A stretch of DNA of 32,535 nucleotides from Allobrachymonas sp. (lineage in GTDB: Bacteria > Pseudomonadota > Gammaproteobacteria > Burkholderiales > Burkholderiaceae_C), in the NCBI GenBank assembly GCA_030529505.1, contig JAUMWT010000025.1, positions 1 through 32,535 of the forward strand. The letters are read 5' to 3'. Both the position numbers and the translations under genes were made by a program. How positions within the stretch are numbered: position 1 is the first letter of the stretch; each line of letters opens with the position of its first letter. The notes beneath the pieces were generated by a model. It searched no databases, was not told the origin of the DNA, and saw only the letters and a program-made list of their open reading frames with translations. This document shows, piece by piece, positions 1 to 32,535 of this stretch.

Positions 1-558
1 CTGCTGGCGCTGCTGCTGGCGCTGACCACTTTCTGGCTCATGCGCAGCATGCCCAAAATCCGCCTGCCCGAGCCCGAGCTGCCCGCCAACGCGCCCGACT
101 ATTACTTGCACGACTTTCAACTGCGCCGCTACAACACCCAGGGCGGCCTGCAAGACGAGCTGACCGGCCAATACGGCGAACACCTGCCCGGCCCCGACAC
201 CATCCACGTGCACCAAGCCACCATGCGATCGGTCAACGCGCAAGGCGGCAGCACGCAAGGCCGCGCCCAGCGCGCCGTGGCCCAGCGCCAAAGCCAGGAC
301 ATTGAACTGTTCGACCAGGTGCATGTGGTGCACCAACCCGCCCCCGCCGCCAATGGGCAACAGCCGCCCGCCGTGACTTTCGAGAGCGACTACCTGCAAT
401 CCACCGACAAGCAAGAACACATCCGCACCCACCGCCCCGTGAAAATCACGCGCGCGGGCGACGTGATCACCGGCAGCGGCATGACCTACACCAACAGCAG
501 CCGCACGGTAGAGGTGCAAGGTCGCGCCAAGGCCGTGATTCAGCCGGGGCAGAACTGA
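1..558 (+). CDS. lptC: LPS export ABC transporter periplasmic protein LptC (5' truncated by window edge)
   Basis: LptC is the bitopic inner-membrane component of the Lpt bridge that takes LPS from LptB2FG and passes it to LptA. The frame is open from base 1. It begins inside a hydrophobic segment (LLALLLALTTFWL), the expected N-terminal anchor. A periplasmic beta-jellyroll-like part follows, with the family pattern of a YYLHDFQLRRY strand, a central FESDYLQ strand and a late H-R-P-V segment before the terminal strands (ITGSGMTYTN, VEVQGRAKAVI). It ends at a TGA at 556-558. Only a few N-terminal residues are missing, since LptC proteins are about 190-200 residues. lptA and lptB are often the next genes but do not follow here. 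Family assignment is from overall pattern and topology, not a search. Confidence 0.85.
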   Translation: MLALLLALTTFWLMRSMPKIRLPEPELPANAPDYYLHDFQLRRYNTQGGLQDELTGQYGEHLPGPDTIHVHQATMRSVNAQGGSTQGRAQRAVAQRQSQDIELFDQVHVVHQPAPAANGQQPPAVTFESDYLQSTDKQEHIRTHRPVKITRAGDVITGSGMTYTNSSRTVEVQGRAKAVIQPGQN

Positions 559-866
559 TTCGCCGCACGGCTTGTTGGCCGATGGATGCGCATGCGCTTG
601 CAAAGATCTGTTTGAAAAATCGCTGTTTGAAAAGCGGCCGCCCGAACAGTCGCGGTTTGAAAAACAACCACCGCCTGGCAAACGCCCCTTGCAACAGACC
701 AGCCACCGCCCTTTGGCACCGTTTGCTCGCGCTGCACGGCTAGGGCCAGCGCCATCGCTTCAGCGCTGGGGCTGCCCGTCATGGCGTTGGGCATGTGCGG
801 CTCGCGCCTCTCCTCTGTTCACTGGGCACTAGTCCCCGTTTCACACCCCGTCATCAAGTTCCGTTC
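559..866. other. Intergenic region between lptC and the SDR gene
   Basis: About 308 bases with no convincing gene. Three imperfect copies of a 15-base unit, roughly CTGTTTGAAAA(A/G)nCG, sit at about 608-622, 623-637 and 653-667. A small plus-strand frame through them (572-832) reads repeated FEK but has no ribosome-binding site and no recognisable family, so I do not call it. No clear terminator follows lptC and no consensus promoter is obvious before the SDR gene. Confidence 0.5.
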
Positions 867-1709
867 ATGCATCCAGCCAACTCGCCATCAAGCAGCAGCC
901 CCGCAGCCACTCCCCATCACGCCGTACCGCTGGCCTTCATCACGGGCGCTTCCAGCGGCATTGGGCAAGCCTTGGCGCTGCGCCTGCATCGGGCGGAGTA
1001 TCGGCTGGCGCTCACGGCGCGGCGCACGCAAGTCATTCACGATTGGGCAGCCCAACATGGCATCGCGCCCAGCCAGTACGCCGCTTACGCGGCCGACGTG
1101 CGCGATACCGATGCCATCATCGCCGCAGGCCAGACCTGCATCGCCCAACAGGGCCTGCCCGATGTGGTGATTGCCAGCGCGGGCATCAGCCACGGCATCG
1201 ACACCGCCGAACGCGCCGATCTGGACGTGATGGCCGACATCTACGCCACCAACTGCATCGGGCTGGCGGCGAGCTTTCACCCCTTCATCGCTCCCATGCG
1301 CGCGCGGCGCAGCGGGCAACTGGTGGGCATTGCCAGCGTGGCCGGCATACGCGGCCTGCCCGGCCACGGCGCCTATTGCGCGAGCAAAGCCGCCGTCATC
1401 AGCTATCTGGAAAGTTTGCGCGGCGAGCTGCGCGATGCAGGCGTGACTGTAACCACCCTGCTGCCCGGCTACATCGATACGCCCATGACCGCCAGTGACA
1501 CCCACACGCGGCACTTTCTGCTCTCGGCCGAAGCCTTTGCCGAACGCGCCTGCCGCGCCATTGCCGCGCGCGCCAGCTACCGCGTCATCCCCTGGCAGAT
1601 GGGCATCGCCGCCAAACTCTTGCGCCTGCTGCCCAACTGGGCGTTTGACCGATTGCTGGCAGGCAAGCCGCGCAAGCCCAGAAAAAACTCGGTGCCGCCT
1701 GGGACATGA
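867..1709 (+). CDS. SDR family NAD(P)-dependent oxidoreductase
   Basis: A 280-residue classical short-chain dehydrogenase/reductase. The Rossmann dinucleotide motif TGASSGIG lies near residue 28. The catalytic Ser is in the GIASVAG strand and the YxxxK pair is in YCASKAA. LLPGYIDTPMT is the usual post-catalytic PG motif. The substrate cannot be told from sequence. The C-terminus ends in a basic tail (GKPRKPRKN), which may lie close to a membrane or simply be a variable tail. An in-frame ATG exists 24 codons upstream at 795, but residues before 867 look like translated intergenic DNA, so the 867 start is preferred. It stands alone after lptC and ends immediately before a hairpin terminator. 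Confidence 0.85.
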   Translation: MHPANSPSSSSPAATPHHAVPLAFITGASSGIGQALALRLHRAEYRLALTARRTQVIHDWAAQHGIAPSQYAAYAADVRDTDAIIAAGQTCIAQQGLPDVVIASAGISHGIDTAERADLDVMADIYATNCIGLAASFHPFIAPMRARRSGQLVGIASVAGIRGLPGHGAYCASKAAVISYLESLRGELRDAGVTVTTLLPGYIDTPMTASDTHTRHFLLSAEAFAERACRAIAARASYRVIPWQMGIAAKLLRLLPNWAFDRLLAGKPRKPRKNSVPPGT

Positions 1710-1740
1710 AAAACCGGCTCTCAAACGAGGGCCGGTTTTC
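1709..1740. terminator. Bidirectional intrinsic terminator between convergent genes
   Basis: A perfect 9-bp stem, AAAACCGGC (1710-1718) and GCCGGTTTT (1731-1739), with a 12-base loop. The A/T ends give a U-tract in either direction. It touches the SDR stop codon on the plus strand and the stop codon (1739-1741) of the minus-strand gene, so it can end both transcripts. Confidence 0.85.
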
Positions 1741-2377
1741 ACAAAAACATTCTTTCAGCAAGACTGGGCTTGTCAGCATGCAAATACCATTCAGCGGTTT
1801 TTTCCTTGCTCCCCAGAAAGCCGTGATTCTGAATCCCCAGGAAGCAAGACACCCTTTGTGCCAAACAGGTGATTTCTGGGTGCTCTTCCTCAGCTTTTGA
1901 CGCCCCTTCTTTAAGGAATGGATCTAGCCGATGCACGATTTTTCCTCGTACTGGCTCCTTCGTCACCAGTTCCAGCACGTTCATGCCCCAATCAATGTCC
2001 GAGCGTCTTTCAATAGTGATTCGGGGCCTTGGCACAACATACGATTGAACGCCATCAAACTCCTTTAACGGCACTGAATAACAACTTTCCCTGAAGCTCC
2101 AGAACGCAGGGTAGAACGTATGGACAAACATGTCCTTTCTATCAAAAACAATCCTGCCATTGCTTGAAGAGTAAAGGGGCCGCCAAATAATCCAGGCAAA
2201 CAGAAAAAACAGGCCTATCCACAGAGCAGAGAGCCAGCCGAAACCCGACCTCATGCTTTTCAAAGCCTCAAGACCAAAAAGAACAAAAGAAATGCCGATG
2301 CCCAGAACAAGGTGCACACTCTTCGGATCGTGAGGCAAGTAGGCAATCAACTGCGTGTCGTTTTCTTCAATGCGCAT
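1739..2377 (-). CDS. Hypothetical membrane protein, AT-richer orphan
   Basis: A 212-residue protein I do not recognise. Two closely spaced hydrophobic segments near residues 23-37 (VLGIGISFVLFGL) and 48-65 (LSALWIGLFFLFAWIIW) form an N-terminal hairpin. A soluble, mixed-charge C-terminal part with beta-like stretches follows (GRIVFDRKDMFVHTF, SYVVPRPRITIERR). This topology resembles small PH-like bacterial membrane proteins, but that is only an impression. Base composition and codon use are clearly more AT-rich than every flanking core gene, and it lies between ybgC and the terminator in a place where tolQ would often follow ybgC. Recent acquisition is therefore plausible. The ATG at 2375-2377 is the first start; no strong Shine-Dalgarno sequence is seen. 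Confidence 0.7.
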   Translation of the reverse strand: MRIEENDTQLIAYLPHDPKSVHLVLGIGISFVLFGLEALKSMRSGFGWLSALWIGLFFLFAWIIWRPLYSSSNGRIVFDRKDMFVHTFYPAFWSFRESCYSVPLKEFDGVQSYVVPRPRITIERRSDIDWGMNVLELVTKEPVRGKIVHRLDPFLKEGASKAEEEHPEITCLAQRVSCFLGIQNHGFLGSKEKTAEWYLHADKPSLAERMFL

Positions 2378-2429
2378 GGCCTAAGTTTGGGCAAAGGTTC
2401 TTGTTCAGTGCGGATGGCGAGAGGCGGTC

Positions 2430-3053
2430 TCACGCACCGCTGCCCGCCTGCGCAGCCGCCAGCGCCTGCAACACCTGCTGCGGCATGCGGGTGGGCTGCA
2501 TGGTGTCGGCCTTGACCCAGCCGACGCGGATGGTGGCTTCGGCCAGCAGTTCGCGCTTTGTCTGCTGCACGCTTTGCGTTGGCTGGTGCGCGGCCCTCTG
2601 ATCGCTTGCGGGCTGGGCGGCATCGCTACAAGCGGGCGAGCATGATTCAGCAGCAACACCCATGTCCGCAACAGCCGCAGCCAAACCCGCAGCGCCCGCG
2701 TCAGTGGCGCGGTCATCGCCACGGCTCACGCTTGGGGCAGATGGTTCACGCCAGGCCTGCTGCACAAACACCACGCTGGCCTTGCCCGCTTGTTGCAGGC
2801 GCAAGGTGATGGTCAGCGCATCGTCCAGCCGGGCCGAGCGGTGGTATTTGATCGCTGCTTCGCTCACCACGAACACGCCGCCCGTCGATTCGCGCAGGGC
2901 GTGCTGCTCCAGCCCCAGGCGGCGCAGCCATTCGGTGCGGGCGCGCTCGAAAAACTTCAGGTAGTTGGCGTAATACACCACGCCGCCGGCGTCGGTGTCT
3001 TCCCAATACACGCGCACGGGCCAGCAGAAGGAGGGCGGGGTTGGAGTGTTCAT
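2430..3053 (-). CDS. ybgC: YbgC/4-hydroxybenzoyl-CoA-type acyl-CoA thioesterase with internal insert
   Basis: A hotdog-fold thioesterase that hydrolyses acyl-CoA in the cytoplasm. The signature EDTDAGGVVYYANYLKFFERAR (in pieces, residues 18-39) carries the catalytic Asp, and SEAAIKYHRSARLDD follows. The protein is 207 residues, whereas the family is about 130-140. The excess is a block from about residue 103 to 163, rich in Ala, Ser, Asp and Gln, placed between the strand ending FVQQAW and the conserved ELLAEATIRVGWV strand. The core continues in frame on both sides, so this is an insertion rather than a frameshift. The start at 3053 has AGGAAAG 6 bases upstream; an ORF-extending TTG-type start at 3113 lacks this. 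ybgC usually precedes tolQRAB, but those genes are absent here. Confidence 0.85.
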   Translation of the reverse strand: MNTPTPPSFCWPVRVYWEDTDAGGVVYYANYLKFFERARTEWLRRLGLEQHALRESTGGVFVVSEAAIKYHRSARLDDALTITLRLQQAGKASVVFVQQAWREPSAPSVSRGDDRATDAGAAGLAAAVADMGVAAESCSPACSDAAQPASDQRAAHQPTQSVQQTKRELLAEATIRVGWVKADTMQPTRMPQQVLQALAAAQAGSGA

Positions 3054-3282
3054 CAGACGCTTTCCTGCTTCAGGCTTGGAATGAAAGGAAGCTCGGGCCG
3101 GTGAGCGCAGCAAGGAAGGTGCTGCTGCGCCGTTTTCACCTTCAGGCGGCCATCACAACAAACAGCGCGAATGGTGAATGCGCCTGCCCATTCGCTGCTG
3201 CATGCAGCAAACACATCGCAAAGATCAAGAGGGGCACACGCGCCACGTATGCCTGCCCCGCTTCAATCTCGCACTGGCTGCT

Positions 3283-3846
3283 TCAAACCGGCTTTTTGCG
3301 GTCGGCCTGCACTTCGGCGGTGCGCAATTCGGGGGCGAGCGCATGCAGCACGCCGTTGACGTATTTGTGCCCGTCGGTGCCGCCAAAGGATTTGGCCAGC
3401 TCGATGCATTCGTTGAGCACCACGCGCCAAGGCACGTCCAGGCAATGCTTCAGCTCGTACACGCCAATCCACATGCAGGCATGTTCAACGGGCGAAATTT
3501 CCTGCCAGCCACGGTCGAGCTTGGGTTCGATCAAGGCGTCCAGCTCGGCAGCTTGCTCCACGCAGCCGTGAAAGACGGCATCGAAGTGCGCGCTGTCGCC
3601 TTTGTGAAAGCCGGTCAGGTCGCGCGTGAACTGGTCGATGGCTGCGGCATCGTTGCCGCCCACCAGGTGCTGGTACAGGGCCTGCACGATGAATTCGCGC
3701 GCGCGCGCGCGGCCGGTTTTGCCCGGCATTTTGCGCGGCTTGGCGGCTTTGGCCGCGGGCGCAGCCTCGGGCTGCATGGCTTGATACAGCGCATCCTCAG
3801 GCGTAGCGGGGGTGCCGGGGGTGTCGGGTGTGGAAGCGGTGTTCAT
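3283..3846 (-). CDS. nusB: Transcription antitermination factor NusB
   Basis: NusB binds boxA RNA with NusE (S10) in the rRNA antitermination complex. The 187-residue protein has a Pro/Ala-rich N-terminal extension of about 45 residues. The helical NusB core follows: [52 protein letters not shown], and the conserved [29 protein letters not shown] near the C-terminus. Two starts compete. The ATG at 3864 overlaps the ribH stop as ATGA and would add six residues. The ATG at 3846 has an AGGGG about 10 bases upstream and is preferred here. ribH followed by nusB is a classic conserved pair, and with ribB upstream the three probably form one operon. Confidence 0.92.
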
Positions 3847-3860
3847 CTGCAAGCTACCCC

Positions 3861-4334
3861 TCATTGTTGATACATGCTGCGCAGCAGCAGGGCCATTTCA
3901 ACAGCCACGCGCGCGGCGTCCACCGCTTTTTCACTTTGGCGCGCCTGGGCCTGCTTGAGGTTTTCCACCGTGAGGATGGCATTGGCCACGGGCAGCGCAA
4001 AGTCCAGCGCCACGCGCGATACGCCCGCGCCCGATTCATTGGCCACCAGTTCGAAATGGTAGGTTTCGCCGCGGATGATGCAACCGATGGCAATCAGCGC
4101 ATCGTAGGCAGCGCGATCGCCCAGGCCCTGCAAGGCCACGGGAATTTCGAGTGCGCCGGGCACCTGCACCAGCGTCACGTTTTTGGCCTTGACGCCCAGT
4201 TGCATCAGCTCGGCCAGGCAGGCCTCGGTCATGGCGTTGGTGATGTCTTCATTGAAACGCGCCTGCACGATGCCGATGCGCAGTTTCTTGCCATTCAGCT
4301 GGCTGCTGATATCGCCCTTGTTTGCTTTTTTCAT
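3861..4334 (-). CDS. ribH: 6,7-dimethyl-8-ribityllumazine synthase
   Basis: This enzyme condenses 5-amino-6-ribitylaminouracil with 3,4-dihydroxy-2-butanone 4-phosphate to give lumazine, the penultimate riboflavin step. It is a 157-residue protein of normal length. Landmarks are [13 protein letters not shown] (substrate-binding Phe/Asn loop), [33 protein letters not shown] with the catalytic His region, and [22 protein letters not shown]. It lies 85 bases downstream of ribB and touches nusB, consistent with one transcript. The pathway partner RibB, which makes its four-carbon substrate, is encoded immediately upstream. Confidence 0.96.
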
Positions 4335-4419
4335 TTGCCTTTGCTCACTGGTTTGAAAAATAAAAATCCATTGAAAAAGATCGCGGCTGCCACCGACAGG
4401 CCGTTTGCCCGCTCACGGA

Positions 4420-5601
4420 TCAGGCGGCCGAAACGGGCGGCGCTTCGCTAAAGCCCACCACCTCCAGATCGTAGCCCGCCATGCTGGGCATGCGCCGGTT
4501 CGGCCCCAGGATGTGCAGCTTGCGCGCGCCGCACTCGCGCAGGATTTGCGCGCCAATGCCGTAGTTGCGCAAGTCCTGCCCCTTGGCCGGGGCGTGCGTG
4601 ACGAGGGCAGCGCCTTCGAACTGCGCCAGCAGTTGATCGGCCGTTTCGCCGCAATTGAGCAGCACCACCACGCCGCGCTGCTGCTGTTGGATGTGGCGCA
4701 AGCTCGCTTCCAGGCTCCAGCTGTGCGCCTGACGGCCGGTTTCCAGCGCATCGAGCAGCGACAGCGGCTCGTGCACGCGCGTGGGCACCACTTGATCGGC
4801 GCTCCAACTGCCTTTGACCAGGGCCAGGTGCAGGCTTTGGTCCTGCACGTCGCGATAGGCGTGCGCCACGAATTCGCCGTAAGCGGTTTGCAGCGGGCGC
4901 GAGGCCACTTTGCGAATCAGCGATTCGTGGCGGATGCGGTGCTCGATCAAGTCGGCAATGGTGCCGATCTTGAGCCCATGCGTGGCGGCGAAGCGTTGCA
5001 GCTCGGGCAGGCGGGCCATGCTGCCGTCTTCGTTCATGATTTCGCAAATCACCGCAGCCGGCGCGCAGCCTGCCATGCGCGCCAGGTCGCAGCCTGCCTC
5101 GGTGTGGCCCGCGCGCATGAGCACGCCGCCCTCCACCGCCTGAATCGGAAAGACGTGCCCCGGCTGCACGATGTCTTGCGCCGTGCCCTTGATGGCCATT
5201 TCGATGGTGCGCGCGCGGTCGGCGGCCGAGATGCCCGTGGTCACGCCCTGCGCGGCTTCGATCGAAGTGGTAAAGGCCGTGCCGTAGCGCGTGCCGTTGC
5301 GGCTCGTCATGGGTGCCAGGCCGAGCTGCTCGCAACGCTCGCGCGTAAGCGTCAGGCAGACCAGCCCGCGCGCATGCGTCACCATGAAGTTGATCGCCTC
5401 GGGCGTAACGTGCTCGGCCGCCAGCATCAGATCGCCTTCGTTCTCGCGGTCTTCTTCATCCACCAAAATCACCAACTTGCCCGCGCGCAAATCGGCCACG
5501 ATTTCTTCAACCGGCGCGATGCCGGCCGCAGGAGTCTGCCCCGGCGCGGCAGCGGGTTCGGCCTTGGGCGTTGAGCAGGAACAATCAGGCAAGGTGGACA
5601 T
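4420..5601 (-). CDS. ribB: 3,4-dihydroxy-2-butanone-4-phosphate synthase fused to a degenerate GTP cyclohydrolase II-like domain (RibBX type)
   Basis: Residues about 30-230 are a complete DHBP synthase: the acidic loop [11 protein letters not shown] (48-58), the [13 protein letters not shown] region and [14 protein letters not shown] (165-178) are intact. This part turns ribulose 5-phosphate into the four-carbon riboflavin precursor. Residues about 245-393 align in outline with GTP cyclohydrolase II ([11 protein letters not shown], then [26 protein letters not shown]). However, the zinc site is gone. Where RibA has SEC-LTGD and RCDCG, this protein has EPL-SLLD and QAHSW, and the QEGRGIGL loop is replaced by [14 protein letters not shown] cyclohydrolase activity is therefore not expected. 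The same design is known in Proteobacteria as RibBX. The start at 5601 is chosen because upstream codons lack family similarity. Confidence 0.92.
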
Positions 5602-6124
5602 GGCAAAACGATGGAGCAGTAGAGGAAAAAAGCGGCGGGGTGCTTGCGTGCCGTGTGGCATCTTGCAAGGGCCTTGAGCCATTGAGCCACCCAGCAATTC
5701 AGCCGCCACGGCATGGATGGGGGCAAGGTCGCATCGGCGAAGTGTTTTCAGTGCGCTCCTGCTTATTGAAAAGAACGAGCGCGTCGCGCCTGCACATGTG
5801 CCGACACCGGCCTGAAACGCAGGCCGCCATTATCGTGGAAACGGCTTTTTGCGGCCATGCCCCAGCCATGCCGCCCCCGCCAACCGCGCTCTGCCACGGC
5901 CTGTGCAAGGCAATCAACGAGGCGACTGATCAGACGGCTGCGGCAAACCGCTGCAATGCCTCTGCCCACACGTTTGCGCGCACCCCATTTGCACGCACAT
6001 CTGCCTGCGCCTTTGCCCACCACCCAAGCCGCGCGCAGCCCTGGCCTTTGCAGCCCCTGCCGCTAGAATTTCGCGGCCCTTGCCTGCCCTTCTGCCCTTG
6101 TGCACCCACCACTCTTCTTGATTC
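5602..6124. other. Divergent intergenic region ribB / tcdA
   Basis: About 520 bases between divergent genes. On the minus side a GATAAT hexamer (5829-5834) is followed by a perfect 7-bp hairpin, CGGCCTG/CAGGCCG with a 5-base loop (5808-5826). This would place the hairpin at the 5' end of a roughly 220-base ribB leader. I looked for an FMN riboswitch in that leader and do not see its conserved blocks. On the plus side TAGAAT at 6064-6069 is a plausible -10 for tcdA. No gene is evident in the rest. Confidence 0.45.
6041..6069 (+). promoter_or_regulatory. Putative promoter of tcdA
   Basis: TAGAAT at 6064-6069, in the context CTAGAATTTCGCGG often seen at -10 in Burkholderiales. It sits about 55 bases before the tcdA start. 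The -35 region is poor, so this is a tentative call. Confidence 0.35.
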
Positions 6125-6964
6125 ATGAGCACCCTGTCTGCCCCTGCCCTTGATCCGTCTCGCCGCTTTGGCGGCATTGCCCGCCTGTACGGCGCTGCCG
6201 CTGCCCAAGCCCTGGCCCAGGCGCACGTGGCCGTGGTGGGCATAGGCGGCGTGGGTTCGTGGGCGGCCGAGGCGCTGGCGCGCAGCGGCGTGGGGCAGAT
6301 CACGCTGATCGATCTGGATCACGTGGCCGAATCGAACATCAACCGCCAAATCCACGCCAGCGATGCCACGCTGGGCCAGGCCAAGGTGCAGGCCATGCAA
6401 GCGCGCATTGCCAGCTTCGCCCCCCAATGCCGCGTGCACACGGTGGACGATTTTGTGGAACCCGGCAATTGGCCCGCCCTGCTGCCCGCACCGGTGGATG
6501 CCGTGATTGATGCCTGCGATCAGATGGCCGCCAAAACCGCCATGGCCGCGTGGGCGCGTGCCAAGCAGGCGCTTTTCATCACCGTGGGCGCGGCGGGCGG
6601 CAAGCAAAGCCCCTGGCTGGTGGAGGTGGACGACCTGGCCCGCGCCACACACGACCCCCTGCTGGCCCAGCTGCGCCAACGCCTGCGCAAATGGCACGGC
6701 GCCCCGCGCGATGGCAAGGCCTTCAAGCTGGCCTGCGTCTTCAGCCGCGAAGCGGTGCAACACCCCGGCGCCTGCGCTGCGGATGCGAATGCAGACACGC
6801 ATGCGAATGCGTGCACAGCCGCCAACGTCGCTGCGGGCGACAGCAGCCTCAACTGCCACGGCTATGGCTCATCTGTCACCGTCACGGCCACTTTCGGCCT
6901 GTGCGCCGCAGGCTGGGTGCTGCAAAAATTGGCGCACCGGGCAGAACAGGCACGCACCGATTAG
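6125..6964 (+). CDS. tcdA: tRNA threonylcarbamoyladenosine dehydratase TcdA (CsdL)
   Basis: An E1/ThiF-like ATP-dependent enzyme that cyclises t6A37 of ANN-decoding tRNAs to ct6A. Visible features are RRFGGIARLYG at the N-terminus, the nucleotide-binding GIGGVGSWAAEALARSGVGQITLIDLD (residues about 39-65, in pieces), the NINRQIHA motif, VIDACDQMAAKTAM, and the C-terminal NCHGYGSSVTVTATFG. Length is 279 residues, in the family range. Between the VFSREAV strand and the NCHGYGSS motif lies an Ala/Asn/Thr-rich stretch with repeated DAN/HAN/AAN triplets, longer and less conserved than I expect. The next gene on the same strand is tsaD, which makes the t6A substrate, although the 523-base gap argues against a tight operon. 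Confidence 0.92.
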   Translation: MSTLSAPALDPSRRFGGIARLYGAAAAQALAQAHVAVVGIGGVGSWAAEALARSGVGQITLIDLDHVAESNINRQIHASDATLGQAKVQAMQARIASFAPQCRVHTVDDFVEPGNWPALLPAPVDAVIDACDQMAAKTAMAAWARAKQALFITVGAAGGKQSPWLVEVDDLARATHDPLLAQLRQRLRKWHGAPRDGKAFKLACVFSREAVQHPGACAADANADTHANACTAANVAAGDSSLNCHGYGSSVTVTATFGLCAAGWVLQKLAHRAEQARTD

Positions 6965-7487
6965 GGGCGGCTTCGCCGTTTATCGACTTGCAGGGCTTGC
7001 TGAATGCCGAAAGGCTTGTTGCAGAAAATGCGGCCTTTGCTGCGGCCCATGCCTGCCAAGATCACAACGGGCAAGGACGCGGCGATGGCACGCCTCACCG
7101 CCCTCACCACCCTTGCCTCAGGCCATCGATCAGCGCCAAGCAGCGTGAAAAGCGCGCAGCCCAAAAGCCCGCCACCACAGGGGCTTGGCATGGGCACTTC
7201 CATTTTCAATTCCCCCTCCCCACGTCTTGCTGCGCATGGCACGCACAGCATTCAATCGGCTGTGCGCAGCGCATCGACCCGCCACGGCAAAACACCTGGC
7301 GCGCCGCCAACCTGTGGCGGGGTTCAACGCCTCGGCTTATCCAGCAGTTGACTCACTCAAAGCGCCCATCACTCACTGGCCATTCTTGCAATCCGCACAG
7401 CACAGCCCGATTTGCTGGGTGCAGCAAGCTTCACCGCGCATTCCTTCTACACTTCCTGCCTGTTCCATCTGATTTGCAACGTTCCGC
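6965..7487. other. Intergenic region tcdA-tsaD with no gene recognised
   Basis: About 520 bases. Small frames exist on both strands (for example 6961-7251 minus), but none has a ribosome-binding site or a recognisable family, and all look like GC-rich chance frames. No tRNA, riboswitch or strong terminator was seen. rpsU, which neighbours tsaD in many proteobacteria, is not here. Confidence 0.5.
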
Positions 7488-8630
7488 ATGCCGTCCACCA
7501 CCACTCCCTCTTCTCCATTGACCCAAGCCGCACTGGTGCTGGGCATTGAATCTTCGTGCGACGAAACCGGCGTGGCCCTGGCGCGCGCCTTGCCCGGCCA
7601 GGCCGTGCCCGAACTGCTGGCGCAGGGCCTGCACAGCCAGATCGACATGCACCAGGCCTATGGCGGCGTGGTGCCCGAACTGGCCAGCCGCGACCACATT
7701 CGCCGCGTGGTGCCGCTGGTGCGCCAGGTGATGCAAGAGGCGGGCTGCCAACTGGCCGATCTGCACGCCATCGCCTTTACCCAAGGGCCGGGCCTGGCGG
7801 GCGCGCTGCTGGTGGGCGCGGGCCTGGCCTGCGCGCTGGCCGCCGCGCTGGGCAAGCCGGTGATCGGCGTGCACCATCTGGAAGGGCATTTGCTCTCGCC
7901 TTTTTTGAGCGCCGACCCGCCCGAATTCCCTTTCGTGGCGCTGCTGGTGTCGGGCGGGCACACCCAGCTCATGCGGGTGGATGGCGTGGCGCAATACGAA
8001 TTGCTGGGCGAAACCATTGACGATGCCGCGGGCGAAGCCTTTGACAAATCCGCCAAGCTGCTGGGCCTGGGCTACCCCGGCGGCCCGGCGCTGGCGCGGC
8101 TGGCCGAAAGCGGCAACCCGCAAGCCTTTGCCCTGCCGCGCCCGCTGCTGCACAGCGGCGATCTGGATTTTTCGTTTGCGGGCCTTAAAACCGCCGTGCT
8201 CACCCAGGTCAACAAACTCGGGCCGCAGGCGAGCGATGCCATGCGTGCCGACCTGGCCGCCAGCACGCAAGCCGCCATCGTCGAGGTGCTGCTGAAAAAA
8301 TCCCTCAAGGCGCTGGATGCCACCGGCCTGAAACGCCTGATGGTGGCCGGCGGCGTGGGCGCCAACCTGGCCCTGCGCCAACAATTGCAGGCCGCCTGCC
8401 AAGCGCGCCAGGTGCGCGTGCACTACCCCGAACTGGCCCTGTGCACCGACAACGGCGCCATGATTGCGCTGGCCGCCGCCATGCGCCTGCAACGCGGCCT
8501 GGCCCCGCTGCGCGACGACTACGCTTTTGACGTGAAGCCGCGCTGGCCCTTGGCTGAAATCAACGCTGAGATCCATGCCGCAACCCATGCGGCCATCAAC
8601 AGCGCGAACACCCGAGCGGCTCGTGTTTGA
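7488..8630 (+). CDS. tsaD: tRNA N6-adenosine threonylcarbamoyltransferase TsaD
   Basis: The catalytic subunit (Kae1/Gcp, ASKHA fold) that, with TsaB and TsaE, transfers the threonylcarbamoyl group from TC-AMP to A37 of ANN-decoding tRNAs. Diagnostic features are [15 protein letters not shown] at the N-terminus, VPELASRDH, the metal-binding HxxxH in [23 protein letters not shown], the [19 protein letters not shown] stretch, [23 protein letters not shown], and the late CTDNGAMIA with the third metal ligand. Length is 380 residues, against about 340 for many TsaD. The surplus is a Thr/Ser/Pro N-terminal tag and an Ala/Asn-rich C-terminal tail after the DVKPRW core end. Transcription is probably separate from tcdA. 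A hairpin terminator follows. Confidence 0.96.
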
Positions 8631-8651
8631 AGCGCATGGGCAAGCCCTTCT

Positions 8652-8678
8652 GGCGCCTTTTTTTGGCGCCTTCTTTTC
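8652..8678 (+). terminator. Possible intrinsic terminator after tsaD
   Basis: GGCGCC (8652-8657), a 7-T loop, GGCGCC (8665-8670), then TTCTTTTC. The stem is only 6 bp, so efficiency is uncertain. It sits between the tsaD stop and the recG start. Confidence 0.55.
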
Positions 8679-8690
8679 GCGACTTGATTC

Positions 8691-11008
<2,318 letters not shown>

Positions 11009-11009
<1 letters not shown>

Positions 11010-11296
11010 GAGCGCCTGCTCAAAGGCTTCGCATCGTATCCGTTGCTTGGCAAAGGCTGTCACTGCAAGGCGCAAAGCGAAGACGGCGCAGACGGCACAG
11101 ACGGGCTGGTTGCCCGGCGAACATTTGCAACACAGCAGATGCTGCCTTTGCCAGGCAAGCCTTCGGGCAAGGCAACAAATAACCATGATCTTTGTTGCAC
11201 CCCTTGCCAGGACGGCCGGTCTTGGCTGCGGCATGCGCCACGATCCTGGCCATTTGTTGAGCTTGCGGATACATGGCAAGAGTTTGAACAGGCTCT
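11009..11296. repeat. Long palindromic repeat, copy C (between convergent recG and fbpC)
   Basis: Outer ends AGAGCGCCTGCTCAAA (from about 11009) and AGAGTTTGAACAGGCTCT (11279-11296) are imperfect inverted repeats. Inside are perfect 9-bp arms GGCAAAGGC (11049-11057) and GCCTTTGCC (11144-11152). A second hairpin, GGCAAGGCAACAAA (11166-11179) with TTTGTTGcaccCCTTGCC (11191-11208), follows. The blocks TGCAAGGCGCAAA (11064-11076) and TTTGCAAC (11124-11131) are identical in copies A and B. This copy is longer (288 bp) and more diverged than the other two, and its boundaries are approximate. Confidence 0.6.
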
Positions 11297-11414
11297 GCGC
11301 AAAGACCTGAACGCCCCCACGCCCAGCTTGGCTGGAACGCTCTGCTCAAACGCTTGATTCAAGCAGCCGCCCGATCGCCGATTGAGATTACCGAGTGAAG
11401 TACCCCGCTCGGGC
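11010..11414. other. Convergent intergenic region recG / fbpC
   Basis: About 405 bases, mostly occupied by palindromic repeat copy C. Its hairpins may serve as transcript ends for both convergent genes, although no good U-tract is seen. Bases 11297-11414 hold no recognisable feature. Confidence 0.5.
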
Positions 11415-12257
11415 TTACTCGGCCACCGCACGCACCACCTTGCCGCAGCCCTCGCCTTGGGCACAAGCATCTTTCAGGTGTTGGCGCTGCACCCCATCGG
11501 CCGACATGGCAAATACCTCGTCGGCCAAGGTGCGTGCTTCGTGCAGGTTATGCGTCACCAGCAAGGCGGTTTGCCCGGTGCGGTGCAAGATGCTGCGCAT
11601 TTCAGTCAGCAGGTGCTCGCTGGTGGCGCTATCGAGGCTGGAAAAAGGCTCGTCCAACAACAGCAGCCTGGGGCTAGGGGCCAGCGCACGTGCCAGGGCA
11701 ATGCGTTGCTGCTGCCCGCCCGATAGCTGATGCGGGTAGCGATCGCCCAAATCGGCCAAACCGACGAGTTGCAACATCTGCGCCACGCGCTCAGCCCGCT
11801 GGGCACGCGGCAACTGGTGCAGACCAAAGGCCACGTTCTGCGCCGCGCTCAAGTGCGGGAACAGGGCATGATCCTGAAACACCATGCCCATGCGCCGCCG
11901 CTCGGGCGGCACGTGGATGCCAGGGGCCGACAGCAGCTCATCGCCCAAACGGATCTGCCCAGCCTGCACGGGCTCGAAGCCCGCCACAGCGCGCAGCACC
12001 GTGGTTTTGCCGCAACCCGAGGGCCCTAGCAAACAGGCCGTTTGCCCCGCTGGCACATGCAGCGAAAAGTTTTGGACGACTGTGTGCCGCGCACCAGGTG
12101 CTTCGTAGGCCACGTGCAGCTGCTCAATGTGCAGGGCCACGGCTTGGGCAGATGGCGTGGCTGCTGCTGGCCCTTGGCTGCCAACTGCTACTGGGTTGCT
12201 CTGAGCAGTCATCGGCTGGCCGCCTGGTGTGGCGGGGTCAAAAGTGGGTGCATTCAT
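11415..12257 (-). CDS. fbpC: Iron(III) ABC transporter ATP-binding protein
   Basis: The ATPase of a ferric-iron importer, by context. It has Walker A GPSGCGKTT, Q-loop MVFQDHALFPHLS, signature LSGGQQQR, Walker B LLLLDEPFSSLD and H-loop VTHNLHEA. At 280 residues it is shorter than FbpC/PotA-type ATPases of about 350, because the C-terminal TOBE-like regulatory region is largely missing; after the H-loop only about 45 residues remain, containing CAQGEGCGKVV. The N-terminus has an Ala/Pro-rich tail of about 40 residues before the ATPase core. The ATG at 12257 is chosen; a TTG three codons upstream (12266) is also possible. It is the last gene of the fbpA-fbpB-fbpC operon, 19 bases after fbpB. 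Confidence 0.88.
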   Translation of the reverse strand: MNAPTFDPATPGGQPMTAQSNPVAVGSQGPAAATPSAQAVALHIEQLHVAYEAPGARHTVVQNFSLHVPAGQTACLLGPSGCGKTTVLRAVAGFEPVQAGQIRLGDELLSAPGIHVPPERRRMGMVFQDHALFPHLSAAQNVAFGLHQLPRAQRAERVAQMLQLVGLADLGDRYPHQLSGGQQQRIALARALAPSPRLLLLDEPFSSLDSATSEHLLTEMRSILHRTGQTALLVTHNLHEARTLADEVFAMSADGVQRQHLKDACAQGEGCGKVVRAVAE

Positions 12258-12276
12258 CTCGTTCAAGCCCTTGCCT

Positions 12277-14004
12277 TCAACGTTCGGCCATCTGCTGACG
12301 CAGATTGCGCTCTTGCTGCGCAGCCAACCAAATCACCGGCACGATGCCCGCCAACACAATGGCCAAGGCGGCAATCGCGCCTTCTTCATAAGTGCCGCGC
12401 GCGGCTTCGGCATACAGCCAGGTAGACAGCGTTTCGAAATTGGGCGGGCGCAGCAACAAGGTGGCGGGCAATTCTTTCATCGCATCCACAAACACCAGCA
12501 TGGCGCTGCTGGCCAGCGCCGGGCGTAACAGCGGCAAATGCACGCGCCACAGCACGCCGCTGGGCCCCGCGCCCAGCAAGCGCGCCGCTTGCTCCAGCGC
12601 GGGCGGCTGGCGCAGCAGGCCCGATTGCACGCCGCTGGCCGCAATCGCCAAAAAGCGCAGACTGCAGCCCAGCAGCAACCACGCGCCCGCCATCATCAAC
12701 GGCAGGCCAGACAGGCCTAGCGCATCGGCCAGGCGCGCATCCAGCCACAGCGCGGGTGGCAGCAAGCCAATGGCCAGCACCGTGCCCGGTATGGCATAGC
12801 CCAGGCTGGCCAGGCGCACGGGCCAGCGCGTGGGCAGGGCCGATCGCATGCCCTGGCGCGACACCCAGGCCACCAGCAGGCCCGCCAGCACGGCGCACAC
12901 TGTTGCCGCCAGCGCCAGCAACACGGTGTTGCGCAGGCTCACCAGCAAAGCAGGCGACAAGCCCCCTTCTTGCAGCACGCGCGCCAGCGCCTGCTGCACC
13001 AGATAAGCCGCAGGCGCCACAAAACCCAGCAGCACCGGCAGCGCCACCAGCAACAACAGCGCCCAGGCGGCGGGGCCGCGCAGGCGGCGGGGCTGCATCA
13101 GCTGCTGCCCGCGCACACTGGCAAAGCGCTGGCGCGCGCGGCCATGTTGCTCCAGCCCGATGAAGAGCAGCACCAAAAACAGCATGCTTATCGCGATTTG
13201 TGCGGCACCGGCCAAATCGGATCGCGTGACCCAGGTGGTGTAGATGCTCACGGTGAGCGTTTGCACGCCCAGAAATTCGGAAGCGCCAATGTCGTTGAGG
13301 GTTTCGAGCAAGGCCAGGCTCAGGCCCACGGCCAGGGCCGGGCGCGCCAACGGCAGCACCACGCGCCACACCACGCCCCAGGGGCCGTGGCCCAGCGAGC
13401 GGGCGGCCTCCAACAGGTGTTTGGATTGCGTCAAAAAAGCTGCTCGCGCCGACAGATACACATAGGGATACAGCACCAGGCCCAGCAGCACGATGGCTCC
13501 GCTCAAGGAACGGATGTCGGGCAGCCGCCATTGCCGGGGCGATTCGTAGCCCAGCAGGGCGCGCAGCGCGGTTTGAATGGGGCCGATGGGGTGCAGCAAA
13601 TCGGTATAGGCAAAGGCGATGATGTAGCTGGGCATGGCCAGCGGCAGCAGCAGCGCCCAGGCCAGCACCCGCCGCCCCGGGAAGCTGTAGGCCGTGACCG
13701 CCCAGGCGCAGCCCACGCCCAGCAGCAGGGCAATGCTGCCTACCCCCAGCAGCAGCCACAGGGTGTTGCGCGCGGCTTCGGGCAGCACGTGCTGCAAGAG
13801 ATGCTGCCAGTGGCTGCTGGGGCCTTGTGCGGCCGTCCACGCCAGGGTGGCAATGGGCAGCAGCGCCAGCAATACCACGGCAGCGGCCGCCAACAACCAA
13901 GCCGGGCCTGCATGGTGCAGGCCCGGCCAGAAGGTGCGCCACCGCGGCGGGGCCGTTACAGCACCCGCCTGGCGGCTGGCGGAAGGCGCGCGATCAGCGG
14001 TCAA
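12277..14004 (-). CDS. fbpB: Iron(III) ABC transporter permease (fused two-domain FbpB)
   Basis: A 575-residue inner-membrane permease with two homologous halves, as in FbpB/SfuB/HitB. The first half contains ESPRQWRLPDIRSLSGAI and the EAA loop EAARSLGHGPWGVVWRVVLPLARPALAVG. The second has the matching EQAARLLGAGPSGVLWRVHLPLLRPALASS. About 12 hydrophobic segments are spread over both halves. The only start giving the full first transmembrane segment is a TTG at 14002-14004, which overlaps the 3' end of fbpA by 11 bases. A GGTGGG stretch lies just upstream, so translational coupling to fbpA is likely. The fused arrangement means one permease gene is enough for the transporter. Confidence 0.9.
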   Translation of the reverse strand: MTADRAPSASRQAGAVTAPPRWRTFWPGLHHAGPAWLLAAAAVVLLALLPIATLAWTAAQGPSSHWQHLLQHVLPEAARNTLWLLLGVGSIALLLGVGCAWAVTAYSFPGRRVLAWALLLPLAMPSYIIAFAYTDLLHPIGPIQTALRALLGYESPRQWRLPDIRSLSGAIVLLGLVLYPYVYLSARAAFLTQSKHLLEAARSLGHGPWGVVWRVVLPLARPALAVGLSLALLETLNDIGASEFLGVQTLTVSIYTTWVTRSDLAGAAQIAISMLFLVLLFIGLEQHGRARQRFASVRGQQLMQPRRLRGPAAWALLLLVALPVLLGFVAPAAYLVQQALARVLQEGGLSPALLVSLRNTVLLALAATVCAVLAGLLVAWVSRQGMRSALPTRWPVRLASLGYAIPGTVLAIGLLPPALWLDARLADALGLSGLPLMMAGAWLLLGCSLRFLAIAASGVQSGLLRQPPALEQAARLLGAGPSGVLWRVHLPLLRPALASSAMLVFVDAMKELPATLLLRPPNFETLSTWLYAEAARGTYEEGAIAALAIVLAGIVPVIWLAAQQERNLRQQMAER

Positions 14005-15049
14005 AGCCCACCTTGTCGATCAGCTCGCTGGCCTTTTTGCGGTTGCGGGCAATGTCCACCAGCGAAGTGGTGTCGGGCGTGATCTCGCCAATGCTTTGCT
14101 TGATGATGGGGTCAATCGCCACGCCTTTGCGCACGGGGTATTCGAAGTTGGACTGGGCGTACATCTGCTGCGCCTTGGGCGAAACGAGGAATTCCAGCAA
14201 CTTCACGGCCTGCGCCTTGTGGGGCGCGTGTTTGGCCACGGCCGCGCCGCTGACGTTGACGTGCGTGCCCTGGCCGTTGGCAAATGTCGGGCGGATGACC
14301 TGAATCGCATCGCCCCACTTGCGGTTGTCGCTGCCGGGTTCGGCGGTTTTCATGCGGCCCACGTAGTAGGAGTTGGCCACGCCGATGTCGCAGATGCCGC
14401 CCAGAATGTCGCGCGCCACGTCGCGGTCGCCACCGGCGGCCTTGCGCGCCAGATTGTTTTTCACGCCGGTGAGCCAGGCTTCGGTCTTGGCTTCGCCGCT
14501 GTGCGTGAGCATGGCTGCCACCAGTGCGGTGTTGTAGGGGTGCTGGCCCGAGCGGATGCAGACCTTGCCCTTCCAGCGCGGATCGGCCAGGTCTTCGTAG
14601 CGCATCTTGGCCGGGAACTTCTGATCCTTGTCGGCGTACAGCACGCGCGCGCGCATCGACAGGGCAAACCATTGGTCGTCCGCACCACGCAGGTTGGCAG
14701 GGATGGCGGCCTTGACTGCATCGGACTTCACGGGCTGGGTGACGCCAGCCTGCACCAGGTCAAGCAGCGCGCCCATGTCCACGGTCATGAGCACATCGGC
14801 GGGCGAACGCTCGCCTTCGGCCTTGACGCGCTCAAGCAAACCGTCCTTGACGAACACGGTGTTGACCTTCACGCCGCTTTGCTCGGTGAACGAGTTCAGC
14901 AGCGGCTGGATCAGGCCCGGCTCGCGCGTGGTGTACAGCGTGACTTCTTCAGCAGCCAGCGCAGGCGCAGCGGCGCACAAGCCAGCGCTCAAAGCCAAGA
15001 TTTTTGTTGCGCGGGCCAAGGCGCTACCTTTGAAAATGGAACGGCTCAC
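13994..15049 (-). CDS. fbpA: Periplasmic Fe(III)-binding protein (FbpA/FutA family)
   Basis: A periplasmic solute receptor that delivers Fe3+ to FbpB. A 351-residue precursor starts at GTG 15047-15049, with AGGAG 7 bases upstream; this beats the upstream in-frame start at 15106. The Sec signal peptide runs from SRSIFKGSALARATK through the hydrophobic ILALSAGLCAAA to an ALA cleavage site near residue 32. The mature part has LYTTREPGLIQPLL, ADVLMTVDMGAL and the paired tyrosines of GVANSYYVGRM (about residues 228-229), which are the conserved iron ligands of the family. First gene of the operon. Regulation is probably by Fur, because a Fur-box promoter lies about 270 bases upstream, separated from the gene by palindromic repeat A and a terminator-like hairpin. 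Confidence 0.92.
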   Translation of the reverse strand: MSRSIFKGSALARATKILALSAGLCAAAPALAAEEVTLYTTREPGLIQPLLNSFTEQSGVKVNTVFVKDGLLERVKAEGERSPADVLMTVDMGALLDLVQAGVTQPVKSDAVKAAIPANLRGADDQWFALSMRARVLYADKDQKFPAKMRYEDLADPRWKGKVCIRSGQHPYNTALVAAMLTHSGEAKTEAWLTGVKNNLARKAAGGDRDVARDILGGICDIGVANSYYVGRMKTAEPGSDNRKWGDAIQVIRPTFANGQGTHVNVSGAAVAKHAPHKAQAVKLLEFLVSPKAQQMYAQSNFEYPVRKGVAIDPIIKQSIGEITPDTTSLVDIARNRKKASELIDKVGFDR

Positions 15050-15065
15050 GTTCAAACTCCTGTTG

Positions 15066-15136
15066 AAAAAACCAAAAAAAGACAGCTGCCGCGCCCACGG
15101 CCACAAACACCTGAAACGGGCCAGCGCAGACAGCTG
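15066..15136 (-). promoter_or_regulatory. Terminator-like hairpin in the fbpA leader (possible attenuator)
   Basis: On the minus strand, CAGCTG (15131-15136) can pair with CAGCTG (15083-15088), with GCGC/GCGC and GGCC/GGCC helices further in and small internal loops. Seven consecutive U follow directly (15074-15080). It ends just before the fbpA ribosome-binding site. It could be an attenuator, or a leftover terminator brought in with the neighbouring repeat. The pairing was done by eye. Confidence 0.4.
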
Positions 15137-15138
15137 AG

Positions 15139-15306
15139 CTCAGAGGCTGTTCACGATCTCGCCGCAAGGCGATTGGTTAGGAAGCGGGATGGAATGCAAG
15201 GCGCAAACGGCAGTTCATGGCTCAAGCATGGACAAGGTTTGCAACGCAGCAAACCGCCCGCCTCCGCATTCAAGCGCCCGTGAGGAGATGGTGAACAGGC
15301 TCCCAG
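15139..15306. repeat. Long palindromic repeat, copy A (in fbpA leader)
   Basis: About 168 bp. The left end GAGGCTGTTCACGATCTC and right end GAGATGGTGAACAGGCTC are nearly perfect inverted repeats. It contains TGCAAGGCGCAAA (15195-15207) and TTTGCAAC (15238-15245), shared with copies B and C. It is colinear with copy B along most of its length. No coding capacity is seen. Confidence 0.75.
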
Positions 15307-15310
15307 ACAA

Positions 15311-15350
15311 TGCGAACGATTATCATAAATGAGTTCGCACACGACTCCAA
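15311..15350 (-). promoter_or_regulatory. Fur-box promoter for fbpABC
   Basis: TGCGAAC-GATTATCATAAATGA-GTTCGCA spans 15311-15339: 7-bp inverted arms around a core. On the minus strand this matches 13 of 19 positions of the Fur consensus GATAATGATAATCATTATC. A minus-strand -10 TATGAT (15322-15327) lies inside the box, with a weak -35 TTGGAG (15345-15350) at 17-base spacing. Iron-bound Fur would block it. It directs transcription toward fbpA. Confidence 0.75.
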
Positions 15351-15387
15351 AGAACGCCCTGCCCGCAAAAAGGTCTTGCCCGCCGAT

Positions 15388-15417
15388 TGAAAAGGCCGCC
15401 CCGCACGCATCGGCGGC
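15388..15417 (-). terminator. Intrinsic terminator on the minus strand
   Basis: In the minus sense, GCCGCC, an 11-base loop, GGCGGC, then CTTTTC (stem 15395-15400 with 15412-15417). The likely client is the rhomboid gene transcript, whose stop codon lies 340 bases upstream on that strand. It would insulate that transcript from the fbpA promoter next to it. Confidence 0.5.
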
Positions 15418-15418
15418 T

Positions 15419-15599
15419 CTCAGAGCCTGTTCAAGATCTCGGCGTGAGTGGGCAAAAAGCGGTTTGGGATGGGATGCAAGGCGCAAAACGCGGCCAATAG
15501 TGTGTGAAGAGTGCGTGCTATTGGCAAGTTTTGCAACACCACAGACCGCCCAAACCCGCTTGATTGCTCGCCGTGCAGAGATTTTGAACAGGTTCTCAG
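15419..15599. repeat. Long palindromic repeat, copy B
   Basis: 181 bp. Left end AGAGCCTGTTCAAGATCTC and right end GAGATTTTGAACAGGTTCT are inverted repeats with few mismatches. Nested pairs are AAGCGGTTTGGG with CCCAAACCCGCTT and, at the centre, CCAATAG with CTATTGG, so nearly the whole element can fold into one long hairpin. Shared blocks are TGCAAGGCGCAAA (15475-15487) and TTTGCAAC (15530-15537). It lies in the predicted 3' untranslated part of the rhomboid transcript. Confidence 0.78.
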
Positions 15600-15759
15600 T
15601 GCGCCATCCAGCCACACCGGCCACATGCCCGCGCCTGTTCGCCCGATCCCGTTGATGCATCGGATTGGCTGCGGCGCAACAGCGGCATGCAGCAGCAGGA
15701 TACGAGCAGCGCCGCCAGCCGCAGCGGCTCATCGCCCGGCAGCCAAGGCCAGGCCCTAC

Positions 15760-16659
15760 TCATCGGCCCTGCTGCACATGGCGCAGCAGCAGTTCGTAAG
15801 CGCGCTCGAACTGCTGCCCGTGGCGAATCAGCAGCCAGGCAGCTGCCAGCAGCAGGCCACTGGCGCCTGCCGCAGCCGCCACGCGCAGCCAGCGTTTGGC
15901 CGCCGGCAAACGGTCAGCCACACCCGGCAGGATCAGGCCCAGCAAAGCCCCGGCCAGCAAGCCGCCCAAATGCGCGGCCTGATCCAGCCCCGAGATGAAA
16001 AAACCCATCGCCACGTTCACCGCAATCACTTGCAGCAGGGATTGCATCAGCGACCGGTCTGCCACGCTGTAGGCATAGCCACGCGCATCGTTTTGGACAC
16101 GCCAATGCCCCAGCACCAGGCTGCACGCCAAAGCACCCGCCACGGCCATGATCGCGCCCGACGCGCCCACGCTCACGATCAGCCGGGGCAGCTGCCCGGC
16201 GCCCGTGCGCAAAATGCTTTGCAACTGCCACCAGGCACTGGCCATGCTCGCCAGCAGGCCGCCGCCCAGATAGACCACGGCAAAGCCTGCCGGCCCCTTG
16301 CGCCGCACCAGCAGGGGCCCGATCTGGAACAGGAAGTACATATTGAAAAACAGATGCGTGGCCCCCGCATGCAAGAACATGCTCGTGAACAGGCGCCAGG
16401 GCTGGTCGTGCAAAGTCAGCAAGGCGCTGTTGCCGCCCCAGGCTTCCAAATCTGCCGGTTTGGGCGAAAAGGCGTTGGCCCCGCCCAGCACCGTCCACAG
16501 CCACACGCCCGCATTGATGGCGATCAGCAGCACGGGCAGCAGCAAGGGATGACGCGGCCCGTGCGCCCCAGGCGGCAGCGATGGCGGCGGCACCTGCCTT
16601 GGCGCTGGCACGGATGTTGGATAGGTGAATCGATCATCGCGCGGCGAAGGGTCGTACAT
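15760..16659 (-). CDS. Rhomboid family intramembrane serine protease
   Basis: A 299-residue polytopic membrane protein of the rhomboid family, which cleaves transmembrane substrates within the bilayer. After a Pro-rich cytoplasmic N-terminus come about seven hydrophobic segments. The family signatures are in order: HAGATHLFFNMYFLFQIG (the HxxxN loop/TM2 motif), SVGASGAIMAVAGAL with the catalytic Ser of GxSG, and DQAAHLGGLLAGALLG with the catalytic His of the last core helix. The Ser-His dyad is therefore intact. The start at 16659 has GGAG 10 bases upstream; the longer frame to 16782 lacks a site and would only add translated promoter DNA. It is divergent from tamA with about 150 bases between. 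The substrate is unknown. Confidence 0.9.
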   Translation of the reverse strand: MYDPSPRDDRFTYPTSVPAPRQVPPPSLPPGAHGPRHPLLLPVLLIAINAGVWLWTVLGGANAFSPKPADLEAWGGNSALLTLHDQPWRLFTSMFLHAGATHLFFNMYFLFQIGPLLVRRKGPAGFAVVYLGGGLLASMASAWWQLQSILRTGAGQLPRLIVSVGASGAIMAVAGALACSLVLGHWRVQNDARGYAYSVADRSLMQSLLQVIAVNVAMGFFISGLDQAAHLGGLLAGALLGLILPGVADRLPAAKRWLRVAAAAGASGLLLAAAWLLIRHGQQFERAYELLLRHVQQGR

Positions 16660-16812
16660 GAAGGCGGCTCCGTAAAAAAGAGGCGAGGGCCTGCAAAAAA
16701 ACGAGGGCGCATCGTAGCAGGCCAGCCCGGGTGCAGCCCACGGTACAACCCGCAACAATCCGGCGCGCGCCGCTGCCGCCACGGCCGCAGCCTGCGGAGA
16801 TAATTCCGCCCG

Positions 16813-19125
16813 ATGCCCGCTGTTTTTTCACGCCTTTTGCCCTTTGTTCGCCCGCGTACCGCGCCGGTGGGCGATGAGCTGCACGCCCCAAGCACACGCC
16901 CCCGCGCTGTAACCCGGCAAGCCACGCCAGGCATGTTCAGCCCTCGCGTGGCCGCGTGGGGGGCGCTGGGCTTGGCCCTGCTGAGCGGCCACCAGCCGCT
17001 GCACGCCCAGCCTTGGCCCGCGCCAGATGCCGCCCTCCACACCGCCCCGGCACGGGCAACTGGCGCCGCCGCAAGGCCTGCCGATGCAGCATCCGCCAGC
17101 ACAGAAACCCCCGTAGCCCATGCAACACCTGCCGCAGTTGCGGCCGCAGCACCTGAACAAACAACGGCTTCTGAAGCAGGCGCGCAAGAACCCGCGCAAA
17201 CACCTGCACAACAAGAACAACCCGAATCAAGCGACGCCAGCCGAGCCGCATCCGGCCCTTCGTTTGCCATTCGCATTCAGGCCCCCAGTGAGATTCGCAG
17301 CCTGCTCAACCGCTTTCTGGATTTGAAGCGCCACCAGCAAGTGCCCGATCTGGATAACGCCGAACTGCTGCGCCTGCTGGAATTGTCCGAAACGCAAATC
17401 CGCAGCCTGCTGGCCACGCAGGGCTATTTCACGCCGCAAATCGACCAGACCCTGCGCGCCGATGCCACCGCCAACGCCGGTGTGCCGCAGGTGGACATCA
17501 CCATCGACCCCGGCCCGCGCACGCACATTGCCGAGCTGGATTTGCAGGTGCAAGGCGCGGCCAGCCGCTACGCGCCAGCGCGCGCGCAACTGGCCCAGCT
17601 GCGCCAGGACTGGAGCCTGCCCACCGGCGCGCCCTTCACACAGGAAGCCTGGTCGCGCGCCAAGGTGCAGGCTTTGCAAACCCTGCAGGCCGAACGTTTT
17701 GCCACCGCCAAGCTGGCCAGCAGCCAGGCCAGCATCGACCCCGACAGCAGCAGCGCCCGCCTGCAGGTGCTGTACGAATCGGGCCCCGTCTTTCGCTACG
17801 GCCCGGTGCAGGTACAGGGCGCGCAACGGTATGACGCCGCCATCGCCCAGCGGCTGGCGCGCCTGCCCCAAGGCCAAACCTACCGCCAAAGCGATTTGTT
17901 GCGCGCGCAGCGGCGCCTGCTCAACAGCGGCTATTACGCAGGCGCTTCGGTCATGCTCGACACGGCCGAGAGCGTCGATCCGCAAGCCGCGCCCGTGCGC
18001 GTGAACGTGCAAGAGCTGCCCCTGCAAAAGCTGGTGCTGGGCGTGGGCTTCAATACCGACAGCGGCCCGGGCGTCTCGCTGGAACACACGCACAACCGCG
18101 TGCCTGCGCTGGGCTGGCGCGCGCTCACGCGGCTGAAGTGGAACCGCAAAGACCAGATCTTCAGCACCAGCCTGATCGCCCCGCCCGACGAGAAGCTGTG
18201 GCAATGGCTGCTCAACGCCAGCTACCAGCGCGAGCAATTCGGCCAAACCCGCCAAACCACGCAGCAAGTGCGCGCGGGCCGCACCAAGAACGACGGCACC
18301 ATCGAACGCACCGCCTATCTGCAATACGACCGCAGCAAGGCCGATTACGGGCAAGACGTGGTGCGCGATGCGCGCGCCTTCAGCGCCAACTATGTGTGGA
18401 CGCTGCGCCAGTTCAACAGCCACACCTTTCCCACGGGTGGCTTCGGCCTGAGCGTGGAAGGCGGCGGCGGTTTCACCTTCCAGCCCGAGCGACGGCCTTT
18501 TGTGCGGGTCGCCGCGCGCTACCTGGGCATTCTCTCGCTCGACAACGATCTGGGCAGCGGCCTGCGCCTGGCCAACCCCGCGGGTCAATCCGCCCGCGCG
18601 GCCGTGCGCGAGGCCGGTGATGAAAGCGCCGATCGCGACAGCAGTACAGCTGCATCGGACAGCACCGCCGCCGAAGCCGTGGCGCACACCCTTACGCCGC
18701 GCAAAAACGGCGAGCTGCTGCTGCGCCTGCAAACCGCCGCCCTGCGCACGCGCGACAATGCCGTGGTTCCGCCCAACCTCTTGTTTTTGGCGGGCGGCAA
18801 CGCCTCGGTGCGCGGCTATGGTTACCAGCAAATCGGCATCACCAACGCCAAGGGCGGCACCGAGCCGGGGCGCTATCTGCTGGTGGGCAGCCTGGAATAC
18901 CGCCGACCCGTTTGGCGCCAGGGCCGCGCCACCGATTGGGACAGCGTCGTTTTCGTGGACGCAGGCAACGTCGCCAACCACCCCGCCGGCCTGCGCCACC
19001 TCAAATACGGCGTGGGCGCTGGCGCCATCTGGCGCAGCCCCGTTGGCCCCGTGGAGCTGGCCGCCGCCTATGGCCTGCAAGACCGAAAGCTACGCCTGCA
19101 CATGAACCTGGGCTTTGCTTTCTGA
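16813..19125 (+). CDS. tamA: Translocation and assembly module outer-membrane protein TamA (BamA/Omp85 family)
   Basis: The outer-membrane half of the TAM complex, which with TamB helps insert outer-membrane proteins. It has 770 residues. A signal-peptide-like segment (SPRVAAWGALGLALLSG, ending at LHAQP) starts near residue 42, so the ATG at 16933 could be the true start; neither candidate has a strong ribosome-binding site. A long Ala/Thr/Gln-rich linker (about 75-150) follows. POTRA domains come next (AELLRLLELSETQIRSLLATQGYF, PGPRTHIAELDLQVQG, GPVFRYGPVQVQGAQRY). The C-terminal 16-strand-type barrel has FLAGGNASVRGYGYQQIG, the conserved VRGY loop, and the terminal strand LHMNLGFAF ending in Phe. 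An Ala/Ser/Asp-rich insert (about residues 600-635) interrupts the barrel and is probably in a surface loop. tamB follows 84 bases downstream. Confidence 0.92.
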   Translation: MPAVFSRLLPFVRPRTAPVGDELHAPSTRPRAVTRQATPGMFSPRVAAWGALGLALLSGHQPLHAQPWPAPDAALHTAPARATGAAARPADAASASTETPVAHATPAAVAAAAPEQTTASEAGAQEPAQTPAQQEQPESSDASRAASGPSFAIRIQAPSEIRSLLNRFLDLKRHQQVPDLDNAELLRLLELSETQIRSLLATQGYFTPQIDQTLRADATANAGVPQVDITIDPGPRTHIAELDLQVQGAASRYAPARAQLAQLRQDWSLPTGAPFTQEAWSRAKVQALQTLQAERFATAKLASSQASIDPDSSSARLQVLYESGPVFRYGPVQVQGAQRYDAAIAQRLARLPQGQTYRQSDLLRAQRRLLNSGYYAGASVMLDTAESVDPQAAPVRVNVQELPLQKLVLGVGFNTDSGPGVSLEHTHNRVPALGWRALTRLKWNRKDQIFSTSLIAPPDEKLWQWLLNASYQREQFGQTRQTTQQVRAGRTKNDGTIERTAYLQYDRSKADYGQDVVRDARAFSANYVWTLRQFNSHTFPTGGFGLSVEGGGGFTFQPERRPFVRVAARYLGILSLDNDLGSGLRLANPAGQSARAAVREAGDESADRDSSTAASDSTAAEAVAHTLTPRKNGELLLRLQTAALRTRDNAVVPPNLLFLAGGNASVRGYGYQQIGITNAKGGTEPGRYLLVGSLEYRRPVWRQGRATDWDSVVFVDAGNVANHPAGLRHLKYGVGAGAIWRSPVGPVELAAAYGLQDRKLRLHMNLGFAF

Positions 19126-19209
19126 GTTCACACCGTGTTGGTGATGATCCGCTTCTTCTTTTTTGGGCACTTGTCCGATTGAATCACCCGCCCGCTTGGA
19201 TCCCCCCTG

Positions 19210-22200
19210 ATGCCAAACGATCACGACTCCCGCACACCGGCACAGCCGCATCCGGCAGAGCCTCGAACATCCGCTGTAGCAGCTACGCCCCCCAGCCGCC
19301 CACGGCGCTGGCTGCGCCGCGGCCTGTGGCTCGTGCTGGGCCTGTTGATCGTGCTGGCGCTGGCCCTGGGCGGGCTGTGGGTCTGGTCGGCCAGCAATGA
19401 ATCGCTCAACACCCTGCTGCAAATCGCTCAACGCCATATGCCTGCAGGCAGCAGTTTGCAAGTCGAGAACGTAAGCGGCAGCCTGCGCCGTGGCGGGCAC
19501 ATCGGCAAGCTGGTGTACCGGCTGGAAGAGGCTGAGACTCAAGCCGCCCAGCCAGCAGCCAATGCGGCTTCTGCTGCATCTGCAAGGTCTGCAGGCTCCA
19601 GCAGCGCAGCAACAACGGCGGCCAACAGCGGCACCACAAACACAGGCGGCGATGGCAACCCGCGCGGGTCGCTCACCATCACGCTTGAAGACACCCACAT
19701 CCACTGGAACTGGGCCGCCCTGCGCCACCGCGCCACCCAGCTACGCCGCCTGCATGTGCGCCGCCTCACCGTGGCCGATACGCGCGCGCCCAAGCCCAGT
19801 GCCGAGCCGCCCAAGCCGCTGCAACAACTGACGCTGCCCGTGGGTATGGATGCGCCTTTCCTTATCGACGCCGTGCACATCCAGCGCCCCAGCGGCCCAG
19901 CGCAAATCATCGAGCAGGTGCAAGGCCGCTACCGCTATGACCGCAGCCGCGCCCACCACCAGTTGAACGTGGATAGCCTGCGCTACCAGCAAGGCGACTA
20001 CAGCCTGCAAGCCACACTGGGCGGGCCAGCCCCCATGCCGCTGGAATTGAGCGCCCGTGCCCGCTTGCAACTGCCAGCAAAAACAGAATCCGCCGAAGCA
20101 CCCACCCCAGCCAACACCCCAGCGCCCGCCCTGTCCGCATCCGCCCCAACAGCCATAACAGACACAAGCGCGCCAGCGGCACACATTTTTCATATCGACC
20201 TGAACGGCAGCGGCACCCTGGCCGGTGCCGACGCTCGCCTGCAAATCCAAGCGCAGGCGCGACCCATCGCACTGGCGACATCCGATGCATCTGCCGCAGC
20301 CCAAGCAGCTGCCAGTACAGCTTCTGCCGCTCAATCGTCTGATGCACCAGAGACAAGCCACGAGACGCAGCTGGATGTGCAAGCCACCTTCCAACCCTGG
20401 CAGCAACAAATCCTCGCGGATGCACAAGCACAGTGGCAAGGCATTGACCTGCAAGCCTTCTGGCCCCAGGCGCCGCGCACGGCCTTGCAGGGCCAACTGC
20501 ACTTGCAACCGCAATCACAGCCGCAAGCAGAGTCGCCAACAGCTGCCGAGGCCGAACCAACAAAGCCCGCAAGCGATACGGCAAATACGGCAAGAAGCAA
20601 GCCCGCCGCCGCATCCGACCCCATCGTGCGTGCCCTGGGCTTTTTGGGCCAGCAACGCTGGCAAGCCACGCTGCAAGCCAGCAATGCCGCGGCAGGCCCC
20701 ATCGACCAGCAGCGCCTGCCCCTGCACACCTTGAGCAGCACCCTGCACTACCACCAGGGCCACTTGCAATTGCAAGCGCTGGATTGGCAGCCCGCCGCGC
20801 CCAAGCAGGCTGGCGGCCGCATCAGCGGGCAGGCGCACTACCAGGCGGCGCAAGGTTGGCAAGCCCAGTGGCAGGTGCAGCAACTGAAGCTGGCGGCCAT
20901 TCACAGTGCAGTCAAAGCCGAACCCTTGCAGGGCACGATTCAGGTGAAGTCTGAGCTGGAGCTGCCAAGCCATTCGAGCAAGGCCACCGCCCCAACATCC
21001 ACCCGCAACGCTGCCAATGCGCCGCAAGCCAACAATGCGCCCCATCTGCTCCAAGCCCCCATTGCCTTTGAAGTGGCCCTGCAATCCGTGCCGGGGCGCG
21101 ATGCCAACTTGCTGCGTTTTGACGAAATCCAGCTGCAAGGCCGCTGGCGCGAGCAAATGGCGCAGTTCTCGCGCGTCCTCGTGCGCAGCCGGGGCGGCAG
21201 CCTGCAAGGCCAGGCCAGCTACCACACGGGCTCGCAAGCCGCGCAGGCAGACTTGGCGCTGCAAGTGCCCGGCAGCAGCGGCACACTCAAAGGCCAGCTC
21301 GCCCCCACCAGCGGCCAAGGCCAGTTGCAGCTGAAGCTGCTCAATCTGCGCCAAACCAGCCAATGGCTGCGCCCCTGGCCGGGCATGGCCTTTTTGCGCC
21401 AGCGTACGCTGGATGGGTCGGCCCAGCTGCAAGCCAGCTGGCACGGCGGCTGGCAGCACAACGGCCAGCACATGCAGATCAAGGCGCAGGCGCAAGCGCC
21501 GGCCATCACGCTCACGCAAGCGGGCAGCCCCCCCATGCAGATACGCGATGCCAAGCTGAGCTTGCAAGGGCGGCTGGCGCAGGCACAGTTGCAAGCATCC
21601 GGCCAAGTGCAGCAAGGCAGCCGCACGCTGCAACTGGCCGTGCAAGGCCAAGGCGGCCAAACCCAAACCGGCTGGCAGGCGCAGTTGCAGGCGCTACAAG
21701 CGCAGCTGCGCGACACGATTCAAAAACAGCAATGGCAGGCCGATCTGGCCTCGCCCGTGCCCATCACCGTGGCGCAAAGCAAAGATCGCTTGCAAGTGCA
21801 AACCGGTGCTTTTCAGATTCGCCTGCGCGGCAGCGCCGCCAGCGCGCAAGAGGCCCACATTCAAGGCGAACCGCTGCGCTTTGTGCAGCAAGGCAAGAGC
21901 TACCAGATCAGCAGCCGGGGCCAGCTGCGCGGCCTGCCGCTGGCATGGATCGAAACACTTTCGGGCTCGGCCGCGCTGGACCAGGCGCTGGCGGGCGACA
22001 TGCTGTTTGACGGCGCCTGGAACGTGGAACTGGGCCAGCGCCTGCAACTGCAAGCCCACCTGGCACGCAGCAGCGGCGACATCGTGATTCTGGCGGGCGG
22101 CCCGGCAGGCCGCAGCGCCAGCCGCGTGGCCGCTGGCACGCGCACCGCCCGCATCGACGTGCAAAGCAATGGCAGCCAGCTCGAAGCCCGGATGGACTGG

Positions 22201-23949
22201 GACAGCGCCCAGGCCGGCACCGCCAAGGCCCAATTGCGCACGCAATTGCAAAGTACGGCCTCGGGCTGGACGCTGCCCGGCAGCGCGCCCATCAGCGGCC
22301 AACTGCAAGCCAGGCTGCCGCGCGTGGGCATCTGGAACATGTTTGCGCCGCCCGGCTGGCGCTTGCGCGGCACGCTGGATGCGAACATCACCTTCAGCGG
22401 CAGCCTGCACACGCCGCTGCTGCACGGCACGCTGAATATGGATGACCTGGGCGTGCGCTCCATCGTCGATGGCATCGCCTTTACCAACGGGCGGCTGCGC
22501 GCGCGGCTCAACGGCCAGCGCATGGACATTGACGAATTCAGCCTGCAAGGCTCGCCCTCGCGCACCGGCTTGCTCGGCACCCAGCGCATCGGCGGCGGAT
22601 CGCTCAAGGTGTCGGGGCACACGCAATGGGGCGGCGGCGCATCGTTGCTCGAATCGGTGCGCATGCAGCTCAAGGGGCAACTCGATCAATTGCAGCTCTT
22701 TACCCTGCCCGATCGGCTGATCGTGCTCTCGGGCAACGTCAACGCGGGCTTCAATGGCCTGCAATTGACGCTGCGCGGCGGCCTGCGCGTGAACCGCGCG
22801 CTGATCGAATTGCCCGAAAGCAGCGCGCCCAAACTGGGCGACGACGTGGTGATACGGCCCAGCGCCAAGCACCCCAAAGCCGTGCTGGCCCAGCCCGCGC
22901 AAGCCAAAGCCGCTGCCCCATCGCCTGCGCCGCAAGCGGCCCCCTCCATCGCCACGCCGCGCTCTGCTGCAGCAAGCAACACCGCACCCACGTTGGGGGA
23001 CGATGTGGTGCTGGCCCCCGCATCATCCCAAACGCCTGCGGCCCAAGCGGCAAGGACTGCTTCTGCACCCCAGCGCAGCGCGACGACAGCGCGCCAAACA
23101 AGCAAGCGCAAACAGACTGAAGCGCCCCGCCAAGCTGCGGCCACACCGGCTGCATCCCAACAAGCCGCCATCACGCGTGCACAAGATGGCAACGCCAGCC
23201 AGCGCCGCACAGGCAGCGCCCAGGCACGCCCCAAGCCAAGCATCGGCGCCGACATTCAGATCGGCATCGACCTGGGCAGGCACTTCCGCGTGCGCGGCAA
23301 AGGGCTGGACACGCACCTCAACGGCCAGCTCACGGTCAAAGGCGGCCCCACCCTGGGTGATTTGCCGCGCATCACCGGCACCGTCAACACCGATCGCGGC
23401 ACCTTCCGCGCCTACGGGCAAGACCTGCAAATCGAACGCGGCCGCATCGTCTTCAATGGCGCAGCAGCCAACCCCGCGCTTGACATCGTGGCCCTGCGCA
23501 GCAACCTCGACATCCGCGTGGGTGTGCGCATCTACGGCAACGCGCAGCGCCCCATCGTGCAGCTCTTCTCCGAGCCGCCCATGCCCGACTCGGAACGCCT
23601 GTCGTGGCTGGTGCTGGGGCGCTCGTCCTACAGCGCGGCCGATGCCGCCCTGCTGCAACAAGCCGCCATGGCCCTGCTCAGCGGCGACGGCCGCGGCATC
23701 ACCGGCCAACTGGCCGATGCGCTGGGGCTGGACGACGTGAACTTCAAAGGCGGAGACAGCATCGGCACCAGCAGCGTCACGCTGGGCAAACGCTTCAGCA
23801 AGAACTTCTACGTCGCCTACGAAAAAGGGCTGGACGCCACCGCGGGCACCCTCTACTTCTTCCTCGACCTGAGCCGCAAACTGAAGCTGCGCGCCCAAAC
23901 CGGCCAGCAAAGCGCGCTGGATTTGATCTACACCGTGAGCTATGACTGA
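19210..23949 (+). CDS. tamB: Translocation and assembly module inner-membrane-anchored protein TamB (DUF490)
   Basis: A very long (1579 residues) periplasm-spanning protein with a single N-terminal anchor, RGLWLVLGLLIVLALALGGLWVW (about 36-58). Beta-rich AsmA/TamB-type repeats rich in Gln/Ala/Leu follow. The conserved C-terminal TamB domain includes IGADIQIGIDLGRHFRVRGKGLD, ITGTVNTDRGTFRAYGQDL, ERGRIVFNG, SNLDIRVGVRIYGNAQRPIVQLFSEPPMPDSERLSWLVLGR and the final LDLIYTVSYD that contacts TamA. Typical TamB is about 1260-1450 residues. Extra length comes from Ala/Thr/Pro-rich segments near 110-145, 290-330, 365-400, 435-475 and a large one at about 1215-1350. That last segment contains a duplicated LGDDVV(I/L)xP motif. 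It lies directly downstream of tamA, presumably cotranscribed. Confidence 0.92.
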   Translation: MPNDHDSRTPAQPHPAEPRTSAVAATPPSRPRRWLRRGLWLVLGLLIVLALALGGLWVWSASNESLNTLLQIAQRHMPAGSSLQVENVSGSLRRGGHIGKLVYRLEEAETQAAQPAANAASAASARSAGSSSAATTAANSGTTNTGGDGNPRGSLTITLEDTHIHWNWAALRHRATQLRRLHVRRLTVADTRAPKPSAEPPKPLQQLTLPVGMDAPFLIDAVHIQRPSGPAQIIEQVQGRYRYDRSRAHHQLNVDSLRYQQGDYSLQATLGGPAPMPLELSARARLQLPAKTESAEAPTPANTPAPALSASAPTAITDTSAPAAHIFHIDLNGSGTLAGADARLQIQAQARPIALATSDASAAAQAAASTASAAQSSDAPETSHETQLDVQATFQPWQQQILADAQAQWQGIDLQAFWPQAPRTALQGQLHLQPQSQPQAESPTAAEAEPTKPASDTANTARSKPAAASDPIVRALGFLGQQRWQATLQASNAAAGPIDQQRLPLHTLSSTLHYHQGHLQLQALDWQPAAPKQAGGRISGQAHYQAAQGWQAQWQVQQLKLAAIHSAVKAEPLQGTIQVKSELELPSHSSKATAPTSTRNAANAPQANNAPHLLQAPIAFEVALQSVPGRDANLLRFDEIQLQGRWREQMAQFSRVLVRSRGGSLQGQASYHTGSQAAQADLALQVPGSSGTLKGQLAPTSGQGQLQLKLLNLRQTSQWLRPWPGMAFLRQRTLDGSAQLQASWHGGWQHNGQHMQIKAQAQAPAITLTQAGSPPMQIRDAKLSLQGRLAQAQLQASGQVQQGSRTLQLAVQGQGGQTQTGWQAQLQALQAQLRDTIQKQQWQADLASPVPITVAQSKDRLQVQTGAFQIRLRGSAASAQEAHIQGEPLRFVQQGKSYQISSRGQLRGLPLAWIETLSGSAALDQALAGDMLFDGAWNVELGQRLQLQAHLARSSGDIVILAGGPAGRSASRVAAGTRTARIDVQSNGSQLEARMDWDSAQAGTAKAQLRTQLQSTASGWTLPGSAPISGQLQARLPRVGIWNMFAPPGWRLRGTLDANITFSGSLHTPLLHGTLNMDDLGVRSIVDGIAFTNGRLRARLNGQRMDIDEFSLQGSPSRTGLLGTQRIGGGSLKVSGHTQWGGGASLLESVRMQLKGQLDQLQLFTLPDRLIVLSGNVNAGFNGLQLTLRGGLRVNRALIELPESSAPKLGDDVVIRPSAKHPKAVLAQPAQAKAAAPSPAPQAAPSIATPRSAAASNTAPTLGDDVVLAPASSQTPAAQAARTASAPQRSATTARQTSKRKQTEAPRQAAATPAASQQAAITRAQDGNASQRRTGSAQARPKPSIGADIQIGIDLGRHFRVRGKGLDTHLNGQLTVKGGPTLGDLPRITGTVNTDRGTFRAYGQDLQIERGRIVFNGAAANPALDIVALRSNLDIRVGVRIYGNAQRPIVQLFSEPPMPDSERLSWLVLGRSSYSAADAALLQQAAMALLSGDGRGITGQLADALGLDDVNFKGGDSIGTSSVTLGKRFSKNFYVAYEKGLDATAGTLYFFLDLSRKLKLRAQTGQQSALDLIYTVSYD

Positions 23950-24156
23950 AAGTGCTGGCAGCGTGGAGTGCAAGGCCGCCCTTCCTGGAGGCGACATGCC
24001 GCTTCAAGCCAACCATCGGCCAGTGACCAAGCGCCGCCGCCAGGCGACATGCAAGCCAAGCAGACACAGTAGGCGCACGACCTGCGAGACGCTGCGGCAT
24101 AATGCGCGCTGATTGGCGTGCGGCCCCTTCTGGTACCTGTTAGCGCCACACTTTCC

Positions 24157-24231
24157 GCCGCCGTAGTTCAATGGATAGAACGAGCGCCTCCTAAGCGCTA
24201 GATACAGGTTCGATTCCTGTCGGTGGTGCCA
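24157..24231 (+). tRNA. tRNA-Arg (anticodon CCT)
   Basis: A complete cloverleaf: acceptor GCCGCCG with CGGTGGT, D arm GTTC/GAAC, anticodon stem AGCGC/GCGCT around loop CTCCTAA (anticodon CCT, decoding AGG), T arm ACAGG-TTCGATT-CCTGT, and discriminator G plus an encoded CCA (24229-24231). CATAAT at 24098-24103 may be its -10. The integrase gene begins 129 bases downstream on the same strand, so the 3' half of this tRNA is the probable attachment site. Confidence 0.96.
24187..24231 (+). other. Probable attachment site (attL) in the tRNA 3' half
   Basis: Inferred from the integrase lying next to the tRNA gene. Tyrosine integrases of this arrangement usually recombine in the anticodon-to-3'-end part of the tRNA and leave it intact, as here. 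The matching direct repeat would lie beyond the right edge. Confidence 0.5.
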
Positions 24232-24359
24232 GCGTTGACACTGCCGTCGTTGCAAAGCGCGTCAATCCCAAGCAAAAACAAGGTGCTACGGCAATGCGGC
24301 AATCTTCCGCGTGGCATACTGAAGCAAAAAACGCCCCACTTTTGCCCCAGTTTTGCCCC

Positions 24360-25367
24360 ATGCCGACAGCCAAAAAGTTCCGCGCACAAGTCAAAGTGCG
24401 CCACCCCATCACCAAACAAGATTTGCGTGACAGCGCGACCTTCGCCACCAAGCGCGAGGCTGATGCGTGGAAAGTGCGCCGCAGGCAAGAGCTGCTGGAT
24501 GGCGCAAAGCGAAGCAGCAAGGGGCGGGCAACACTGATGCAGGCTTTTGAGCGTTATCTGGCCGAAGTGTCCCCGTCCCTCAAGGGGCACGCATGGTACG
24601 TGAAGCGCATCCACGCCTTCGTGCGCGACGACCGCCTACCCGTCACCCTGCCGCTGACAGACCTTTCCACGGCTCACCTGAACAACTGGAAGCAAGCCAG
24701 GCTGCAAGAGGTCACAGCGGGAACCGTACTGCGCGACTTGGGGCTACTCGGCAGTGTGCTGGGGTATTGCCGCAAAGACTGGGGTTGGATGGATCACGAC
24801 CCGATGGGAATGCTGCGCAAGCCGCCCACGCCAAAACACCGCGACCGCGTCATCACCTGGCGAGAAACCCGCGTCATGCTGCGCCAGCTTGACTATGCGC
24901 ATGGCAAGCGCCCAGCCAGCTTCAAGCAAATGGCAGCCTATGCCTTCCTGATCGCCCTGCGTACGGGCATGCGAGCGGGGGAGATTCTTGGGGCCGAGTG
25001 GGCCAACTATCACGGCACATGGCTGCGCCTGCCAGACACCAAGAACAGCGCGGCCCGCGACGTGCCCTTGTCGCGCAAGGCCATCAACCTGATCGAGCGC
25101 TTGCGCGGGCTGGACGAAGACCGCCTACTGCCCATTGCCAGCGGCACGATGGATGCGCTGTTTCGCCGGGCCCGAGACACAGCGGGACTGGAGGGCTTCC
25201 GCTTCCACGACACGCGCCACACAGCGGCAACACGCATCGGCGCAACCGTGGGCCAGCCCGGCAAGCTGTCTTTCCCAGAGTTTTGCAAAGTGTTCGGCTG
25301 GCGCGATCCGAAGTACGCTCTGGTCTATGTGAACCCGAGCGCCGCCAGCCTTGCGTCAAAGTTATAG
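24360..25367 (+). CDS. int: Phage site-specific tyrosine recombinase (integrase)
   Basis: A 335-residue integrase. The N-terminal part includes an arm-type-binding-like segment (AKKFRAQVKVRHPITKQDLRDSATFATKREADAW) and a SAM-like core-binding domain (LMQAFERYLAEVSPSLKG). The catalytic domain shows Arg in RTGMRAGEILG, a beta-hairpin Lys in LPDTKNSAARDVPLS, HxxR in HDTRHTAAT, Trp in FGWRDP and the nucleophile Tyr in YALVYVNP. All catalytic positions are present, so the enzyme is likely active. The ATG at 24360 is chosen because the conserved region begins there. It is directly preceded by two TTTTGCCCC copies. The ATG at 24294 would add 22 residues without similarity. It reads away from the tRNA, and a small gene follows after 10 bases. 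Confidence 0.92.
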   Translation: MPTAKKFRAQVKVRHPITKQDLRDSATFATKREADAWKVRRRQELLDGAKRSSKGRATLMQAFERYLAEVSPSLKGHAWYVKRIHAFVRDDRLPVTLPLTDLSTAHLNNWKQARLQEVTAGTVLRDLGLLGSVLGYCRKDWGWMDHDPMGMLRKPPTPKHRDRVITWRETRVMLRQLDYAHGKRPASFKQMAAYAFLIALRTGMRAGEILGAEWANYHGTWLRLPDTKNSAARDVPLSRKAINLIERLRGLDEDRLLPIASGTMDALFRRARDTAGLEGFRFHDTRHTAATRIGATVGQPGKLSFPEFCKVFGWRDPKYALVYVNPSAASLASKL

Positions 25368-25377
25368 AGGAACCCCT

Positions 25378-25599
25378 ATGCCCACCCCCACCACCAATCA
25401 AGTGCTTACCAGCCGCAAGAAGCTCGCCGACGCAGGCGGCCTTCGTGTCGAGGCGCTACTGCAACCGGATGCGGCAGATGCCCTGCACACGCTGCTTGAG
25501 CAAGGCTACGGGGCAAGCAAAGCTCAAGTAATTGGGCGCGCGCTGCTTGATGCGCTGAATAACCATGAAAATAAGTCAACTTTATTCAAGGGGAGTTGA
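25378..25599 (+). CDS. Small prophage protein, possibly ribbon-helix-helix DNA-binding
   Basis: A 73-residue protein with GAGGAA just before the start at 25378, ten bases after the integrase stop, so the two are probably cotranscribed. The stretch GLRVEALLQPDAADALHTLLEQGYGASKAQVIGRALLDAL has the strand-helix-turn-helix spacing of CopG/Arc-type RHH proteins. This is a pattern judgement only. A gene in this position could be an excisionase or a regulator. Its stop codon lies within the -35 of the next promoter, which contains a perfect palindrome, and the protein could bind there. It is not otherwise recognisable. Confidence 0.7.
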   Translation: MPTPTTNQVLTSRKKLADAGGLRVEALLQPDAADALHTLLEQGYGASKAQVIGRALLDALNNHENKSTLFKGS

Positions 25600-25602
25600 C
25601 TT
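25573..25602. repeat. Inverted repeat overlapping the stop codon and the next -35
   Basis: AAGTCAAC (25573-25580) and GTTGACTT (25595-25602): 8-bp perfect arms with a 14-base spacer. The right arm contains the -35 TTGACT. It could be a second operator or a weak hairpin at the end of the int transcript. Confidence 0.6.
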
Positions 25603-25623
25603 AACCGGTTAAGTGTGTACAAT
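25596..25623 (+). promoter_or_regulatory. Strong sigma70-type promoter with palindromic operator
   Basis: -35 TTGACT (25596-25601), 16-base spacer, -10 TACAAT (25618-25623). The spacer holds the perfect 16-bp palindrome ACTTAACCGGTTAAGT (25599-25614), which reaches into the -35, so a bound dimer would exclude RNA polymerase. The transcript leader contains a small CCGGG/CCCGG hairpin (25660-25674) before the AAGGAG of the next gene. Confidence 0.8.
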
Positions 25624-25692
25624 ACGAAGCATGGATAGCAGATCAGCGATCCACCGACACCGGGCGGCTCCCGGCTCTCTAAGGAGATCATC

Positions 25693-25938
25693 ATGCAACA
25701 AATGACCATCAACACAAACGGCCTGGATCAGATCAAGGCGGCAGTCAAATACCACACCAATCAAGAGCTCACCATTGAGCAGGCGTGCGCCTATGCTTCC
25801 CAAATGGAAGAGCGATGGATGCCGGGTGAGCCTGTATTCTTCGAGATCTCACAGTTCAAGACGCTGTCTGGCCGCCCCGAGGTGATCGACCTCACAGAGG
25901 ATGGTTACGATATTCAAGACATCGAAGATGACAAGTAA
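25693..25938 (+). CDS. Hypothetical small acidic prophage protein
   Basis: An 81-residue protein of unknown function. AAGGAGA lies 6 bases before the ATG. The N-terminal half looks helical (LDQIKAAVKYHTNQELTIEQACAYASQMEER), and the C-terminus is strongly acidic (VIDLTEDGYDIQDIEDDK). It is the first gene behind the palindrome-controlled promoter. Small acidic phage proteins are sometimes inhibitors or DNA mimics, but nothing in the sequence proves that here. It overlaps the next gene by 11 bases. Confidence 0.75.
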   Translation: MQQMTINTNGLDQIKAAVKYHTNQELTIEQACAYASQMEERWMPGEPVFFEISQFKTLSGRPEVIDLTEDGYDIQDIEDDK

Positions 25939-26167
25939 GCACTACAAATGGCAGGCGCAGTGGCAGCGCCTGCCAAATGGCAACCTCAAGCACAGCAGCG
26001 GCCTTGTGGTCGAGTATGATGAGGTTTTGGGCTGGCAAACCGAGGATGCCAGCCTCGCCATTTTCCAAGCCAGCGAGAAGTCTCGCGGCGTGCCGCTGCA
26101 TGACCTGCATCAGCGCCTCATGCGTCTGCTGCGCGAGGCGGCAGAATTCGACGCTAGTCAGCCTTAA
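25928..26167 (+). CDS. Hypothetical small prophage protein
   Basis: A 79-residue protein that I do not recognise. The ATG at 25928 overlaps the end of the upstream gene, suggesting translational coupling; its own ribosome-binding site is weak. It begins basic and Trp/Gln-rich (TSKHYKWQAQWQRLPNGN), followed by a beta-like SGLVVEYDEVLGWQTED and a helical C-terminus (LHDLHQRLMRLLREAAEF). Its last 14 bases overlap the 3' end of the minus-strand Rz1 gene, so the two transcription units run into each other here. With the upstream acidic protein it forms a two-gene unit, and the opposite charges of the termini raise the possibility that they interact (inference). Confidence 0.7.
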   Translation: MTSKHYKWQAQWQRLPNGNLKHSSGLVVEYDEVLGWQTEDASLAIFQASEKSRGVPLHDLHQRLMRLLREAAEFDASQP

Positions 26168-26456
26168 CGGCCCCGCCAAACGACACCCCCGGCCAAGCCC
26201 TGACCAGCCCCGCCTGCTTGGCCTGGCAGTCTTTGTAGCTTTCGACCGTATCCACGATCCACAGCGCCACCGTCTGCGCCTGGCCGTCTGCGATCAGGGG
26301 CAGATCGGCACAGGGTACGGCCAGATCAGCGGGCGGCGGCGGGGGCTGATACACCACCGATGGCCGCGTTGAGGTGGCGCAACCCATCATCATCAAGACA
26401 GGGGCCAGTAACAGTGCGCACAACGTCTTGGCGCACGATGCGGATTTGCTCTGCAT
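26154..26456 (-). CDS. Rz1-like o-spanin lipoprotein
   Basis: A 100-residue outer-membrane lipoprotein of the phage spanin pair. After SKSASCAKTLCALLLAPVLMM comes the lipobox MMGC, which gives a lipid-modified Cys near residue 24. A Pro-rich stretch (PPPPP) typical of Rz1 follows. The C-terminal part (about 65 residues, including DTVESYKDCQAKQAGLV) is longer than in lambda Rz1. It starts inside the Rz gene in another frame (131 bases shared) and extends past its end. With Rz it fuses the two membranes in the last step of lysis. It is the last gene of the late operon. Confidence 0.85.
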   Translation of the reverse strand: MQSKSASCAKTLCALLLAPVLMMMGCATSTRPSVVYQPPPPPADLAVPCADLPLIADGQAQTVALWIVDTVESYKDCQAKQAGLVRAWPGVSFGGAVKAD

Positions 26457-26682
26457 GCTTTGTCCTTTCGGCTTGGTATTGGATGCTGGCCTGTTGGCCT
26501 TTCTCGAGGTCTTGGTCTTTGGCCTGGGCCACGGCTTCGGCAGCGGCTTTCTTGGCTTCGTTCCATTCGGCCTGTACGGCGGCGCTGCCTGCCGCGTGAC
26601 CACGCCAGTAGCCAAGGCCACCGCTGATGCCAGCCACCAGCACGGCGGCCAGCCAGGTTTTAGGGTCGAGTAATGCGATCAT
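26326..26682 (-). CDS. Rz-like i-spanin
   Basis: A 118-residue type II inner-membrane protein. The N-terminal anchor WLAAVLVAGISGGLGYWRGHAAG is followed by a long helical, coiled-coil-prone periplasmic region rich in Ala, Glu, Lys and Gln (AEWNEAKKAAAEAVAQAKDQDLEKGQQASIQYQAERTKHAEQI, in pieces). This is the usual Rz layout. Its ATG overlaps the endolysin stop as ATGA. The Rz1 frame begins within it, so this is the overlapping spanin architecture. The longer frame to 26718 would extend into the endolysin gene and is not used. Confidence 0.85.
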   Translation of the reverse strand: MIALLDPKTWLAAVLVAGISGGLGYWRGHAAGSAAVQAEWNEAKKAAAEAVAQAKDQDLEKGQQASIQYQAERTKHAEQIRIVRQDVVRTVTGPCLDDDGLRHLNAAIGGVSAPAAAR

Positions 26683-27224
26683 GGTTGCACCCCCAGCACC
26701 TTTTTGCACCGCACCCACAGCGCCTGTCGGTCAGCCAGGCCATTGATGCCGCCATTGATGCGGCGCGTCAGGCCGATAAAGTCGCCACGGTCTGCATACA
26801 CATTCAGCCCGTTGCTCTGCCAGAACCACCCCGCGCTGTTCGCGGCGTGCTCCGGCTGCTCCAGCAACTGCGGCCGCTCCAGCAGCGGCAGGCCCAGGGC
26901 TTGCGCGCAGCGCGCGTAATTGGCCCGGCCCGTCACCTGGATCAGGCCACGCCCCATGAAGCGTTTGCCATCGCCGGGCTGCACGTTGCCCAGGTCTTTG
27001 CGCCCCTCGTAGCGGCGCTGCGCGGGCGTCGGCCCCCACAGCTCACGCACGTAGCGCAGCCGTGCCGATTCGTGCCCGATCTGCGCCAGAAACGCTGCCT
27101 GCCGCTGGGGCGTCGTGATGCCGTATTGCTGCATGGCCGCATTAAGTGGCGCGGCCCATACAGCCGCCCGCTCGCGCGGAACGCCCAAGCACCGCGCCAA
27201 ATCATCAACGCTCAACTCGTTCAT
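26679..27224 (-). CDS. Phage endolysin, glycoside hydrolase family 19 (chitinase-like)
   Basis: A 181-residue muramidase-like lysin that cuts peptidoglycan. Family signatures are AAFLAQIGHESARLRYVREL with the catalytic Glu in GHES, and KRFMGRGLIQVTGRANYARCAQALG, the GRGLIQxTGRxNY block. GWFWQSNGLNVYAD and RINGGINGLADR follow in the C-terminal lobe. No signal peptide or SAR segment is visible, so export should depend on the holin. The start is one of two consecutive ATGs; the second (27224) has GGGAG at the better spacing. It overlaps the holin gene by 20 bases and the Rz gene by 4, which shows a tightly coupled lysis cassette. Confidence 0.9.
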   Translation of the reverse strand: MNELSVDDLARCLGVPRERAAVWAAPLNAAMQQYGITTPQRQAAFLAQIGHESARLRYVRELWGPTPAQRRYEGRKDLGNVQPGDGKRFMGRGLIQVTGRANYARCAQALGLPLLERPQLLEQPEHAANSAGWFWQSNGLNVYADRGDFIGLTRRINGGINGLADRQALWVRCKKVLGVQP

Positions 27225-27576
27225 CATCCATCTCCCTTTCCTGTGTATAGGGGTCGTACGCACCCTGCGACCCTGTTACTTTGTCCGCCCAGCCCAAAGC
27301 CAGCCTACGCACGAATTCCGGCGCCAGCGCATACATGGCGTCCAGCGCCCGCGCGCCAATCATCCCGGCCACCATGCCAATCAGCATTGCGGCCATTGGC
27401 TTGCCTTCCGGCGTCAGCCAGTCGGCAACCGATGCGGCGCAGATCAGCCCGATCAGCACATCAGACAAGCAGCGCAGAATGCCCAGCTTCTTGCTGTTGG
27501 CCAGGCCGCGCAAAGCGCCAGGGGCAGCGCCGATCAGCGCCAAAACGACGGGTTCTTTCAGCCATTGCCAATGCAT
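27205..27576 (-). CDS. Phage holin (putative)
   Basis: A 123-residue small membrane protein located just upstream of the endolysin. Three hydrophobic segments can be seen: VVLALIGAAPGALRGLA, LSDVLIGLICAASVADW and MAAMLIGMVAGMIGARALDAMYAL. The C-terminal tail is charged and hydrophilic (YDPYTQEREMDDERVER), as in holins. Function is from position and topology. The start at 27576 is the first with this topology; upstream codons of the longer frame are a shadow of the preceding gene. Confidence 0.75.
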   Translation of the reverse strand: MHWQWLKEPVVLALIGAAPGALRGLANSKKLGILRCLSDVLIGLICAASVADWLTPEGKPMAAMLIGMVAGMIGARALDAMYALAPEFVRRLALGWADKVTGSQGAYDPYTQEREMDDERVER

Positions 27577-28052
27577 TCCTTGCACCTCTTTGTCAGTAGG
27601 AGCGCGTAAGTCCAGAGGTAATTGCCAGTCACCCAGCAAAACGCGGCCATGACGCCGTAGACAAACATGCCTGTGTTGATGGGCGGGTAGGCCGCGTAGA
27701 AGTTCAGGCACACGCAGGCCCAAAGCAGGGCGCTGACCTGCAAGGCGTAGCCAGCCAGCCGGTTGGCGAAGTAGCCGTTGCGCACAGCCCCCAGGTAGGC
27801 CAGGCAGGCCGCAGCAAAAAACAACAGGGCGACGTACTCGTTCCACTGCGTAAGCGAGCTGCCGAAGAAGCCTGCGTACTGCGGCAGCGATACGGTGTCG
27901 TCGTCAAGCAATGCCAGCGCCCACACCATCAGGCAGGTGCCGTTAAGCGTCTCGATCACCGTCGTCGGCGTGCCAAAAAGCCACTTGTAGAAACGCTTGC
28001 GAACGGCCAGCACGTAGTGCACAGCCGGGATCGCCCTGATCCGCTGGTTCAT
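27558..28052 (-). CDS. Prophage polytopic membrane protein of unknown function
   Basis: A 164-residue protein with four predicted membrane segments (LNGTCLMVWALALL, YVALLFFAAACLAYLGAV, ALQVSALLWACVCLNFYAAY, MFVYGVMAAFCWVTGNYLWTYALLL). The N-terminus is basic (NQRIRAIPAVHYVLAVRKRFYKW). GAGGGGG lies upstream of the ATG. The gene overlaps the putative holin start by 19 bases and is first in the lysis cassette. It could be a second holin, an antiholin or a superinfection-related protein; the sequence does not decide. Confidence 0.7.
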   Translation of the reverse strand: MNQRIRAIPAVHYVLAVRKRFYKWLFGTPTTVIETLNGTCLMVWALALLDDDTVSLPQYAGFFGSSLTQWNEYVALLFFAAACLAYLGAVRNGYFANRLAGYALQVSALLWACVCLNFYAAYPPINTGMFVYGVMAAFCWVTGNYLWTYALLLTKRCKECIGNG

Positions 28053-28113
28053 AAATCCCCCTCAATGTGGAAACGCTGGCAAGAAGCGGCCAGCACGCTG
28101 TGCGAGGCGAACG

Positions 28114-28344
28114 TCAGATTTCGCCCTCGGCCTCGATTGGCAGGTCGGGCGCCTCATTCACGATCACGCCGCCCTGCACAAATACCTTCTTGCCTTTTTC
28201 GATCCCCGTCGGGTTGGCCACCTGCACAAAGCCGCCGCCAATCAGCTCAACCGTTGCTGTCTTGCCGGCCACATCCACCGTGCCGATCAACATCGGCTGC
28301 TCGGGCATCAGCTCCCGCAGCCGCCGGTAAATGCTTGTGCTCAT
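28114..28344 (-). CDS. Small beta-rich phage protein, possibly baseplate-associated
   Basis: A 76-residue protein that starts four bases before the hub gene ends (ATGA overlap). After a short helix (YRRLRELMPEQP) the rest is strand-like: MLIGTVDVAGKTATVELIGGGFVQVAN, then GKKVFVQGGVIV. This is OB-like in character and recalls small spike or hub-capping proteins encoded beside hub genes, but the link is positional inference. The longer frame upstream lies inside the hub gene and is not used. Confidence 0.7.
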   Translation of the reverse strand: MSTSIYRRLRELMPEQPMLIGTVDVAGKTATVELIGGGFVQVANPTGIEKGKKVFVQGGVIVNEAPDLPIEAEGEI

Positions 28345-30302
28345 GCCAGGTGCCTTTCCAGCGTGACGGTCTGGTTCACCACCGGCCCGCCACCCGCCTT
28401 GATGCTCACGCTGCGCACCATGCCGCGCCACTCACCATCGGTATCCACCACGCCAACCAGCCCGCCCATCGGCAGCACGCCGGGGTAGCCCGCCGTGGTG
28501 TTCACGGGCAGCGTCATGGTCACGTTGGCGCGCCAGCCGCAGCGCCCCAGCACGGCCTTGGCCCGCTCCGTGTGGGCCGGGGCATCGGTCAACAAGGCAT
28601 CTGTCACCATCGGCGCCAGCACATCGCCCGGCGTGCCGAAGCGCCGCGTGGGCTTGATGGAACCGGCCACGGTGCCAGCCGTATAGACCTTGTTGTAGGC
28701 AGGCTCGCGCACCTCCTCGAAGCTATCCGTTTCGGCGTAGCCGATGGGCAGCACCACATCCGGCGTGGCCCCACCCCACTCCCACGGCATGCTGCTGTAG
28801 CGCGGCATGTAGATCAGCGTCTGCGCCGTCGGGTGGCTCTGCACCACCGCGCCCACGGCATCGGCCACGCGCAGCACGGCGCTCAAAGGTGTGCCCTGGT
28901 GGCTCCACGCCCCGGCGGGGATTTGCCAATCAGGGATGCGCCAATCCACCGTCGTGCCGGTCAACTCCAGCGCCTCGCGCACAAGCTGCTGCGCCATGCG
29001 TTGCTCTGTGTTGGCAAACGTGGCCACGGGCAGTGCATCCAGCGCGCTGGTGGCGCTCGCGCCCGTGATGCTCACGGAATGCTCGGGCCATGCCCGGCTG
29101 CGCCCACGGCTTTGCACGGCAAATATCCACGCCAGGCCGTCGATCTCGATGCGCACCATTTGGGGTTGTCCGTCTTTCGGTGCCAACTGCTCCATCAGCC
29201 ACACGGAGCCGGTTGCGCTCAACTGCCACGCATACCCGCCCTCGTCCGTGCTGATGGTCACTTCTTGGAAGACAACCGGCTCGCCGCCTGGCCACAGCGT
29301 GGCCGACATCTCGTGAATGTGCATGTAAACGTCCAGTGCAGGAACAATGAGTGTTTGCTTTTCACCGGGGCGACGGCGCCGCCCGCAAAAGCCGAAGATC
29401 AGCGAGCCGGTGCCGTGCGCTGGGCGGCAGAACACCAGATCAACCGCCCCGCCCCTGGGGATGAGGCGTCCATCGTCGGGCTGCGCGCCGTCGCCAAACT
29501 GCGGGCCAATGCCCGGCGGCGGGGGCATGCCCGGCTGCCAGCGTACGCCGATCTGCTGGCTGACGATGCGCGCATTGCCAAGCAGTTGCTGCACCGCCGC
29601 AGCCACCCGCGCCCCGTGCTGCCAGCGCGCAGCTTGGCTTGCGCCCAGGCGTTGGCCGAACTGCCACGCGAAAAACGCCGCATCCCCGGCTGGCCGCCCT
29701 TGCTGCCAGCGGGCTGCTGTGCCGCTGCGGGCACGGATGGCCCCCTGCCAAACCACGGCAGCCAGTGCAGACACCTTGCGGCCGGGCTGCCAGCGCACTT
29801 GTGACCGAACCCCCAGGGGTACGGTAATAAACCAGTTTGTGCTAAGGGCAGCAGCAAGCCCTTTGGCCTGCTGCTTGCGCACACAGGCCCCGCGATTCAC
29901 TTTGGATGTACCCCCCCATGTGAAGTGAATAGGGGCAGATGCCCGCTGGGCCGCCTGAAACCTTGCTGCCGCCTTGCTCATCACGGGGCGGTACGTATTG
30001 CTGTCCCACCGCATCCGCAAATCCACACCCACCTCGCCGCAGTCGATCACACCGCTGACCGGCGTGGCCATAGCCAAGTGCAGCTCGGCAGTGATGGCCC
30101 CTGTGTCCACATCCAGATAGACGTAGGCCGGGTCAGGCGTGCCTTGCTGCGCCGTGCCGCCCGCGCCAAACACCAGGTTGGGGCTGTTGCGCTGCTCATG
30201 CGCAAAGACCAGCTTGGTGCCCTTGGCCGCGTCTGCGCCAAAGACGATCTCGCCCCCGGCATCACCACCTTTGGGCTTGGGGCCAAAGACCAGATCGCTC
30301 AT
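28341..30302 (-). CDS. Phage baseplate/tail-hub-like protein with 28-residue Trp repeats
   Basis: A 653-residue structural protein. Residues 1-53 carry LVFG-type strands at 12-residue spacing (Phe 21, 33, 45). Residues 114-258 consist of five full 28-residue units starting RFQ, RKQ, RWQ, RWQ, RWQ, plus a final RWQPG; aromatics recur every 14 residues (115, 129, 157, 171, 185, 199, 213, 227, 255). A Pro-rich linker follows, then two more LVF-type 12-mers (288-311). The C-terminal half (about 320-653) resembles tail hub or late-control proteins: QMVRIEIDGLAWIF, TEQRMAQQLVREALELTG, TPLSAVLRVADAVGAVVQSHP, and final barrel strands GLVGVVDTDGEWRGMVRSVSI. The hub assignment is by pattern and position between tail genes, not by search. 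Confidence 0.8.
   Translation of the reverse strand: MSDLVFGPKPKGGDAGGEIVFGADAAKGTKLVFAHEQRNSPNLVFGAGGTAQQGTPDPAYVYLDVDTGAITAELHLAMATPVSGVIDCGEVGVDLRMRWDSNTYRPVMSKAAARFQAAQRASAPIHFTWGGTSKVNRGACVRKQQAKGLAAALSTNWFITVPLGVRSQVRWQPGRKVSALAAVVWQGAIRARSGTAARWQQGRPAGDAAFFAWQFGQRLGASQAARWQHGARVAAAVQQLLGNARIVSQQIGVRWQPGMPPPPGIGPQFGDGAQPDDGRLIPRGGAVDLVFCRPAHGTGSLIFGFCGRRRRPGEKQTLIVPALDVYMHIHEMSATLWPGGEPVVFQEVTISTDEGGYAWQLSATGSVWLMEQLAPKDGQPQMVRIEIDGLAWIFAVQSRGRSRAWPEHSVSITGASATSALDALPVATFANTEQRMAQQLVREALELTGTTVDWRIPDWQIPAGAWSHQGTPLSAVLRVADAVGAVVQSHPTAQTLIYMPRYSSMPWEWGGATPDVVLPIGYAETDSFEEVREPAYNKVYTAGTVAGSIKPTRRFGTPGDVLAPMVTDALLTDAPAHTERAKAVLGRCGWRANVTMTLPVNTTAGYPGVLPMGGLVGVVDTDGEWRGMVRSVSIKAGGGPVVNQTVTLERHLA
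29544..29963 (-). repeat. Protein-coding repeat: five 84-base (28-codon) units in the hub-like gene
   Basis: Five consecutive 28-codon units encoding residues 114-253, all in the same phase with no insertion or deletion. A sixth partial unit (RWQPG) continues to 29529. Each begins R-(F/K/W)-Q and has a second aromatic 14 residues after the first in units 1-4. DNA identity between units is low, so this is an old, protein-level repeat. Confidence 0.8.
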
Positions 30303-30315
30303 GCTTGCCGGGGCC

Positions 30316-30747
30316 TCAGGTCAGGCGCAGGCTCACGACGGGCAGCTTGCCGCCCTTGTAGAGCAGCACGCCGTCGGCCGGGCCGGTGGCCGCGCCCTCA
30401 ATCTGCAAGCCGCCTTTGTCCGAGCCTTTGGGCACCACGGCACAGTCAAAGGCCCAGTGGCCTGCAGCCGTCACCATGCGCGCCCACAGGGCCTCGCCGG
30501 ATGCCGCCACCAGTTGGCGCTCTGCACCGCTGCTGGCCAGCAGCAATGCGCCGCTCTCGACCTTGCCGCAGGGCTTGTCCAGCTCAATACTGGCCAGCTC
30601 CGTGCCGCCATCCACGCCCGCGCCGGGCCACTCGCCGCCCATGATGCGGATGCGCGCATGGCCGTCGCCCGCATCCAGCCAGGCCAGCATGCCTTGCAGG
30701 CGCGCCGCGCGCAGCTCGGCAGATACGGCCAAGGCTGGGGCGCTCAT
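30316..30747 (-). CDS. Hypothetical phage structural protein
   Basis: A 143-residue protein, not recognised. It appears beta-rich: MLAWLDAGDGHARIRIMGG, TELASIELDKPCGKV, and ALWARMVTAAGHWAFDCAV followed by ADGVLLYKGGKLPVVSLRL. It sits between a probable Ig/CnaB-like protein and the hub-like protein, with a 4-base ATGA overlap to the former and 13 bases to the latter. A role in the tail or tail tip is inferred from position only. Confidence 0.75.
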   Translation of the reverse strand: MSAPALAVSAELRAARLQGMLAWLDAGDGHARIRIMGGEWPGAGVDGGTELASIELDKPCGKVESGALLLASSGAERQLVAASGEALWARMVTAAGHWAFDCAVVPKGSDKGGLQIEGAATGPADGVLLYKGGKLPVVSLRLT

Positions 30748-31130
30748 TCGGGCATCCTTTCAGGGCGCAGGCTGTCGGCGGCCACGGCCACGAACTTGCC
30801 GGTGTGGTCGTAGCTCAGCACCGTGTACACGCGCTCCATGTCGATGTAATCGAAGCGGTACACGCCCGTTTTGGGGTCGCTCCACGTCTCGGCGACGGGG
30901 TTGCCCGTGGCCTGGTCGTGCAGGCGCACCTTGCGCCACACGGGCACCTCTCCACCCTCTGGCGCACCCTTGGGCAGCTCTTTGACGGTGCCTGCAACGT
31001 AGCCCAGCCCACCCCGGTACACGTCGCGCGTGAGCAGTTGCGCGGGCAGCGCCTGCTTTTGCAGCAGCCCGCCGCCTTTGAGCTGGATGGACGCCAACGA
31101 CAGCCCGAGCAGAATCGGTTGCGCGCTCAT
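30744..31130 (-). CDS. Phage protein with carboxypeptidase-regulatory-like (transthyretin-type) fold
   Basis: A 128-residue protein. The order GYVAGTVKELP, PVWRKVRLHDQATGNPVAETWSDPKTGVYRFDYIDMERVYTVLSYDHTGKFVAVAADSL (in pieces) follows the pattern of carboxypeptidase-regulatory or CnaB-like beta-sandwiches: a G-x-V strand, an xVRL strand with a G-x-x-V turn, S-D-x-x-G-x-Y-x-F, and a Y-T-V strand. Such domains decorate phage tails. The ATG at 31130 is used; a TTG three codons upstream overlaps the previous gene's stop. The previous gene ends two bases before it. Confidence 0.75.
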   Translation of the reverse strand: MSAQPILLGLSLASIQLKGGGLLQKQALPAQLLTRDVYRGGLGYVAGTVKELPKGAPEGGEVPVWRKVRLHDQATGNPVAETWSDPKTGVYRFDYIDMERVYTVLSYDHTGKFVAVAADSLRPERMPE

Positions 31131-31132
31131 GA

Positions 31133-32401
31133 TTACCAAGGCCCTGTGATGTCCAGCGCAACAGAACCAGCGCCAGATCCGTAAAAGGTGTTGACCAGCA
31201 AGACCTTGCGCCCCGGAAGCCCCGCCACTCCATCGAGCACCGTCAGGTGCCCAAGGTTCTGCTGATGCAAGACGTGATAGAGGCCGCGCAAACGCCCTCG
31301 CAACGTGCCACCCTCCTCCTGTAGCCAGGCTGGATGCAACAGGAGCCCGTTTCCGGCCCCGTTGGGAAAAGGAACGCTCGACTGAAGGCCGCTTGCCTTT
31401 GTCGTCCCTTGAAAGACATCCAGGGATAAGGGCCGAAACGCCTCCGGCAGACCCTCGCCCAGATACCTTCTCAGCAGCAACCTTCCCTCAGCCTTGTCCA
31501 AGAGCCCAAGGTTTCCCGGACGGCCGACTGAGAAATCATCTCGAACGCGTCGGTCATTTACGTGTGCGCACAGCAATGATGCAAAAGCATCGGCAGATTG
31601 GAGGCTGTCGATGTCGCCCCAGCCCCAAGGTAGCAGTCCGTTTACATTAAGCAATGGCTGCAAGAGTGGGTAGCAGGTTTTATCGTCTCCCGCAATGACC
31701 CAGTGCCTCGCCCCGGCAGAAGGAGCGTTGCGCTCCGAGTAGTTGTTTGAATAGGTCGCGTAATACCACTTGAACCATCCCGAGCACATATCGTTGCCAC
31801 TACCCTTGGGCACCTCGTTCTTGGTCGGATCGGACGGATCAAAAGGCGCACGTGCACCGACGAAGGTGTCCAGGTCGCTCATGTTTTGTGCCATCGTCAC
31901 GCGACCGAACTTGGCCCATGTGGTGGTGTAACCAGCCGGGCATGAATCATCCACGCGCAACACGTTTTGGGTGGATTGCGGATCGGCGCTGCGCAGCACC
32001 AGTTTCTGGCCGCCGTCATCAAACAGGCTTTCCCAGCCCAGCGGCGCGGTGCGCATTTGCAAGGTTTGCCCCGGCGCGGCCTGGGCTTCGGGCAGCTCGG
32101 CCTCCAGCTCAATGGTGAGCGTATTGGCTCCCTCAACCGACACGACGCGATGCGCGCCGTTGTAGCCTGCGGGCACGGCGTTTTCGATCTGCACCACCTG
32201 GTGCTCAAGGTAGCCGTGGCCTGCGCATTGGATGGTGGCCTTGGTGCCTTGGCAAGTGATCGACTGAATGGGCCGCACGTTAAAGCCGGTCACACAGCAG
32301 GCGCGCAACATGGCCGTGAGGGCGCCCCAGTTGTTGTCAATAACAGGTGCGCCTTGCATGCCGCTGTGCATCCATCTGACGCTTGCATTCATAACTGCCA
32401 T
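31133..32401 (-). CDS. Phage structural protein, large, unknown role
   Basis: A 422-residue protein with AAGGAGAG 9 bases upstream of its ATG. The N-terminus (VRWMHSGMQGAPVIDNNWGALTAMLRACCVTGFN) and the segment APLGWESLFDDGGQKLVLRS...NVLRVDDSC are of a type I associate with conserved prophage virion proteins of Burkholderiales and relatives, but no function is known to me. Residues about 45-115 read as a beta-rich domain (TKATIQCAGHGYLEHQVVQIENAVPAGYNGAHRVVSV). The C-terminal half contains several Trp/Gly-rich stretches and ends VLLVNTFYGSGAGSVALDITGPW. A tail or adhesion role is inferred from operon position. Confidence 0.8.
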   Translation of the reverse strand: MAVMNASVRWMHSGMQGAPVIDNNWGALTAMLRACCVTGFNVRPIQSITCQGTKATIQCAGHGYLEHQVVQIENAVPAGYNGAHRVVSVEGANTLTIELEAELPEAQAAPGQTLQMRTAPLGWESLFDDGGQKLVLRSADPQSTQNVLRVDDSCPAGYTTTWAKFGRVTMAQNMSDLDTFVGARAPFDPSDPTKNEVPKGSGNDMCSGWFKWYYATYSNNYSERNAPSAGARHWVIAGDDKTCYPLLQPLLNVNGLLPWGWGDIDSLQSADAFASLLCAHVNDRRVRDDFSVGRPGNLGLLDKAEGRLLLRRYLGEGLPEAFRPLSLDVFQGTTKASGLQSSVPFPNGAGNGLLLHPAWLQEEGGTLRGRLRGLYHVLHQQNLGHLTVLDGVAGLPGRKVLLVNTFYGSGAGSVALDITGPW

Positions 32402-32443
32402 TTGTTTCTCTCCTTGTCTCTGATTTGGGTTTGATCGGATGGT

Positions 32444-32535
32444 TTACGGGCCGACTTGCTGATCAGGGCCGGGGCGATCGACGTTGCAGCGCATCACGAT
32501 TTCGCACTTGTCATCGAGCACGGCGCTCTGGCCCT
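32444..32535 (-). CDS. Prophage gene, 3' end only (cut by window edge)
   Basis: The minus-strand frame is open from the right edge to TAA at 32444-32446, giving a 29-residue C-terminus (QSAVLDDKCEIVMRCNVDR, then PGPDQQVGP). The 42 bases to the next gene, with its own strong ribosome-binding site, fit the operon pattern. The sequence is too short to assign. Confidence 0.55.
   Translation of the reverse strand, partial: GQSAVLDDKCEIVMRCNVDRPGPDQQVGP

Follow-up and report, generated by a model that had tools for sequence, protein, structure and literature searches.

An array of eleven 14-residue, tryptophan-marked units in a hub-like phage tail protein

The window, that is, the whole stretch of 32,535 nucleotides analysed here, is an entire contig (C80) of a 2.39 Mb assembly of Allobrachymonas sp. 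A tRNA-Arg gene (CCT, 24157-24231) adjoins an integrase gene (24294-25367), and the pair (24157-25367) is the likely attachment site of a prophage whose tail and lysis genes run on the minus strand as far as the contig end, where the prophage is interrupted. One of these genes (28341..30302, minus strand) encodes a hub-like tail protein of 653 residues, of which residues 30-652 match PHROG 6079 (E 7e-107) on positions 5-604 of a 605-position profile. Upstream of it on the same strand lie g3 (31133..32401; 422 residues; PHROG 9998, also 9600, tail assembly protein), a gene for 131 residues (30744..31139) of which residues 67-126 match PHROG 27013, and g1 (30316..30747; 143 residues; PHROG 3758, virion structural protein). 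Downstream, again on the minus strand, lies a small partner gene (28114..28344; PHROG 5076) whose start was inferred from alignment A6.

The neighbourhood is that of a phage tail. The gene order, a composite of contig C59 of the same genome and of Acidovorax phage ACF1, runs from the tape measure through a small protein (PHROG 4408), a large protein (PHROG 6128) and g3 (PHROG 9998) to g2 (LamG, with a PHROG 27013 end), g1 (PHROG 3758), the PHROG 6079 protein, its 73-residue partner (PHROG 5076) and the lysis genes. Contig C59 carries a second copy of the protein, 55% identical, inside another phage tail module. A LamG lectin domain (PF13385) is found in g2, two places upstream of the array protein, in three of the four relatives scanned, and of three copies of g2 scanned for PHROG 27013, those of L032 and L033 match it at their C-terminal end and that of L071 does not. 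In the window, the g2 position holds the 131-residue gene (30744-31139), with its PHROG 27013 match alone, instead of a LamG lectin gene; a gene for 130 residues, comparable by eye, stands at the g2 place of C59 (L251, 16176-16568). Of 299 genomes from the host's family, 39 have relatives of the array protein, a count that includes the window's own genome and two marginal fragments. Curvibacter phage PCA1 (record OP588919) also carries the protein. A PDB search with the N-terminal part of the large protein encoded upstream returned one match, at chance level, and one with g3 of C59 returned none, while single-protein scans of viral contigs and genome contigs were unproductive.

The N-terminal half of the protein contains a repeat of strict phase. 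Six R-x-Q starts (RFQ 114, RKQ 142, RWQ 170, RWQ 198, RWQ 226 and RWQ 254) follow one another at steps of exactly 28 residues between residues 114 and 258 (29529-29963), as the initial annotation had described with correct coordinates, and a second aromatic residue stands 14 residues further on in four of the five units (W129, W157, W185 and W213), the exception being L241. In a chance test on residues 99-262, with 5000 shuffles and lags 3-60, lag 28 gives six W-W pairs against a shuffle mean of 0.36, a value reached by no shuffle at any lag, and 33 identities against a mean of 11.7 (P at any lag 0.0004), so that the claimed 28-residue period is significant. Lag 14 gives five W-W pairs against a mean of 0.41, and no shuffle reached this value. 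Excess W-W pairs occur at lags 14, 28, 42 and 56, the values at the first three being unreached by the 5000 shuffles at any lag. Whole-residue identity is significant at lags 28 and 56; it is not significant at lag 42 once all lags are allowed for, nor at lag 14, where the 653-residue protein has 19 identities against a mean of 12.9 (P at that lag 0.05). The DNA of the units has diverged, as had also been noted: the best 84-nt self-match is 54% identical, and TRF finds no tandem array in the repeat DNA.

From the window protein alone, 28 residues is the clear period, whereas the 14-residue unit emerges from the tryptophan spacing together with the relatives; a basic unit of 28 residues was rejected on these grounds, though identity in the window protein peaks at that lag. 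Eleven units can thus be delimited over residues 115-268 (29499..29960, minus strand), marked by F115, W129, K143, W157, W171, W185, W199, W213, W227, L241 and W255, the last unit running into PPPG. Units of nearly regular length (14 residues) occur in relatives L042, L012 and L018, and L210, from Acidovorax sp. MR-S7, is regular as well. Among the 38 relatives with exactly 158 residues from R105 to G264, eleven columns (+10, +24 ... +150) are each more than 50% aromatic; in the 41 with 159 residues this holds for only 8 of the 11 positions, the others often being His. The unit consensus of the 38 is W Q E/D A x P/R L R x A V x S R. At position 3 odd units prefer Ala/Gly (P 2e-9); at position 5 they prefer Pro (P 3e-4) and even units Arg (P 1e-8), these being sign tests over 38 sequences that are not independent. 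Arg at position 5 is commoner in even units in 35 of the 38 relatives and in odd units in two, and Ala/Gly at position 3 is commoner in odd units in 30 and in even units in none. This difference between odd and even units produces the 28-residue period. A PWG/PWQ variant of the unit, at steps of 14-15 residues, is seen in L164, L171, L177 and L008.

Two pairs of LVF motifs flank the array. The first, LVF...LVFG at residues 31-46 (30165..30212, minus strand), has L31, F33, F45 and G46 nearly invariant (at least 90%) in the 111 rows of alignment A5, and in the second, at residues 289-304 (29391..29438, minus strand), L289, F291 and L301 are nearly invariant and F303 is invariant in the same rows. 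The spacing F291-F303 equals the spacing F33-F45, 12 residues. At the N-terminus itself (residues 1-46) the motif [LI]VF[GA] stands four times, at residues 4, 19, 31 and 43. The DNA there (30163-30245) gives the top-scoring TRF row of the window, with a 36-bp period and 2.3 copies.

The length of the array was followed through related loci, taken as the best 80 of 110, the best 80 of 169 and 41 more; 250 loci gave 246 matches, 211 distinct proteins and 171 relatives at 90% identity, all read from frames of 500 codons or more with a closed 3′ end. Anchored relatives, selected by R and G at the two anchor positions, number 143 of the 171, and A5 comprises 110 of 112 selected relatives (without L193 and L249) plus the window protein. 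The measuring stretch from anchor R105 to anchor G264 (29511-29990, minus strand) has 158-163 residues in 142 of the 143. The exception, L249 from Marinobacter (3251-5059), lacks Trp in this stretch, which is 142 residues long. Of the 28 relatives that do not have both anchors, whose lengths rest on alignment columns, 20 measure 158-164 residues and the eight outliers 29, 55, 126, 126, 128, 149, 172 and 209, the value of 55 belonging to L163, which is interrupted by a contig end. Over the 143 anchored relatives the coefficient of variation of length is 1.3% for the array, 14.9% for the linker, 4.8% for the C-terminal part and 26.7% for the part before R105, the last figure being inflated in part by the mechanical choice of start codons. 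Variation in unit number between relatives, a question raised by the initial annotation, is absent from the main group. In seven distant relatives the chains of aromatic residues, at steps of 13-15 residues, have 9, 6, 9, 10, 10, 5 and 2 members, so that eleven units are not universal. Judged by these measurements, the unit number is fixed in the main group and not in all relatives.

Within this near-constant length, the sequence of the array changes fast. Of 1186 pairs, 1178 have lower identity in the array than in the C-terminal part (median difference 0.41), and the median dN/dS is 0.28 for the array against 0.12 for the C-terminal half, with the array higher in 352 of 361 usable pairs, under a fast alignment setting and with synonymous sites partly saturated. 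Since the median dS of the array is also higher in these pairs (0.84 against 0.49), recombination may contribute to the divergence besides fast substitution. Positive selection across the array as a whole was not supported, dN/dS exceeding 1 in only 3 of the 361 pairs. Between the copies on C80 and C59, identity is 85% over residues 1-105, 25% over the array, which aligns without gaps, and 59% over the C-terminal part. In L005 and L148, C-terminal parts that are 92% identical accompany arrays that are 31% identical with two gapped columns, which on this alignment is a case of extreme array divergence or of replacement. A low-complexity or frame artefact without structure, suggested by the Ala/Arg-rich composition, is extremely improbable, given that the phase is retained in relatives whose arrays are 18-29% identical to that of the window (A7) and that per-site synonymous change exceeds amino-acid change.

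The window array alone matches PHROG 6079 at E 8.9e-8, all 22 arrays scanned match it at E up to 1 (best 1.5e-23), and all 26 members of alignment A1 match it as well; the window protein matches over its full length, with no difference found, and the entry is labelled just ‘tail protein’. The earlier statement that no named phage domain has this pattern is right insofar as no curated domain names the repeat, but the whole protein, array included, already belongs to PHROG 6079. Pfam has no match for the window protein and no name for the repeat, and among the 26 members it yields one weak Laminin_I match (E 0.0049); NCBIfam matches none of the 26 at E 0.01, and a PDB search with the array finds nothing at E up to 10. 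With the array of L042, the most regular one, tblastn retrieves two phage records and one plasmid record at E up to 0.01; all three match the whole protein too, so that the array was not seen there in another protein. None of the papers listed by a literature search, most subscription journals being outside its coverage, was recognised as describing such repeats.

The C-terminal half (residues 318-653; 28344..29351, minus strand) weakly resembles the Mu gp44 family. When the last 338 residues of 90 relatives are compared by hhalign with 11 Mu gp44-type hubs, the match is collinear over 242-251 columns; one direction gives E 0.0012 (probability 19%) and the other 0.0004 (34%), each a single comparison, against E 0.49 for a reversed control. 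The Mu gp44 (gpP) baseplate hub of known structure (PDB 1wru and 9ki1) is matched weakly as 1wru, at E 0.13 by phmmer and 0.038 by the A1 profile, and is not found as 1wru by the A5 profile; the baseplate hub profile PHROG 177 matches one of the 26 A1 members. The C-terminal half is likely hub-like, with a weak resemblance. The Mu hub is trimeric and its spike gp45 has an OB-fold domain, according to PMC11915804. As gp45 comes after gp44 in Mu, so the PHROG 6079 protein is trailed by its partner gene: an open reading frame of 60-130 residues starts at the end of the protein in 167 of 171 relatives by mechanical search, and the 45 that were printed look alike. The two systems differ in that Mu gp44, with 379 residues, lacks an N-terminal array; the partner here has about 73 residues, and Pfam finds no OB fold in 22 aligned copies of it. 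In PMC11445458, the siphophage JBD30 has a tail tip with a hub (gp53) and a receptor-binding protein (gp54), a combination of hub and adhesion proteins that would also apply here; the PDB searches gave no match labelled JBD30 gp53 or gp54.

Given these data, the array is best explained as a fixed-size structural domain, probably of beta structure, in a hub-like tail-tip protein, a reading to which a probability of about 0.5 is assigned. It draws its main support from the 14-residue units, the odd/even asymmetry, the near-constant length despite fast change, the LVF pairs, the weakly hub-like C-terminal half, the tail-gene neighbourhood, recent copies between units that leave the length unchanged, and a divergence that goes more with the protein's own N-terminus and g1 than with g2. 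The array itself is real and family-wide; the fold and function set out below are proposed. Each unit would form one beta strand (LRxAVxSRWQ) and a tight turn (DAxP); successive strands would run antiparallel, placing two types of turn on opposite edges of the sheet, with the Trp side chains stacked. The two flanking LVF hairpins might meet and close the sheet or ring, a guess from their spacing. With such closure no unit could be gained or lost without breaking the sheet or ring, while most other residues would be free to drift. The domain would carry or position g1 and the adhesion proteins around the hub, and would not itself be the main receptor-choosing part.

The regular repeat structure that had been proposed to precede the hub-like domain is supported, and of the folds considered, stacked beta hairpins are favoured by sequence and not settled. 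Pooled over 38 of the 143 relatives, hydrophobicity peaks at period 2.0 (power 16.6, with 4.7 at the helical period), and the peak stays there with Trp masked. In single sequences, taken from 134 of the 171 relatives, beta scores above helix in just 78, period 2 being dominant in 47 and the helical period in 20. An alpha-helical array, in which 14 residues would be two heptads or short helices would pack as 28-residue hairpins, is a doubtful alternative. The composition, rich in Ala, Arg, Gln and Leu, suits a helix; the least substituted unit positions (0, 3 and 7, over 25 pairs) would likewise fall on one face of a helix, and the proteins matched over the array by the full A5 profile in the PDB are helical, at a non-significant E of at least 0.8. 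Against it stand, besides the pooled alternation, the Pro that 30% of units have at position 5 and the Gly that 25% have at position 3, which disfavour one long helix, as well as a Pro immediately preceding Trp in L164 and L171 and the units of L048, which look like beta strands by eye.

Fast change is what would be expected of a host-contact surface, a face rich in Trp, Arg and Gln that binds surface sugars and diversifies under host selection, and the array is indeed rich in Arg (11.7%) and poor in Lys (0.7%). This role is unlikely for the array, since the few pairs with dN/dS above 1 and the possible share of recombination in the divergence speak against it, as does the behaviour of the neighbouring genes. 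Co-divergence was assessed over 89 loci, 68 of which gave 371 pairs that are not independent, g2 and g3 being taken by position and only at 250 residues or more. The partial values for array identity, corrected for C-terminal identity, are 0.79 with the protein's own N-terminus, 0.62 with g1, 0.35 with g2 and 0.34 with g3, and g1 exceeds g2 in every subsample (70% of loci; up to 300 run). C-terminal identity reaches at least 0.90 in 80 pairs; in 63 of them g2 identity is below 0.5, and in 42 of these 63 the arrays remain at least 0.8 identical. Swapping of the array together with g2 was not supported on this count, and a g2 that is swapped while the array mostly is not argues, by inference, for a structural role of the array. 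With LamG lectin domains residing in g2 in three of the four copies scanned, g2 is a likelier contact part than the cell-wall-contacting arm that the initial annotation had suggested for the array.

In a triple beta-spiral, Pro or Gly occupies the turns and hydrophobic residues alternate. A trimeric fibrous shaft on this plan, three chains winding into a stalk of 14-residue units that projects from the hub, would account for the unit length, for Pro and Gly near the turn and for the alternating hydrophobics, and distant relatives may differ in unit number as such a shaft allows; it is nevertheless quite improbable. The adenovirus fibre shaft, as described in PMC7248032, is built on a hydrophobic 15-residue repeat whose number varies between types, whereas the present unit has 14 residues and a near-constant number in the anchored relatives, a constancy that led to the rejection of a variable-length shaft within the main group and disfavours the spike shaft or stalk of the initial annotation. 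Moreover, odd and even units differ, a difference for which a one-unit spiral has no need, and the array sits between two conserved parts instead of at an end.

The fixed-size domain suggests a tail building block of set dimensions rather than a stretchable fibre, and it gives a testable anatomy to a family labelled only as a tail protein. It also separates fast sequence change from change of length or of adhesion genes in tail proteins, and a domain combining hypervariable sequence with a locked length would, if confirmed, be a clean system for asking what sets repeat number. A bolder and tentative extension is a new fold, in which eleven interchangeable Trp-marked strands would make a closed ring or sheet, sealed by the two LVF hairpins, as a length-locked collar round the hub. 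The sequence of such a collar would be nearly free and its size would not, and the copying of units would survive only if their count were kept. Recent unit-to-unit copies at lag 28/29 are found in L012 (90% identical over 84 nt) and, as nearly exact 29-residue copies, in L008 (93% over 84 nt), and an exact 42-nt copy lies within the array of L050, the total length being normal in all three.
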